From an uncultured Psychroflexus sp. (GTDB taxonomy: Bacteria > Bacteroidota > Bacteroidia > Flavobacteriales > Flavobacteriaceae): a DNA stretch of 64,000 nt. Positions 1 to 64,000 of this stretch are shown here, piece after piece. Position 1 is the stretch's first letter; each line of letters opens with the position of its first letter. The stretch covers positions 1 through 64,000 of the forward strand of contig CAJXVZ010000009.1 in assembly GCA_913062845.1 (NCBI GenBank). The letters are read 5' to 3'. The notes beneath the pieces are model-generated. The model did no database searches. It had not been told where the DNA came from and saw only the letters and a list, made by a program, of their open reading frames with translations. The position numbers and the translations under genes were made by a program.

Positions 1-222
1 ACCGTTGATACCATTGCCTTTATGAAAATGGATGAGCGCGTAATGAAGTATCTAAGAGACAAGGCAAAAATAAACAGAGATGAAAAACTGAAAGTCACTC
101 ACCAACAGGTCGCCTACGATATGCATACATCCAGAGTGGTAATATCAAGAATTTTAAAGAAACTAGAGTTAGATAATAAGATAAGACTACACAGAAATGC
201 CATCGAAGTGATTGACTTATGA
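1..222 (+). CDS. Crp/Fnr-family transcriptional regulator, C-terminal part (5' end outside window)
   Basis: The reading frame is open from the first base, so this is the tail of a longer gene. The visible 73 residues form a winged helix-turn-helix of the Crp/Fnr type: a helical lead-in, then a segment with VTHQQVAYDMHTSRVVISRI, which fits the recognition-helix region of that family. The cyclic-nucleotide-like sensor domain would lie upstream of the window. The stop overlaps the start of the next gene by four bases (ATGA), which suggests translational coupling. Family assignment is good. The ligand and targets cannot be told from this fragment. Confidence 0.8.
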   Translation, partial: TVDTIAFMKMDERVMKYLRDKAKINRDEKLKVTHQQVAYDMHTSRVVISRILKKLELDNKIRLHRNAIEVIDL

Positions 223-680
223 CGAAATTGAGATCAGCAGATTATTTTTTCACAGGTTTTCAGTTTTTGTTGTTTCTGAGTTATTTTTTAAATTATTATT
301 TATTCAAAGTAGGTCAATTATTACCGGATTTTATTTATGGCATACTTACAGCAATTGGGATAGCATTGTGTGTTCTGGCGATTTTTCGACTACAAAACAA
401 TTTATCTCCGTTTCCCAGACCAAAGTCAAAATCAAATTTGGTAAAAGACGGGGTTTTCAAATACATAAGACATCCTATCTATACGGGAATATTTATCAGC
501 TTCTTGAGCTATGGACTTTACCTGCATTCTTCATCAAAAATTGTAGTGAGCTTGCTGTTACTGGTATTGTTTTATTTCAAGTCGGTTTATGAAGAAAAGC
601 TATTGGAACAAAAATTTTCTGACTATTTGGCATATAAAAGGAAAACGGGACGGTTTTTTCCTAAGTTTATCCATTCGTGA
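219..680 (+). CDS. Isoprenylcysteine carboxyl methyltransferase-family membrane protein
   Basis: This 153-residue protein has three or four hydrophobic segments and the motif KYIRHPIYTG around residues 82-91, followed near the end by an acidic/basic stretch (YEEKLLEQKFSDYLAYKRKTGRF). This combination is characteristic of the ICMT/phospholipid methyltransferase-like fold, in which the RHP-Y motif and the C-terminal E-x(n)-Y-x-Y region bind S-adenosylmethionine at the membrane. The substrate in bacteria is usually unknown. It overlaps the upstream Crp/Fnr gene by four bases and is probably co-transcribed with it. Family is well supported; precise substrate is not. Confidence 0.75.
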   Translation: MTKLRSADYFFTGFQFLLFLSYFLNYYLFKVGQLLPDFIYGILTAIGIALCVLAIFRLQNNLSPFPRPKSKSNLVKDGVFKYIRHPIYTGIFISFLSYGLYLHSSSKIVVSLLLLVLFYFKSVYEEKLLEQKFSDYLAYKRKTGRFFPKFIHS

Positions 681-756
681 CAAAAAGAATTCGGGCACTT
701 TTGTTTTAATTTGAACAAAATGTTGATTTTTGCAAATTGCTATTTAAAAATAAATA

Positions 757-2634
757 ATGGAAAATAAAAAGCTGGACATAAATACTATAATTGGTTATGT
801 TTTAATCGTTGGCTTAACGCTTTGGATGGTTTTCAATTATCAAAGTAATCAACCTGTTGAAGAAGAAGTTCAAAAGGCCAGTACAGAGGAGGTACAAAAT
901 AATCAGGATAAATTTGATAATCAGGTAAATGAAAACAAATCTGCGCCCACAGCACAGGTTGAAGAGAATGATTCTATCCTGCAGGCCAGATCACAACAAC
1001 TCAAAGGGAGTTTTGAATTTGCAAACCTTAATGCCAAAGATGATATTACCACAATTGAAAATGAGCTGATTCAACTGAAAATATCAAACAAAGGTGGTCA
1101 GGTTGTTGAGGCCAAATTAAAAAGTCACGATACCTACAAAGGTGATCCTATATTTCTTGTGAAAGATGATAACCAGAAATTCAATATTCAGTTTCAGGAT
1201 AAATCAGGCAGATTAATCAATACAACCGATTACTATTTTAGCCCGGAATTAACAGAGACAGATGACGGTCAGCGGTTATCCATGAAATTGAACTTATCTG
1301 ATAATCAGTATCTGGAATTTGTTTATCAAATGAAAGCCAATGATTACATGCTGGATTTTGATGTTTATTCCACAGGTCTCAAGGAGGTTGTGAATGTTGC
1401 AGAGAAACCACAATTAAACTGGTTTTTAAAAGGTTACAGAAATGCCAAAAGCATATCTTATGAAAATCGTTATACAGAAATAGTTTTTCAGTATGATGGT
1501 GCCGAAGATGATTACACGGGACAGGGAGATGTCGCCGAAGAAGTAGAATCTAATGTGGATTGGGTCGCTTACAAACAACATTTCTTTACTTCTGTACTAC
1601 TTACAAATCAGCCTTTTGAAAATGCAAGAATGATTTCCAGAAACCTTGTACAGGACGAAGAAATAGACACTCTTTATACAAAATCATTTGAAACTCTGGC
1701 GCCGCTGAGCTATAAAAATGGAGAAATAGCTGAGTCTATGAACTTATATTATGGACCGGCAGATTACAAAGTTCTAAAGAGTTATGACAGAAACCTTAAA
1801 GAGATTGTACCAACCGGTTGGGGAATCTTTGGCTGGATAAATGAGAACATCTTTATACCGTTTTTTACTATTCTTAGCGGATTTTTACCAAGCTACGGTT
1901 TAGCAATTATTCTGATGACTATTGTCGTCAGAATTGTACTTTCTCCGGTCTTGTACAAATCCTACCTGTCACAGGCAAAGATGAAAGTCCTTAGGCCGGA
2001 AATAAATGAGATCAACGAAAAGCATAAGGATAATGCTATGAAACGCCAGCAGGAAACCATGGCATTGTATACTAAAACCGGTGTAAGTCCCATGAGTGGC
2101 TGTTTGCCGGCTTTACTGCAGATACCTGTATTTTATGCTTTATTCCAGTTCTTCCCAAGTGCATTTGAGTTAAGGCAGAAAAGCTTTCTTTGGGCGGAAG
2201 ACCTGTCATCTTACGACTCCATTGCAAGTTTACCTTTCAATATTCCATTTTACGGAGACCACGTCAGTTTATTCCCGATTTTAGCTTCGATTGCCATTTT
2301 CTTTTACATGACGATGACTACGGGGCAAAATATGCAGCCCACACAACCGGGAATGCCAAACATGAAAGTGATTATGTATATCTCTCCTGTAGTGATGTTG
2401 ATTTTCTTTAATAATTACGCCAGTGGACTCTCGTTGTACTATTTTATATCCAATCTTATTACTATAGGTATAATGTTGGTGATTAAAAATTATATTATAG
2501 ACGATAAAAAGATCTTAGCTAAGATCGAGGCCAATAAAAAGAAGCCCAAGAAAAAGGGCAAATTTGCAAGAAAGATGCAGGAGATGATGAAGCAGGCCGA
2601 AGAACAAAAGCGTTTAAGAAATAATAAGAAGTAA
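757..2634 (+). CDS. yidC: Membrane protein insertase YidC
   Basis: The protein has 625 residues, the size expected for Bacteroidota YidC. It begins with one membrane segment (about residues 10-28), followed by a large periplasmic beta domain (to about 350). The conserved C-terminal insertase core follows, with membrane helices around 360-400, 450-475, 505-525 and 540-570 and the region GVSPMSGCLPALLQIPVFYA. A very lysine-rich tail closes the protein and would contact ribosomes. YidC inserts and folds inner-membrane proteins alone or with SecYEG. A cluster of T-rich sequence about 30-60 bases upstream may hold the promoter, but no perfect TAnnTTTG was found. The nucleoid protein gene follows after 5 bases. 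Confidence 0.97.
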   Translation: MENKKLDINTIIGYVLIVGLTLWMVFNYQSNQPVEEEVQKASTEEVQNNQDKFDNQVNENKSAPTAQVEENDSILQARSQQLKGSFEFANLNAKDDITTIENELIQLKISNKGGQVVEAKLKSHDTYKGDPIFLVKDDNQKFNIQFQDKSGRLINTTDYYFSPELTETDDGQRLSMKLNLSDNQYLEFVYQMKANDYMLDFDVYSTGLKEVVNVAEKPQLNWFLKGYRNAKSISYENRYTEIVFQYDGAEDDYTGQGDVAEEVESNVDWVAYKQHFFTSVLLTNQPFENARMISRNLVQDEEIDTLYTKSFETLAPLSYKNGEIAESMNLYYGPADYKVLKSYDRNLKEIVPTGWGIFGWINENIFIPFFTILSGFLPSYGLAIILMTIVVRIVLSPVLYKSYLSQAKMKVLRPEINEINEKHKDNAMKRQQETMALYTKTGVSPMSGCLPALLQIPVFYALFQFFPSAFELRQKSFLWAEDLSSYDSIASLPFNIPFYGDHVSLFPILASIAIFFYMTMTTGQNMQPTQPGMPNMKVIMYISPVVMLIFFNNYASGLSLYYFISNLITIGIMLVIKNYIIDDKKILAKIEANKKKPKKKGKFARKMQEMMKQAEEQKRLRNNKK

Positions 2635-2639
2635 GTCCT

Positions 2640-3695
2640 ATGTTAAATCTTTTTTCTGCTCAGATTGAGAGTCTTTCTATCCACCGTGTTGGCAACAAAA
2701 GCCGTAATGAAAACTATTTTGTCTCCTCTGAGCCTTATATGGCCGATGATGAACTAAAATCTCTGCTTAAGGAGTATTTTTTAAAGCCTTTCAGAGAGAA
2801 AGAAGAAAGTTACTATCAGTTTAAACATGAAGCTGATCTGGAATTTCACGACTTGTATCAATGGATCAGAGAAGCATTTAATAATCCTTTAGAATTACAT
2901 GCCATATCAAAGGAAATCACAAAGTATCTCTTTGAACAGTCAAAACACCAGCATATCAAAAGCGGAGAAGTCTATGTTGTCCATTTTGAAAATATGTTGG
3001 TTGACAATGAGAAGGTAGATGCTATAGGCATTTTTAAAAGTGAGTTAAAACACGATTTTCTTCAGTTTGACGCCAATCAGAACAACCTTCAACCCAGATT
3101 AGAACAGGGTGTACATTTGAATAAGCTGGATAAAGGTGCTCTGATCTTCAACAAGGAAAAAGAAACAGGATATAAAGTGTTGTCTGTAGATTCCAATAAA
3201 TACGATACCAAATACTGGCTTGAAGATTTTCTCGGCATAGATTATTTTGCAGATGAAAACTTTTACACTAAAAAATACCTCAAGTTCTGTGAGAATTTTG
3301 CCAAGGACGTTGTGAGGCCTGCTGAAGACAAACAACAGGAGTTGATGTTTATGAACAAAGCTGTAAACCATTTTGCAAGCAACCAGGATTTTGAAGAAAC
3401 AAAATTTCTCAACGAAGTTTTAGACAATCCGGAACTACATCCGGAATTTGTGAATTACAAAACAGAGAAAGCGCCAAAGTTCAATATCGAAGATTTGTCC
3501 AGTTTCCCTATATCCAATACCGCCGTATCTACAGCCAGAAAAAAGATGAAGAACGTGATCAATCTTGATACAAATGTTCAGATCAAAATGGACTTTGTAA
3601 ATTCTGAAACCGCAGAAAAATTTATCGAAAAAGGATGGGACGAAGACCGACAGATGTATTATTACCTCGTGTATTTTAATAAGGAAGAAAAGTAA
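2640..3695 (+). CDS. Nucleoid-associated protein, NdpA/YejK family
   Basis: This 351-residue soluble protein resembles the 37-kDa nucleoid-associated protein family (NdpA/YejK). It begins with a segment (IESLSIHRVGNKSRNENYF) typical of these proteins, has the central SGEVYVVHFENMLVDNEKVDAIGIFKSE stretch spread over residues 101-130, and ends with a conserved region FINLDTNVQIKMDF-like near residues 305-318. Family members bind DNA, often associated with the nucleoid, but a biochemical role in Bacteroidota is not established. The gene starts 5 bases after yidC and probably shares its transcript. An insertion sequence begins 114 bases after its stop. Confidence 0.85.
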   Translation: MLNLFSAQIESLSIHRVGNKSRNENYFVSSEPYMADDELKSLLKEYFLKPFREKEESYYQFKHEADLEFHDLYQWIREAFNNPLELHAISKEITKYLFEQSKHQHIKSGEVYVVHFENMLVDNEKVDAIGIFKSELKHDFLQFDANQNNLQPRLEQGVHLNKLDKGALIFNKEKETGYKVLSVDSNKYDTKYWLEDFLGIDYFADENFYTKKYLKFCENFAKDVVRPAEDKQQELMFMNKAVNHFASNQDFEETKFLNEVLDNPELHPEFVNYKTEKAPKFNIEDLSSFPISNTAVSTARKKMKNVINLDTNVQIKMDFVNSETAEKFIEKGWDEDRQMYYYLVYFNKEEK

Positions 3696-3809
3696 TTTAA
3701 GGATTCAGTTTTATTGATTAAAGAGGTTTAAGATGTAAACAGTATTTGTTTTACATGAGCAATAAACCAGATGTCATCCTGAGTACTTGGTCTGATTCAG
3801 TATAAACTA

Positions 3810-3822
3810 GGCACTTTCAGAA
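3810..3822 (+). repeat. Left terminal inverted repeat of the insertion sequence
   Basis: The 13 bases GGCACTTTCAGAA match exactly, in inverted orientation, the 13 bases at 5448-5460. Bases further inward differ apart from scattered identities, so the repeat is short. It defines the left edge of the element. Confidence 0.8.
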
Positions 3823-3874
3823 TAACCCTAACTACTTGTGTATTAATTAGTTTTGTTGTATATTGTAATATAAT

Positions 3875-3914
3875 AAACCCCGAAATCAGCCAATATTGGC
3901 AAAAAACGGGGTTT
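3875..3914 (+). other. Hairpin in the transposase leader
   Basis: An outer 8-bp stem AAACCCCG/CGGGGTTT encloses an inner perfect palindrome GCCAATATTGGC. It sits between a possible -7 box (TAGTTTTG at 3848-3855) and the first ATG of the transposase frame at 3932. Stem-loops in this position in other insertion sequences keep read-through transcripts from expressing transposase; that role is inferred here. Confidence 0.6.
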
Positions 3915-4067
3915 TACTAATAAAATTTACGATGAAAGTACAAAGAATTTCTGACCTGCAAGGTCGTTTTTCTCTTTTTTCCCCTAAGTGAGGATTACGA
4001 CAATTTTTATTCACGATTTTTACAAAGTAATTTAGGTAAAATCCATCAAGCCATTCCTTGGGATGAT

Positions 4068-5291
4068 TTGGTTAATCAATTTCAATTGAAGGAAAAATCA
4101 AAAGGGCGAGATATGGTTTTTAGCCCTAAAGGTAGGCTGGCTCTGATGTTTCTTAAACATTACTCTTGTTGCTCTGATCAAAAACTTGTAGAACAACTCA
4201 ACGGTAATTTAGAATATCAGTTTTTCTGCGATATAGCTTTAGGGGATCAGCGTATAGAAAATTATAAGATTGTAAGTCAGATCCGTTGTGAGCTGGCCGA
4301 AGACCTTAATATAGATGCCACAGAAAAGTTGTTTTATCAGCATTGGTCAGAATACATATCCAACCCCAGTCAAGCTACAACAGATGCGACGTGCTATGAA
4401 AGTGAATTACGCTATCCTACCATACAAAAGCTATTATGGGAAGCCGTGCATTGGCTATACAGGCAACTTCGTATGACTTGCCAGGTACTAGGTAAAAAGA
4501 TGGTACGAAGCAGGTATTTAAAATGGAAGCGTCGTTACCGAAGTTACAGCAAAATGCGCCGTAAAACAGCTAAAAAGCGAGTAAGCTTAACAAGAGCTTT
4601 ACTCAAATTGCTAAAGAAATTTATAGACTTTGAAAGTGAATTACGAAAATCTCACGACATTACTTTTACAGTAAGATACTACAGAAGAGTAGCTACAATT
4701 AAGAAAATACACAAACAGCAAGAAAAATATTTTAAGACAGGTGAGAAGATTAAAAATCGTATTGTCAGTATATCCAAAGGCTACATAAGACCAATAGTGA
4801 GAGGTAAAGAAGTAAAGCCTGTTGAGTTCGGTGCTAAAGTAAATAAGATACAAATTGACGGTATTAATTTTATAGAACACATCAGCTTCGATGCTTTTAA
4901 TGAAGGGACAAGATTGCAGTCTACTGTCTACAAGACTCAAAGTCTAACAAAGAGAAAACTTAAAGTGTTAGGTGCTGATGCCATCTACGCCACAAACAAA
5001 AACAGAAAGTTCGTCACAAAACACAACATAAAAACAGATTTTAAAAGGAAGGGAAAACTGCCTAAAGGCTATAAGGATGAAAAAAAGCTGAAGGCACAAA
5101 TCACAAAGGAAAGAGCTTCAAGATTAGAGGGAAGTTTTGGCAAAGAAAAGGAACACTACCATCTAAAGAAAATCAAAGCAAAAACCAAGAAGACAGAAAT
5201 ACTATGGATTTTCTTTGGTATACATACAGCTAATGCTTTAGAAATAGGCAGACGAATGCAGCAGCAAAGCCTTCGAAAACGAGCAGCCTAA
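4068..5291 (+). CDS. IS transposase (DDE type), main open frame; 5' end out of frame
   Basis: The 407-residue frame begins here at a TTG, but the real start is probably the ATG at 3932. From that ATG, 19 codons run to a TGA at 3989, while the main frame is already open from 3936, so a net +1 shift in the T6C4 run (3975-3984) would join them. Conserved features are an N-terminal region with PKGRLALMFLKHY, then TTDATCYESELRYP (first catalytic Asp candidate), a long basic helical insert, GADAIYATNKNR (second Asp) and RLEGSFGKEKEHY (Glu), a DDE pattern of the IS5 superfamily. It is a real transposase. This copy is probably inactive unless the shift is tolerated. Confidence 0.75.
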   Translation: MVNQFQLKEKSKGRDMVFSPKGRLALMFLKHYSCCSDQKLVEQLNGNLEYQFFCDIALGDQRIENYKIVSQIRCELAEDLNIDATEKLFYQHWSEYISNPSQATTDATCYESELRYPTIQKLLWEAVHWLYRQLRMTCQVLGKKMVRSRYLKWKRRYRSYSKMRRKTAKKRVSLTRALLKLLKKFIDFESELRKSHDITFTVRYYRRVATIKKIHKQQEKYFKTGEKIKNRIVSISKGYIRPIVRGKEVKPVEFGAKVNKIQIDGINFIEHISFDAFNEGTRLQSTVYKTQSLTKRKLKVLGADAIYATNKNRKFVTKHNIKTDFKRKGKLPKGYKDEKKLKAQITKERASRLEGSFGKEKEHYHLKKIKAKTKKTEILWIFFGIHTANALEIGRRMQQQSLRKRAA

Positions 5292-5447
5292 TTTTTTTAA
5301 CTACTGTCACAGCATTAAGGGAACGTGTGTCTTGTAATCAAGGAAAATGACAAAACTTGAATTAAAAACACACGAAAACACATTCCTATGCAAAAAACTC
5401 AAAAAATCTCGGGATTCAATAATCGGCAAATCAAAAATCAACTCATT

Positions 5448-5460
5448 TTCTGAAAGTGCC
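5448..5460 (-). repeat. Right terminal inverted repeat of the insertion sequence
   Basis: TTCTGAAAGTGCC is the exact reverse complement of the left end at 3810-3822 and closes the element 9 bases from the GH97 stop codon. Confidence 0.8.
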
Positions 5461-5469
5461 GATATAATT

Positions 5470-7404
5470 TTATAATGTCTTGAACTTAGCGACGAAACCA
5501 TCATAAGCCCCAAGCTCGATGTTTTTTAATTGTCTACTGTTCACTTCATTCATCATAAAGTTGTGAGCAGCAGATTGGATCAAAACACCTTCTTTATTAC
5601 CCATAAAGCTTAAATCCAAATCTAAGCTTTTAGAAGCATTTTCTCCGTTTATCCCTACTACATGCCAGGTTTTTCCTTTTCGTCTCGCAAAGACTGCGTA
5701 TTTACCCGGATAACCGTCAATAAACCGCGTTTCATCCCAGTTGGTGGGAATATCTTTCAGATAGTCAATTACAAAATCTGGTTGCTTATACAGTCCTTCC
5801 GGTGTTTCGGCCATGTGTTGTATGCCTGATAAGAATAAAACCGGAAGTGCCAATTCAAATCCTTTTGTGGTTCTGCGTGTGATACCCGGAATGCTGTCTA
5901 AGACCATAGGTGTAAAGTCCATAGGATCATACAGGTTTCTGCTAAAAGGTAACATGGCAGAGTGATCGGGTTGACGATCGGCGTTTTCCTGCTCAAAAGT
6001 GATGAATTCCTGACCTTTTATGGCTTCAACCGTCATCAGGTTCGGATAAGTTCTGTGCCAGCCACGAGGTAATGTCGCCCCGTGAAAATTGACTAACAAT
6101 TTGTGTTTTGCAGCATCCCTTAAAATCTGATGATAGTATGCGATCACTGACTGACCATCTCCGCCAAAAAAATCAATTTTTACACCAGAAACGCCAATCT
6201 TGTTCAACTTATCAAACTCCTCTTTCCTGCTTTGTTTGGTTAAAAGCTTATCCTTTGGCGTGTATGGTGTGGTGTTCCAACTTCCGGCTGAATTATACCA
6301 AACTAAAATTTTTACATTTTTGGATTTAGCATATTCAACCAATTCCTGCATGCGTTCATAACCGATTTTTCTATCCCAGTCAGCATCTATTAAACAATAA
6401 GACCAATTCATGTCTGAGGCATAATCGATGAATTTTACCGAGGTTTCAAAGTTGGTGAAATCATCTTTCAACAGGACCCAACTCCAGGAGGCTAAGCCGC
6501 TTTTAATAAAAGCAGTATCCATGTCTATGGCTTCATCTGCCAAATCAGTTCCTAAAGTGCTTTCAGTCAGGGTTTTTAAATTTCCTATGCTTAGGATACG
6601 CCATGGCGTTTTCCAGGGACCTTTGGAATTAGGAAGAAGCTGAGCATTAGGGAGAACTTCTTCTTTCTGAGGAAATGTCACTTTTAGTGCTTTATCCTTT
6701 TCACTAAATTGTAAGCGTGTTCCACAATTGTTTTCATCCAAAGCGGTTTCAGTGATGGCAACCCACAATTCATTCGTATTAAACAAAGCAGGATAAACCC
6801 AACCTTCTCCGATGGGCGATGGCGTATCCACAGGGACCTCCATCACATAGTGTTCTTCATAAGAAGGATTGGTATGCTCCCATCCGGTTTTGGCTCTTGA
6901 CATAGGTTGAAGCCAGCTTTTTGTATTATCAACAAAGTTATAAGTGGTTTTCTCGTCAAGAATGGTGTGAATGCTTTCTGAGGTAGCCGGAAAAACATAC
7001 CTAAACCCGAGTCCGTCATCAGATAAATTGAAGATCATGTGCAAAGGAACGGCATTCTCATTCTCCAATTCAACCACATACTGTTGTGCCTGGTAAAGAA
7101 TATTTTTTTGTTTTCCGTGGAACATTTCGTAAGAGTCCTCAATATTTGTTGGACCTGAGAACTCTACGAAATTCATTTGTTTGTAAAATTGTTCATCATC
7201 TCGCTCGAGACCTAAATAGGATGTGTCAATGATCAGGTGGTTCTCATGAAAAACTTTATAAAAAGGTCTTTGAGTATCATCCAGAGCAAACTCGATTTTT
7301 ATGCTTTTATTTTGATTGTACATAAAAACCTTTTCGTTTTTATTCTGGTCACAGGATAAAAACAACAGGCTTATGAAAGCTATGAGAACAATTTTATTCC
7401 ACAT
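5470..7404 (-). CDS. Glycoside hydrolase family 97 lipoprotein
   Basis: This is a GH97 enzyme of about 644 residues. I chose the start MWNKIVLIAF because it gives a compact lipoprotein signal ending in FLSC; an ATG four codons upstream is possible. An N-terminal beta-sandwich (to about 270) precedes a TIM barrel. In the barrel, GVKIDFF puts an Asp near residue 411 and TVEAIKGQE a Glu near 460. In GH97 an Asp at that point marks the retaining, alpha-galactosidase-type subgroup, whereas SusB-like inverting alpha-glucosidases lack it; this is inference from family knowledge. It overlaps the GH2 gene by 11 bases and is last in the susC operon, so it likely acts on oligosaccharides in the periplasm. 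Confidence 0.88.
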   Translation of the reverse strand: MWNKIVLIAFISLLFLSCDQNKNEKVFMYNQNKSIKIEFALDDTQRPFYKVFHENHLIIDTSYLGLERDDEQFYKQMNFVEFSGPTNIEDSYEMFHGKQKNILYQAQQYVVELENENAVPLHMIFNLSDDGLGFRYVFPATSESIHTILDEKTTYNFVDNTKSWLQPMSRAKTGWEHTNPSYEEHYVMEVPVDTPSPIGEGWVYPALFNTNELWVAITETALDENNCGTRLQFSEKDKALKVTFPQKEEVLPNAQLLPNSKGPWKTPWRILSIGNLKTLTESTLGTDLADEAIDMDTAFIKSGLASWSWVLLKDDFTNFETSVKFIDYASDMNWSYCLIDADWDRKIGYERMQELVEYAKSKNVKILVWYNSAGSWNTTPYTPKDKLLTKQSRKEEFDKLNKIGVSGVKIDFFGGDGQSVIAYYHQILRDAAKHKLLVNFHGATLPRGWHRTYPNLMTVEAIKGQEFITFEQENADRQPDHSAMLPFSRNLYDPMDFTPMVLDSIPGITRRTTKGFELALPVLFLSGIQHMAETPEGLYKQPDFVIDYLKDIPTNWDETRFIDGYPGKYAVFARRKGKTWHVVGINGENASKSLDLDLSFMGNKEGVLIQSAAHNFMMNEVNSRQLKNIELGAYDGFVAKFKTL

Positions 7405-9907
7405 AATTCCATTCACAATAATCGGTGTATATCAAATCGCCTTTTTTTCCAATGACATCAATTCGATTATCACCCGGGCGCAGCTCCACATTATCGAACG
7501 TAATCTTGTGAATGTCAGAATTCATGTTTTGCGTTTTAAGCAATTTACCATTAACAATGAGGTCTACTTCTTCAAGGTTAGTATACACTTCAACCTGAAC
7601 ATTTTTGGTATCCCATGTTTTTAACTTGCTGTTTTTAATGTAGATCGTGGGCTCAGAAGACCAGTTGGCTTTGTAAAAGTAAAACGCATCCTTTTTGTCT
7701 TTTCTGTCGTGCGTCATTAAGCCCTTATAATTTCGGTAGGGCTTGTCGCCTCGAATGGCTGTTGTCCAGCTAAAATCGAACATGTTCCAGATGTATTTAC
7801 ACCAAATGTCATCCCGATCGTAAATGGCCTGCCATACTTCTTCATGGTAAAGTGTCTGGTATTGTTCAGGGTAAAACCGACCATTTACAGGGTCTGGCCG
7901 CTCAGGATTAAACTGTTGATGGTTTATACTGGCTGAAGCACCATATTCGCTCAGACCGCCTTTCAAATTTGGATAGTCTTCATGCAAACTATCATACCAT
8001 TCGGGGTATTTGTCGAAGGTATCGTAATACCAGCCAAAATACCAGTTCCAGGCCACAACATCTGTTATCCCGTGTCGCTCTCGGGGCTGAACAAAATCCG
8101 CTTGGGTCGTTAATCGGTTTGGGTCCAGGTTCTTTGCCGTGTCGTGCAACACCTTTACATCTGCTTCCTGAATATCGATCTCGTTGTAAAGTCCCCAAAA
8201 AAGTATAGACGGATGGTTGTAGTTTTGTTTGATCAGCTCCGTTAATTGTTGTTTACAATTCTCGAGGTACGCGGGTGTTTTTCTATATTTTGGTGTGTTT
8301 GGTATTTCTGCCCAGACCACCATGCCGTGTTCATCACTTAGGCTGTACATAATATCGGCTTGTTGATAATGAGCAAATCTTATGCTGGAAACGCCAAGTT
8401 CCTGCATCAGGTCAAAATCTGTGCGGTGTTGTTCTTCAGAAAGTGCCGGGCCGTAACCTTCCCATTCCTGATGCCTGCTCACCCCATAAAGCGGATAAGA
8501 TTCGCCATTAAGCAACAAACCTTTATCCCTGTCGACTTCGAAATAACGTAAGCCCAAAGGCTGTTCTATCTGGTCTAGTGTTTTGCCGTTTTCATCTTTT
8601 AAAGTGGTTCGTAAGGTATAAAGGTAGGGGTCTTTTGTGCCATTCCATAAATGAGGGTTGGAGATGGTCAGTTTTTGCTCAAGCGATTCTTTCTCGTCGT
8701 ATTTTAAGTTAAAATTATCGGACTCCGAAACAACAATATTGTTATTATGGTCTAAAACTTCGGTGACGAGTTGACCTTTGCTACGCTGGTCTTCAGACTT
8801 CAATATTAAGTAACCGAATTTTATGGAACCTGGTCCGGCCAATTCATTATACTCAATTTTCAGGTCAACTTCTTCTCCTGCTTTTAAGGCGACAACTGTA
8901 GATTTTTCATAAGCCGCATGCACACCCCAAAGGTCTAAGATCTTTTTACCGTTTAAGTACAAGCGCGAACCGTCGTCACTTTCTAAGAAGAATTTATAAT
9001 TTCCAGAGGTTTCAGGGGTGAAAGTTCCGGTCCAGATGATTGAAAATCCGTCAACGGGTAAAGAATCGTCCGGAGAGTTACCTCCGTAATTAAAATAGAC
9101 TTCTTCGTCCACCCGTTCCAAAACAGGTTCGCCTTTAAAGTCCGGATTGTTGTAATATTGACCTAATAAACCAGTTCCACTATAGCCTTTTGGAGGTTTT
9201 AATTCATCAGAACTTGTTTTTATAATGTTGGCGGGTGAATTGTCTAAGAGTGTTTTTACCTGGATTGTAGCCTTATCTTTCGAAACTGTTTCTGGTGAAA
9301 TATAAACCCCGCTAGAGGCATAATCCAATGGAGAAATGTTGGTGTCTGTGGTACTAAATACCGTAACCGGACGATAAATACCACCAAATAATGGGTATAA
9401 TGTGGTTGCCGACGGGGCCACGTCTACCTGCGTCGCGTTGTTGGCTTTGACAGATAAATAATTCGGTCTTTTATTATTAACCAGATCCGTGATCTCAAAA
9501 ATAAAGGCAGAATAACCGCCTTTGTGCGTGCCAATGTAGGTTCCGTTCAGAAATACATCAGCCACCATGGAAACGCCTTCAAATCGAAGGAAAAAGCGGC
9601 TGTTCTTTTCAGTCTGTTCTATGGTAAATGAGGTGCGGTACCAGCCTACGCCCTGGTAATAACTCGACCCTTCTGTAAACACATCTTCGGCATTCCAGGT
9701 ATGTGGAACAGTAACGGGTGTCCATTCTTCACCTGTGGCTTCACCGGCATCGTCTGCGGCGTGAATTTCACCCTTGTGAAATTTCCAGTCTTTAATGCTA
9801 AAATGTGTCCGGTGCTGAAGAAATTCCTGAGCATAGGTCGATGTAGAAAATATAAATGATAAAACGAAAAGTAATCGAATGAGGTTAAGGTTAAGTTGGT
9901 TATTCAT
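7394..9907 (-). CDS. Glycoside hydrolase family 2 enzyme with inserted PA14 domain
   Basis: The 837-residue protein has a Sec signal peptide ending near STSTYAQ (about residue 26). A GH2 sugar-binding domain (about 40-190, VPHTWNAED, GGIYRPV) follows, then a PA14 domain (about 240-370, with ESDDGSRLYLNGKKI) inserted in the immunoglobulin-like region, and the TIM barrel. Candidate catalytic residues are the acid/base Glu in LYNEID (about 576) and the nucleophile Glu in SEYGA (about 654). Family members include beta-galactosidases and relatives; the exact bond is not deducible. PA14 modules bind carbohydrate in many hydrolases. It lies 24 bases after the UnbV lipoprotein gene and overlaps the GH97 gene. 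Confidence 0.9.
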   Translation of the reverse strand: MNNQLNLNLIRLLFVLSFIFSTSTYAQEFLQHRTHFSIKDWKFHKGEIHAADDAGEATGEEWTPVTVPHTWNAEDVFTEGSSYYQGVGWYRTSFTIEQTEKNSRFFLRFEGVSMVADVFLNGTYIGTHKGGYSAFIFEITDLVNNKRPNYLSVKANNATQVDVAPSATTLYPLFGGIYRPVTVFSTTDTNISPLDYASSGVYISPETVSKDKATIQVKTLLDNSPANIIKTSSDELKPPKGYSGTGLLGQYYNNPDFKGEPVLERVDEEVYFNYGGNSPDDSLPVDGFSIIWTGTFTPETSGNYKFFLESDDGSRLYLNGKKILDLWGVHAAYEKSTVVALKAGEEVDLKIEYNELAGPGSIKFGYLILKSEDQRSKGQLVTEVLDHNNNIVVSESDNFNLKYDEKESLEQKLTISNPHLWNGTKDPYLYTLRTTLKDENGKTLDQIEQPLGLRYFEVDRDKGLLLNGESYPLYGVSRHQEWEGYGPALSEEQHRTDFDLMQELGVSSIRFAHYQQADIMYSLSDEHGMVVWAEIPNTPKYRKTPAYLENCKQQLTELIKQNYNHPSILFWGLYNEIDIQEADVKVLHDTAKNLDPNRLTTQADFVQPRERHGITDVVAWNWYFGWYYDTFDKYPEWYDSLHEDYPNLKGGLSEYGASASINHQQFNPERPDPVNGRFYPEQYQTLYHEEVWQAIYDRDDIWCKYIWNMFDFSWTTAIRGDKPYRNYKGLMTHDRKDKKDAFYFYKANWSSEPTIYIKNSKLKTWDTKNVQVEVYTNLEEVDLIVNGKLLKTQNMNSDIHKITFDNVELRPGDNRIDVIGKKGDLIYTDYCEWNYVE

Positions 9908-9931
9908 GGTAATGTGTATTTAATCCTAATT

Positions 9932-12900
9932 TTAGTAGTTCAGCTCACGTGTCTTTTGACCTGTCGTTCCAAAAAATTCAACTTTTGAAACATTTGAAGA
10001 AATAACAATGGACCGGGAAGATTGAGACATATAGCCTTGACCAGCGTGAAATTCAATTTTTCTGGTTTTGCTATTATTTAGATGCAGCAGAGCATACTGC
10101 TCACCGGCTTCGGGGTTGACCTGATTTCGGCCTTTCTGCTGAACTTCAAACGATTTTACGGCTTCATCGTTTCTGCCAATCAGTAATAACTCCTTTTCAG
10201 GGGTCTTTACACGCACTATACTTCTGGTATCGCCTTTAACAACAAAACCTGTTTCTTCGTGATTGCTTTCTGTAAAATTACCAAAACCGTCATTGATCAA
10301 GACATGACCTATAGAAGCATCGTACCGCCCCATACCGACTTCAGTACCGAAGTAATTACCGACTAAAACAGCGTCTAAGTAACCATCCTGATTAATGTCC
10401 TTTGCCAGAATACCATTCAAGGGCGCTATTTGTGCTGATAGCGGTAAAGGGCTTATTCTGAATTTGCCTTTTCCAAGATTTTCAATGTAAGAAGATCTTA
10501 ATTCGTGAGCTTCAAGTGTTTTTTGCGATTTGGTATCGAATAAATCAATTAAATCCTGGGTTGAAGATTGCGCAAAGGTGTTGTAGTACCTGAACTTTTT
10601 CGTGATTGAAGGCAGCTGACTGGCCAGTTGATCCAATGAAGCTATGGGGTAATATTGGCCTTGTTCGTACTTTGAAAAAATCGGATCTATTGAACCATTG
10701 TTATCAAAATCAGCAAAATCTAATCGAATGGGTTTGTCCTCCAGAATTTTTAAATTAGAATTTAGTCCCAAATTCCCAGCCATGAAGTCCATATCGCCAT
10801 CGTTATCAAAGTCTGCCGAGATAATACTGTTCCATAAACCGGAGGTATTGGGCAAACCTGTTGATTCGGTAATGTTCTCTAATGTTGAACCGTCCCCTTT
10901 AAGAAAGGTAACAGGCATCATTTCGCCAACAACAACAAGGTCCAAGTGGTTGTCGTTGTCAAAATCGGTCCATAAAGCTGAAGTTACTATACCTATATCC
11001 TGTAAGACCGGGCAAACCTTTTCAGTTGCTATTTTGAATTCACCATTGTTATTTTCAAGGATATAACTTTCAGGAGTTGTTGGGTATTTTCCGGGCATCA
11101 CCCGACCGCCGACAAACAAATCCATGTCGCCATCCGCATCAAAATCTCCGGCAGAGACCGCAGAAGTGCTGGTCAACATTTCTGGAAGTGGTTGTTCGAT
11201 GAGTTTTCCATTTTTTTGGATATATAATCTGTCCTGATAAGCTTCATGTCCGGCATACCGCTCAGAACCGCCACTTGCGACATACAAGTCTGCCAGGCCG
11301 TCATTGTTAGCATCAAAAATAACTGCGCCTCCATCTTCGTATGTTTCGGTATTTGGAATTGAAAACTTCCTAAACCTACCATCGCTGTTTTGGTACACTA
11401 TGCTCGAAGTATAGCCGTAGGTTCCTCCAATAAACACATCCTCTAATCCATCATTATTTAAATCATCTACCGCCATGCCAGGCCCTAAATCGGAGTGCTT
11501 TCTAAGCAAAAGCGACTGTGTATTAAAATCGTTATAGAGTTTGTTTTGATGAACAAATTGAATGCTTGAGTCTGCTTTAAAGTATCTTGCTTCGGTGACC
11601 TCTGATAAATTTGTATTAGGTATTTGCGCATTTTGGTCATTGATTAAGATTGTTTGGTTAGCTGAAACATCTTTTAAAACGGAAACACGCTGGTCCGGCC
11701 ATGCTACTTTTAAGCTGTCGATCTTTGAAGTACTTTTTAATCCGAAATGTATCAGGTTTCCAACAGAACTTTGAAATCCTCGGACAGGTTGGTGGTGCTT
11801 CACTAATATAGAATCTGCAATATATAGTGAAATTTTGGCGCCTCTTGCATTTCTGTTTTTAGATTTGCTGCTTAGCTTTAGCTTTAAATAATTTGTAGCT
11901 GTAGAGTCGGTTTCTCTAAGGGTGTTTTTATAAATAAATGCAGGCTTATTGATGTTATTCACCACTAAATCCAGATCGCCATCATTGTCTAAATCGGCAT
12001 AAGCCGCCCCATTAGATAAAGATTGTTCTTCAAAACCCCAGGCTTCAGATGTGTTTTCAAAATTTAAATCCCCTTTATTCTTAAAGGCGTAATTGGGGAC
12101 GATGATACTTGGGCGGGTGTACAGTGAGTCGATGACTGACTTTTCGGCGTCTTTTGCATTTCCAAAGGGTGTTTTGTTATTTTCTCTAAACTTGACAAAA
12201 TCCATATCGGTGATGTCTTTTCCAAAACCATTGGTAATAAAAATGTCGTTAAGACCATCGTTATCAAAATCTGCAATAAGTGGTGCCCAGCTCCAGTCTG
12301 TTTTATCTAGTCCTGTTAATTGTCCAATTTCACTAAAGGTGCTGTTACCATTATTGCGTTGAAGCATATTACGCATATGTTGATGCCCGTATCCATAATT
12401 CAAAGCTATCTGAAAAACATCGTGAGAGTGATGTGCGCCGGACATGAGCTTCCGCCGTTTAACATCTTCGGGTAACATATCTACCGTGAACACATCCAGG
12501 TAGCCGTCATTATTTATATCGCTAATGTCGTTACCCATAGAGAAGTGGCTCGTGTGTCCAAAATATTCTCTGGCTTGCTCTTTAAATGTCCCGTCCTTTT
12601 GGTTGATGTAAAGAAAATCTCTGGACAAATAATCGTTAGAGACATAGATATCCGGCCATTTGTCGTTATTGGCATCAAAAGTAGAAACGCCTAAGCCAAA
12701 GCCTTCAATGGTTATACCTGCCTCCTGAGATACATCTGTGTAAACTGCATGACCTTTTTCATAGTCAAAGTCGTTTCTGTATAAGCGGTCGGTATTTCGA
12801 CTTTGACCTTTATCAAGAATTGGTCTGATCATGATAGCCGATTTTTCAAAGCCGCCACCAGTCAGAAGGTACATGTCCAGGTCGCCGTCCAGGTCGTAAT

Positions 12901-13432
12901 CAAAAAAAAGAGATTGAATGCTTTCGCCTGGGTCAGCTAATCCATAGTCTTCGGCAGACTCTGTAAATGTGAGGTCGCCATTGTTTATATAAAGCAAATT
13001 AGGGAACGTACTTTTGTTCCCTATTCCGCCGACATTTAAATATATATCGTCAAAACCGTCCTGATTAATGTCAACTATACTAACACCAGTGCAAATCTTT
13101 CCTTTTGTATTAATGTTTGAGGTTTGGGTAATATCTTCAAAATTGAAATCGCCGTTATTGATATAGACCTTACTTTCAACCTGGTTACCGGAAAATACAA
13201 TATCCTGTAAACCATCGTTGTTAAAATCGCCTATGCCAACTCCACCTCCATTATAAAGATACTCATAGCTGAGTATGTTTATTGAGTCGTTGGTTTTAAT
13301 AGTATTATTAAAATTGACGCCTGAGACTTTATTACTTACGGGAACAAAAAGTGTTTCCTTCTCTTGTCTTTGAACACAACCTATCACGAAAAATATGACA
13401 AAAAGCGTAATAATGATATTTAAAAGTCTCAA
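9932..13432 (-). CDS. FG-GAP/VCBS-repeat lipoprotein with ASPIC/UnbV domain
   Basis: The protein has 1166 residues and a lipoprotein signal (FFVIGC, Cys at about 19). It holds two sets of calcium-binding FG-GAP/VCBS blades with recurrent D-x-N-x-D-G-x-x-D motifs (for example DFNNDGLQDI, DIQNQDGFDDI-like units), separated by an ASPIC/UnbV domain around 520-600 (GFQSSVGNLIHFGL). A beta-propeller exposed at the cell surface is expected. Such proteins are frequent next to susC/susD in Flavobacteriia and are thought to help bind or present glycans, but a defined activity is not known. It lies third in the operon, 41 bases after susD. Confidence 0.9.
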   Translation of the reverse strand: MRLLNIIITLFVIFFVIGCVQRQEKETLFVPVSNKVSGVNFNNTIKTNDSINILSYEYLYNGGGVGIGDFNNDGLQDIVFSGNQVESKVYINNGDFNFEDITQTSNINTKGKICTGVSIVDINQDGFDDIYLNVGGIGNKSTFPNLLYINNGDLTFTESAEDYGLADPGESIQSLFFDYDLDGDLDMYLLTGGGFEKSAIMIRPILDKGQSRNTDRLYRNDFDYEKGHAVYTDVSQEAGITIEGFGLGVSTFDANNDKWPDIYVSNDYLSRDFLYINQKDGTFKEQAREYFGHTSHFSMGNDISDINNDGYLDVFTVDMLPEDVKRRKLMSGAHHSHDVFQIALNYGYGHQHMRNMLQRNNGNSTFSEIGQLTGLDKTDWSWAPLIADFDNDGLNDIFITNGFGKDITDMDFVKFRENNKTPFGNAKDAEKSVIDSLYTRPSIIVPNYAFKNKGDLNFENTSEAWGFEEQSLSNGAAYADLDNDGDLDLVVNNINKPAFIYKNTLRETDSTATNYLKLKLSSKSKNRNARGAKISLYIADSILVKHHQPVRGFQSSVGNLIHFGLKSTSKIDSLKVAWPDQRVSVLKDVSANQTILINDQNAQIPNTNLSEVTEARYFKADSSIQFVHQNKLYNDFNTQSLLLRKHSDLGPGMAVDDLNNDGLEDVFIGGTYGYTSSIVYQNSDGRFRKFSIPNTETYEDGGAVIFDANNDGLADLYVASGGSERYAGHEAYQDRLYIQKNGKLIEQPLPEMLTSTSAVSAGDFDADGDMDLFVGGRVMPGKYPTTPESYILENNNGEFKIATEKVCPVLQDIGIVTSALWTDFDNDNHLDLVVVGEMMPVTFLKGDGSTLENITESTGLPNTSGLWNSIISADFDNDGDMDFMAGNLGLNSNLKILEDKPIRLDFADFDNNGSIDPIFSKYEQGQYYPIASLDQLASQLPSITKKFRYYNTFAQSSTQDLIDLFDTKSQKTLEAHELRSSYIENLGKGKFRISPLPLSAQIAPLNGILAKDINQDGYLDAVLVGNYFGTEVGMGRYDASIGHVLINDGFGNFTESNHEETGFVVKGDTRSIVRVKTPEKELLLIGRNDEAVKSFEVQQKGRNQVNPEAGEQYALLHLNNSKTRKIEFHAGQGYMSQSSRSIVISSNVSKVEFFGTTGQKTRELNY

Positions 13433-13473
13433 GCGCCAATTACTTAAACAACGACTAATTAAAAATGAAAAAA

Positions 13474-15030
13474 CTAATCATTAGCGGCGTTGCCCACTAA
13501 ATTTGGATTACGGTCTAATTCAGTTTGAGGAATTGGTTGATATTGTCTGTTTGAGGCATAAGATTCAAATTCAGGGTCATTATTCTGAAGTTCACTCAAT
13601 CTTGATGGATCATCTAACCATCCCCAACGTTTGATATCATACCATCTTAAGCCCTCTATAGCTAACTCCGTTACTCGCTCATGTGCCAATTGGTCCATAA
13701 ACTGGTTAAGGTCATAAGATGCAAACTCGACTTCTCTATCTGGTAAATTGGCTCTGTTTCTTACACGTTGAACCTGTTCTGCCGCTGCAGGTATATTCCC
13801 GGTATTGGCTAAACACTCTGCATACATTAATAAAACATCGGCAAATCTTATAACATGATAGTTGATACCGCAAACAAAAGGGTCACCACCGGTATTGGCT
13901 AATGTATATTTGGCAATGTAGTCTTGATTTTGATCTAAGAAAAACGGTGCGCCGTAAGATTGTGTTAAGCCTTCTTCAGGTAAGAAAGATAAAATGGTTG
14001 CCGGATATCTAGGGTCTATCTGATCATCAACAGTTCTTTCCTCGGTTAAAGAATTTACCAGGAACTGTGTAGGAAAGAAGTCATAAAAGTCAGCACCAGA
14101 ATAAGTAGGTGCCAAAGCTGAAAACTGTCTCCAGTTTACGGTTGGATCTCCACCCCAGTTGAAGTCAACATTCTGACTTTGGGTAAATTCTGCCCAGAAA
14201 ATTCTACCAGGGTTTGCTACTTCTACTGCAGGATCCTGTGAAAACAGATCTGCATAATTAGGCGCTAAATCATAAACTCCTGAATTCACAACGGTTTGGA
14301 AGTACGGTAATGCGCCTGCATAATCGCCTTGATATAATTTAACTTTGCCCATCAAAGAATTGGCAGCACCTTGAGTGGCTCTTGCCGCCTGTCCGGCATC
14401 CGGGCCATTGACATTATCATAACTTACCGGTAGTTTCTCTATGGCTTCCAGCAAGTCAGCCTCAATTTGAGCGTAAATATCTGCCTGAGTAGTTTCCTGA
14501 TTAGAAGGGAAATAAGACTCAAAACCAGTCTGCACCTCTGTCACTAAAGGAATATTATCATAAACATTAGTTGCATTGAAAAATGCTAAAGCTCTTAGGA
14601 AATAAGCTTGTCCAAGCATTCTGTCTCTTAAATCAGCGTCAATATCCTCAATCTGATTTACAGCTTCAATAGCCTGATTCGCTCTGTTAATTATTGAATA
14701 ATAGCCCAGGTAGGCAATCTCCAAAGCTCCATCTGTGGACGGGACTGTAAAATTTGCAGTTTGAGCCAAAAATACCCATGGACTTCTAGATCTTACCTCA
14801 TCACCTCTGGCATCGCCCATGATTGGGGTCATTCTCATATAGTTTCCGTCTATAATCAATGCATTATAAATGGCATCTACAGCAGCCTGTGCTTCTTCAG
14901 CAGATTGGTAATATTGCTCTGCTAATAATCTGTTTGTATCCTGGATTTCTAAATCTTCGTTACACGAGCTGAAGGACGTGATAACAACCAGAATTAAAAA
15001 TAGTCTTGCAAATTGTGTTTTCATTTTCAT
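13474..15030 (-). CDS. SusD/RagB-family surface glycan-binding lipoprotein
   Basis: This 518-residue protein has a lipoprotein signal (ITSFSSC) followed by a SusD-like N-terminal segment (LLAEQYYQSAEEAQAAVDAIYNALI), TPR helices and the C-terminal signature around VTELAIEGLRWYDIKRWGW. SusD homologues sit as a lid on their SusC partner and capture oligosaccharide at the cell surface. The gene begins 6 bases after the susC stop, the standard arrangement of a cognate pair. Ligand specificity cannot be read from the sequence. Confidence 0.96.
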   Translation of the reverse strand: MKMKTQFARLFLILVVITSFSSCNEDLEIQDTNRLLAEQYYQSAEEAQAAVDAIYNALIIDGNYMRMTPIMGDARGDEVRSRSPWVFLAQTANFTVPSTDGALEIAYLGYYSIINRANQAIEAVNQIEDIDADLRDRMLGQAYFLRALAFFNATNVYDNIPLVTEVQTGFESYFPSNQETTQADIYAQIEADLLEAIEKLPVSYDNVNGPDAGQAARATQGAANSLMGKVKLYQGDYAGALPYFQTVVNSGVYDLAPNYADLFSQDPAVEVANPGRIFWAEFTQSQNVDFNWGGDPTVNWRQFSALAPTYSGADFYDFFPTQFLVNSLTEERTVDDQIDPRYPATILSFLPEEGLTQSYGAPFFLDQNQDYIAKYTLANTGGDPFVCGINYHVIRFADVLLMYAECLANTGNIPAAAEQVQRVRNRANLPDREVEFASYDLNQFMDQLAHERVTELAIEGLRWYDIKRWGWLDDPSRLSELQNNDPEFESYASNRQYQPIPQTELDRNPNLVGNAAND

Positions 15031-15036
15031 TATTTT

Positions 15037-18000
15037 TTAAAAAGTTAGTTGTGCTCCAATCATAGTTGTTCTGGGTCTTGGAAAAGTTCCGAAATCAAAA
15101 CCAGGGTTTAAGATCCCAGCCTGAAAGTCTGGATTGTAACCTTCGTATTCTGAAAATACAGCTACGTTCTGTAAAGTTACATAAAACCTTACATTAGACA
15201 TGTATAGCTTTTTAGCTAGTTCATCTGATAAAGTATATCCTAAGGAAACAGTGTTTATTCTGAAATAATCACCATCCTGTAACCAGCCTGGCCTGTTAGA
15301 ATCTCTTTGGTTATTATTTGGATCTCCAAACATTACTCTTGGCACATTAGTATTGGTATTGGTTGGTGACCAACGATTTAGGATGTCTTCATGCCAGTTG
15401 GTATAACCTGAAGTTACCATTAAACCACGATATAAGTTGGAATTGATCACATGTCCGCCAGCACCCTGACCGAATACGGTAAAGTCAAAGTTTTTGTATC
15501 GAGCTGTGATATTTAAGCCGTAATAATATGTTGGCATACCTTGCCCTAAGAATGTTCTGTCATCATCATTAATGATGCCATCCTCATTTAAGTCTCTGTA
15601 TCTGATGTCTCCGGGAGCTGTTCCCGGGGCCTGGAATGGTGCACTGGCTACTTCGTCTGCAGTTTGAAAAATTCCATCATAGACCCATCCGAAATGTTCA
15701 CCTATAGATCTTCCTATTTGATTTCTGGAGCCTGTTCCTGTAATAAATTCCTGATTTGCAATCTCAAGGATTTCATTTTTTAGCGTATAAAAGTTAGGAG
15801 CGATTTCAAAAGAAAAATCTTCGCCTAGTTTTTGTCTGTAAATGGCAGAGAACTCGAATCCTGAGTTTCTAATCGATCCACCATTAGTGAGAATATTTGA
15901 ACCGAATTGTCCAACGATATTAGAAAGTGGTATAGGAACATTTACTAATACATCTTCAGAAGTGTTTCGGTAATATTCTGCTGAAAAATCTAAACCACCA
16001 TCAAATAATGATGCATCAATGCCCAAACTACTCGTTCTTCTGGTTTCCCAAACGATGTTTTCATCAATAGGAACAGTAATGGCTGCACCTACAACAGTAG
16101 GACCTCCTGAGAACTGATAAGGAATACCTCTATTGATCGTATTTTGGTATAAATAGTTTCCTACTTCCTGGTTACCCACTTCACCCCAACCAGCTCTTAG
16201 CTTAAGGGTATTTATAAAATCCGGTAGTTCAAATTCATTGTGGATTTTCCAGGCAGCAGCTAAGGATGGGAAATATTGGAACCTTACATCAGGGTTAAAC
16301 CTTGAAGACCCATCATATCTAATATTACCCGTAAAGAAATATTTATCATCATAAGAATAATTTACACGCCCTAAAAGTGAAAATAATGCTGATTCCTGAA
16401 TATTGTCAAATACACTAAAATCCGTCGCATTTCCTAAATTAAAGATATAAGGCTCTGTAAGTCCACCTCCAACAGTTCTTATAGATCTGAACTCATCGGT
16501 TTGATAAGTTTGTCCTACTAAAACATTAAGATTATGTTTTCCAAACTCTTTGGTATAATTTGCTGTGTTCTCAATTAGAAAACGCGTGATGTTTACATTT
16601 TCAACCTGAAGCTGTGCTAATGGGTTAGGGAAAAAGTATCCTAAATCATATTCCGGAACGAACAGTTGATTTTCTATACTAGTAACATTGTAGGATGCAC
16701 TTGATTTTAATTCTAAGCCATCTATAGGTTCAAAACTTAAATACAAGTTGGCATTAGTTCTATTTACAACAGTAGAATTATCTATCAAAGTATTTATACC
16801 AGGTACATTTAAAGTAATGGATTGATGAATCACTGAATCGGCACCTCCAAATCCGCCTAATCTGTTAGGGTCTCTTACCGGAATAGTTGGTGCAGCCTGA
16901 AGTAAATCGTTGACTAAAGTTGGTCTTCCACCAGGTAGATTAATTGTTGCAGTATTAAATAATGGGTTTTCATCAGAACGAACCATGAAAAGATTTTCTC
17001 CTATGGTTAGGTTACCAAAAGTAGCTTCAGTATTTACCCGAAAAGAGTATCTTTTGTAGTTTGGACCCTGTCCAACCAGCGTACCTTCGTTATCCAAATA
17101 ATCTAAAGACATAAAGTACTTAGTGTTTTCAGAACCTCCTGACGCACTAAAATTGTGGTTTTGAATAAAACCTTGTTTATAACCGGCTTCTTGCCAGTCA
17201 GTGTTGATGTCATCAATAAAAAATTCAGAGTCCGGATCATTACCCAGAGGAATTGGAATAAAATTAGCAGGGTCTACAACCGTTGCATTAAAATTATTGA
17301 TCAACTCTCTGTTAATGGTCTGATATCCTACCCTGTCTAAAACAGGAATATCCTGAAATACGTCCTGAACACCATAATAAGAATTAAGTTTGAATGTCAA
17401 TTTTTTGTTATTGGAACCGGATTTCGTTGTGATGATAATCACACCATTCCCTGCTCTGTTTCCATATATCGCACCTGCAGATGCATCTTTCAAAACAGAT
17501 ACAGACTCAATATCATTTGGGTTGATGTCTCTGATACCATCAACCGGAACACCATCAACTACATATAAGGGCTCCGCACCGGCTCCGAGTCCAAAAGTTG
17601 CAATACCACGAATTCTCACATTAGGTGCAGCACCAGGCTGACCGTCGGTAGTAATTGATACACCGGCAACACGACCCTGCATCATCTGAGTGACATCATT
17701 TGTGGCTTGTTTTTGCATTTCTTCGGTATCAACAACACTCACGGCACCTGTAAGGTCATCTTTTTTAACTGATCCATATCCAACGACAACAACTTCTTCC
17801 AAAGCTTCTGTATCGTCTTTAAGGGATACATTAATAATCGTTTGATCTCCTACTAAAATTTCCTGGTCTACAAAACCTAAATAATTGAAGACTAAAGTTT
17901 CATCAGGTGCAACAGAAATGGAATAAAAACCATCCATATCCGTAACATCACCTCTCTCAGTTCCTTTTACAATAACGTTAACGCCAGGTAAAGGCAAACC

Positions 18001-18144
18001 ATCAGAAGCTGCAGTCACTTTACCTGTAACAGTTTTTTGTTGCGCGAAAACGTTTGCGAAACTGGAAAAAAATAAAGCAAAAAACACTATCTTTGACAGT
18101 GATAATTTTGCTTGATAAGATCTTTTAAGTTTAATTGTTGTCAT
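15037..18144 (-). CDS. SusC/RagA-family TonB-dependent outer-membrane transporter
   Basis: I start at MTTIKLKRSYQ (1035 residues) rather than nine codons upstream, because the upstream codons overlap the operator at 18170-18188. The order is signal peptide (to FANVFAQ), carboxypeptidase-regulatory-like domain (TVTGKVTAASDGLPLPGV), TonB-box region (EEVVVVGYG), plug (to about 240, with LYVVDGVPVDG and the SVLKDASAGAIYGNRAGNG signature), and a 22-strand barrel ending in IGAQLTF. It imports oligosaccharides captured by SusD using TonB energy. It is the first gene of the five-gene operon and is transcribed divergently from the NUDIX regulator. Confidence 0.97.
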   Translation of the reverse strand: MTTIKLKRSYQAKLSLSKIVFFALFFSSFANVFAQQKTVTGKVTAASDGLPLPGVNVIVKGTERGDVTDMDGFYSISVAPDETLVFNYLGFVDQEILVGDQTIINVSLKDDTEALEEVVVVGYGSVKKDDLTGAVSVVDTEEMQKQATNDVTQMMQGRVAGVSITTDGQPGAAPNVRIRGIATFGLGAGAEPLYVVDGVPVDGIRDINPNDIESVSVLKDASAGAIYGNRAGNGVIIITTKSGSNNKKLTFKLNSYYGVQDVFQDIPVLDRVGYQTINRELINNFNATVVDPANFIPIPLGNDPDSEFFIDDINTDWQEAGYKQGFIQNHNFSASGGSENTKYFMSLDYLDNEGTLVGQGPNYKRYSFRVNTEATFGNLTIGENLFMVRSDENPLFNTATINLPGGRPTLVNDLLQAAPTIPVRDPNRLGGFGGADSVIHQSITLNVPGINTLIDNSTVVNRTNANLYLSFEPIDGLELKSSASYNVTSIENQLFVPEYDLGYFFPNPLAQLQVENVNITRFLIENTANYTKEFGKHNLNVLVGQTYQTDEFRSIRTVGGGLTEPYIFNLGNATDFSVFDNIQESALFSLLGRVNYSYDDKYFFTGNIRYDGSSRFNPDVRFQYFPSLAAAWKIHNEFELPDFINTLKLRAGWGEVGNQEVGNYLYQNTINRGIPYQFSGGPTVVGAAITVPIDENIVWETRRTSSLGIDASLFDGGLDFSAEYYRNTSEDVLVNVPIPLSNIVGQFGSNILTNGGSIRNSGFEFSAIYRQKLGEDFSFEIAPNFYTLKNEILEIANQEFITGTGSRNQIGRSIGEHFGWVYDGIFQTADEVASAPFQAPGTAPGDIRYRDLNEDGIINDDDRTFLGQGMPTYYYGLNITARYKNFDFTVFGQGAGGHVINSNLYRGLMVTSGYTNWHEDILNRWSPTNTNTNVPRVMFGDPNNNQRDSNRPGWLQDGDYFRINTVSLGYTLSDELAKKLYMSNVRFYVTLQNVAVFSEYEGYNPDFQAGILNPGFDFGTFPRPRTTMIGAQLTF

Positions 18145-18169
18145 ATCAAATAAATTAAAAATTAAATAC

Positions 18170-18188
18170 AAGTGTAATTTTTACATTT
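18170..18188 (-). promoter_or_regulatory. NUDIX-regulator operator, site 1 (susC side)
   Basis: AAGTGTAATTTTTACATTT lies 25 bases upstream of the susC start. It is a 7-5-7 inverted repeat that matches the sites at 18236-18254 and 21760-21778 over the full 19 positions apart from three variable ones. Its place close to the susC start suits a repressor site covering the transcription start. Confidence 0.8.
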
Positions 18189-18235
18189 GTAAATAAATAA
18201 CAAATAGTTAACATCTCAAAATTTTTTTTGACTAA

Positions 18236-18254
18236 AAGTGTAATTTTAACATTT
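18236..18254 (+). promoter_or_regulatory. NUDIX-regulator operator, site 2 (regulator side)
   Basis: AAGTGTAATTTTAACATTT is the second copy of the inverted repeat in the divergent intergenic region, 66 bases (about six helical turns) from site 1 centre to centre, and about 40 bases upstream of the regulator's -7 box. The spacing would allow two dimers on the same DNA face or looping; that is inference. Confidence 0.78.
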
Positions 18255-18292
18255 ATTATCAAATTTCGTATAGATTTATTTTATATAAGTAA

Positions 18293-18300
18293 TACTTTTG
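18293..18300 (+). promoter_or_regulatory. -7 element of the NUDIX-regulator promoter
   Basis: TACTTTTG fits the Bacteroidota -7 consensus TAnnTTTG and lies 19 bases before the start codon, implying a very short leader. No clear TTG at -33 was seen. Confidence 0.6.
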
Positions 18301-18319
18301 AAATAAAATATATAGGTAT

Positions 18320-19012
18320 ATGACAGCAGGTTATGAACTAGAAGACAAGGTTTTACTGGCCGTAGATTGTATAATTTTTGGTTTTGATAATGGAGACCTT
18401 AAGGTTTTATTAGTAAAAAGAGATTTTGAACCTGAAAAAGGAAAATGGTCTTTAATTGGTGGTTTTCTTAAAAAAACGGAAACGCTGGATGATGCTGCCA
18501 GAAGAATTTTACACACTTTAACAGGTATGCATGACATATATATGGAACAACTTTATACCTGGAGTGAAGTAGAACGTGATCCTGCAGAACGAACAATTTC
18601 TACATCTTTTTACGCGATTATTGATATCAAGCAACACGATAAAGAGCTCATTGAACATCATAATGCGAAATGGTTCAGCCTTTCTAATGCCCCAAAACTG
18701 ATTTTTGATCATGATCAAATGCTCAATAAAGCTATAATGCGATTAAGGAGAAGAACCTCTATAAGTCCAATTGGTTTTGGACTTCTTCCTGAAAAATTCA
18801 CCATGAAACAGCTTCAGAAATTATATGAAGCCATTCTTGATCGAAAAGTGGATAAAAGAAATTTTATCAACAAAATAAAGTCAATGGATATCCTTGTAAA
18901 GCTTGATGAAAAAGACATGAGCTCTTCTACCAAGGGCTCATATCTTTTTATGTTTGATCAGGAAAAATACGATGCCAAGCAAACCAAGGATTTTTATCTT
19001 AAAATCTCTTAA
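18320..19012 (+). CDS. NUDIX-fold transcriptional regulator (NrtR/AraR-like)
   Basis: The 230-residue protein has an N-terminal NUDIX domain (about 10-145) and a C-terminal winged helix (about 155-230, LPEKFTMKQLQKLYEAILDR) as in the NrtR group. The NUDIX box (GGFLKKTETLDDAARRILHTLTG, given as two parts GGFLKKTE and ARRILHTLTG) keeps the Gly and Arg but has Ile, Thr and Leu where the metal-binding glutamates belong, so it should sense rather than hydrolyse a ligand. In Bacteroides a relative, AraR, controls arabinose use. Here the gene is divergent from susC, converges with fsa leaving 3 bases, and its likely operator also precedes tkt, pointing to a sugar or pentose-derived effector. Confidence 0.88.
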   Translation: MTAGYELEDKVLLAVDCIIFGFDNGDLKVLLVKRDFEPEKGKWSLIGGFLKKTETLDDAARRILHTLTGMHDIYMEQLYTWSEVERDPAERTISTSFYAIIDIKQHDKELIEHHNAKWFSLSNAPKLIFDHDQMLNKAIMRLRRRTSISPIGFGLLPEKFTMKQLQKLYEAILDRKVDKRNFINKIKSMDILVKLDEKDMSSSTKGSYLFMFDQEKYDAKQTKDFYLKIS

Positions 19013-19015
19013 ACC

Positions 19016-19672
19016 TTACTTGTTACCTTTTTGATAATCCTGTAAAAACTTTTCTAAACCGATATCTGTTAAAGGATGTTTTAGTAAACCTGTTATGGAC
19101 GACAAAGGTCCTGTCATAACATCTGCACCAAGTTTAGCACAATCTATCACGTGCATGGTATGACGGATAGACGCAGCCAAAATTTCGGTATCAAAAGCAT
19201 AGTTATCATATATTAATCTGATTTCTTCAATGAGGTTCAGACCATCGGTAGATATATCATCTAACCTTCCTAAAAACGGAGAGACATAAGTTGCTCCTGC
19301 TTTGGCTGCCAATAATGCCTGTCCGGCAGAAAAGACTAAAGTTACATTTGTTCTGATGCCTTTATCCGTAAAATATTTACAAGCTTTAACGCCGTCTTTG
19401 ATCATTGGTAACTTTACCACAATTTGCTCGTGCAAATCTGCCAAGGCTTCTCCTTCCTTGACCATGCCATCAAAATCGGTTGAGATGACTTCAGCACTCA
19501 CATCGCCATCAACTATTTCACAAATTTTGACATAATGTGCCAAAATATTATCCTGTCCTGTGATTCCTTCTTTAGCCATCAAAGACGGGTTTGTGGTTAC
19601 ACCGTCAAGTATCCCTAATTCCTGAGCTTCTCTGATCTGGTCTAAATTTGCAGTATCTATAAAAAATTTCAT
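19016..19672 (-). CDS. fsa: Transaldolase / fructose-6-phosphate aldolase (FSA/TalC subfamily)
   Basis: At 218 residues this is the short, single-domain form of transaldolase. It begins [10 protein letters not shown], carries the Schiff-base lysine in IVVKLPM (Lys87), and has the [10 protein letters not shown] and TGPLSSI segments of the family. Members either transfer dihydroxyacetone units in the pentose phosphate pathway or act as fructose-6-phosphate aldolases; sequence alone does not separate these here, although pairing with tkt favours transaldolase activity. It starts 4 bases after the tkt stop, so the two form an operon, and its 3' end meets that of the NUDIX regulator. Confidence 0.92.
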
Positions 19673-19676
19673 GATC

Positions 19677-21710
19677 TTATTTCTTTAATTGTTCTTTTAC
19701 TTGATTAAATACGTTTTGACCTGTAAAGCCAAATTTTTCATCTAAAACCTTAGCAGGTGCAGAATAGCCAAAATGTTCTAAACCAAAAACCTTTCCGTGA
19801 GGTCCAACCAAACTTTCAAGATTAACAGGCAGACCGGCCGTGAGTCCAAATGTTTTAACTCCTTCGGGAATAACTTCTTTTTGATAAGCATCTGTCTGTT
19901 GTCTGAAAACACCTTCTGATGGCACAGAAACCACTTTGACTTTTAAATCTAATTCTTTTTCCAATAGCTTAGCGCCTTCAATCAGTGTTGATACTTCTGA
20001 GCCGTTAGCAATCAAAACCACATCAGGATCATTGGCGTCTTTTACCACATAGCCTCCTTTTTCTGTATTCAACGCATCTTTGTATCGGGAAGACGACGAA
20101 GCCGGAAGATCCTGTATATTTTGTCTGGATAAAATTAATCCTGAGGGCGTGCTTGTATTGTCTAATGCCATCTTCCAGGCCACAGCTGTTTCTGCTGAAT
20201 CTGCCGGTCTCAAGGCTAAAAAGCCTGGTTTTCCGCTGTGGTTCTTAAGTTTTTCTAAAAGCCTGAGTTGAGCTTCCTGTTCAACAGGTTGGTGTGTCGG
20301 ACCATCTTCTCCAACTCTGAAGGCATCGTGAGTCCACACATACTTTACCGGTAATTCCTGAATTGCACTCAATCTAATGGCTGGTTTCATATAATCTGAA
20401 AAGACAAAGAAAGTTGCTACAACCGGAATCACACCGCCATGTAATGCCATACCATTTGCAAGGGCGGCCATGGTAAGTTCAGCTACACCGGATTGGAGAA
20501 AAGCACCTGAAAAATCGCCTTTTTTCATGACCTGAGTATGTTTTAAAAACCCATCTGTTTTATCGCTGTTGGATAAGTCTGCAGAAGAGACGATCATATT
20601 TTCAAGGTTCTGCGCCAAATAGCCTAGAACAGCAGATGATGATGCTCTGGTGGCTAAATTGGGTTTGAATTCTATCGATTCAAAATCCAATTCCGGTATT
20701 TGACCGGATAAAAATCCTTCAAGCTTTTCTGCTAACTGAGCATGATCTTTTTTCCAGGTTTCATATTCCGCCTTTTTTTGAGCAGCCTTGTCCTTTTTAT
20801 TAGTGATGATATCATTGTAATACGTTTTTACCTCTTTAAATTTTTCAAAAGGGTCGTTAAGATCTGCGCCCAGGTTTTTTAGGGTCTTTTCATAATCTGC
20901 GCCGGTTTGACCAATGGGTTTACCATGTAATTCACAATGCCCTTCGTACGGGTTACCATCTTTATCAACACATCCTTTGCCCATGACGGTTCTGCCTATG
21001 ATCAGTGTTGGGCGCTCAGTTTCTGCATTGGCCTCTTTCAATGCCTGTCTGATCTGCTCGTGATCGTGTCCGTCTATGGTCAGCACATTCCATCCCCATG
21101 CTTCGTATTTCATGGCCGTATTTTCACTAGTCACTTCATCGGTCATACTGGATAACTGAACGTCATTGGAGTCATAAAACATAATAAAATTATTCAATCC
21201 CAGATGTCCTGCAATTCGTCCTGCGCCTTGCGAAATTTCTTCCTGAATGCCACCGTCTGAAATAAACCCATAGATCTTGTGATTCATCCAATTGCCAAAC
21301 TTTGATTGTAAGAACTTTGCTGCAATGGCTGCGCCAACACCCATAACGTGTCCCTGACCTAACGGACCTGATGTATTTTCAACACCTCGGGCTACATCAA
21401 CTTCCGGGTGACCTGGGGTTACCGAACCCCATTGTCTGAAATTTCGGATATCATCTTTACTATAATTTCCTAATAAATAATATTGTGAATAAAGTAATGT
21501 CGATAAGTGTCCCGCATCCATAAAAAAACGGTCTCTGAAGGGCCATTGCATATCGCTAGGGTCATAATTTAAAAATTCTGAATAAAGAATGTGCATAAAA
21601 TCTGCACCACCCATCGGACCACCAGGGTGACCTGAATTAGCTTTTTCTACCATGGCTATGCATAGTGCTCGTATATTGTCAATTGATTTTTGATCTAAGG
21701 CTTTACTCAT
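19677..21710 (-). CDS. tkt: Transketolase
   Basis: I start at [10 protein letters not shown] (677 residues), since the 17 codons upstream are not typical of the family and the longer start would overlap the operator. The thiamine-diphosphate domain contains [12 protein letters not shown], the GDG-like motif region (ISDGGIQEE), a pyrimidine domain with [15 protein letters not shown]-type residues ([14 protein letters not shown]) and a C-terminal domain. Transketolase moves two-carbon units between pentose and hexose phosphates in the cytoplasm. The promoter carries both a consensus -7/-33 pair and the NUDIX operator, linking it with the glycan operon. Confidence 0.97.
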
Positions 21711-21759
21711 AATGATAAAATTTAATGGTATAAAGTACTTGCAAACAACAAATTGAAAC

Positions 21760-21778
21760 AAGTGTATTTTTTACACTT
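21760..21778 (-). promoter_or_regulatory. NUDIX-regulator operator, site 3 (tkt promoter)
   Basis: AAGTGTATTTTTTACACTT is the most symmetrical of the three copies: both 7-base arms are exact reverse complements (AAGTGTA/TACACTT). It starts one base downstream of the tkt -7 box, so a bound regulator would cover the transcription start and repress. Confidence 0.82.
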
Positions 21779-21779
21779 A

Positions 21780-21811
21780 CAAATGTATGTAAAATAATTT
21801 TGTTATCGCAA
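21780..21811 (-). promoter_or_regulatory. tkt-fsa promoter
   Basis: On the minus strand TACATTTG (21780-21787) matches TAnnTTTG, and TTG (21809-21811) lies 21 bases upstream, within the range known for Flavobacterium housekeeping promoters (TTG, about 17-23 bases, TAnnTTTG). Confidence 0.72.
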
Positions 21812-21853
21812 ACTTCATTCAACTTAGTTTTTAAACTGTTTTGTAGTCTTAGA

Positions 21854-23074
21854 TCAGAATAATGTATAGCCTAAGATCATAGAAAGCATGGAATAATCTG
21901 ATGACCAGTTTATGCTTTGCGAAATAGAGTTTGAATTTGTTCGATAGCGGAATTCAACACTGTATTTATCATTTTGTTTAAAACCTATACCCAAACCAAT
22001 TGCGTTGCTGGAATCTCTTTCAAAATTATTTATTACTGAACCATCATTCCTAAGAATTTCTATGGTCGAATCTAATGTAAAATCTAAAATATAGGATACA
22101 TTAAAAAATAACTTAGAATTATCGTTTAGGAAAAGGTAGTGCCTTGCTTTGATTGGAACTTCTAATGATGTATATTCAGCAGAAGATAAGATTTCACCTC
22201 CGCTGAAAATTATTGAATTTTGTCTGCTCTCATTCGAATAAAACTGTAAAGTAGGTTCTACGGCAAAAGCCCATTTATTTTTATTGAATGGTAATAAAAT
22301 TTCCAGTTCTGCACCAAGGCCATAGCTCAGATTACTTCCAAAATCTATGTCAACCGTAGGAAAAGTACTTCTGCTGATTTCAAGCGTATTAAAGTTTAAT
22401 CTGGGTCTTATACTTAAATTAATCAGGTCTCTTTTTTCTCTATACTCATAAATATTGTAAGATTGATTTTTACAATCGCTGTATTGTTTGAATATTCTCA
22501 ACAAATCTCCCTGAGAATAATCTAAATCTTTTAAAGTATCTTCAGATATAGACTCACATTTTAGGGCATTTAGTAATTGTTGTCTAAATCTATTGTTTTC
22601 AGCAATTTTAGTTGGTGTTTGTTTATACTGTTTGTAAACCAACTGACTTATATCTGTATCCCGGGTTTTAAAAAAGAATCTACTCAAATTAAAATCATGG
22701 TAATAATAAAGGTTGGCTTCTCCTTCCAACAACACCTTTAGAAACAGTTTTTCTTTGTTGAAGGATGCCACTCTGGTTTGGCTCAATTTATCAATCCTGT
22801 CACTGGATCTGTCAATTTCAACAGTAGCTGAAATAAATTTGATGCTTTGGCCAATTCCAAAGGCTTTTAGATCATCTACACTTGCAACCATAACCTCTGA
22901 TTGCTCTGAAAGTTTATAATCGATTTTATCTGGATTGCTTTCCCAGTCTACATTTCTAATCAGGCATTCTGTTTTTTGCCCTTCATTATCGATGATATAG
23001 CCTTTTTCAAAATTAATTTGAGCCTGAACTGAGAAAAAAAACAACGAGAAAAGGAATGTAATATAAACTTTCAT
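21854..23074 (-). CDS. Predicted outer-membrane beta-barrel protein of unknown function
   Basis: The 406-residue protein has a signal peptide (LFSLFFFSVQAQ). An N-terminal beta-rich domain (about 20-150) opens with GYIIDNEGQKTECLIRNVDW, a pattern common in Flavobacteriia (a sentence-like 'G-Y-I-x-x-x-G-x-x-x-x-G/C-x-I' start). A helical connector precedes a C-terminal half of alternating hydrophobic strands ending in YTLF, as in outer-membrane barrels. I do not recognise a specific function. It stands alone between tkt and rnr, on the same strand, with about 90-110 bases on each side. Confidence 0.65.
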   Translation of the reverse strand: MKVYITFLFSLFFFSVQAQINFEKGYIIDNEGQKTECLIRNVDWESNPDKIDYKLSEQSEVMVASVDDLKAFGIGQSIKFISATVEIDRSSDRIDKLSQTRVASFNKEKLFLKVLLEGEANLYYYHDFNLSRFFFKTRDTDISQLVYKQYKQTPTKIAENNRFRQQLLNALKCESISEDTLKDLDYSQGDLLRIFKQYSDCKNQSYNIYEYREKRDLINLSIRPRLNFNTLEISRSTFPTVDIDFGSNLSYGLGAELEILLPFNKNKWAFAVEPTLQFYSNESRQNSIIFSGGEILSSAEYTSLEVPIKARHYLFLNDNSKLFFNVSYILDFTLDSTIEILRNDGSVINNFERDSSNAIGLGIGFKQNDKYSVEFRYRTNSNSISQSINWSSDYSMLSMILGYTLF

Positions 23075-23182
23075 GAGATAATGAAATTATAATAAACGGA
23101 CAAATAAAGGAATTTTATTTTTATGGAGAACAGAAAAATCAGTGACATTCTTACTCAATTGAACTATAAAACAAATAGTTTA

Positions 23183-25402
23183 TCAAACCACCTCAAAATC
23201 AAGATTCCGTTTGATCAGGTCAGCTTTTTTGACCCTGACCTCAATTTCGTCACCTAGCCGGTAAGATTGTCCTGTTTTTTTACCAACCACTTCATAGTTA
23301 TCGGCATCAAAAATATAATAATCACCGGGCAGGTCTCTTAGCCTTATCATACCTTCACATTTATTTTCAATCAATTCTACAAACATGCCGAAATCAGTAA
23401 CCCCTGAAATGACACCTGTAAAGATCTCACCTTCGTGTTTTTGCATGAATTTCACCTGCATAAATTTGATGGAATCGCGTTCAGCATTGGTGGCCAGATT
23501 TTCCATGGCACTGCAGTGTTTACATTTTTCTTCATAAACGGTGGCGTTTTCACTGGGTTTACCGTCCAGATAATGTTGTAACAGACGATGCGCCATGACA
23601 TCCGGATACCTTCTTATAGGTGAAGTAAAATGTGAGTAATAAGGAAAAGCCAAACCGTAATGTCCTATATTTTGAGTGGAATAATAAGCCTTACTCATGG
23701 TTCTGATGGCTAGTGTATCCACTAAATTTTGTTCGTTTTTGCCTTCAACATCTTTCAGAAGTTTGTTCAGAGACTGACTTAGTGTTTTTTGTGATTTAAA
23801 GTTCAATTGGTATCCAAATTTACCAATGATATTATCTAATGCCTGAAGCCGGTCTTCGCTGGGCTCATCGTGACATCTGTAAACGAAGGTCTTAGGTGTT
23901 GATTTATTTTTACCTTGCTTACCTATAAATTCTGATACCTTTTTGTTAGCTAAAAGCATAAATTCTTCAATCAGTTTATTGGCATCTTTTGAAGTTTTAA
24001 AATAAACCCCTTCAGGTTCATTATCTTCGGCAAGTTTAAAATTCACTTCAATTTTATCAAAGGAAATGGCACCATTCTTAAAGCGCTTGGCTCGCATCTT
24101 TTTTGCAAGATTATCCAGCTTAAGAATAGCCTCTTTCAGCTCTGTTTTGACCTGATAGGTTTTTTGAGTTAACGATACACTTTCGTCAATGGTATTGTCT
24201 TCGGTATCTATGACATATTGTGCTTCTTCATAAGCCATTCGATAATCTGAATGTATCACTGTTCGCCCAAACCATTGATTGATGATCTTTGCATTTTTGT
24301 CCAAAGTAAAAACAGCAGAGAAAGTAAGCTTGTCTTCATTAGGATTAAGAGAACAGGCATCATTTGAAAGAACCTCTGGTAACATGGGCACCACACGATC
24401 TACAAGATATATCGAAGTAGCTCTGGAATAGGCTTCTTCATCTAAAATACTGTCCTTTTCCAGATAATGTGATACGTCTGCTATATGAATACCAACTTCA
24501 TAAAAGCCATTATCTAAAACCTTAAAGCTCAAAGCATCATCAAAGTCTTTAGCAGAAGCCGGATCTATAGTAAAGGTTAGATCGGAACGCATATCCCTTC
24601 GGGCTTTGATGTCTTTTGGAGTGATATCGGTATCTATATTATTGGCAAAATCCTCAACTTCTTTAGGAAATTTTTCAGGCAAATCATATTGTGCTAAAAT
24701 GGCATGCATTTCTGTATTGTGCTCACCCGGAGTTCCTAAAACTTCAATAACCTTTCCATTAGGAGAATCTTTACCGGATTGCCATTTGGTCATTTCTATC
24801 AGAACCAATTCACCGTTTTTAGCGCCATTTATGTCGGATTTGTCTATAAAAAAATCGGTATACATTTTAGGATCCTGTATGACCACAAAGGCAAACCTTT
24901 GATCTATTTCGATTTTACCGACGAATTTGGTCTTATTTCGTTTAAGTATTTTAGTGACCTCGCCCTTTGATTTTCGGCCATGAGGTTTTAAATCTTCAAC
25001 ATAAACTTCAACAATATCTTTATGAAAAGCGGTATTCAGGTGCTTTTGAGGAATAAAAATATCGGTATGTAGATCTTCTACGATTACATATGCATCGCCC
25101 TGATTGGTCATATCAATTTCACCTGAGAAAACATTGGAAATGTCATTAAATTGAAATGCACCGGACTTATGCTGAATGAGCTTCTTTTTTTTGGTGAGGT
25201 CTCCTAATGTCCTGATAACTTTATTCCGCTCCTTTTGGTCTGCTCTCGGCTTAAGGAGATCTTTTTCTTCAAGTTTCTTTACAACCTGAGGGAAAGTGAA
25301 ACTATGATTTGGTTTTTTCCTCAGTATGTTTAGTATATGGTGTGAAAATTTTTGAGAAGTCTTTGTAGAATTACTTTTACGTTTGTGTTTGTGTTTTGAC
25401 AT
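23183..25402 (-). CDS. rnr: Ribonuclease R
   Basis: The protein has 739 residues. A basic N-terminus and winged-helix segment (about 18-90) precede two cold-shock domains (about 90-235), the RNB exonuclease domain (about 265-600, with the metal-binding DPASAKDFDDAL) and a C-terminal S1 domain (about 650-735, GVISGVTDFGMFVELIE). RNase R degrades structured RNA 3' to 5' and helps rRNA and mRNA turnover. It is monocistronic as far as seen. Confidence 0.96.
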   Translation of the reverse strand: MSKHKHKRKSNSTKTSQKFSHHILNILRKKPNHSFTFPQVVKKLEEKDLLKPRADQKERNKVIRTLGDLTKKKKLIQHKSGAFQFNDISNVFSGEIDMTNQGDAYVIVEDLHTDIFIPQKHLNTAFHKDIVEVYVEDLKPHGRKSKGEVTKILKRNKTKFVGKIEIDQRFAFVVIQDPKMYTDFFIDKSDINGAKNGELVLIEMTKWQSGKDSPNGKVIEVLGTPGEHNTEMHAILAQYDLPEKFPKEVEDFANNIDTDITPKDIKARRDMRSDLTFTIDPASAKDFDDALSFKVLDNGFYEVGIHIADVSHYLEKDSILDEEAYSRATSIYLVDRVVPMLPEVLSNDACSLNPNEDKLTFSAVFTLDKNAKIINQWFGRTVIHSDYRMAYEEAQYVIDTEDNTIDESVSLTQKTYQVKTELKEAILKLDNLAKKMRAKRFKNGAISFDKIEVNFKLAEDNEPEGVYFKTSKDANKLIEEFMLLANKKVSEFIGKQGKNKSTPKTFVYRCHDEPSEDRLQALDNIIGKFGYQLNFKSQKTLSQSLNKLLKDVEGKNEQNLVDTLAIRTMSKAYYSTQNIGHYGLAFPYYSHFTSPIRRYPDVMAHRLLQHYLDGKPSENATVYEEKCKHCSAMENLATNAERDSIKFMQVKFMQKHEGEIFTGVISGVTDFGMFVELIENKCEGMIRLRDLPGDYYIFDADNYEVVGKKTGQSYRLGDEIEVRVKKADLIKRNLDFEVV

Positions 25403-25584
25403 ATAATATTAAAATCAGTCAAATTTAAGCTTTATAACTTGATTATGATGATTTTATCATGCAATTATTTTGTTAAGTCCATATCTTAAACCATTAAAAA
25501 TATAACATATAGATAACGTTAATTAACACTATTGATTTTATTTATACTTAATTTATTGTTAAATTTGATTTTAACTCTTTCCTA

Positions 25585-25689
25585 ATGTCTAAGGCAGTCA
25601 AAATATTTTTATGGTTTCTACTCATTTTTATTGTAGGTGTGCTTAGTATGTGGCTGTATATCAGATTTATCCTCGAAAAGACCCTTTAA
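25585..25689 (+). CDS. Small single-pass membrane peptide (34 residues)
   Basis: The 34-codon frame starts MSKAVKIFLW and has one hydrophobic helix of about 22 residues flanked by basic and acidic ends. It is preceded by a perfect -7 box TAAATTTG (25560-25567), 17 bases before the ATG, and a TTG 25 bases further up, which argues that it is expressed. I do not recognise a family. It could be a regulatory or accessory membrane peptide. Confidence is moderate because short open frames arise by chance. Confidence 0.5.
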   Translation: MSKAVKIFLWFLLIFIVGVLSMWLYIRFILEKTL

Positions 25690-25915
25690 TTTTTTTCCTT
25701 TAAATTTTATAAGCTCTGGTCATATGGGCTTCAATCGATTTTGGGTAAATATTTAAATACAACTTTACTATTCCGCAGAATTAATAAACCTGAATAAAAC
25801 AAAAAACAAGGCGATCCGGATGCCTATTCACCGGCAACTCAAAAAACGATAACAACGCCAGGGGTTTATAAAGTGATTGTTTATCAGTGGTAATACTGAT
25901 TTTTAAAATTTAGAA

Positions 25916-25963
25916 CTCACAGGCTTCACTTCGGCTACCCTCAGTGATCGTGAAACCTGTGAG
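25916..25963. repeat. Long inverted repeat in the rnr-DUF2007 intergenic region
   Basis: CTCACAGGCTTCAC (25916-25929) and GTGAAACCTGTGAG (25950-25963) pair over 13 of 14 positions with a 20-base loop, followed by a T-rich tract. It could be an intrinsic terminator of an upstream transcript or a copy of a dispersed intergenic repeat. The rest of 25690-26015 shows nothing else I can name. Confidence 0.55.
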
Positions 25964-26015
25964 ATCTTTTTTATTTATATCAATTTATTTCCTAAATTGG
26001 AAGAAAAATTCTGTC

Positions 26016-26261
26016 TTGCAAAATTACATCACCATAGCGCGTTATACCTACACTTACGAGTATGCTATTCTTAAGCTATTATTGGATAAAGCTCATATAC
26101 GCTGTTTCTTTAAAAATGAACAGTTTGCCAGCATTATGCCCATGAGCGCTATTGGTAATAATGGGATTTTGCTTCAGGTTCATGAAGCGGACAAAGAAGA
26201 AGCTATCAAAATTTTAGAAGAGTTCAATGCTTCGGATTCACCTTTGAGCCTGGTTAAATAA
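26016..26261 (+). CDS. DUF2007-family small protein
   Basis: The conserved part, NYITIARYTYTYEYAILKLLL through the C-terminus (VHEADKEEAIKILEEF), resembles DUF2007 proteins, which have a ferredoxin-like fold related to signal-transducing PII-like domains and no settled role. The start is uncertain: an ATG at 25944 adds 24 residues not typical of the family and overlaps the inverted repeat, so I prefer the TTG at 26016, directly before QNYITIARY. Confidence 0.7.
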   Translation: MQNYITIARYTYTYEYAILKLLLDKAHIRCFFKNEQFASIMPMSAIGNNGILLQVHEADKEEAIKILEEFNASDSPLSLVK

Positions 26262-26279
26262 AAAATTTTAAATCATATC

Positions 26280-26396
26280 TTACTTATAATTCTTCTTTGT
26301 CATCTTATAAATCAGATAGGCAAATCCTAAAAGGAAATGGAAGATAATAATTCCTGCAACGATATAAATTGTAGTATTTGAAAAAATGACTGTCAT
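26280..26396 (-). CDS. Small single-pass membrane peptide (38 residues)
   Basis: The frame encodes 38 residues starting MTVIFSNTTIY, with one long hydrophobic stretch (about 9-30) and a lysine-rich end (KMTKKNYK), so N-out/C-in insertion is likely. A perfect -7 box TAAGTTTG lies upstream on the minus strand (26422-26429). It converges with the DUF2007 gene. Function is unknown. Confidence 0.5.
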   Translation of the reverse strand: MTVIFSNTTIYIVAGIIIFHFLLGFAYLIYKMTKKNYK

Positions 26397-27204
26397 CAAC
26401 TTAGTTTCTAAATTTTATTTTCAAACTTACTTATCAACATTATATAAATACATATTTCTTTTATTTAAAATTTTAAAAAATAAATGATTGTTATTATTGT
26501 CTGTTGAAATGTGCAATATCTTATTTAATGAAAATTTGCTTTTTTAATTATAAAGTCCGAATAGGTAATTATAAACATAATTGATAAAACTAAATAATCA
26601 CTGTATCAAACTTTTGGAATCAGATATGAACAATTGTTGATAATCCAGATTTTAATAAACTGTCAATTCTTTCTAAGAATTAACCTGTTAATAACTGTTG
26701 AATTTTAAGGGAAAAGTTTTTTTAAAAAATGAATAGATCGTTTTGGTTGAGTAAAATATTTTTCCTGATGTTAATATTTAAGAACTGACCAAATTTTTCT
26801 TTCATTTAGATTGAAGAATTAATTAACACTAATGTTAATAATTATATTGCACAAAATCAATGAGTTAAATATTTTAATTAACAATGGCTTAACTTGTAGT
26901 TAATATACAGAAAATCAGAGTTTTGGGTTTATACCTTTAAAAAAACAGGCTAGAGGAATTATTAAATGGTAAATTATTCAATAAAGTTTGAAACTTCAAA
27001 GGTCTTCAGCTTTTGATTTTAATAGACCTTTGAGGTTTTGATTACTATTCATTTGTTTACCACCAAAAAATAAAATGAACCAGACTAAAATCTGTTAAAG
27101 AAGAATACTTTTTTAATAAGTTGATGTTAAATAAGATTATAATTTGTGATTCAGTGCTACAATGCCTTTATTGTTAAATTGTATAAATATTAAATAAAAG
27201 ATTT
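26397..27204. other. Long AT-rich intergenic region
   Basis: About 800 bases without a credible protein gene. It contains the inverted repeat ATTAACA-ctaa-TGTTAAT (26822-26839), a 9-bp stem CAAAGGTCT/AGACCTTTG (26997-27005 with 27024-27032), and several related TTAACA/TGTTAA words. These may be operator sites for the downstream DUF4168 gene or part of an unannotated RNA. I see no tRNA, rRNA or recognised riboswitch. Confidence 0.4.
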
Positions 27205-27630
27205 ATGAAAAGGACAATCACATTATTATTCATTGCAATTACAAGTATTGGTTTTGCACAACAAAAAGTAACCGATGATGAACTGAACAAATTTGCAGAG
27301 GCCTTTCAACAAGTGAGAATGATCAATCAATCTTCTCAGCAGAAAATGATGAAAGCTGTAACTGATGAAGATTTAACAGTCGAAAGATTTAATCTGATCA
27401 ATCAGGCGGAACAAGACCCTAATAAGGAGATTGAAGCCTCAGCTGATGAGCTTGAGAAATATCAGGCGGCCATAGAAGCAGTAGAAAATATTCAGGAAAG
27501 TGTTCAGACGCAATTACAATCAAAAATTAAAGCTTCAGGATTAAGTCTGGAACGTTTTCAACAGATAGCAAATCAATTGAGAAATGACCAGGAGTTGCAA
27601 CAACGTTTATCCAGTTTGATGCAAGGTTAA
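27205..27630 (+). CDS. DUF4168 domain-containing exported protein
   Basis: The 141-residue protein has a signal peptide (ITSIGFAQQ) and an all-helical body with two similar halves: VTDDELNKFAEAFQQV and a later ELEKYQAAIEAVENIQ, then SLERFQQIANQLRND. This matches DUF4168, a family of periplasmic helical proteins of unknown role. It is preceded by the long AT-rich region and followed by an intrinsic terminator, so it is monocistronic. Confidence 0.85.
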   Translation: MKRTITLLFIAITSIGFAQQKVTDDELNKFAEAFQQVRMINQSSQQKMMKAVTDEDLTVERFNLINQAEQDPNKEIEASADELEKYQAAIEAVENIQESVQTQLQSKIKASGLSLERFQQIANQLRNDQELQQRLSSLMQG

Positions 27631-27651
27631 ATATATTTAATCTATTAAATT

Positions 27652-27682
27652 AAAAGGCCTGATTCTGATAGGTCTTTTTTTT
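27652..27682 (+). terminator. Intrinsic terminator after the DUF4168 gene
   Basis: A short GGCCT/AGGTC stem (one G-U pair) extended by A/T pairs is followed by eight T residues, 22 bases past the stop. Confidence 0.7.
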
Positions 27683-27714
27683 ACCTTAATTAAATTAGTA
27701 TCGTTAAAATATTC

Positions 27715-27745
27715 CCTTCCTTCTGATGGAGTTAGGAAGGCTTTT
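27715..27745 (+). terminator. Second hairpin with T-tract before rpiB
   Basis: CCTTCCT/AGGAAGG forms a 7-bp stem with a 12-base loop followed by ctttttaa. It may back up the previous terminator. It sits directly upstream of the rpiB -7 box (TATTTTTG, 27750-27757). Confidence 0.6.
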
Positions 27746-27774
27746 TAATTATTTTTGTAAAAAACAATTCAGTC

Positions 27775-28206
27775 ATGCAAATCTCCATTGGAAACGATCA
27801 CGCCGGAACCCTTTATAAAGAAAAAATTGTTGAATACTTAAAAATTAAGGGATGCAAAATTATTAATCACGGCACAGATTCTGAAGATTCTGTTGATTAT
27901 CCTGACTTTATACACCCAGTAGCAAAAGATGTTGAAGAAAAAAAATCAAATTTTGGTATTATCATCTGTGGCAGTGGTAATGGAGCTAATATGACGGCTA
28001 ACAAACACCAAGGCATCCGTTCTGCTTTATGCTGGAATAATGAAATCGTTGAACTCTCCAGACAGCATAATAATGCCAATATTTTAAGTATTCCTGCACG
28101 TTTTGTTTCTGTACAGCAGGCTTTAAAATTTGTTGATCTTTTTCTGGAAACCCCTTTTGAAGGTGGTCGCCATGAACGTCGTGTCAATAAGATTGCTTGC
28201 GCATAA
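27775..28206 (+). CDS. rpiB: Ribose-5-phosphate isomerase B
   Basis: The 143-residue protein matches RpiB/LacA-B. It starts with MQISIGNDHAG (Asp8/His9 for substrate), has the catalytic cysteine in IIICGSGNGANM (Cys65) and ends with the GGRHERRVNKI signature. It interconverts ribose-5-phosphate and ribulose-5-phosphate in the cytoplasm. A consensus -7 box lies 17 bases upstream. The metal transporter gene follows after 10 bases, so rpiB is first of a three-gene set. Confidence 0.95.
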   Translation: MQISIGNDHAGTLYKEKIVEYLKIKGCKIINHGTDSEDSVDYPDFIHPVAKDVEEKKSNFGIIICGSGNGANMTANKHQGIRSALCWNNEIVELSRQHNNANILSIPARFVSVQQALKFVDLFLETPFEGGRHERRVNKIACA

Positions 28207-28216
28207 GTTTTAAAAT

Positions 28217-29119
28217 GTGGAATTGCATCATCACCATAATCATAAGACTTCTTCCAATAAGCTCCTTTTTAGTATCCTTTTAAATATTGGTATTACCGTT
28301 TCTCAGATTATAGGTGGTTTTTGGAGTGGAAGCCTTGCTTTATTATCAGATGCATTACATAATTTTACAGATGTTGTTTCTTTAATTATCAGTTATATAG
28401 CATCTGTTTTCTCAAAAAAAAATGCTTCTCCCCAAAAAACATTTGGTTATAAACGTGCCGAAATTCTTGCTGCTTTTGTCAATGCTCTTAGCCTTGTAGT
28501 AATCTCTATAATTCTGATAAAAGAAGCAGTTGAGCGTTTTTTTTCACTCGAAGACATAAAATCAAATCTGGTCATTATCCTTTCTATTATTGCTATTGCA
28601 GGAAACGGCTTCAGTGTGTGGCTTTTAAAAAGTGATAGCACTAAAAATATGAATATGAAATCAGCATATTTACATTTATTTACGGATATGCTGGCATCTG
28701 TTGCGGTATTGATAGGTGGTCTGCTTATGAAATTTTATGCTTTGTTTTGGATAGACAGTTTATTAACATTGTTAATTGCTTTATATTTAATTGTGATGAG
28801 CTGGGATCTGCTTACAAAATCCTACCGTGTGCTTATGCTGTTTACACCTCACGATATTGACATAAATTCATTAGTAAAACAGGTTCACAATATAAAAGGT
28901 GTTTCAAAACTTCATCATATCCACGTCTGGCAGTTAAATGAAGATGAAGTTCATCTTGAAGCTCATTTAGCTTTTGAAGATGATATATGCTTATCAGATT
29001 TTGATACAATTTTAGAACAGATTGAGAATTTATTACAGGATAAATTTGATATTAATCATGTGACCATTCAACCGGAGTACAATAAAAAAGATTCAAAAGA
29101 TATCATCGTTCAGGATTAA
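28217..29119 (+). CDS. Cation diffusion facilitator (CzcD/ZitB-like metal exporter)
   Basis: The 300-residue protein starts at GTG, giving a histidine-rich N-terminus (ELHHHHNHK) that probably binds metal. Six membrane helices follow, with the metal-site motifs SLALLSDALHNFTD in helix 2 and HLFTDMLAS in helix 5, then a cytoplasmic ferredoxin-like domain (about 205-290, HHIHVWQL). These H/D patterns fit zinc or cadmium efflux. No ATG suits the family start, so GTG is chosen. Confidence 0.93.
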   Translation: MELHHHHNHKTSSNKLLFSILLNIGITVSQIIGGFWSGSLALLSDALHNFTDVVSLIISYIASVFSKKNASPQKTFGYKRAEILAAFVNALSLVVISIILIKEAVERFFSLEDIKSNLVIILSIIAIAGNGFSVWLLKSDSTKNMNMKSAYLHLFTDMLASVAVLIGGLLMKFYALFWIDSLLTLLIALYLIVMSWDLLTKSYRVLMLFTPHDIDINSLVKQVHNIKGVSKLHHIHVWQLNEDEVHLEAHLAFEDDICLSDFDTILEQIENLLQDKFDINHVTIQPEYNKKDSKDIIVQD

Positions 29120-29124
29120 ATAAA

Positions 29125-29565
29125 ATGGAATTTCAACATCACTTATTTTCAGAATTAAATATCCAACAGCTTTATGATATCTTACAATTAAGGTCTGAGG
29201 TTTTTGTCGTAGAACAGAATTGTGTTTATCAAGACATCGACGGACACGACCAGGAGGCAATCCATATTTTATCCTACGACCATGACACTTTAGTGGCTTA
29301 TGCCAGGATATTACCTTCAGGCAGTTATTTTAAACAAATAAGTATAGGCAGAATTATTGTCAAGGAGAGCCATCGGGGAATACAGTTAGGCCACAAATTA
29401 ATGGAATTTTGCCTAAGTTTTATTTTTGAAAATTCAGGGCAACAGACCATTAAAATTTCTGCTCAGGAACACTTAAAATCTTTTTATGAACAACACGGAT
29501 TCATTCAGTCCGGTAAAGGTTATTTAGAAGACGGGATACCTCATATTGCTATGTTGCGATCTTAA
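29125..29565 (+). CDS. GNAT-family N-acetyltransferase, ElaA type
   Basis: The 146-residue protein shows the ElaA pattern: LYDILQLRSEVFVVEQNC near the N-terminus, ARILPSG in the core strand, and the acetyl-CoA-binding IGRIIVKESHRGIQLGHKLM. Substrate is unknown. It begins 5 bases after the exporter stop and ends before a 120-base gap. Confidence 0.88.
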   Translation: MEFQHHLFSELNIQQLYDILQLRSEVFVVEQNCVYQDIDGHDQEAIHILSYDHDTLVAYARILPSGSYFKQISIGRIIVKESHRGIQLGHKLMEFCLSFIFENSGQQTIKISAQEHLKSFYEQHGFIQSGKGYLEDGIPHIAMLRS

Positions 29566-29687
29566 TTGGATAGCGTTTCTATTCTAATCCATGCTTTAGC
29601 TTCAGTTTCAAAAAGGTTAAACTTCGTATTATGAAATACGATCTTATTAAATTTGTAGTACTTTAGATATTTAATGATGAGGTTTTT

Positions 29688-32600
29688 ATGCAGAATTATA
29701 AATTAATAGAAAAAAATATAAATAATTATATCAAAAAATTCTACTGGAATGAATTGATCAAAGGTAGTATTTTATTCCTGACGGTAATTCTGATATATTT
29801 CATAGTGACGACAGTCCTGGAATATTTTTTCTGGTTGAGTACTTTAGGAAGAGCAATTTTATTCTGGAGTCTTATCGCTCTTAGTTTAGTATTATTTATA
29901 AAATTTATCGTTTTACCTATCGGAAAATTATTGAAGTTTTTTAAAGGTATAGATCACAAATTTGCTTCTGAACAAATTGGAAATCACTTTCCTGAGGTTA
30001 ATGATAAACTTTTAAATCTTTTACAACTCAAAGAACAAGGAGGAAATGATGAGTTAATTTTAGCCGGTATTGAACAAAAATCTAAAGAGCTTAAACCTAT
30101 ACCATTTCAAACTGCAATAAATTTTAAAAGTAGTGTAAAATATGCAAAATATGCTGTCATACCTATCACAATTATCATAGCTGTAATCGTATTTGGTAGA
30201 GTTGATATTTTTGCAGATTCGTATTCTAGAGTTGTAAATTATAAAACAGAATTTGAGCCACCTGCACCTTTTTACTTCCAACTGGAAAACGGTTCTTTAA
30301 AATTAAATGAAGGCGAGAATTTAAACATAATTATATCTACAAGTGGAGACCTAAAACCGGAAACAGCCAAAATTCATTATAATGATAAAAGCTTTTATCT
30401 GAAGCCATTAAGCAATGGAAATTTCACTTATACCTTTGAAAATGTTACAGAAAATTTTGACTTTTACTTTTCCTCCAATGAAGTTCTTTCACGACCTTAT
30501 CAAGTAGAAATTGTAAAAACGCCGAAAATTTTAAATTTCAGAATGGAGCTGAAATATCCCGATTATACCAAATTAAAAGATCAGACCATTACAGGTCAGG
30601 GTAGCGCAAGTATTCCCGAAGGTACTCAGATCAATTGGGTATTGAACACACAATCTACAGATGAAGTTAAGTTTATATCAAACAATAAAGATTATTCTTT
30701 TTTGAAAAATGAAGATAACTTCACCTTAAATAAGCAAATCACTGAAAATACCGATTACGATATTTCCACATCCAATGAAAATCTTGAAAATTATGAAACC
30801 TTGTCTTACCAGATCAAAGTAAGGAAGGATCAATTCCCTAAAATTAAGGTAGAACAGAAACAAGATTCAACAAGAACAGATCTGACTCACTATAGAATTA
30901 ATGTGACTGATGATTATGGCTTAAGAAGTTTGAAGATCATTTACTACGAAAAAGATAATCCGGAAAATAAATTTGATGAAAATCTCTCTTTAAATAAAGA
31001 TGTTTTTCATCAGGCCTTTTACAGTTTTCCTAATGAAAAATTGAACTTAAAAGATGGCAAAACCTATGAATATTATTTCCAGGTTTCTGATAATGACGCT
31101 ATAAATGGAAGTAAATACAGCCAGTCTCAGGTTTTTGGTTACAGAGAAAAAACTGAATCTGAAATTCAGGATGAATTACTAAGTAAGCAGAATCAAAGTA
31201 TAGATAGTCTTAATGTTGGTCTTGAAAATCTAAAATCACAGGAGAAGGAGCTCAAAGAACTGGAAAAACTTCAGAAGGAAAAGAAGAACTTTAATTATTC
31301 TGATAAGCAGAAAATGGCCAACTTCATCAAACGCCAGAAACAACAGCGTGAAATGATGAAAGACTATATGAAGTCACTTAAAGAATCTCTTTCGGAGTTT
31401 CAACCTGAAGAAAAAACACCAGAGAAAGAGGCCCTAAAAAAGCGTTTAGAAAACAATGAAAAAATGCTTCAGAAGAATGAAGAGCTCTTAAAGGAACTCG
31501 AAAAATACCAGAATAAGTTAGAAGACGAGAAGCTAAAAGAAAAGCTTGATAAGTTTTCTAAGTCTTCAAAGCAACAGGAAAAAAGTCTGGAACAACTGCT
31601 GGAATTAACCAAACGTTATTACGTTGAACAAAAAGCACAAAAAATAGCTCAGGAGTTAAATGAAATTGCAGAGAAGCAGGAAGACCTAAGCGAACAAAGT
31701 TTTGAGAAAGAAAGTAAATCTCAGGATTCGTTAAATAAGGCTTTTGACCAACTGCAGGAAGACCTCAATAAACTAGAGAAAGAGAATGAAAAGTTAAAAG
31801 AGCCTAAGCAGATTGAAAGGGATGAGTTAGCAGAAAAGCAGGCAGACCAGGCACAGGATGAGGCACAAGAAAATTTGGAAAAAAGCGAAAATAATAATGC
31901 TACAAAGGACCAAAAGAAAAGCCAGCAGCAAAAGGCCAATAAGCAACAGCAAAAGGCATCACAACAAATGAAAAAGATGTCAAAAAGCATGTCTTCTTCA
32001 ATGATGTCTATGAGTGCACAACAGCAGGCCGAGGATGCAGAAATGTTAAGACAGATTCTGGATAATTTAATTACGTTTTCAAAAGAACAGGAGAAGCTAA
32101 TGGATGAATTTAAATCCCTCAACTCATCCAATCCAAATTTTGCCAGGAAACTGAGACGTCAGGGTCAATTAAGGGAGAACTTCGAACACGTAGATGACAG
32201 TCTCTTTGCTCTTGCCTTAAGAAATCCTATAGTTTCTGAGAGTATATTGACAAAACTCGTTGATATTCAATATGATATAGATAAATCTATCGAAAGACTG
32301 GCAGAAACACAAATAAGATTGGGTACGACAAGCCAGCAGTATGTAATGTCCAATGCCAATGAACTGTCAAATATGCTTGACAGTTCATTGGATCAGATGC
32401 AAATGCAGATGAGCGGTTCCGGTCAGGGTCAGTCTTCCGGAAAAGGTCAAGGTGAGTCTCAGGGAAGTGGCTTTCAATTATCCGATATTATAAAATCCCA
32501 TGAAGACTTACAGAAGCAAATGCAAGGACAAGGTAAAAAACCAGGTGAAAGCTCAGGGCAGAGTAATAATGGTAAAAAGTCTGAAGGTCAAGGGAGCCAG

Positions 32601-33140
32601 GATGGAAAGGGTAATAATGGTGAACAGGGAGAAAATAGCAACGAAGGTAAGAATGGATCTGGTGATAATGGCTCAAAATCCGGCAGCAAGGGAGATGGCG
32701 GAAAAGAGAGAGGGTTATCAAATGACATGAGTGGTGAGATTTTTGAAATTTACAAAAAACAGCAGGACCTGAGAGATCAGCTCGAAGATAGAATTCAGAA
32801 ACTCGGCTTAGAAAAAGACGCCAGAAATCTTGAAAGAAGTTTAGACCAGCTGGAGGAGGATTTACTTATGCAGGGTTTTTCTTCGGATGTTCTAAAGCAA
32901 ATGGATAACATCAAACATCAATTGCTAAAGCTTGAAAAAGCTGCTCAGAAGCAAGGACAGGACACAAAAAGAGAAGCAACAACAAATTTTAAAGATTACC
33001 GGAATAATACAGTGTCAAAAGAAAAGGAGGCGACAAAAGAATATTTTGAAAGTTTTGAAATATTAAACAGACAACAATTACCTTTGCAATTCAAATATAA
33101 AGAATTGATCAAACGGTACTTTAATGAAAACACAGATTAA
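29688..33140 (+). CDS. DUF4175 family large membrane protein
   Basis: The protein has 1150 residues. Three N-terminal membrane helices (about 23-47, 52-75, 152-172) precede a beta-rich region (about 190-490), a very long coiled-coil rich in Lys, Glu and Gln (about 500-800), a Met/Ser-rich patch (about 760-785), and a Gly/Ser/Gln-rich linker (about 900-1010) before a final coiled-coil. This matches DUF4175, known only in Bacteroidota and without a proven role; an envelope scaffold is a reasonable guess. A -7 box TAAATTTG (29648-29655) lies 32 bases upstream. It overlaps ybeY by 17 bases, suggesting coupling. Confidence 0.88.
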   Translation: MQNYKLIEKNINNYIKKFYWNELIKGSILFLTVILIYFIVTTVLEYFFWLSTLGRAILFWSLIALSLVLFIKFIVLPIGKLLKFFKGIDHKFASEQIGNHFPEVNDKLLNLLQLKEQGGNDELILAGIEQKSKELKPIPFQTAINFKSSVKYAKYAVIPITIIIAVIVFGRVDIFADSYSRVVNYKTEFEPPAPFYFQLENGSLKLNEGENLNIIISTSGDLKPETAKIHYNDKSFYLKPLSNGNFTYTFENVTENFDFYFSSNEVLSRPYQVEIVKTPKILNFRMELKYPDYTKLKDQTITGQGSASIPEGTQINWVLNTQSTDEVKFISNNKDYSFLKNEDNFTLNKQITENTDYDISTSNENLENYETLSYQIKVRKDQFPKIKVEQKQDSTRTDLTHYRINVTDDYGLRSLKIIYYEKDNPENKFDENLSLNKDVFHQAFYSFPNEKLNLKDGKTYEYYFQVSDNDAINGSKYSQSQVFGYREKTESEIQDELLSKQNQSIDSLNVGLENLKSQEKELKELEKLQKEKKNFNYSDKQKMANFIKRQKQQREMMKDYMKSLKESLSEFQPEEKTPEKEALKKRLENNEKMLQKNEELLKELEKYQNKLEDEKLKEKLDKFSKSSKQQEKSLEQLLELTKRYYVEQKAQKIAQELNEIAEKQEDLSEQSFEKESKSQDSLNKAFDQLQEDLNKLEKENEKLKEPKQIERDELAEKQADQAQDEAQENLEKSENNNATKDQKKSQQQKANKQQQKASQQMKKMSKSMSSSMMSMSAQQQAEDAEMLRQILDNLITFSKEQEKLMDEFKSLNSSNPNFARKLRRQGQLRENFEHVDDSLFALALRNPIVSESILTKLVDIQYDIDKSIERLAETQIRLGTTSQQYVMSNANELSNMLDSSLDQMQMQMSGSGQGQSSGKGQGESQGSGFQLSDIIKSHEDLQKQMQGQGKKPGESSGQSNNGKKSEGQGSQDGKGNNGEQGENSNEGKNGSGDNGSKSGSKGDGGKERGLSNDMSGEIFEIYKKQQDLRDQLEDRIQKLGLEKDARNLERSLDQLEEDLLMQGFSSDVLKQMDNIKHQLLKLEKAAQKQGQDTKREATTNFKDYRNNTVSKEKEATKEYFESFEILNRQQLPLQFKYKELIKRYFNENTD

Positions 33141-33573
33141 TTTTTATACGAGAAATCTTTACGATCTTCAGGATATTGATAGGTTGAAAATCTGGATAGA
33201 AAATGTTATAGAGCGTAAAGGCTTTAAATACTCAGAAATTAATTATACCTTTTATACAGACGAAGAGCTATGGGATCTGAACAAAAAGTATCTAGATCAC
33301 AATTATTACACAGACATTCTCACTTTTGATAACACCATCAATAAAACAATTTCTGCAGACATTGCTATCAGTATAGATAGAGTTAAAGATAATGCTGTTA
33401 ATGCAACAAAGGAGATAGGTGAAGAATTAAGGCGAGTAATGATACATGGTATACTGCATTGTATAGGTATGGAGGATATTACAGAGACTGATAGAAGGAT
33501 TATGCGAAAGGAAGAAGATATAATGTTGGATTTGTTCCACGTGGAACATGTTAAAAATGGAGAAGATGTTTAA
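33124..33573 (+). CDS. ybeY: Endoribonuclease YbeY (16S rRNA maturation)
   Basis: The 149-residue protein has the UPF0054 core, with [12 protein letters not shown] and [11 protein letters not shown]. The zinc site of characterised YbeY is H-x3-H-x5-H; here the first two His are present but the third position is occupied by Asp, a change I believe recurs in Bacteroidota. YbeY processes the 3' end of 16S rRNA and supports ribosome quality control. A perfect parS-like palindrome lies in its last codons (LFHVEH). The gene overlaps mnmG by 8 bases. Confidence 0.9.
33533..33548. promoter_or_regulatory. parS-like palindrome, copy 1
   Basis: TGTTCCACGTGGAACA is a perfect 16-bp palindrome and differs from the widespread ParB-binding consensus TGTTTCACGTGAAACA at two symmetrical positions. 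It lies in the 3' coding end of ybeY and touches the first possible ATG of mnmG. Near-identical copy at 35436-35451. Confidence 0.75.
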
Positions 33574-35437
33574 GAAAGAATATGATGTTATAGTTGTTGG
33601 AGCCGGGCATGCCGGAAGTGAAGCTGCTGCTGCTGCTGCTAATATGGGTTGTTCCACTTTATTGGTAACCATGAATTTGCAAAATATTGCCCAGATGTCA
33701 TGCAATCCGGCCATGGGTGGTATTGCTAAGGGACAAATTATACGAGAAATTGATGCACTTGGCGGTTACAGCGGAATAGTATCTGATGAAACAGCCATAC
33801 AATTCAAAATGCTCAACAGATCAAAAGGACCGGCGATGTGGAGTCCGAGGGTACAATCAGACAGAATGCTTTTTTCTTTGCGCTGGAGAGAACTTTTAGA
33901 AGAAACACCACATTTGGATTTCTATCAGGAAATGGTTTCTGGATTAATAATTGATGGTGACAAGATATCCGGTGTAAAAACCAGTCTTGGATTAGAGATT
34001 AAAGCAAAAACGGTAGTACTCACTAATGGAACTTTTCTTAATGGTTTAATACATATTGGTGAGAAAAACTTTGGTGGAGGTCGTGCAGGTGAAAGAGCCT
34101 CTACAGGAATTACGGCAGATTTAATCAACCTTGGATTTCAAGCAGGCAGAATGAAAACAGGGACACCACCAAGAGTTGATGGCAGAAGTCTTGATTTTTC
34201 AAAAATGACAGAGCAACCCGGAGACGATAAGATTGGACAATTTTCATACTTAAAGAACATAAATAAAATAACGAAACAGCGGTCCTGTTATATGACCTAT
34301 ACATCTCCCGAAGTTCATGATTTACTTAGAGAAGGATTTGATCGGTCGCCCATGTTTAATGGAAGAATACAAAGTAACGGTCCAAGGTATTGTCCGAGTA
34401 TAGAAGATAAGATAGACCGTTTTGCAGACAAAGACAGGCACCAGATGTTTATTGAGCCAGAAGGCTGGAAAACCATTGAATATTACGTAAACGGTTTTTC
34501 AACCTCTCTACCTGAGGATGTACAGTTTCGAGCTTTGCGTTCAGTGAAAGGATTTGAAAATGTCAAATTTTTTAGACCGGGTTATGCTATTGAATACGAC
34601 TACTTCCCTCCTACTCAATTGATGCATACGCTTGAAACAAAATTGGTTTCCGGATTATATTTTGCTGGCCAAATAAACGGTACAACCGGATACGAAGAAG
34701 CAGGTTCTCAAGGCCTGATGGCAGGTATAAATGCGGCGTTAAAAGTCAAATCTCAGGAGCCCTTTATCCTAAAAAGAGATGAAGCCTATATAGGGGTTCT
34801 TATTGATGACCTTATCACAAAAGGCACAAAAGAGCCTTATCGTATGTTTACATCACGTGCAGAATACAGAACATTATTAAGGCAGGATAATGCAGATATA
34901 AGACTTACAGAACGATCTTACCGAATAGGTCTGGCTTCTGAAGAACGTATGCAATTGGTAGATCAAAAGATAAAAAAGACAGAAAGCTTTGTGGAATTTT
35001 TTAAACAGACTAGTGTCACAACTTCCGAAATTAATCCAATTTTAAAAGCAAATAATTCAAAGCCGGTTGACCAACAAGGTAAATTATTTAAAATTTTTGC
35101 CAGACCAAATATTAATCTGGAAGATCTTAAAGCTATTGATAAAGTATCAAAATTTATTAATGACAATGATCTTGATCAGGAAGTTCAGGAGCAAACAGAA
35201 ATACAGGTTAAATATTCTGGTTATATCCAAAAAGAAAAGGCGAATGCAGACAAATTAAATAGATTGGAAAATGTGAAAATCCCAAGAAATTTTGATTATT
35301 CACAATTGAAATCTATGTCTTATGAAGCCAGAGAAAAGCTAACAAAAATTCAACCACAAACACTATCGCAGGCGTCAAGAGTAAGTGGCGTAAATCCAAG
35401 TGATATTTCGGTACTGTTGGTTCATTTAGGCAGATAG
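33566..35437 (+). CDS. mnmG: tRNA uridine-5-carboxymethylaminomethyl modification enzyme MnmG (GidA)
   Basis: I start at [19 protein letters not shown], which gives 623 residues, the usual length; two ATGs lie up to six codons upstream. The FAD-binding [10 protein letters not shown] at the N-terminus, the [12 protein letters not shown] motif, [11 protein letters not shown], and the C-terminal helical domain that binds MnmE ([25 protein letters not shown]) are all present. With MnmE it modifies the wobble uridine of several tRNAs. It overlaps ybeY by 8 bases and is flanked by two parS-like sites. Confidence 0.97.
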
Positions 35438-35451
35438 TTCCACGTGGAACA
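35436..35451. promoter_or_regulatory. parS-like palindrome, copy 2
   Basis: The central 14 bases GTTCCACGTGGAAC are identical to copy 1; the outermost base differs. It overlaps the mnmG stop codon and precedes the methyltransferase gene. Confidence 0.7.
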
Positions 35452-35457
35452 TTCCTT

Positions 35458-36282
35458 ATGAAAATTAAAGATCATTTTTTAAGTCAGGAAACTTTTGAAA
35501 TCAAAGCTTCGAAATATGAAGGTATTCTGAAGACAGCACCTATGCCCTCACCTGAGGATTTGACTCGCTACTACGATTCCAATGCTTATATCTCACATCA
35601 GACTAAGGTCAGCTCATTAAAGGATTTCATTTATCAAAGCGTAAAATCTCACATGCTTGAACGTAAAAAGAAGTGGATCCATAAGTATAAAGATCATGGA
35701 AAAATTCTGGATATTGGCGCAGGTACAGGTGATTTTCTTAATGGATTTGATAATGAGAAATGGGAAAAATTTGCTTTGGAACCTTCGACTAAACTTCATA
35801 AAGTTTTGATCCAAAAAGGAATTACCTTAGTTGAAAAACTAAGCGAATTTGACAATGATTCATTTGATGTTATTACACTCTGGCATAGTTTAGAACATAT
35901 ACCTGATATAGAAGATACCCTTTCTAATTTAAAACGCATCATAAAAAATGAGGGAACGATTTTCATTGCTGTGCCAAATCATAAAAGCTATGATGCCAGA
36001 TATTACAAGAACTTCTGGGCAGCATGGGATGTGCCCAGACATCTTTGGCATTTTTCTAGAAATGGTTTAAAAGATTTTATTCAAAAATATGCCTTTCATT
36101 GTCTCGAAGAAAAGGGATTGGTTTTTGACGCCTTCTATGTGTCATTACTCTCAGAAAAATACAAGCCAAACGGCTTTTTACCGAGAGGCATTTATACAGG
36201 TTTCATCTCAAACCTAAAAGCAAAGCGAACTAAAGAGTTTTCCTCTGTTTTATACGTTTTAAAAGCAGATATAACTAATTAG
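35458..36282 (+). CDS. Class I SAM-dependent methyltransferase
   Basis: The 274-residue protein contains the Methyltransf_11/23-type motif I KILDIGAGTGDFL (about 83-95), the acidic end of strand 2 (FALEPS), and DVITLWHSLEHIPD (motif around strand 4). A rather aromatic segment (RYYKNFWAAWDVPRHLWHFS) follows, as in methyltransferases associated with surface polysaccharide or quinone-like substrates. The substrate is not deducible. It starts 20 bases after mnmG. Confidence 0.85.
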   Translation: MKIKDHFLSQETFEIKASKYEGILKTAPMPSPEDLTRYYDSNAYISHQTKVSSLKDFIYQSVKSHMLERKKKWIHKYKDHGKILDIGAGTGDFLNGFDNEKWEKFALEPSTKLHKVLIQKGITLVEKLSEFDNDSFDVITLWHSLEHIPDIEDTLSNLKRIIKNEGTIFIAVPNHKSYDARYYKNFWAAWDVPRHLWHFSRNGLKDFIQKYAFHCLEEKGLVFDAFYVSLLSEKYKPNGFLPRGIYTGFISNLKAKRTKEFSSVLYVLKADITN

Positions 36283-36446
36283 ATAAATAGGCTTTAGATT
36301 GTTTTTTAAATCGCTTAGAACGCTTTAAAATTAATTAAAAATAATAGAATTTGCATATTTATTATTTTTATTCTATAGCAAATATTTATAGTAACAATTT
36401 TAGGTCTTTTTCTATATCTTACTTACTTTAGCAAAAAAAATTTATC

Positions 36447-37034
36447 ATGAGAAAAATATTAGTATTGTTAATTGCTTCGGTAACTCTTATTAGCTGTCAA
36501 CAAAAAACAGCTTATGTCAATAATCAGGAGATTATGGAAGGTTTTGACAAATTAAAAGAAGCTGAGGAAAAATTTGTACAGGAAGAAGAGGCCATGAAAG
36601 CAAAAATGGACGCCATGGTCGCTCAGAGTGGTTATCAGGACCTTGTTCAGGAATACCAGTCTAAGCAAGGAAAAATGTCCAAGTCTGAAGAAGAGGATTT
36701 GTATAATAAAATAATGCAAATTCAACAGTCTCTTGGTCAGCAACAACAAATGAATAATCAACAGTTTCAGCAACAAAAAAATTCAGAGATGGATTCTCTT
36801 GTAAATACGGTAAAGGATTTTGTAAAGACTTACGGCAAAGACAACGGATATACTTTTATCTATGGTTCAAATGAATCCGGAAATATACTTTACGGAAAAG
36901 ACGAACTCGATATCACCGAAGACGTTGTAAAAGCCTTGAATGCAAAATACCCGGTAGAATCTGAAGATGAAGCTACGGATGAAACCGCAAATGAAGCATC
37001 TGCTGAAGAGGCAGAAACGGAAACCCCAGAATAA
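36447..37034 (+). CDS. OmpH/Skp-family lipoprotein
   Basis: The 195-residue protein has a lipoprotein signal (VTLISC, Cys17) and then the Skp-like pattern AYVNNQEIMEGFDKLKEAEE. A long helical coiled-coil rich in Gln follows (about 40-115), then a short alpha/beta segment (YTFIYGSNESGNILYGKDELDIT) and a very acidic tail. Skp/OmpH proteins chaperone outer-membrane proteins in the periplasm. The lipid anchor and acidic tail distinguish it from classical Skp. It ends at a bidirectional terminator shared with the convergent gene. Confidence 0.85.
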   Translation: MRKILVLLIASVTLISCQQKTAYVNNQEIMEGFDKLKEAEEKFVQEEEAMKAKMDAMVAQSGYQDLVQEYQSKQGKMSKSEEEDLYNKIMQIQQSLGQQQQMNNQQFQQQKNSEMDSLVNTVKDFVKTYGKDNGYTFIYGSNESGNILYGKDELDITEDVVKALNAKYPVESEDEATDETANEASAEEAETETPE

Positions 37035-37053
37035 GTAAAACAACTTTTTAATG

Positions 37054-37087
37054 TAAAGCATCTTTGAGAAAATCAGAGATGCTTTTT
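37054..37087. terminator. Bidirectional intrinsic terminator
   Basis: AAAGCATCTTTGA pairs with TCAGAGATGCTTT (one G-U position) around a 5-base loop and is followed by T residues; the reverse strand also ends in T residues. It serves the OmpH-like gene and, from the other side, overlaps the stop of the convergent FG-GAP lipoprotein. Confidence 0.8.
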
Positions 37088-40000
37088 TATTTTAAAGGCT
37101 TTGCAATGAATAATAAGGATTTGTCATTATTGTTTAAAATCAATATTCCATCTTTGGTATTTACTTTAATCGCGTACAGCTTTCTTACATCACCAGCAGC
37201 CAAGAAACCAGTTCTTGATATTGGTAATAATTCGAAATTAGTTTTACTGGAATTCCATGCCATTACATGACCGTTTGAGGCATCATAGACTGTAAATTCT
37301 GCGTCGGTATCAAAATGGTTTCCTGTCAGGAAATAATAAGGGTTTCCTTCAATGTTCAAAGTAGTAAATGATCTACCGATCGAATTTTGGGTAAAATGTG
37401 GTAAGGCTATTTTAGTAAAATTATGATTGCTATTATTCAAAAGCAAAACATGTCTCAATTCATTGACTTCCAAAGTTTTAGAATCAGAATTTTCTATGAA
37501 TTTATCCCAGTTGGCTGTTGCAAAAGCTTCATAAGAATTGAAATCTTTTCTGATTTTAGGTAACTGTGATGCGATGCGCTTATAGCCTAAAAGAGGTTTG
37601 TAATTCCCTGTTTCGTCAGTTTGAAACATTAGATAATCTGTAGTTGAATTCTGGTCAAAATCACCTACTGCCATTTTCAATGGTCGCTCAGATCCGGCTT
37701 TATAAATGTTGTTCAATCCTCGGTTGCCCAACATAATATCGTTTTTGCCATCCTGATTAACATCAGCAACAAAAATACTTTCCCAAAGACCTTTTAAACC
37801 GGTAAAATCATAATTTTTGCTGATATCATTAAACCCATTGTCAAATTGAAAGACACCGGGCGCCATCCACTCCCCTACAATCAGAAGTTCAATCTTGCCA
37901 TCCTGATTCAGGTCCTCAAAAACGGCATCTGTGAGCATTCCAAGTCTTGACTCCGTTAACCATTCTTTTGTTTTGTCTAAAAACCCACCTTTTGTTTGCT
38001 TAAAAACATAAGATTTTGGCAGTTTAGGATATGTCTTTGGTTGATTCCTTGCTGCAATAAAGACATCTTCCAAACCATCTGAATCAAAATCGGCAACAAG
38101 AATTTTTGAGGTGCTTATAGCAACATCAGGAAACCTACCTCTCTCATAAGTTTGCTTTGATGGATTAAACAGATAAAGTCTCACAGGATAGTGTTCTATT
38201 GTCAGTTCATTCTCATTTGATGCAGTTCCTATCAACAGATCAAAAAAACCGTCCTGATTGGCATCTATATAGGCCAGTGTGGTGTCTTCATAATACTTAT
38301 CTAATCCGAATACTGGTACATTTATTTTTTTAAAGCTGCCACTTGAAGTTTGTTTGTAGAATTGTGTGGCCTGGTCTTTTCCGCCGGAAATAATGACGTC
38401 TTCTAAACCATCTTTGTCTGCATCAAGAACCAAAGCATCAGGTCCAAAATCACTGTAACTCCTGTCGATCAACCTATTATAATCAAACTCTGAATACGTG
38501 TTTTCCTGGTGTTTTTCAAAAGTTTGTTCAGCTTGTTTAAATAATGTCTTTTTAACTTGCTCGTGCTCAGGTTTAATTTTCGATCCAGATTTTAGTACTG
38601 TCAAAACCTGATTGACCTTTGGGTTTTTCAATACCTGAAAGGAATTGTCGGGCCAAAAAATTTCCAGGCTGTCTATATTAGCTTTGCCTAAACCAAAATG
38701 CAAACGATGCTGTGAATTTGATAAATAGCCCCGTTGAGAATTATAAATATCTGTAAGTATTTTGCCATCACTTGTGTAACAGTTTATTTTGGTATGCTGC
38801 AGTATTTCCGCTTTGTCTGTTTTTAAAATTATACTGATGAAGTTATTTTGAGTCTGACTATTTTTTAAAATATGAGCTTTACCATTAATATTATTGACGA
38901 TCAGGTCAAGTTTTCCATCATTGTTGAGGTCGGCATAGGCTGCACCGTTTGAAAACTCCGTTTGAGCATTCCATTGGTCTGAAACATCAGAGAATCTGAG
39001 TTCGCCTTCATTTTTAAAAAAGAAATTCTGAGTAGCTTCTGAAGGAATTTCTTTCAGCCAGTCTAACAGACTGATTTGCCCTTTTCTGTATTTTTCCTGA
39101 AGGGCATTAATCTCAAAATCCATATAATCCAAGTCGGTAATATTTCTATAGTATCCATTGGTGATATGAACATCTTTGAGTCCATCGTTGTCAAAATCAG
39201 CTAAAAGTGCACTCCAGCTCCAATCGGTGTTGGCTATATTATCCATGAATGCGATGTCTGAAAAAGCTGCGGGACTTTGATTGATTTGTAACACATTACG
39301 AGACAATTGAGACCCCAAACCAAAGCGTTGCATGTCTTTAAATTTTTTGACATTTGTAAGATGATTCAATTGATGTCTGCGATTTGAAGTTGCTGCCAGC
39401 ATATCCAGGACCATCAGGTCAGGTTTATCGTCGTTGTTCAAATCGGCGTAATCTGATCCCATTGAAGAGAAACTGGTGTGTTTAAAATAATGGTCTAATT
39501 CATCCTTAAACTGATGATTGCCTTGGTTGATCCAAAGCCGGTCAGGTTTGATGTAATCGTTAGCCACATAAATATCAGGTAAATTATCCTGATTAAAGTC
39601 AGCAATTACCGCGCTCAAACCATAAGCATCATCGAGTATACCGGCATTTTCTGAAACATCCTCATATCTCCCGTTTTTCAACACATAATACCGGTCTGAA
39701 ATGTAGCTGTAATCCTGCAATTTTTCCTGACTAAAGCTGCCATCTTCATTTTGTTTCACACGAATGTTGTTGGCATTGTTCATGTCTTTGGGATGATTTA
39801 AGACATAGACTTCATAGGTATTGTCATTATCAGCATCCAAAAAATAAGCCTGAACAGAATACCCTGCATCATCCAGGCCGTATTCAGCTGCTTTTTCTGT
39901 AAATGTGCTGTTACCATTATTGATATAAAGCAGGTTTTTCCGCTTATCAACTTCCTGAACCACAGATCGACAAACATAGATATCCAGAAACCCATCTTTG

Positions 40001-40392
40001 TTGATGTCTATCATATTGACACCGGTTTTAAATCCGCCTTTATTTTCAAGACCGGCCTTTACAGTGATGTCTTCAAATACAAAATTTCCTTTATTAAGAT
40101 AAAGCCTGTCCTGAATTGTATTGCCTACAAAATAAATATCCTGTAAACCATCATTATTGATATCTCCAACGGCGACGCCACCACCATTATACAGGTATTG
40201 ATAGTACAGAAAGTTAAAAGATTCTGTTTCATCTATGGTATTGGCAAAACTGATCTTCGTATGTTCTGTTGAGAGTTTTTCAAAATTTTTTTGTGAAGGC
40301 TGCTGCCTTTCGTCTTCAGCTTTTTCATTGTCACAGGACAGGGTAGCGACACAAAAAAATATTGAAAAAAGTATGTATAATATTCGGTTCAT
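37087..40392 (-). CDS. FG-GAP/VCBS-repeat lipoprotein with ASPIC/UnbV domain (second copy)
   Basis: The protein has 1101 residues and a lipoprotein signal (VATLSC). Its architecture is the same as that of the protein encoded at 9932-13432: calcium-binding blades with D-x-N-x-D-G-x-x-D motifs (DINNDGLQDIYF, DLNNDGKLDLIV), an UnbV domain near 540-610 (SQHRLHFGLGKANIDSLEIFWPD), then more blades. Shared segments such as FLYYQYLYNGGGVAVGD show that the two are paralogues. This one stands without a SusC/SusD pair, so its partner must lie elsewhere or it acts independently. Confidence 0.88.
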   Translation of the reverse strand: MNRILYILFSIFFCVATLSCDNEKAEDERQQPSQKNFEKLSTEHTKISFANTIDETESFNFLYYQYLYNGGGVAVGDINNDGLQDIYFVGNTIQDRLYLNKGNFVFEDITVKAGLENKGGFKTGVNMIDINKDGFLDIYVCRSVVQEVDKRKNLLYINNGNSTFTEKAAEYGLDDAGYSVQAYFLDADNDNTYEVYVLNHPKDMNNANNIRVKQNEDGSFSQEKLQDYSYISDRYYVLKNGRYEDVSENAGILDDAYGLSAVIADFNQDNLPDIYVANDYIKPDRLWINQGNHQFKDELDHYFKHTSFSSMGSDYADLNNDDKPDLMVLDMLAATSNRRHQLNHLTNVKKFKDMQRFGLGSQLSRNVLQINQSPAAFSDIAFMDNIANTDWSWSALLADFDNDGLKDVHITNGYYRNITDLDYMDFEINALQEKYRKGQISLLDWLKEIPSEATQNFFFKNEGELRFSDVSDQWNAQTEFSNGAAYADLNNDGKLDLIVNNINGKAHILKNSQTQNNFISIILKTDKAEILQHTKINCYTSDGKILTDIYNSQRGYLSNSQHRLHFGLGKANIDSLEIFWPDNSFQVLKNPKVNQVLTVLKSGSKIKPEHEQVKKTLFKQAEQTFEKHQENTYSEFDYNRLIDRSYSDFGPDALVLDADKDGLEDVIISGGKDQATQFYKQTSSGSFKKINVPVFGLDKYYEDTTLAYIDANQDGFFDLLIGTASNENELTIEHYPVRLYLFNPSKQTYERGRFPDVAISTSKILVADFDSDGLEDVFIAARNQPKTYPKLPKSYVFKQTKGGFLDKTKEWLTESRLGMLTDAVFEDLNQDGKIELLIVGEWMAPGVFQFDNGFNDISKNYDFTGLKGLWESIFVADVNQDGKNDIMLGNRGLNNIYKAGSERPLKMAVGDFDQNSTTDYLMFQTDETGNYKPLLGYKRIASQLPKIRKDFNSYEAFATANWDKFIENSDSKTLEVNELRHVLLLNNSNHNFTKIALPHFTQNSIGRSFTTLNIEGNPYYFLTGNHFDTDAEFTVYDASNGHVMAWNSSKTNFELLPISRTGFLAAGDVRKLYAIKVNTKDGILILNNNDKSLLFIAKPLK

Positions 40393-40546
40393 TTTAGCTC
40401 TATAAATTGGTTTAAAGATAGGAAGTTTGTTTTATAAAACAGGAAGTTAAACTCGTTCATTATTGGGATTACATTTAAACTATAAGTTTAATCTTTGCGT
40501 TTTTGCGTCGTTGCGTTAAATAAAAATTCTTCTCTATATTTACCAC

Positions 40547-41077
40547 ATGAACCTTATCGATGTATTTGTTGGAGTTATTTTGTTACTGGGCTTTTACTCC
40601 GGTTTTAAAAAGGGACTTATCGTAGAACTTACATCTTTTGTAGGATTAATTTTAGGTGTTTTAGGTGCTTATTATATGACAAAACACCACGGATTATATA
40701 TTGGCCAGTGGCTGAAATGGGAACCTGAGTATATAAAAATACTGACTTTTTTGATAAGTTTCATACTCATCATCATTATAGTATCTCTTATTGGTAAAGG
40801 AATCACTAAACTTATGGACCTGGTTGCACTAGGTACCATCAATAAAATTCTTGGTGGAATATTTGGACTTTTAAAATTAGCTTTGATTTTAAGTGTTTTG
40901 ATGCTGCTTTTTAATTTGATAAATGCTGAAGTCAAAATTGTGGATGAGCAAACGCTGGATGAGTCACTCTCCTACCCTATTCTCAATAGTTTATCAGAAA
41001 GTGTCTGGACGAGATTAGTGGATTTGAGTCAGGAACACAAAGAAACTATAGATCAATTACCAGACATTAATGAGTAA
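40547..41077 (+). CDS. cvpA: CvpA-family membrane protein
   Basis: The 176-residue protein has four hydrophobic segments and the CvpA start MNLIDVFVGVILLLGFYSGFKKGLI, given here as MNLIDVFV and YSGFKKGLI. CvpA in enterobacteria is linked with colicin V export and envelope stress; the role in Bacteroidota is not known. It is intact and its last 21 bases overlap the convergent end of the damaged response-regulator gene. Confidence 0.88.
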   Translation: MNLIDVFVGVILLLGFYSGFKKGLIVELTSFVGLILGVLGAYYMTKHHGLYIGQWLKWEPEYIKILTFLISFILIIIIVSLIGKGITKLMDLVALGTINKILGGIFGLLKLALILSVLMLLFNLINAEVKIVDEQTLDESLSYPILNSLSESVWTRLVDLSQEHKETIDQLPDINE

Positions 41078-41706
41078 ATTATAATTCTTTATTGTATTTT
41101 TTTCTGATAGCTCAGCTTTTGAGTTAATTTCGAGCGTATTATATATGTTTTTAATGTGACTTCTAACTGTATCCAGAGAGATAAATAAGTCTGCCGCAAT
41201 CATTTTATAGCTTTTTCCATTCACAATGCCATTTACAATCTCCTGTTGTCTTTCAGTAAGGATCTTACTGGGTTTTGGTGCATAGAAATTCGCTATTTTT
41301 CTGGCAATAGCCGGTGAAATGTAGGAACCACCTTCCGCTACTACATCAATAGCTTCCTTTATTTTTGTGAGTGATATTCGCTTAGAGACATATGAGCATG
41401 CACCTGCACTCAAAGCTTTAAATATCATATCGGTCTCTTCAAATGTGGTCAAAATGATTACATCCAGTGCTGGTTTTAATTTTTTAATAAAAGGCAAAGA
41501 TTCTACACCGGTTTTACCCGGAAGCTGAATGTCTAAAAGTAAAATAAAATCCTCCTCTTTTTCCACTTCTAACCAGGATATAAAATCTTCAGTATTGTTA
41601 AATGTTTTCAGGACTTTGATGCCTTCAGTTGAATTTAAAAAGGTGATCAGGCTATCCATAATGACTAGATCATCTTCAACGATAACGATATTTTTTTTAG
41701 GTTCAA
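41057..41706 (-). pseudogene. LuxR/NarL-type response regulator, 5' end disrupted
   Basis: From the internal ATG at 41659 the frame encodes 200 residues with the phospho-acceptor strand LLLDIQLPGKTG, the LTTFEETD segment and a C-terminal LuxR helix-turn-helix (LTERQQEIVNGIVNGKSYKMIA, given as LTERQQEIVNG and GKSYKMIA). The same frame continues upstream into IVIVEDDLVI, which is the missing first strand and acidic pocket, but it has no start codon. A TTG start (MNLKKN-) exists in another frame and would join if the A8 run (T8 at 41691-41698) had one more base. So the gene is probably frameshifted. The C-terminus is also odd. It would have been partner of the adjacent kinase. Confidence 0.75.
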
Positions 41707-41758
41707 AACGGCTGTTGATTTGTTTTTCAAACTATAACAAAATGTATTAATACTAACT

Positions 41759-41772
41759 CACATTATCATGTG
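41759..41772 (-). promoter_or_regulatory. CACAT-N4-ATGTG site A (response-regulator promoter)
   Basis: CACATGATAATGTG on the minus strand lies between the kinase stop and the response-regulator start. Exactly 23 bases downstream is ATAGTTTGA, a -7-like element at the same distance as in sites B and C, suggesting an autoregulated promoter. Confidence 0.68.
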
Positions 41773-41776
41773 AAAT

Positions 41777-44700
41777 TCAAATATGTTGAGGCAAGGATAA
41801 TTCTATTTTAAAACCGTTTGAGGTATCAAACAACAATTGAGCATTCATATGTTCAGATCGCATTTTCATATTCGCAAGCCCTTGACCGGTACTTTTCCTT
41901 GTAGACTTTATGTTTCCATCGTCCTGAATATAAAACCTGTACATGCCGTTCTTATAGGTCATCAGTACGTTGACTTTTTTGGCATTAGAATGCTTAAGAA
42001 CATTGGTTATAGTTTCCTTAAAGATCAAAAATAAATTCCTGCGATAGTTCAGATTCAGTTTTTTTTGAGCCTTGTATACCTTCTGTTTTTACTTCAAATT
42101 CTATTCCGGATGGCAATAGATATTCTTCGGCGTATTCCTACATACGTTCAATCAAATCTTGTACATTGTCCTTTCTGCTGTCTATACTCCAGACAAAATC
42201 TCTCATGTGGGCTATTGTATTTCGGCTCAGTTGCGTCAATCTTTTGAGTTTTTTCTTTTCCGATTGACTTTTTGCCTGCATTTCCAGCATTTCTGTTTGC
42301 ATAGCAAGTCCGGTCAACATTGAGCCCACATCATCGTGAAGTTCACTTGAAATCTCGCTCCTAAGCCTTTCAATAGCAAGGGCTTGCTGAAGTCTGTATT
42401 GAAAAATACTGTAAATGATGACACCTATGAAAAGGATAAGGATTAAAATAAACCACCAGGTCTTATAGAAAATCTGTTCTACACGTATAGGAATTTCTAA
42501 ACCGGCTTTACTTTGATTCCCATTGATATTTACACCATTTATTCTAAGAACATATTCTCCTGCAGGCAATTGATTGTATCTGATACTGTTGGCATTGCCT
42601 TGAAAAAACCATTTGTTTTCAAAACCTTCCATCATAGCATAATAGGTGTAGTTGTTGGCATCAAAATAATCTGGCACAGACCAATCAACTTTCAAATTGA
42701 TTTCATAAGGAGACAATACAACAGGCTTGTTTTCAAGCTTTGTTAATTTAATGAGCGTATCCTTTTGCTTATTAAAAAATTCAAGCTGTGTAAAATTTAA
42801 AGCTGGCAATGCTTTTTTCTGGGATAGGTTACCAATTGAAAATTTGGTAATGCCGTTTAAGCCACCAAAATAAAAGTCCCCATTTTGTACTTTATAAGCA
42901 GAGGTATAATTGAATTCATTATTGGATAATCCATCCTTTTCGAAGTAATTTTGGATGCCCTTAGTTTTCAAATTAATACGACTTAAACCATTATAAGTTG
43001 CTGCGATAATTTGATTTTCACCTGCAGGTAATACAGAAACGACATTATTGTCACATAGCCCGATTTGTGTATCTATAATTTGAAGACTATTATCATTCAG
43101 ATCCAATACATTAATGCCACCACCAAAAGTACCTATGAAAAGTTTCTCATTAACTTCCTTAAGACATAATATGGAATTTTTACTTAAAGATGGTGATGTG
43201 GTGATATTATATTGAGCTTCTATTTTACCGTTTAAGTTTAGCTTTATAAGGCCATGACTTCTGGTACCAACCCAGATAATGTCCGGGTTTTTCTTACTTT
43301 GTAATAAAGTTTTGAGGATATAATCATTTTTTGGCTTTTCCTTAAAAACAGGCTTATAAGCTTTTGTTTTTTGATCAACCTTAATTAATCGGGAAAGCGT
43401 ATATCCCATCAACAAAGAGTCATTATTTAAAGTGGTTAGTGGATTGGATTTCGTTTCGTTAAGAAAAGGATTAAACTGATTGAAAATCAATAATTCATTA
43501 GTATCAAAATTAATTTCAATCAGAGAATTAGTGACTGTAAATGCACGATTGTTTATGGTATCAGATACAAAAAATCGAGCGTCTTTAAGTCGTTCATCAC
43601 TTTCAGCTATATCAATACTCTGTGTTTCGCCTGACGTCTTTATTTGATACAGTCGATTTTCAGTTTCACACATGGCCACAACGTCTCCGTTTTTTAAGCT
43701 AAAAATGTTTCTGAAACTAATGCCCCATTCTGCATCCGGACGGTGAAGTAATTTTTGAAAATTTTGTGGAATTAACTTCACTTTAATGAGGCCATTATCG
43801 GTGCTTATCCACAACAGGTTAGAATAATCTACATAGACTGAAGTGATATCTGAAGAATTTAAAACACTTCCAATTTCTGCTGTATAGTCAAAAACATCAC
43901 CTGAAGGACTACGGTAGAAAACGGCTTTTTTTCCCGTAAACCATACACCACCTTCTTTATCCTCTACGGCATTATAAAAAACCGAAGGGTGATTTATTAA
44001 ATTGTATTCAAATTCAAAACCATTATAAACATCTACTCCACCTTTGGTTTCAGAAAAATAATAGTGTCGGTCTTTAGAGTCAAAGAAAGACTCTCCGTAG
44101 TGAATAGTCTTACCATACCAGTCATAGGTATCTAAAATGTCTTGATGTAAAAGCTCACCATCCAGACTGAATAAAGACAGACCATAGTTCACTGTTGTCC
44201 AGCACACATGATTGGATTTTGTAATATCTATAGAAGTAAAACCTGCGCTATTTCGGGTTAATGATTTTATCTTTTGAAATGACTTTCCATCATACTTGAT
44301 GAGATGTTGAGCCTTTTGATTATTGATAGGATGATCTAATACAATCCATAAATTATTCGTTTTATCCAAAGCAATATCGAGGACTTAACCTTTTAAAGCT
44401 TTTTCGAGTCCTTCTATTTGCTCAAGCTTTTCAGTATCGAGATTTAATGAAAACAATTTATGATTAGCGATATACCACAGCTTGTTGGTTGTACTTTGAT
44501 ATTCAAAATCTAATATGTCTTCGTAAGGAATAAAATTAGGATTGTTACGGCTATTGTTAAAGGTCTTGAAAGTATTACCATCATACTTGGCGATACCCTG
44601 TGAAGTTCCAAACCACATGAATCCCTTTTGATCCTGTACAATAGAATTAACGTGCCTAAAGTTAAGACCGTCATTCGTATTCAGGGTTTTTAGCCTAACA

Positions 44701-44777
44701 GTGTTTTGAGCAAAAAGGTAAGATGTACACGGGAATAAACCTATACAAATGATCAGTAAAACAGCTCTAACATTCAC
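41777..44777 (-). pseudogene. Propeller-type sensor histidine kinase, three lesions
   Basis: Joined across its lesions this is a kinase of about 1000 residues. It has a signal peptide (CTSYLFAQ), two-component-regulator propeller repeats (GLNFRHVNSIVQDQKGFMWF, shown as GLNFRHVNSI), a Y_Y_Y domain, one membrane helix (WWFILILILFIGVIIYSIF), a HisKA_3 domain with SSELHDDVGSM, and an HATPase domain (FKETITNVLKHSNAKKV, GQGLANMKMR). Lesions are an in-frame TAA at 44385-44387 (reading resumes immediately), an in-frame TAG at 42138-42140, and a one-base shift in the T8 run at 42059-42066. Such proteins sense sugars or other ligands in Bacteroidota. The gene is divergent from the 45006 cluster. Confidence 0.88.
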
Positions 44778-44924
44778 AATTATAGATTTTTCGCTATCAA
44801 ATATACCATTTCTATTCTATTCAATTTGTCTTACCTGATATTATTTGATGAACAATAGGTTGGCTATAAAATTAGATATATATCAATAAAAAGGCTTTTT
44901 AATTTAATAGGTCATCTAAATAAC

Positions 44925-44938
44925 CACATTTATATGTG
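44925..44938 (+). promoter_or_regulatory. CACAT-N4-ATGTG site B with spaced -7 element
   Basis: CACATTTATATGTG, preceded by aac and followed by attg, is followed 23 bases later by CTAAATTGC (44962-44970), 36 bases before the small membrane protein start. The flanks and the spacing equal those at site C. Confidence 0.72.
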
Positions 44939-45005
44939 ATTGTCATAATATTATTTCTTGGCTAAATTGCAATTATAATTATTAACCCATCTAAAATTTA
45001 GTCTC

Positions 45006-45176
45006 ATGAAAACACTTTCTTTTAAAATGACAGATGTTCTTTACTTTTTTGTATTCCTAAGTTTGGCTGTTTGTTTATTCTATGTACTTCTTAAACTTCC
45101 TGAATGGATCGAGGCCTTCAAAGCATTATCAATAGCCGCTGAGATGCCCGATATTGAATACATCGCAGGAAATTAA
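45006..45176 (+). CDS. Small single-pass membrane protein (56 residues)
   Basis: The frame starts MKTLSFKMTDV and has one strong membrane helix (about 12-31) followed by an amphipathic, acidic C-terminus (LPEWIEAFKALSIAAEMPD). It is intact, unlike the long genes around it. It lies directly downstream of site B and its -7-like element, which supports expression. I do not recognise a family. It is probably the first gene transcribed in the regulated cluster. Confidence 0.6.
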   Translation: MKTLSFKMTDVLYFFVFLSLAVCLFYVLLKLPEWIEAFKALSIAAEMPDIEYIAGN

Positions 45177-45258
45177 AATTCTACAAAAGATGAAATTAAA
45201 CCTCTGTTTTCTTCTAAAATCTTGCAAAGCATAAGGTTTATAACATTTCATTAACAAC

Positions 45259-45272
45259 CACATCAACATGTG
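45259..45272 (+). promoter_or_regulatory. CACAT-N4-ATGTG site C with spaced -7 element
   Basis: CACATCAACATGTG with the same flanks as site B (aac before, attg after) is followed 23 bases later by CTAAATTGC (45296-45304), 29 bases before the start of the next gene. The repeat of both sequence and spacing makes chance unlikely. Confidence 0.72.
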
Positions 45273-45333
45273 ATTGGCTAACAAAATGAACTTATCTAAA
45301 TTGCTAACAATTAAATAACTAAAACCTAATATC

Positions 45334-46059
45334 ATGAAAAAACTATTGATTTTACTAATGATTTTCCCTCTTATGGCTTTTGCACAGGAGGTAGAAGAGC
45401 GAATTATGACCATGACCGAATTCAAGATTAAACAAGGTCACGGAGCTCAATTTAAGGATGGTGTAAAAAAATGGAAAGAATGTTACACCAATGATGGTGG
45501 AGAAAATACCTGGGGCTTTTGGTCTAGAATGTAAGGAGAAGGAACTGTATATGGCCTTACGGGTTTTATGGATAACTGGGCTGAAATGGATGAAACCGAC
45601 GAGGCCGGCAAAGATTGCTATTCCATTGTCATGAACTTCATCATGCCTCATGTTGAATCTGTTACAAGTAACATGGCCAGAACCTTACCCGATTGGAGCA
45701 AAAGATTAGCTCCTGAAGAAATGAAACTGACCTGGGTCACCTATTTCAAGGTAGAAGACACGGGAGATTTTTCTGATGTGATTAAAGAGGTCTCAGCAAC
45801 GATGACCAAAGTAGAAGGAGAACCAAGAAGATATTGGTACAGACTGATAGGCGGTGACAGAGATAATGCCGATTATATGGTGTCCGGTATTTATAAAAAC
45901 TGGGCTGAATTGGACATAGATAGAGATAGCCCTTATGAAATGTATGTGAAAGAAAAAGGCGAAGAAAAAGCTATGGAAATGGATAAATTATGGGACTCTG
46001 CCGGCGTAGAATCCTGGTCGTATATCTGGGTGTACGATGAAGAATTATCTAAAAGTTGA
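45334..46059 (+). pseudogene. Secreted protein with duplicated domain, in-frame stop
   Basis: One frame of 241 codons is interrupted by TAA at 45532-45534 (probably from CAA) and then continues. After a signal peptide (MIFPLMAFAQ) there are two related halves: one has WGFWSRM...VYGLTGFMDNWAEMDE (residues 60-90), the other YWYRLIGG...YMVSGIYKNWAELDID (about 165-205). Each looks like a dimeric alpha/beta-barrel unit of the kind seen in antibiotic-biosynthesis-monooxygenase-like proteins, but I cannot name a family. It is under site C, first of a plus-strand run of damaged genes. Confidence 0.75.
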
Positions 46060-46145
46060 TAACTACCAATTTTCTATATATTTAAGAATAGGTCTGACTG
46101 TTTATTTGAATGGTCCGGCCTATTTATTAGTTTATTCAAGTTTGT

Positions 46146-46900
46146 ATGGATTTAAAATTAAAAGGCAAAAACGCTATTGTAACAGGTGGCAGTAAAAGTA
46201 TAGGTCGAAGCATTGCACTTAACCTCGCTAAAGAAGGTGCGAATGTCGCTATCTGTGCAAGAGGCAAAGATGCTCTGCTAAAGACTAGAAAGGAGCTCTT
46301 ACAAATGGGAGTCTCTGTTATCGCATTGGTATGCGATGTCGGAAATTCTAAAGACCTCAACGCTTTTCTGGACACGGTAAAAAAACAATTTGGTGCCATA
46401 GATGTTTTGGTAAATAATGTATCGGCTCTGAGTTTAGGAAATGACATCAAAGATTGGGAAAAATCTTTAAATGTCGATGTAATGGCCAGTGTAAGGGCGA
46501 CCAGACAAGTCATCCCTTGGATGGAAGAAGCCGGAAGCGGTAGCATTTTGTTTATTTCCTCCGGTTCAGGACTGGCAGCCGGTTCTCCACCGGCCTATGC
46601 CGCAGCCAAGGCAGCCATTATCAGTTATTCTAAAACCATTGCTATCGAATTGGCGCCAAAGAACATTAGAGTGAACACCATCGCTCCGGGGTCTATAGAA
46701 TTTCCCGGCGGCCTCTGGGAGTTAACAAAAAAGAAAACAGGCCATTTTATGATCAGGTCTTTGGCAGTATAGCTTCCGGAAGAATGGGTACTGCAGATGA
46801 GATTGGAAAAGTTGCCGCATTTATCGTTTCTCCGGCAGCCAGTTGGGTGGTTGGAACATGCCTGAATGTTGATGGAGGACAACACAAAGCTAACAACTAA
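46146..46900 (+). pseudogene. Short-chain dehydrogenase/reductase, frameshifted near the 3' end
   Basis: The first 200 codons give a normal SDR: NAIVTGGSKSIGRSIA for NAD(P) binding, NNVSA, the catalytic Ser in FISSGSG and the YxxxK in AYAAAK. After TGHF the frame is lost at a T4 run (46745-46748). With one more T it reads YDQVFGSIASGRMGTADEIG and on to a normal SDR end (CLNVDGGQ) at 46900. The protein as encoded lacks the substrate-side helix and C-terminal strand. Substrate unknown. Confidence 0.88.
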
Positions 46901-46936
46901 AGGCGTTGTAAAATAACTCTTTATTCATCCTAAACT

Positions 46937-48239
46937 ATGAAAACTCAAACCCTGAACAAGATTCCAAAAAAAGAACTGATCTTATCTAAAAATCCTGTCC
47001 TTCGCTACCTCAGTTTTTCGGGCTTATACCTGGCTTTTTACCATACCCGCATGGTTGGCCATGAATGGAAAATCCACTATGGAAATAGGTGCTTTTGTGG
47101 CCATCGCCGGCTTGCCATGGAGTTTTAAAATTATTATTGCTCCCATTATAGACTGGTATACCATCCTATCCATGGGACGAAAACGGCCGTGGATCATCGT
47201 TGCCCAATTGGGGCTGATTTTAAGTTTTTTATCCATTGGCTTAATTCCCGATCCCCTGAACAACATGACCGGCCTTATGGTTTCGGGATTTTTAATTGGT
47301 TTTTTTGCGGCGTTTCAGGATGTCGCCACAGATGCCATGGTCGTAGATATTGTACCTGAAAAAGAAAAAGCAAGGGCCAATGGCCTGATGTGGGGTGCAA
47401 AAACGATTGGTGTTTCCTTAACACTTTTCATTGGAACAACACTCATTGGCCTGATAGGTTTTACATATGCGATTGCCGCGCTATCGATACCTATTGCTTT
47501 TATCATTCTTATTCCTATTTGTTTTAGAGAACGGCTCGGCGAAAAGTTCTTCCCATGGACTAAAGGTGAAGCCTCTAAAGAATCTAAGAGTTTACAATTA
47601 CGAAGTTGGAAAACCATCGTCAAAAACCTATTCAAAGTGGTCATTTTGCCATCGGTAACAATTATGATCATCATTTCGTTTATCAGCGGAACGATAATGG
47701 GTTTTTACGACACAGTTCTCTCAGTGTTAACCATTCAAGAGTTGGGTTGGACCAACGACTACTACTCGCAAATCTTTTCCATGACTACACTATTTGCGGG
47801 GATTTTCGGCATGTTTGTGGGTGGTCCTTTAGTAGACTTTTTTGGAGATAAAAGAATGCTTAAAGTATATTTTGCACTTCAGGTATTAACCATTGTTTTG
47901 TTTGCAGTCTTTTCTTCATTTTGGGAAAAGAACATATTTATATTTGGTTTCTTTCTACTGTTTTACTTGTTTAATGTCTTTTCTGTTATTGGCTTGTTTT
48001 CAGCGTCTATGAAGCTGAGTTGGAAAATAATAGCCGCTACTCAATTTACTTTATTCATGGCTGTTTCAAATATTGGGCGCTCTGTTGGATCCGGGGTCAT
48101 TGGTCCACTAAGAGAATACTTCAGCTGGCCAAACCTTATACTTGCTTCTGCCTTACTGCCTTTAATCATCATTCCTTTGATCCATTATGTGAATTTTGAC
48201 CGTTGCCAAACCAAAATCAAAAAATTAATTTCAACTTAA
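46937..48239 (+). pseudogene. MFS transporter (AmpG-like), frameshifted in the first helix
   Basis: Starting at the ATG of 46937, 33 codons lead into the first membrane helix (LSFSGLYLAF). A T5 run (47035-47039) then has one base too many; with four T the frame continues TIPAWLAMNGKSTMEIGAF and on through 12 helices to 48239. The motif DVATDAMVVDIVPEKEKARANG resembles AmpG/PAT-type MFS permeases (shown in part: DVATDAMVVDI). From an internal ATG at 47055 most of the protein could still be made, but without helix 1. Substrate unknown. Confidence 0.85.
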
Positions 48240-48250
48240 AACAAAAAATC

Positions 48251-49651
48251 ATGAAATCAAAACTTATTTTAAGTCTTATGCTCTTATTTTTTTGTTGGGC
48301 TTGACAGCAAAACGAATCAGAACCTCAAAAAGAAAATGAGGAACACGTCCACTTATCCGGGAACATTAAAAATTACAATGGTGCTATTTTAAAGATTCAG
48401 GATTTTATGGGACGGTCAAGTTGGGAAACCGAAATTGAAGTTAATGACGGCAGTTTTTCCACAAATTTATCTGTAGATATGCCCACGTTCACCATGTTAA
48501 CTTTTAGCAGAACCTTTAAGAACATCTTCTTACAGCCCGGAGAAACGCTGGAAATTTCCTTTGATACCAAGGCTATAGACAGCAGTTTCAGTTATGCAGG
48601 AAGTTTGGCTGAAGAGAATGCCATATTAGATTCTATAAGGACTGAGCAACGTAAAATGGATTTCAAGTATGTGTACAGTGCGCCTTTAGAAAATGCTTCT
48701 CAATATTTGGATTCAGTGACCAGAGCACATAACAGCTATCTCACTCGTCTTGTCAAAGATAAAACGCTACAACCAAAATTTATTGATTTCGCCAAAGCAT
48801 CTATCGATTACTTCAGCGCCAAGTGCAAATTATATATAGCCTCCAGAAAAGGGGCATATCCGAGTGGTTATTTTGATTTTATTGAAGATTTGGAAATAGA
48901 AAATGAAGAATACCTCGGCATCATTGATTATCGTAGTTTTTTAAATGAATACATTACTATGAAGGCTCAGGAAAGATTAAGCCAATTGGATTCAACTCAA
49001 CAAGATGACACTGATGCACTTTTTGAAGAAAGCTTAAAAGTCATTAAAGATCTTGACAGTGAAGAAATAAAAAACTATGCCCTCTTTAATACCATGAATA
49101 TGAGGTTAAAAGATCAGGGTTTAAAGGGGTTTGATAAATTTTACGATTACTTTAAAGAAAATAACAAAGACCCGTATTATGACGAGCAGCTTGAACTGGT
49201 TTATGCTGAAAAGCTGAGCTTGGCACCAGGACAACCTGCACCGGAATTTACACTTGAAGATATAGACGGCAAAATGGTGTCATTGAGTGACTTCAATGGT
49301 AAATATGTCTATCTCGATTTTTGGCATACAGGCTGTAAATATTGTATAAAAGAAACAGATGCCTATGTCAAACTTTATGCTGACTACGCCGACGAGGATA
49401 TTACATTTGTGAGCGTTTCCGCAGATCTTGATAAAGGTAAATGGAAAAATTATGTTTTGAAAAATAAAAACGTTGGCACAAGCCTGGTAACCGAAAATTA
49501 TTGGGACTCAGAAGAATTTCAAAACTATCAGGTTAGTGCGTCTCCTACATATGTTATCGTGGACAAAGAGGGAAATATCCTTGATCCTAAATCACCTTAT
49601 CCTTCATCACCTGAAATCAGGGAAACTTTTGATCGCTTGGTAAATAATTAA
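48251..49651 (+). pseudogene. TlpA-like thioredoxin-domain lipoprotein, stop at the lipobox
   Basis: The ATG at 48251 begins a lipoprotein signal (MLLFFCWA) that runs into TGA at 48302-48304, exactly where the lipid-bearing Cys is expected; TGC or TGT to TGA would explain it. The frame is then open to 49651. An N-terminal beta domain (DUF4369-like), a helical middle and a TlpA/AhpC-type domain follow, with WHTGCKYC (CxxC redox pair) and ASPTYVIVDKEGN (cis-Pro). As a lipoprotein it would have reduced or isomerised disulfides in the periplasm. Internal starts such as 48407 would yield only a cytoplasmic form. Confidence 0.85.
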
Positions 49652-49863
49652 GCATAATTTTTTCTTTTATAAAAGAATTGAAATTTATCATTTGTGACTA
49701 TGAAATCAAAATGTTTAGGCTTAAAATAAGAGTTATTGCAATCGATAAAAATAATTTCAAGAAACATAAAAACATTTTAGCCCTATGTAATTAACTAGCT
49801 TTAGTCTCAAAATCAACAAGTGAATCAAGTCAGTTAATTTGTTAGTCTAATAACAAATTGTCA

Positions 49864-51088
49864 ATGAAAGTACTAAAACCGATCACCAATCTCGACCGGA
49901 TTGAATTCTTAGACATCCTTCGAGGCATGTCAATCTTTTTTATTTTTACGGCAAACATCCCCCTTTTTTGCAGGACTCTGGTTCTTTGATGCTGATAGCG
50001 AAATACTCGAAATCAACTGGACCAGCGATGAGCCTTTACGTTATATTCACTACGTATTTGTTGATGGCAAATTCTATTCCATATTTTCTCTGCTTTTTGG
50101 TATCGGCTGTGTCATTCAATACAACAATGCGACCTCAAAAGGAAAGTCTTTTACCGTCTTTTTCAGAAAACGCATGTTCTGGCTTTTAGTCATTGGATTA
50201 GTTCATTTGTGTTTATTCTGGCCTGGAGATATTTTAACGCTTTACGCTATACTTGGTTTTCCCATGATCTGGTTTGTAAACAAATCAAACAAAATTTTGC
50301 TCATCACTGCGGGCATTTTAATATTACTGCCCATCGTAAATTTGGCAGTCATGCATTTTGCTAAATTGCCTTACTCAAAGCTGTTTTTTACTTTAGATAC
50401 AGCGGTTTATCAATACTTTAATATGCCAGTCATAGAAAATAACGGTAATAAGATGCCTAATTTTCGGGCCTATTTGCTTAACCAGAATATTTTGGGTTTT
50501 TTTAAAATGAACCTTGGTAATACTTTCGGAAGAATAGGTATGATTCTGCTTGAAGGCCGTATCTTTAAGGTCTTTGGGATATTTCTTATAGGCATCTGGG
50601 CTGGCAGAAAAATACTTAATGGCAACCTCTTGACCAACAAACCCTTCTTAAAAAAAGTGTTCTGGATTGGGTTGGTTTTTGGCTTACCTTTCAACCTCAT
50701 AAGAGGCTACTTAGAATTCTATGCCGTGGATGACATGACCAACAAATTTATGCACTCTACCTGTTATGCTTTAGGTACTGTTCCTATGGCATTAAGTATT
50801 GCCGCGGGTATTGCTTTACTCTGCATTAATGGTAATCTGTTTTTAAGGTTGTTTATTTCTGTTGGTAAAACTGCTTTGACCTGTTATCTCGTCCATACTT
50901 TGGCTGGTATAGTTTTATTTTATTGCTTTGGTTTTGAACTCACTGGTAAATATGGCTTTACCATAGTCATGCTCATTGCTATAGTTGTTTTTACAGGTCA
51001 GGTGATCATAAGCCGAATATGGTTAAAACACTTTGAATTTGGACCAATGGAATGGGTGTGGCGTAAACAGGTATATGGTTTTAGATAA
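49864..51088 (+). pseudogene. DUF418 (YeiB-like) membrane protein, frameshifted
   Basis: The ATG at 49864 gives ITNLDRIEFLDILRGMSIFFIF, a typical DUF418 start (shown as RIEFLDILRGMSIF). Then a T6 run (49964-49969) has one base too many; with five the frame reads GLWFFDADSEILEINW and continues to 51088 through some ten hydrophobic segments, including the C-terminal DUF418 region (LTCYLVHTLAGIVLFY, EFGPMEWVWR). The role of the family is unknown. It is the last damaged gene of the run. Confidence 0.85.
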
Positions 51089-51249
51089 AATATCTTATAT
51101 TTTCAATATGCTAATTTACTTCAGCAATAAATTTTAAAATTACTAAGTAAATCAAATATTCACCCCACTTTTGTTAATTTATGGATAATTAGGCACAAAA
51201 TTCTGAGATGGAGTGTTTTTTATAAGTTTATTTAATCAAAAATTAAATC

Positions 51250-52830
51250 ATGAAACCTATTCCTGAAATTTATAGCATCTCATCTCCACTTGAAGCCGAC
51301 CAATATTTAATTGATGGTGTACTTAAAACCTGGAAAGGCAAAACAGTTGAGGTCAACTCTACCATATCTGTTACAGAGGAATATAAGCCAACCTATATTG
51401 GCAGTGTTCCTGAACTTGAAGAAGCACAGGCCCATGAGGCTTTAGATGCCGCTTTAGGTGCCTACGATAAGGGAAAAGGCCTCTGGCCGACCATGCGGGT
51501 TAGAGAACGCATAGAATGTATGGAAAGCTTCATACAGAAAATGGAAACCAAACGTGATATCGTGGTCAAACTCATCATGTGGGAAATTGGTAAGAATCTG
51601 GCTGATGCCGAAAAAGAATTCGACCGGACGGTAAAATATGTTTATGATACCATTGAAGATTATAAACAATTAGACAGAAATGCTGCAAAATTTGAAAAGC
51701 ATGAAGGCGTATATGCGCACATCCGACGTGGACCGCTTGGTGTGGTGTTATGTTTAGGACCATATAACTATCCTTTGAATGAAACTTTTGCCTTACTCAT
51801 TCCTGCATTGATCATGGGCAACACGACCATTTTTAAACCGGCTAAATTTGGTGTGCTTTTGATCACACCTTTGCTTGAAGCTTTTCAGGAAAGTTTTCCG
51901 GCCGGAGTTGTTAATATTATTTTTGGAAGAGGGCGAGTACTAGCCAGCCCGATCATGCAAACCGGAAAAATTGATGTCTTAGCATTAATCGGAAACAGTA
52001 AATCAGCCAATGCATTGATCGATCAGCATCCTAAAAGTAATCGACTGAGATTAGTATTAGGACTTGAAGCTAAAAACCCGGCTATTGTATTGCCAGATGC
52101 TGATCTGGATTTAGCCGTTAAGGAGTGTATTTCGGGAAGTTTGTCATTTAACGGCCAACGTTGTACAGCTTTAAAGATCATTTACGTTCACGAAGAGATT
52201 AAAGATGAATTCCTACAACATTTCAATAAAGCTGTAGACAATCAAAATTTTGGAAATCCCTGGGATGAAGGTGCATTTTTAACTCCTCTACCTGAACCCG
52301 ACAAACCACAATACATCCAGGAATTGATTGATGATGCTTTAGAGAAAGGCGCTAAAATACTCAACAAAAAAGGAGGTCAGCATTTTGAAAACTATATTTG
52401 GCCGGCTGTCCTATATCCGGTAACCAAGGATATGCGCGTCTATCAGGAAGAACAATTCGGGCCGGTGATTCCGGTGGTGTCTTTTTCGGATATTGATGAA
52501 CCTATTGACGATATGGCTGATTCAAATTATGGTCAGCAGGTTAGCCTTTTTGGCACAAACGTAGAGAAATTATCGCCATTGATCGATACTTTTACAAATC
52601 TGGTATGTCGTGTGAACCTGAACAGTTCTTGCCAACGTGGACCGGATGTATATCCGTTTACAGGAAGAAAGGACTCAGCAAAATCCACTTTGAGTGTCCA
52701 CGATGCACTGAGGTCTTTTTCCATAAGAACTTTTGTGGCTTCCAAAGACAATCCTCAAAACCTTGAGATTTTAGAGCAATTGCTTGAAAAGAAACAATCT
52801 AAGTTTATCAGTACGGATTATATTTTGTGA
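51250..52830 (+). CDS. gapN: NADP-dependent glyceraldehyde-3-phosphate dehydrogenase-type aldehyde dehydrogenase
   Basis: This 526-residue aldehyde dehydrogenase has the catalytic Cys in [10 protein letters not shown] (Cys305) and the general base Glu in LGLEAKNP (Glu273). The coenzyme site includes [10 protein letters not shown] and KPAKFG. Sequence style and length match the GapN group annotated in Flavobacteriia, which oxidises glyceraldehyde-3-phosphate to 3-phosphoglycerate with NADPH formation and no ATP. Other aldehyde substrates are possible. The gene is intact, separated by 161 bases from the damaged block, and ends in a double hairpin. Confidence 0.88.
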
Positions 52831-52842
52831 TCTTTTATTTTC

Positions 52843-52887
52843 TTTGGAGTGTTTTTGTATAAAATACTCCAAAACCTGAAAGGTTTT
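52843..52887. terminator. Two adjacent terminator hairpins between gapN and yceI
   Basis: TTTGGAGT...ACTCCAAA (52843-52872) and AAAACCT-gaa-AGGTTTT (52871-52887) follow each other and end in T-rich sequence on the plus strand. The second overlaps the stop codon of the convergent YceI gene and can act on both strands. Confidence 0.7.
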
Positions 52888-53455
52888 ATTTTGACTGATT
52901 TATAGATATATCCAAATCAAAATTAATATCAATCTCAGGATCTACTTTTATCGCACCCATAAGTTTACGTGGAGCTTCCATGTCAAAATCTTCAATATTC
53001 AGGCTTAGCATGCCTGTATAATTATCACCTTCATTAAGGCACATTTCAAAAGTGTAGGTGTTCATTTTGCCGGCAATATAGATATCGGCTGTAATTTTAA
53101 AAATGTCGTTATAGGCCTTTATGTGTTTGAGTTTAATTAAAATATTCGGATGATCTTCAGATTGCATTAATTTATTGAAATCTTTATTGATCATTCTGCC
53201 ACCACAGTCAAAAGCTTTTGTTTCAAGGCTAAGTGTAGCATCATTAAGTAAATAAGTGTCATCATAAATATTATAGTTGATCTCCTTAATGCCCTTGGAA
53301 ATGACAGTAATGTATTCGCAGTTAAAATGATTGACGTTAGACCTGCCTTCTATGACAACCTCGCTTCCTTTTTTTATGTTTATTTCTGCGGTTTTGGTGG
53401 AAGTAACAAAAAAGCCAAAACTCGTCAGACAGAGAAGTAAAAATACAGTTTTCAT
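52886..53455 (-). CDS. YceI-family protein
   Basis: The 189-residue protein has a signal peptide (LTSFGFFVTS) and a lipocalin-like YceI beta barrel, with VIEGRSNVNHFNCEY near the start and a closing FDLDISI strand. YceI proteins bind isoprenoid-like lipids in the periplasm. Two cysteines (in NCEY and DCGG) may form a disulfide. It is third in the yceI-porin-yceI set, after a hairpin, so its level may be lower than the two upstream genes. Confidence 0.88.
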   Translation of the reverse strand: MKTVFLLLCLTSFGFFVTSTKTAEINIKKGSEVVIEGRSNVNHFNCEYITVISKGIKEINYNIYDDTYLLNDATLSLETKAFDCGGRMINKDFNKLMQSEDHPNILIKLKHIKAYNDIFKITADIYIAGKMNTYTFEMCLNEGDNYTGMLSLNIEDFDMEAPRKLMGAIKVDPEIDINFDLDISINQSK

Positions 53456-53470
53456 GACTTTAAGGTTAAA

Positions 53471-53497
53471 AAGGGCTTACTAATATAGCAAGCCCTT
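53471..53497 (-). terminator. Hairpin with T-tract between the porin and the second yceI gene
   Basis: On the minus strand AAGGGCTT and AAGCCCTT form an 8-bp stem with an 11-base loop followed by TTTTT. It should terminate, fully or partly, the transcript from the first yceI gene and the porin gene. Confidence 0.72.
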
Positions 53498-53518
53498 GGG
53501 TTAATTCAAAATAAATGC

Positions 53519-54781
53519 TTAGAAACTAATGACGGCTTCCATCATAAGTCCATTAAATTCTCCGCCTTCAAGGATATCACCAGTTGGGAAATCTGAATAG
53601 GATTGATTCACATATTCCAGTTTTGCCAGAATGTTTTTGGTCATGAACCAACCGGCACCAAGCTGAATTCTGTCAACTGTAATATCGTTACCGGAAGGAT
53701 GCTCGCCATCGACCATACTGTATCGGCCACCGATGTAGAAATCTTCATTTTCACCAAATCTGTAGATCAAATCTGCAGCATAATGGTTGTAAGTTCTGCT
53801 TGGTGGATTAGGTCCAAAACCTTTACCGGTGGAATTTTCATAAATACCGAAGAATTCAAACCCTTTGTATCTGATGAACGGGTTGATCATTATAGCTGTA
53901 AGTTCTGTGCCAAAACCGGGGTTTACCCTACCTGATCTAAATGCAGCAGTGGCACTAGAACCTTCTTCTTCTAATACGAGGTAATATCTTGAACCAGCTC
54001 TGTCTCCGTCATATAAAAAGTTCTTGGAAGATTCGCCTGTATGGTATACAGAACCTGTCAATCTGAATCTGAAATCATCAGTAAATTGCTTGTCATAACC
54101 TAACTTGGCCAGCAGAGAAGCCTGTGTGTTTGTTTCTACAGGAGACTGATTAAGTCTACCGTTGGTCATACCCAACATAGCAATCCAGCCATTACTTCTA
54201 TAGTAAGCTTCAAAACCAACTTCTGTGGTAAAAGAATCCATCAAATAGTTACCTACGAAGGGGTTATATATGGCCTGAGCATTGTCTGTACGTCTAAAGT
54301 GAGCATCACCATAGTTGTTTTCCATATGTCCAAACTTGAAGGTCAGTTTTTTCATCCATTCTTCCATAAAGCCTTCTTTTACAAAGTCAAGCTTGTCAAT
54401 TAAGATGTATCCACCTTTTACCCATGCTTCCGGATGGTGACGGGCAGAGAGGTAAGTTCTCAGGTGCATTCTTACACCATCGTACAATTGTACATCAAGG
54501 TCAAGGTTTGCTGTTGCCAGGTTGAAGTTATCACCTAGAGGTACTAACGGCACGGCGCCTGAATTTTCATGGTTGATTGATTGATACTGCAATGTAGAAG
54601 CACCACCAATTCTTACTTTTAGGTTTTCAAAAGAAGTAACAGTGTCTTTTGGTTCTTCAAAGACGTTAATACCTCTTTGGTCTCTTGGTCTGAAGTTATC
54701 AAGATCGCGATTTTGTGCGAATGATAATTGTGTAATTACTAATCCAATTAGCAAGAACATTGTTGTTTTCATGGTTTTCAT
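53519..54781 (-). CDS. Predicted outer-membrane porin-like beta-barrel protein
   Basis: The 420-residue protein has a signal peptide (LVITQLSFAQ), a short linker, and then amphipathic strands through to the C-terminal aromatic end (LMMEAVISF). Segments such as LTFKFGHMENNYGDAHFRRTD (given as KFGHMENNYGDAHF) and YYVGGRYS-like strands resemble phosphate-selective-porin-type barrels of Bacteroidota, without a clear ligand. It lies between two yceI genes (11 bases after the first), suggesting a role in lipid or small-molecule handling at the envelope. Confidence 0.75.
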   Translation of the reverse strand: MKTMKTTMFLLIGLVITQLSFAQNRDLDNFRPRDQRGINVFEEPKDTVTSFENLKVRIGGASTLQYQSINHENSGAVPLVPLGDNFNLATANLDLDVQLYDGVRMHLRTYLSARHHPEAWVKGGYILIDKLDFVKEGFMEEWMKKLTFKFGHMENNYGDAHFRRTDNAQAIYNPFVGNYLMDSFTTEVGFEAYYRSNGWIAMLGMTNGRLNQSPVETNTQASLLAKLGYDKQFTDDFRFRLTGSVYHTGESSKNFLYDGDRAGSRYYLVLEEEGSSATAAFRSGRVNPGFGTELTAIMINPFIRYKGFEFFGIYENSTGKGFGPNPPSRTYNHYAADLIYRFGENEDFYIGGRYSMVDGEHPSGNDITVDRIQLGAGWFMTKNILAKLEYVNQSYSDFPTGDILEGGEFNGLMMEAVISF

Positions 54782-54792
54782 ATCTAACTGAT

Positions 54793-55350
54793 TTATTGGT
54801 ATATTAAATTAATTTTTACGTTTACTTTTTCACCTGTTTTAATGGTTCCAAATAAGGCTGTAGGTGGTTCAACCTTGTAGTCTAACATGTTTATTTCATA
54901 GGCCAAAGCTAAATTTAGAGTATTATCATTTTTGGATAATTTGAAAGGTATCCTGACCTTTTTACTGATACCAGCGATATTTAAATCCCCGACGACATAA
55001 TAATTTCCGTTGACATTCTCTATTTGAGTAGAGTTGAAGACAATTTTATTATGATCTTCTTCTTTCAAGGCTTCATAAGTATTCTTATCCATTCTGTTTT
55101 TTCCGCTTTTCATGCTTTTTACGGGTACTTCAAAAGAAACAGAGGCAACCTCCTTTTCAGATTCAGATGTCAATTCCAATGTGCTTTTTGGGTTCTCAGC
55201 GATCATTTCCCAATCATGCACATTAGAAGTACCTTCAATAGTCACTTTGCTTTTTTCAGCATCTGCATTATAAGTTTTTTGGGCGCTAACGGGTTGTAGC
55301 CCCATAAGCAAAATCACCACTAAACTCAATTTTAAAACCTTCATTTTCAT
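54793..55350 (-). CDS. YceI-family protein
   Basis: The 185-residue protein has a signal peptide (LMGLQPVSAQ) and the YceI signature: VTIEGTSNVHDWEM, KMDKNTYEALKEEDH (here RMDKNTYEALKEEDH) and a closing strand VKINLIYQ. It is a predicted periplasmic lipid-binding barrel. It is first of the operon and lies 73 bases from a perfect Crp/Fnr-like palindrome. Confidence 0.92.
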   Translation of the reverse strand: MKMKVLKLSLVVILLMGLQPVSAQKTYNADAEKSKVTIEGTSNVHDWEMIAENPKSTLELTSESEKEVASVSFEVPVKSMKSGKNRMDKNTYEALKEEDHNKIVFNSTQIENVNGNYYVVGDLNIAGISKKVRIPFKLSKNDNTLNLALAYEINMLDYKVEPPTALFGTIKTGEKVNVKINLIYQ

Positions 55351-55422
55351 AATTTTCTATTTTAAGACGTTAATTATATTAACAATTGTTAGTCATGCAA
55401 ATGTCCGAAGAGAATTGGGTTT

Positions 55423-55446
55423 AATACATGATTTTTATCATGTATT
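55423..55446. promoter_or_regulatory. Perfect palindrome resembling a Crp/Fnr-family operator
   Basis: AATACATGAT-tttt-ATCATGTATT is a 10-4-10 inverted repeat without mismatch. Its core TGAT-N4-ATCA is the FNR-type half-site arrangement. It lies 73 bases upstream of the yceI operon and 267 bases from the divergent FabG-like gene, so it most likely controls the former. The remainder of the 362-base gap 55351-55712 shows no other feature I can name. Confidence 0.7.
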
Positions 55447-55712
55447 GGAAGAAAATACATATTGAATGCGTTACGAAAACGATATATTATAGAAGTATTC
55501 TTAGTATAATCATATTTTATATGACAGATTAATAGTATTTATAGCATAAAAGACTTGTTTTTTGCGAATATGAAAATCGACTCTCTGGGTGTCATCCCTT
55601 AAGGGCTTTCGGATACAAGCTGATTTAATTGCTTTATACATCAGTTAAAAATATATATTAGTTCATAATAACCTTAACAAAATGCTATTTTAGCATGTAT
55701 TAAATAGCTGCT

Positions 55713-56474
55713 ATGAATAATTTCAAAAATAAAACAGTCCTTATCACAGGAGCTTCAAGAGGTATAGGAAAAGCCACAGCTCAGGCCTTTGCTGAACAGG
55801 GCGCAAAAGTTGCCATTAACTTTAGATCCAACCGGAAAGCCGCTGAAGAGACTCTGCGGGCTTTACCCGGAGAGGAGCATGCTTTATTTCAGTATGACAT
55901 TTCAAACGAAGATGAGCAACAGCAACTTGTAGGCGAGGTGATTAAACATTTCGGGATACTTGACATTTTAGTGAATAACGCCGGGATTTCAATTGAGCAC
56001 GACATAGAAAGCATCAGCTTTGAAGAATGGTCCTCAGCTTTTAAAGATACCTTTCAAACCAATTTATTTGCTGTGGCCAACCTGAGTCTTCTTGCCGCAC
56101 AACATATGATGAAGCATGGCGGTGGACGCATTGTTAGCGTGTCTTCCAGAGGAGCCTTTCGCGGTGAACCTACCAAACCTGCTTATGGCGCTAGCAAAGC
56201 AGCACTCAATGCCATGAGTCAATCGCTGGCGAAGAAATTAGCACCTCATGGTATTTACGTTGGCGTGGTCGCCCCCGGTTTTACAGAAACCGATATGGCT
56301 TCAAAAACACTAACACCTGTAGAAAGAGAAAATTTACTCAGGGAATCGCCTTTTAAGCGCATGGCTCAACCTGAAGAAGTAGCCCATGCAATTTTGTTCC
56401 TGGCTTCTGAAAAAGCCGCTTATTCATCAGGAACGATCATAGACGTGAATGGCGCAAGTTATTTGAGAAGTTGA
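55713..56474 (+). CDS. SDR-family oxidoreductase, FabG-like
   Basis: The 253-residue protein is a complete classical SDR: VLITGASRGIGKA, NNAGIS, catalytic Ser in VSVSSRGA, YGASK and the APGFTETDMA loop, ending with IIDVNGASYLRS. It resembles 3-oxoacyl-ACP reductases, but many paralogues act on other ketones. It is alone on the plus strand between minus-strand neighbours. Confidence 0.9.
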   Translation: MNNFKNKTVLITGASRGIGKATAQAFAEQGAKVAINFRSNRKAAEETLRALPGEEHALFQYDISNEDEQQQLVGEVIKHFGILDILVNNAGISIEHDIESISFEEWSSAFKDTFQTNLFAVANLSLLAAQHMMKHGGGRIVSVSSRGAFRGEPTKPAYGASKAALNAMSQSLAKKLAPHGIYVGVVAPGFTETDMASKTLTPVERENLLRESPFKRMAQPEEVAHAILFLASEKAAYSSGTIIDVNGASYLRS

Positions 56475-56742
56475 ATTTTAGCGTTTAGCTTTTAGCCGCT
56501 AGATGCTTACTGAGCGTAATTCAAAATGATATAACATCATTATTGTTTGAATTGTTTTTGTTAAAAGAAAGAAACTAATGAGCCGCTTTAAATCTTAGAT
56601 AATAGAGAGTGTTAGGCATAGTTTATAAAGAATAAGCGACCAAAAAAATACACTCATATAAACTCATAAACCTGAAAATCGTTTTCCTTTCCAATAGTAA
56701 CTAAACTTTCCTTTCCCTTATTTTATGATGTATTTGGTTTAA

Positions 56743-57342
56743 CTACCTCACCGAAACAAACTTAGAATCTGCGTCATAAAACCGCCAGGGCAGAAGGGCG
56801 TCTTCTTCGGCGTAGTCTATGCCAATTCTGGTGGTTTCTACAATATTTTTTATTTCAGTTGTTTTAGGTTCTATCCAGATGTTGCCTGAGCAGACAGACT
56901 CAGCATTATGAGTTTTTTTTAAACCAAGCGCTTTGGTGAGATTGCCGGGTCCTGAAGTCAGCGATTTATCCAGGTTAGTTTTTTGTCGTCTTTCGAGCAT
57001 GATGTCAATGCCATCAATAGGTTCAACCGCACGGATAAGAATAGCATCGGCATGGCCTTTGGTGTTGGTGACAATATTAAACAAATGATGAATACCATAG
57101 CAGAGATAAATATAAGCGATTCCGCCGGGTTCGTACATTACCGAAGTTCGTTTTGTAAATCTCCCTAGATGCGCATGACAGGCCTTGTCGCCTTGCCCGG
57201 CATAAGCTTCTGTCTCAGTAATTATACCTGAAGTCAACTTGTTATCTATAAAAGTGGATAATTTGCAACCGATAAGTTTTTTTGAAAGACCTACAACATC
57301 ACCGGATTGAAAAAAAGAGGGGTCGAGTTTTTCTGAAGGCAT
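56743..57342 (-). CDS. DNA-3-methyladenine glycosylase (AAG/MPG family)
   Basis: The 199-residue protein matches the AAG family: GIITETEAYAGQGDKACHA (catalytic Glu in ETEAY), YIYLCYGIHHLFNIVT, RAVEPI and SGPGNLTKALGL. It removes alkylated purines from DNA to begin base-excision repair. It is separated by about 50 bases from the divergent small membrane protein gene. Confidence 0.94.
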   Translation of the reverse strand: MPSEKLDPSFFQSGDVVGLSKKLIGCKLSTFIDNKLTSGIITETEAYAGQGDKACHAHLGRFTKRTSVMYEPGGIAYIYLCYGIHHLFNIVTNTKGHADAILIRAVEPIDGIDIMLERRQKTNLDKSLTSGPGNLTKALGLKKTHNAESVCSGNIWIEPKTTEIKNIVETTRIGIDYAEEDALLPWRFYDADSKFVSVR

Positions 57343-57394
57343 TTTTTTAAATTAGTAATATTTTATAATTTTAGATTTTTAAATTTCAGACAAT

Positions 57395-57670
57395 ATGAAG
57401 AATCAAGACGATCCGTTTGTTCAAAAATGGGGAAAAATAAGAGAAAAAGGTTTACAAAAGCACCTTATTAATACAGGCTTAAGTTTTGGGGTCTTATTGT
57501 TTGTTATTTTAACTGCCTATAATTATTTCTTTTCTGAGGCCAAGTTTGAAACGACCTATGATTTTTTGATCCAATTGGTGATTTGCATTGTCATAGGAGG
57601 TGGATTTTATGCCTTAACCACCTGGTTTTTGAACGAACATCTGTATAAAAAGAAAACGGGTGAAAAGTAA
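57395..57670 (+). CDS. Small two-helix membrane protein of unknown function
   Basis: The 91-residue protein has a charged N-terminus (KNQDDPFVQKWGKIREKG), two membrane helices (about 26-45 and 58-78) and a lysine-rich tail. It resembles conserved flavobacterial small membrane proteins, but I cannot name a family. It is divergent from the AAG gene. Confidence 0.7.
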   Translation: MKNQDDPFVQKWGKIREKGLQKHLINTGLSFGVLLFVILTAYNYFFSEAKFETTYDFLIQLVICIVIGGGFYALTTWFLNEHLYKKKTGEK

Positions 57671-57765
57671 AAGCTCGTTATCCAGAGAGCTACCGTGACT
57701 TCCTATGTGGGCAAGGTAAAGGGCTTTATCTTAATAAAATCTCATATTATTAAATTTAACTACAC

Positions 57766-57908
57766 AAACCCGAAAAGTTTTTCTTCAGTGCAATGATAAC
57801 CTATTAGGTTTTGAGATAATTTAGACTAAATTGAATATTGAACAAGGAACACTGAATAATGAAGTAAGAATGAATTATTTTTTAAAATGGTCAACGCTAT
57901 TTAAGGAA
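57766..57908 (+). repeat. 143-base intergenic direct repeat, copy 1
   Basis: Starts AAACCCGAAAAG and runs to ATTTAAGGAA. It aligns without gaps to copy 2 at 58201-58343 with about 17 differences by hand count. It includes the words TTCAGTGCAATGAT and GAACAAGGAACACTGAATAA, of a type that recurs in Flavobacteriia intergenic regions. A short open frame lies inside it, which I take to be chance. The wider gap 57671-58381 has no credible gene; between the copies is a stretch rich in TTGCG words. Confidence 0.75.
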
Positions 57909-58200
57909 TTTCAAAGATCACAAGTTATAAGTCTTGTTTCTAAATTCTATTTTCTAAAATATAATAGACCAACCATTGCGGTCTTAGCGCTTTTCTTTGC
58001 GCACCTTGCGGTTAATGCTACCTCTGGTTTTTTCAAACATTAAGAAGTTAAGTTGCATTAAGATAACGTCATTAAGTCGCTATGAATATCCTTCAAATTC
58101 GGGTTAAATTATTCTAACTTCAAAGACCTTTTATATTTGAGCAAACGAAAATCATGGCTTTCTATTCAACAAACTGATATTGCTGTCTTCCTGTTTATCT

Positions 58201-58343
58201 AAACCCGAAAGGTTTCTCTTCAGTGCAATGATATCCTTTTGGGTTTTGCGATTATTTAAACCAAATTGAATATCGAACAAGGAACACTGAATAATGAAAA
58301 AAGAATGAATTATTTTTTAAAACCGTCAATGCCATTTAGGGAA
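58201..58343 (+). repeat. 143-base intergenic direct repeat, copy 2
   Basis: Same orientation and same length as copy 1, 292 bases further on. Its left end holds a cleaner hairpin (AAACC-cgaaa-GGTTT). The equal length and lack of gaps suggest a defined mobile or amplified unit rather than a random duplication. Confidence 0.75.
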
Positions 58344-58381
58344 GGTCACATTACTAAAAGCTAATAGCTAAAAGCTAATAA

Positions 58382-59716
58382 CTATATGACAAAAGAATAA
58401 TATCGTCTCCCTACTAAAGGAGCATCGTGATCGTCAACTTTTTCTAAAACAAACTCATTTCTAGGAGAAACAACAGATTTTTCAACTATTTTTTTATGCA
58501 GTTTTTCATAAGTCTCAAAATCCACTGCAGTTCTGTTGTCAAAGTCCTTTTCTAAATCAAATTTTTCAACTTCGGTTTCAAAGCCTTCAACAAGCTCGCC
58601 TTCGAACACCTTTGACTTGCTTCCGCTGCCGTAGGCGATAAATCCAAATTTGTCTTTAGCGGTAAGTTTATCTTTTTTATAGAACAATTCAGAAATAAGA
58701 CTCATAAAAATGGAAGCCGCATACATATTCCCAATTTGAGACGAGGCCTTTTGAGCATCCAGCACTTTTGCTGAAACAAAATTTCTGTACTCTTCTGATT
58801 TTGATAAGTTTTTTAGCACCTCAAAATCGTACAGGTCTGCTTTTACGTCTTCAGCTTTTACACCATCCTTTTCTAATTGATAGATTTCAGAAAAAATACG
58901 CTTGCCATGAAAGGCATAAGGCAAATGAAAAATTAGACCAGACCAGTTTTCGTGTAATTCACCTTCAACACCTTTTAAGTCTTTAAAATGAAAATAGGCT
59001 TCTCGAATTCTATCCTGGTAACATTTGTTGGAGAATTGCCCATCAAAGACCGGTTCTTCGCGATAGACCTGCAATTTTGCATCTGTAGTATAGGCTTTGG
59101 TTTCATCGTTAACAGGATAGTAACGCCTTGGCTTAAAAAAGTCATGCTCACTTTTGTAGCCCACACCAAAAACAGAATCAAAAACCATTAATTTTGGATC
59201 GGCTTCTACCAACATGGCGACCGCGCCGGCACCCTGGGTATATTCGCCTGGCGATTCTAAATCATATTTGGCAAAATCTGATGCGATCACCACAGCTTTA
59301 TGTTTGGGATGAACACGAACGTAGTCCAGGGCATTCTGAAAAACATCAACCGCACCAATGCAGGCAAAGGTCATATCTACCACATCGGTATGCACAAACA
59401 CACGTTCACCAAGCTGTTGCTCTACCATATCAACAGCGTAAGTTGCCGTTGGTTTTGAGCTGTCCAATGCAGACTCAGTGCCCAAATAAATCCTGTTGAT
59501 AGATTTGGGATCAATATTATTTTGTGTGATCAGTTTAAGAAGCGCATTTCCGGCCATGGTTGCCGTATCTTCATGCACATCACAAATTGACATTTTATAA
59601 ATTCCAAGCCCCTTTTTTAACTTTTCTGCATCAACACCTCTTTTTTTTGAGAATTCTTCAATGTCAAGATAGATTTTTGGAATATCGTATGCTAAATGAC
59701 TAATACCTGCCTTCAT
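58382..59716 (-). CDS. Hydroxymethylglutaryl-CoA synthase family protein
   Basis: The 444-residue protein has the thiolase fold of HMG-CoA synthase: IYLGTESALDSSKPTA (catalytic Glu about 81), the nucleophile Cys in VDMTFACIGAV (Cys119), and a His in the FHLPYAFHGKRIF region. It condenses acetyl-CoA with acetoacetyl-CoA in the mevalonate route to isoprenoids, which Flavobacteriia use. The start MKAGISHLAYDIP is typical. It ends close to the intergenic repeat region and is monocistronic as far as seen. Confidence 0.9.
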   Translation of the reverse strand: MKAGISHLAYDIPKIYLDIEEFSKKRGVDAEKLKKGLGIYKMSICDVHEDTATMAGNALLKLITQNNIDPKSINRIYLGTESALDSSKPTATYAVDMVEQQLGERVFVHTDVVDMTFACIGAVDVFQNALDYVRVHPKHKAVVIASDFAKYDLESPGEYTQGAGAVAMLVEADPKLMVFDSVFGVGYKSEHDFFKPRRYYPVNDETKAYTTDAKLQVYREEPVFDGQFSNKCYQDRIREAYFHFKDLKGVEGELHENWSGLIFHLPYAFHGKRIFSEIYQLEKDGVKAEDVKADLYDFEVLKNLSKSEEYRNFVSAKVLDAQKASSQIGNMYAASIFMSLISELFYKKDKLTAKDKFGFIAYGSGSKSKVFEGELVEGFETEVEKFDLEKDFDNRTAVDFETYEKLHKKIVEKSVVSPRNEFVLEKVDDHDAPLVGRRYYSFVI

Positions 59717-59955
59717 TTGTTTAATTTTTTAGCAAATAAATTAAATTTTATTGAAATAGTTTTTTAAACAAAAGATTAATTTTTAAGAATTTTTACTCAG
59801 TTAAAGAGTATTTAGTCGAAAGTTTAAATGATTTAGTTGTTTATGCTCTATTTGCAACTTTCCAAATAAAAATCTTTCAGCTAAACCTTTTCCAGTCAAA
59901 AAAGCCTATTGCTCATATTCTAAATTCATATTTATAATTCAAAATTAATTTCCCG

Positions 59956-59963
59956 TACCTTTG
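59956..59963 (+). promoter_or_regulatory. -7 element of the RsuA-like gene
   Basis: TACCTTTG followed by caaaaa fits the Bacteroidota -7 consensus exactly and lies 14 bases before the start codon. No obvious TTG at -33 is present. Confidence 0.6.
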
Positions 59964-59977
59964 CAAAAATTTATAAA

Positions 59978-60778
59978 ATGAAATCTGATAAATCTAAGAG
60001 CAGAGGGAAACGACATGCCGGACAACAGAAGAAAGTCTCTAAGGTTGACAAACAAATTAAAGACCCTAAAGCTGGTATGCGACTCAATAAATATATTTCT
60101 AATGCGGGTATTTGTTCGCGAAGAGAAGCCGATGTGTATATCGCAGCGGGAAGCGTAACGGTAAACGGAAAGCCAGTGACAGAAATGGGTTACAAAGTTC
60201 AGTTAGACGATGATGTAAAATTTGATGGCCGAAGCATAAATCCGGAACCTAAAGAATATTATCTCGTAAATAAGCCTCAGGGTTTTTACACCTCCGGAAA
60301 AATCGAGCATCAGAATAAGACCGTTCTCAATTTGCTGAGAAAAGTGAGTAATGCCAAACTTGAACCTATAGGAAGGCTCGAAAACTCGGCTTGCGGATTG
60401 ATTTTATATACCAATGATGGTACTTTAGCCAAAAAACTTGGCAATGCTAAAAAAGGTATTAAACAAATTTATGAATTGCATTTAAAGAAAGAATTTTCTT
60501 TTGCTGATATGGACATTCTTAAAAATGGCATTGTGGTTGAAGGGCACAAGGTTTATGTGGATGATATTTCTTTTATCCCTAATAAGTCTCACCACCATAT
60601 CGGAATGGAACTTAAAAGTATGCGCAATAACATCATCCCCAGAATGATGACCAAATTAGGTTATGAGATCATAAAAATGGACAGAACTGTTTTTGGAAAC
60701 CTGACAAAACTCAACTTACCCAGAGGACAGTTCAGGGTTTTAAAGAAAGAAGAGATCATTCAGTTGGGCATGCTTTAG
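59978..60778 (+). CDS. RsuA/RluB-family pseudouridine synthase-like protein, catalytic Asp replaced by Glu
   Basis: The 266-residue protein has a basic N-terminus (about 1-32), an S4 RNA-binding domain (MRLNKYISNAGICSRREAD) and the RsuA/RluB/E/F fold with NKPQGFYTS and a final PRGQFRVLKKEEI. Active members have GRLDxxTxGLLL, with Asp attacking the uracil. Here the segment is IGRLENSACGLILYTNDG (GAA codon), so the Asp is Glu and the following Arg is Asn. The protein probably binds RNA but may not form pseudouridine. It could be a non-catalytic paralogue of a normal enzyme encoded elsewhere. Confidence 0.88.
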   Translation: MKSDKSKSRGKRHAGQQKKVSKVDKQIKDPKAGMRLNKYISNAGICSRREADVYIAAGSVTVNGKPVTEMGYKVQLDDDVKFDGRSINPEPKEYYLVNKPQGFYTSGKIEHQNKTVLNLLRKVSNAKLEPIGRLENSACGLILYTNDGTLAKKLGNAKKGIKQIYELHLKKEFSFADMDILKNGIVVEGHKVYVDDISFIPNKSHHHIGMELKSMRNNIIPRMMTKLGYEIIKMDRTVFGNLTKLNLPRGQFRVLKKEEIIQLGML

Positions 60779-60884
60779 AGCTTGAAAACCAATCTTAAAT
60801 TCATAAAACACTAATTCTTACTTAAATTCAAAATTCAAAACTTAGGATTCAAAATTGAATACTTATTTTTGCAAAAAATTTTAA

Positions 60885-61787
60885 TTGTCCAAAGCTATTG
60901 CACATACAGCCGAAATATCATGGATTAGCGAGTTTAAAACTTTAACGAAACATCGCTTATCTCTTAGTGTGGTGTTCTCTTCGGTTGCAGGATATTTTTT
61001 AGGTGCTGAACGCTTTGACGCTTTGACACTGACTTTACTATTTGTAGGTGGTTATGCCATGGTAGGCGCTTCTAATGCATTTAACCAAATCATTGAAAAG
61101 GAGTTGGATGCATTGATGAACAGAACAAAGAACAGACCTTTGCCAAGCGGCAGAATGTCTGTAAATACGGCCTGGATGATTGCGGTATCACTGACCTTAT
61201 TAGGCTTGACTCTATTGTATTTGATCAATCCGGTAACAGCATTTTTCGGTGGTGTATCCATATTTATATATGTTGCTATTTACACACCTTTAAAAACAAA
61301 AACACCATTATCTGTATTTGTTGGAGCCTTTCCTGGGGCTATCCCTTTTATGTTAGGCTGGGTAGCGACTTCAGGAAGCTTTGGGATAGAACCCGGGACA
61401 TTGTTTATGATACAGTTCTTCTGGCAATTTCCGCATTTCTGGGCGTTGGGATGGTGGCTGTACGACGATTATAAAAACGGCGGCTTTTTTATGTTGCCAA
61501 CCGGCAAGAGGGATTCCGGTACAGCGCTTCAAATTATTTTATACACATTTTGGACAGTCGCCATTTCAATTATTCCGGTATTTGGTGTGACCGGAGATTT
61601 AAGACTGACAATCTTTTCCGCCGGAATAGTATTGGCTCTGGGTCTTATCATGTTCTTTTTTGCCATAAGACTTTACCAAAAAAGAGATACTAAATCCGCT
61701 AAACAACTCATGCTGGCCAGTGTGAGCTACATCACTTTAATACAAATTGTTTACGTAATAGATAAAATATGGAGAGTATGGCTATAA
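60885..61787 (+). CDS. cyoE: Protohaem IX farnesyltransferase (haem O synthase)
   Basis: The 300-residue protein starts at TTG (SKAIAHTAEIS) because no ATG fits. It has about nine membrane helices and the UbiA-type aspartate motif NAFNQIIEKELDALMNRTKNRP (shown as NQIIEKELDALMNRT) plus YTPLKTKTP and FWQFPHFWALGW. It adds a farnesyl group to haem B to make haem O for the oxidases encoded downstream. The -7 box TATTTTTG lies at 60864-60871. It overlaps the first cox3 gene by 19 bases. Confidence 0.95.
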   Translation: MSKAIAHTAEISWISEFKTLTKHRLSLSVVFSSVAGYFLGAERFDALTLTLLFVGGYAMVGASNAFNQIIEKELDALMNRTKNRPLPSGRMSVNTAWMIAVSLTLLGLTLLYLINPVTAFFGGVSIFIYVAIYTPLKTKTPLSVFVGAFPGAIPFMLGWVATSGSFGIEPGTLFMIQFFWQFPHFWALGWWLYDDYKNGGFFMLPTGKRDSGTALQIILYTFWTVAISIIPVFGVTGDLRLTIFSAGIVLALGLIMFFFAIRLYQKRDTKSAKQLMLASVSYITLIQIVYVIDKIWRVWL

Positions 61788-62359
61788 ATGAGCGTTCTGA
61801 ACAGGAAAAACGCGACCGTTCCAAAAAAATGATGCTTTGGTTTGGAATTATAAGCATGGTGATGACCTTTGCCGGGCTTACCAGTGCCTACGTTGTAAGC
61901 AGTAAGAGACCGGATTGGGTGAGTGATTTTGAATTACCGGAAACTTTTGGTATTAGCACTATAATCATCGTTTTGAGTAGCATCACTTTATTTGCTGCTA
62001 AAAGATATCTTAAACAGGAGAACCGAAAGATGACTTCATTGTTCTTGTTTTTTACATTTTTACTGGGAGCTACATTTGTTGGCCTTCAATTCAGGGGTTT
62101 TGAGACTTTGGTGAATGAAGGTTACTATTTTACCGGACCAACCAGTACTATCAATTCATCATACATTTATGTATTGGTAATGGCGCATCTGGTGCACCTG
62201 GCTGCAGGAATTATCGTACTGACGGTTATTATCTTCAATCATTTCAGGGGTCGCTATTCTTCTGAAAAAATGCTTGGATTTTCTATCGGCTCAAGTTTTT
62301 GGCACTTTGTAGACGTGTTATGGTTATTTTTGTTCTTATTTTTAAGTTTCTATAAATAA
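61769..62359 (+). CDS. Cytochrome c oxidase subunit III-type protein, short form
   Basis: The 196-residue membrane protein has five helices and the COX3 pattern, with TSAYVVSSKRPDW near helix 1, a central helix pair, MAHLVHLAAGI and a terminal SSFWHFVDVLWLFLFLF (His and Asp typical of COX3). Bacteroidota often encode two subunit III-like proteins side by side, as here. The second follows after 44 bases that contain a separate -7 element. Confidence 0.9.
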   Translation: MESMAINERSEQEKRDRSKKMMLWFGIISMVMTFAGLTSAYVVSSKRPDWVSDFELPETFGISTIIIVLSSITLFAAKRYLKQENRKMTSLFLFFTFLLGATFVGLQFRGFETLVNEGYYFTGPTSTINSSYIYVLVMAHLVHLAAGIIVLTVIIFNHFRGRYSSEKMLGFSIGSSFWHFVDVLWLFLFLFLSFYK

Positions 62360-62368
62360 ATATTTTGC

Positions 62369-62376
62369 TATTTTTG
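62369..62376 (+). promoter_or_regulatory. Possible internal promoter before the second cox3 gene
   Basis: TATTTTTG fits TAnnTTTG and lies 27 bases before the ATG. It may give extra transcription of cox3-cox4 independent of cyoE. Confidence 0.45.
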
Positions 62377-62403
62377 CCCAACTCTTAATAAATACCTAAA
62401 TAT

Positions 62404-63396
62404 ATGGATACGACAGCTGTTGCTAAAACAGGAACTGAAGGCAAGCTTTGGGGTGGCGGTTCGCAACCACTTAAAGCGAGTTATGGTAAATTGATGATGT
62501 GGTTCTTTATTCTATCAGATGCATTGACGTTTTCTGGTTTTTTAGCCGCATATGGGTTTTCAAGATTTAAATATTCCTCAGAATGGCCGATTGCAGATGA
62601 GGTGTTTAATCACTTTCCATTCCTGCACGGAACTGATGCGCCGATGTTTTACGTGGCATTAATGACCTTTATACTGATCTTTTCTTCTGTAACTATGGTT
62701 TTGGCCGTAGATGCGGGTCACCAAATGAATAAAAACAAAGTGGTCACCTACATGGCTTTAACCATTTTAGGTGGTTTGGTATTTGTGGGTTCACAAGCCT
62801 GGGAATGGGCAAACTTCATTAGTGGTGAATATGGCGCAGTAGAAACAAGAAGTGGTAAAATTCTTCAGTTCGTTGATGCTTCCAATGACAATAAAAGGAT
62901 ATCTATTACTGATATTGCTATGGGTGAAAGCGGTACCGAAAGAACCCGACACAATGAAAGTGAAGGTATCTGGTACATGAGTGAAAAAGATTTGCCATCT
63001 GTGACATTACAACAGGTCAAAACTGGTTTTGAGGCCAATGAGAATTTAAGGGTCAGAACCATGACGCTTAACGAAGAAGGTGAAAAAACTGTTCTAGACA
63101 GAGCAACGTCTTTAGATTATTTAAATAACCGAGGAATTGGCATCATAGAAGGTGCAAACCTTACCAAGAATGAGTACGGTGCACCATTGTTCGCCGATTT
63201 CTTCTTTTTCATTACCGGATTTCATGGCTTTCACGTATTTTCAGGAGTTGTGATTCTATGCATCATTTTCTTCAATGTTCTTTTAGGAACATACGAAAGA
63301 AGAGGTAGCTACGAAATGGTTGAGAAAGTTGGTCTTTACTGGCACTTTGTCGATTTGGTTTGGGTATTTGTTTTCACATTCTTCTATTTAGTTTAA
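62404..63396 (+). CDS. Cytochrome c oxidase subunit III, long form with extramembrane insert
   Basis: The 330-residue protein is a COX3 (KLMMWFFILSDALTFSGFLAAY, given as MMWFFILSDALTFSG; end VGLYWHFVDLVWVFVFTFFY). Between helices there is a hydrophilic insert of about 100 residues (roughly 145-250, from GEYGAVETRSGKI to TSLDYLNNRG) that the usual bacterial COX3 lacks. The insert has no motif I recognise. It is a subunit of the caa3/cbb-type terminal oxidase in the inner membrane. Confidence 0.92.
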   Translation: MDTTAVAKTGTEGKLWGGGSQPLKASYGKLMMWFFILSDALTFSGFLAAYGFSRFKYSSEWPIADEVFNHFPFLHGTDAPMFYVALMTFILIFSSVTMVLAVDAGHQMNKNKVVTYMALTILGGLVFVGSQAWEWANFISGEYGAVETRSGKILQFVDASNDNKRISITDIAMGESGTERTRHNESEGIWYMSEKDLPSVTLQQVKTGFEANENLRVRTMTLNEEGEKTVLDRATSLDYLNNRGIGIIEGANLTKNEYGAPLFADFFFFITGFHGFHVFSGVVILCIIFFNVLLGTYERRGSYEMVEKVGLYWHFVDLVWVFVFTFFYLV

Positions 63397-63418
63397 TTTT
63401 ATAAAAAGACATTTAATT

Positions 63419-63784
63419 ATGGCTCACGATACAGCACATCACGATTCAGCAGCAGCTAAAAAACGCATCTGGAAAGTATTCGGAATTTTATCTGTTCTTA
63501 CGATTATAGAAGTAATATTAGGATATATAAGACCATCTGCTTTAGTACATACAGATATTATAGGAATGTCTATATTGAACTGGATATTTATTATTTTGAC
63601 CATATATAAAGCTTACTATATCACCTGGGCCTTCATGCACATGGAGCACGAAACAAAAGGTTTACGTAGGGTTGTCGTCTGGACAGGTGTATTTTTGATT
63701 TGCTACCTTATCGCCATTCTATTGATTGAAGGCGGATATATTGAACAGGTTTATACTGATGGCTACATCACCTGGGAATTCTAG
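63419..63784 (+). CDS. Cytochrome c oxidase subunit IV-family protein
   Basis: The 121-residue protein has a His-rich N-terminus (AHDTAHHDS) and three membrane helices, with VFGILSVLTIIEVILGY and KAYYITWAFMHMEHE matching the COX4-pro family. It is a small accessory subunit that stabilises the oxidase. It is the last gene before a terminator. Confidence 0.9.
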   Translation: MAHDTAHHDSAAAKKRIWKVFGILSVLTIIEVILGYIRPSALVHTDIIGMSILNWIFIILTIYKAYYITWAFMHMEHETKGLRRVVVWTGVFLICYLIAILLIEGGYIEQVYTDGYITWEF

Positions 63785-63822
63785 CATATAGCATATTTAA
63801 AAATAGGTTAAATCATTCGTAA

Positions 63823-63855
63823 GGCGGTCATTTTCAAGACCGTCTTTTTTTATTT
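63823..63855 (+). terminator. Intrinsic terminator after the cox genes
   Basis: GGCGGTC and GACCGTC pair (one G-U) around a short loop and are followed by seven or more T residues. A -7-like TATTTTTG (63851-63858) overlaps its end and may start the next gene. Confidence 0.78.
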
Positions 63856-63920
63856 TTGCAAGTCTAAAATTACTGTGTAAATTCATCATATAAATCCTTA
63901 AGGGCAAAAAACGATCTGAG

Positions 63921-64000
63921 ATGAAAATCAAAAAAAAGCACCTGGTGTTGTCGGTTTTATTCATTTTACCGCTGTTTGCGTATATGTTTTTTGCAAGTGG
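63921..64000 (+). CDS. Start of a membrane-anchored protein, probably SCO-type (3' end outside window)
   Basis: The frame opens MKIKKKHLVLSVLFILPLFAYMFFASG and runs to the edge. A short basic start, one hydrophobic anchor and the place after cox4 suit a SCO1/SenC copper chaperone, which commonly follows in this order, but the diagnostic CxxxC lies beyond the window. The assignment is therefore by context. Confidence 0.5.
   Translation, partial: MKIKKKHLVLSVLFILPLFAYMFFAS

Follow-up and report, generated by a model that had tools for sequence, protein, structure and literature searches.

A patchily distributed regulon has very probably lost its function recently in an uncultured Psychroflexus species, as judged from the state of its genes. 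Between a cvpA-like gene and a gapN-like gene, each of the seven long genes of a two-component module carries a lesion relative to intact relatives of the genus, as had been claimed in a first-pass annotation made from the sequence alone. The two flanking genes were correctly described there as intact, since both align to their counterparts in the relative G014 without a lesion. The locus lies in a stretch of 64,000 nucleotides (hereafter, the window) on contig C9 of a 3,373,734-base draft assembly (155 contigs, completeness 99.96%). This host genome is designated G000 and the other genomes of the genus G0xx, 27 in all. Within the cvpA-gapN interval, the response regulator and kinase genes are on the minus strand and the other five long genes on the plus strand, as follows:

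40547..41077, plus strand: cvpA-like gene, left neighbor outside the broken module; intact (name from the first reading)
41060..41731, minus strand: response regulator (RR), NarL-type, REC + GerE; broken (Pfam and frame-aware alignment)
41759..41773, no strand: predicted operator CACATTATCATGTGA, 5′ of RR; intact (genome-wide pattern search)
41780..44783, minus strand: sensor histidine kinase, Reg_prop, Y_Y_Y, HisKA_3, HATPase_c; broken (Pfam on pieces)
44925..44939, no strand: predicted operator CACATTTATATGTGA, 5′ of the kinase; intact (genome-wide pattern search)
45006..45176, plus strand: 56-codon ORF, open, unsupported as a gene; downstream of the operator at 44925, hydrophobic by eye
45259..45273, no strand: predicted operator CACATCAACATGTGA, 60 nt 5′ of DUP; intact (genome-wide pattern search)
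45334..46059, plus strand: duplicated-domain protein (DUP); broken (signal peptide by eye)
46146..46900, plus strand: SDR oxidoreductase; broken (Pfam, alignment to the intact G014 SDR)
46937..48239, plus strand: MFS transporter, weakly AmpG-like; broken (Pfam; NCBIfam below cut-off)
48251..49651, plus strand: TlpA-like thioredoxin-fold protein; broken (Pfam, alignment)
49864..51088, plus strand: DUF418 membrane protein; broken (Pfam, alignment)
51250..52830, plus strand: gapN-like aldehyde dehydrogenase, right neighbor; intact (name from the first reading)

Composition of the module and its predicted operators

Pfam matches on separate pieces place HisKA_3 and HATPase_c domains in the kinase and REC and GerE domains in the RR, which is the make-up of a NarL-type system; no named system is assigned, because the NCBIfam matches displayed for these two proteins fall below their cut-offs. 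In domain content and in the palindromes at its own promoters, the module resembles NarL/FixJ two-component systems with Reg_prop/Y_Y_Y sensors, but here it is broken. The Reg_prop/Y_Y_Y sensor part is also like that of the hybrid two-component systems (HTCS) of Bacteroidota, in which a single polypeptide unites the kinase, the receiver, and an AraC-type output. Identity with HTCS was ruled out, as kinase and RR are encoded separately here and GerE takes the place of AraC as the output domain. Literature searches listed nothing on the module for Psychroflexus and nothing relevant on this sensor type. As a weak suggestion, the module possibly serves the uptake and oxidative handling of some small compound.

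DUP has no sequence match in Pfam, NCBIfam, or PDB, and its family is conserved in carriers of the module (e.g., L010:8226-8951 and L011:12866-13594). Its AlphaFold model is poor (pLDDT 44.5), and the order of strands and helices offers bare hints of two ferredoxin-like halves. The 56-codon ORF has no match above 35 bits in the 12 loci searched. Outside the module, the cvpA product aligns end to end with that of G014 (61%, lesion-free), and the gapN product is 87% identical to its G014 counterpart and likewise lesion-free, the NCBIfam matches displayed for it being below cut-off. At 25403-27204, the window has few long ORFs and a low G+C content (0.284 at 26-28 kb).

The pattern CACAT-N4-ATGTGA has three exact loci genome-wide, one of them found on both strands, and all lie within the module, 5′ of the RR, kinase, and DUP genes and within 3.5 kb of one another. 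A reversed control pattern gave three genome matches as well, so that the count alone is not unusual; the clustering within 3.5 kb is. Each of the seven other carriers has two or more copies of the core motif CACAT-N4-ATGTG in its loci, located 5′ of RR (with one mismatch in G016) and also in the promoter region of the kinase or of DUP. Where DUP is encoded elsewhere in the genome, as in G022 and G026, a core-motif site precedes it by about 65-80 bases. Outside the module, the core motif was found at two places in an 848-kb sample of the host genome, on contigs C3 and C8. From its position and conservation, we infer that CACAT-N4-ATGTG is the binding site of the RR. In the intact state, the propeller-type sensor kinase would phosphorylate the NarL-type RR, which would then bind this site and switch on the divergent genes and its own gene. 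This operator and its target set constitute a sharp prediction for the sensor system and for the DUP family. All three module operator sites are intact in the window although the RR is broken.

Lesions, age, and order of decay

When aligned to orthologues with open frames in G014, G016, or G025, the seven module genes show ten lesions. Four are in-frame stops, of which the kinase has two and DUP and the TlpA-like gene have one apiece; six are frame breaks, two of them in RR and the remaining four spread singly over the kinase, SDR, MFS, and DUF418 genes. The first-pass annotation had listed nine, all of which stand, but its total has to be raised by a second RR frameshift at ~41109, near the C-terminus, which was absent from it and was detected by frame-aware alignment; as a result of this shift, the RR frame extends into the end of cvpA. 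The comparison with intact orthologues that had been proposed at that stage was run in relatives from the genus, where the module frames are open: the kinase in six of the seven other carriers and DUP in all seven.

Most lesions were found where they had been placed before. The kinase, which has intact orthologues of 1000 aa in G014 and G016, carries TAA at 44385-44387, TAG at 42138-42140, and a shift, formerly given as 42059-42066, at ~42059-42071. Alignment to intact orthologues likewise recovered the TAA at 45532-45534 in DUP (73% identity end to end with the G016 protein) and the TGA at 48302-48304, residue 18 of the TlpA-like protein (76% to the G014 orthologue). The MFS shift lies at the T5 run 47035-47039, as judged against the open G025 MFS (61%), and the DUF418 shift, previously at 49964-49969, at ~49959-49969 (74% to the intact G014 orthologue). 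The SDR shift exists, but not at 46745-46748: alignment puts it ~15 bases earlier, at ~46727-46735, within or beside an A6 run at 46727. The RR was said to lack an in-frame start, and indeed its frame contains no ATG, GTG, or TTG from the upstream stop up to the receiver domain. In four of seven relatives (the parsable ones), a TTG or GTG start is located 5-6 codons before that domain; the corresponding TTG of the window falls in another frame and precedes an 8-base run at 41691-41698. A functional backup copy elsewhere in G000 was considered and rejected for the kinase, DUP, MFS, and DUF418 genes, which have one place each (cut-offs 1e-40, 1e-15, 1e-30, and 1e-20, respectively). Other TlpA-like matches in G000 are only 24-36% identical, and the genome encodes 20 further response-regulator receiver domains.

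The decay of the module looks recent. Motifs that we take to be the kinase H-box, the phospho-acceptor Asp, the SDR YxxxK, and CxxC are still present in the broken pieces. A stop-count clock, with four stops in 9,039 bases and a nonsense fraction of 0.044-0.051 per random substitution, gives a neutral divergence of 0.9-1.0% since constraint ended (95% range, 0.24-2.6%), on the assumption that every stop arose after the loss. Relative rates were obtained by counting window-unique versus G016-unique changes in one piece per gene. With G014 as the outgroup, the counts are 70:69 for the kinase, 13:13 for RR, 12:13 for DUP, and 26:10 for SDR; with outgroups G013 and G025, they are 71:43 and 49:29 for the kinase and 18:9 and 20:11 for RR. 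The rate is thus raised in SDR, not significantly so in RR and DUP, and dependent on the outgroup in the kinase, and the SDR figure suggests that this gene may have been relaxed earlier or more strongly. Violations of otherwise invariant residues in the window are within the range of intact relatives for the kinase, DUP, and SDR, while the RR rate equals the highest among such relatives, so that extra damage is not shown by this measure. The earlier claim of a recent loss is therefore favored by the preserved motifs, the intact operators, and the stop-count clock, while the relative-rate results are mixed.

The companion claim, that the function was lost as a unit, is supported by the clustering of the lesions. 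A point against the main reading is that ten lesions placed randomly by gene length hit all seven genes only ~4% of the time. Under loss as a unit, constraint on the entire unit would have ended, and stops and frameshifts would have accumulated in every gene within ~1% neutral divergence, while promoters, motifs, and neighbors would still look normal. Alternatively, as a variant of this reading that we advance tentatively, one early event (e.g., loss of RR) may have silenced the regulon, with the other genes decaying passively. The module has a single regulator and a single family of operators, as this variant would have it, and follow-on decay within operons has been proposed for Shigella (PMC3218036). 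The module of G013 also has the appearance of such an early stage, as its otherwise open kinase carries a single frameshift (L012 ~10756-10768) and its other genes align without stops; this frameshift reflects either incipient loss or a fault in the assembly. Against a single initiating event, SDR appears more relaxed than RR, and a single genome does not reveal the sequence in which the lesions arose, a limit that applies equally to loss as a unit.

Distribution and fate of the module in the genus

Psychroflexus is presumably free-living. At the cut-offs used, the kinase and DUP have one and the same distribution within the genus (8 of 27 genomes). Across the family, DUP is encoded by 26 of 349 sampled genomes, which represent 21 of 237 genera. 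In G014, an intact module occupies the same site between cvpA and gapN, together with cargo that has no counterpart in the window (solute symporter, RidA, SnoaL-like, hydrolase, and MBOAT genes). The window MFS has no match in G014 at 1e-30, and the SnoaL-like protein of G014 has none in G000 in a search run without a positive control. In G011, a close relative, the module is missing and cvpA and gapN are adjacent, ~350 bases apart. The edges of the damage in the window had been said to coincide with those of the apparent regulon, and both the filled site in G014 and the cvpA-gapN adjacency in G011 bear this out.

The G011 site retains a fossil, consisting of the last 20 residues of RR directly behind cvpA (L213 2039-2098); this tail is 95% identical to that of G014 (E = 1.8e-6), and the gapN product of G011 is 90% identical to that of G014. 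Among 26 cvpA loci, some of which end at a contig edge, an RR match above 25 bits was detected at three: those of G011 and of the carriers G000 and G014. In G024, cvpA also adjoins gapN, and the RR tail is absent, suggesting that this empty site may never have held the module. For the module in the window, the next stage would be a block deletion that leaves a short RR tail, as in G011.

A gapN tree of 17 genomes, with the partial G024 left out, groups G000 with G006, G009, G011, G014, and G019 (support 1.000); G014 and G011 pair with a support of 0.967, and the placement of G000 beside them has a support of only 0.075. In the respective gene trees, the window kinase and DUP are nearest to those of G016, the kinase placement being weakly supported, and close relatives of the TlpA-like and DUF418 proteins were found only in G014. 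This conflict suggests that parts of the module may have been exchanged.

Intact in G014, broken but still wired in G000, and deleted with a fossil in G011, the module forms a compact natural series, through which strain collections could be used to test directly in what order and how fast a regulon is lost. It is conceivable, though rather unlikely, that selection in the genus has acted against the module repeatedly and perhaps actively, a lost or harmful environmental cue making its carriage costly; it is broken in the window and deleted in G011, its kinase is broken in G013, and 19 of 27 genomes yielded no match to it. If so, the presence of at least one lesion per gene would be a trace of selection and not only of drift.

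Operon-wise gene decay is already known, and the module is an intermediate in whole-regulon loss. In Shigella, decayed genes concentrate in particular operons, and selection on the other members is considered to weaken once one of them is lost (PMC3218036). Compared with those decayed operons, the present case differs in that every long gene is hit while the sampled rest of the genome is nearly clean, in that the host is a flavobacterium, and in that one relative has a finished deletion with a fossil. The additions made here are a sampled control, a tenth lesion, a shared predicted operator, and the loss series.

Local damage compared with the rest of the genome

The control sample comprised 40 stretches plus the window, i.e., 848,595 of 3,373,734 bases or a quarter of the genome. 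ORFs of 100 aa or longer, drawn from 1.2 Mb of G016 sequence and 0.28 Mb of G014 sequence, served as references; every place that one of them matched at 45% identity and 60% coverage was compared, which gave 202 genes, and a lesion filter was applied that skips the first and last 6% of each gene. Four of six module genes were flagged, versus 2 of 196 others (Fisher p = 3e-6, same filter and sample). The true figure for the module is seven of seven, because the filter misses both RR lesions and the TlpA-like stop and the MFS gene had no reference in the sample. Applied to the relatives themselves, the same procedure gave 4 flags among 226 genes of G016 and none among 87 of G014. In a looser first pass, 6 of 44 genes had been flagged, three of them outside the module (on C1, C2, and C10); these three places are not among the flags of the stricter second pass, in which terminal lesions were ignored, more references were used, and the best reference was kept per place.

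That the lesions stem from mistakes in sequencing or assembly, chiefly at homopolymers, is very unlikely. With its 155 contigs, the assembly is a draft, and the frameshifts do coincide with homopolymers or adjoin them (one T8 run at the RR start and another in the kinase, A6 in SDR, C5T6 in DUF418, and T5 in MFS, with a T7 run a few bases from the shift in the RR tail). However, four lesions are in-frame stops, which are not run-length errors, and the 196 other genes contain 569 homopolymer runs of at least 6 bases with one frameshift outside the terminal 6%, in a β-barrel gene on C8, compared to 32 such runs in the module genes. The ten other window genes compared, all outside the module, are unflagged. 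With just two flags among the 196 other genes, and one of these false, assembly error is unlikely. That the genes still work through recoding, slippage, or phase variation can hardly be credited: surviving motifs and operators would suit expression, and homopolymer tracts can slip, but TAA, TAG, and TGA are all involved along with shifts, in seven unrelated families simultaneously, at sites that are open in relatives and in a genome where 194 of 196 other genes are unflagged.

Genome-wide decay, too, finds no support in the sampled stretches. Of the two outside flags, the false one, at C8:43049-43858, in a presumably coaX-like gene, is not a pseudogene but reflects a mis-set reference start, as an open 243-aa frame begins after the flagged stop. 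The other is a second likely pseudogene, encoding an outer-membrane β-barrel protein (OMP_b-brl_3; G000 C8:38204-40974) with a stop and a frameshift; its orthologues are broken in G016 and open in G014.
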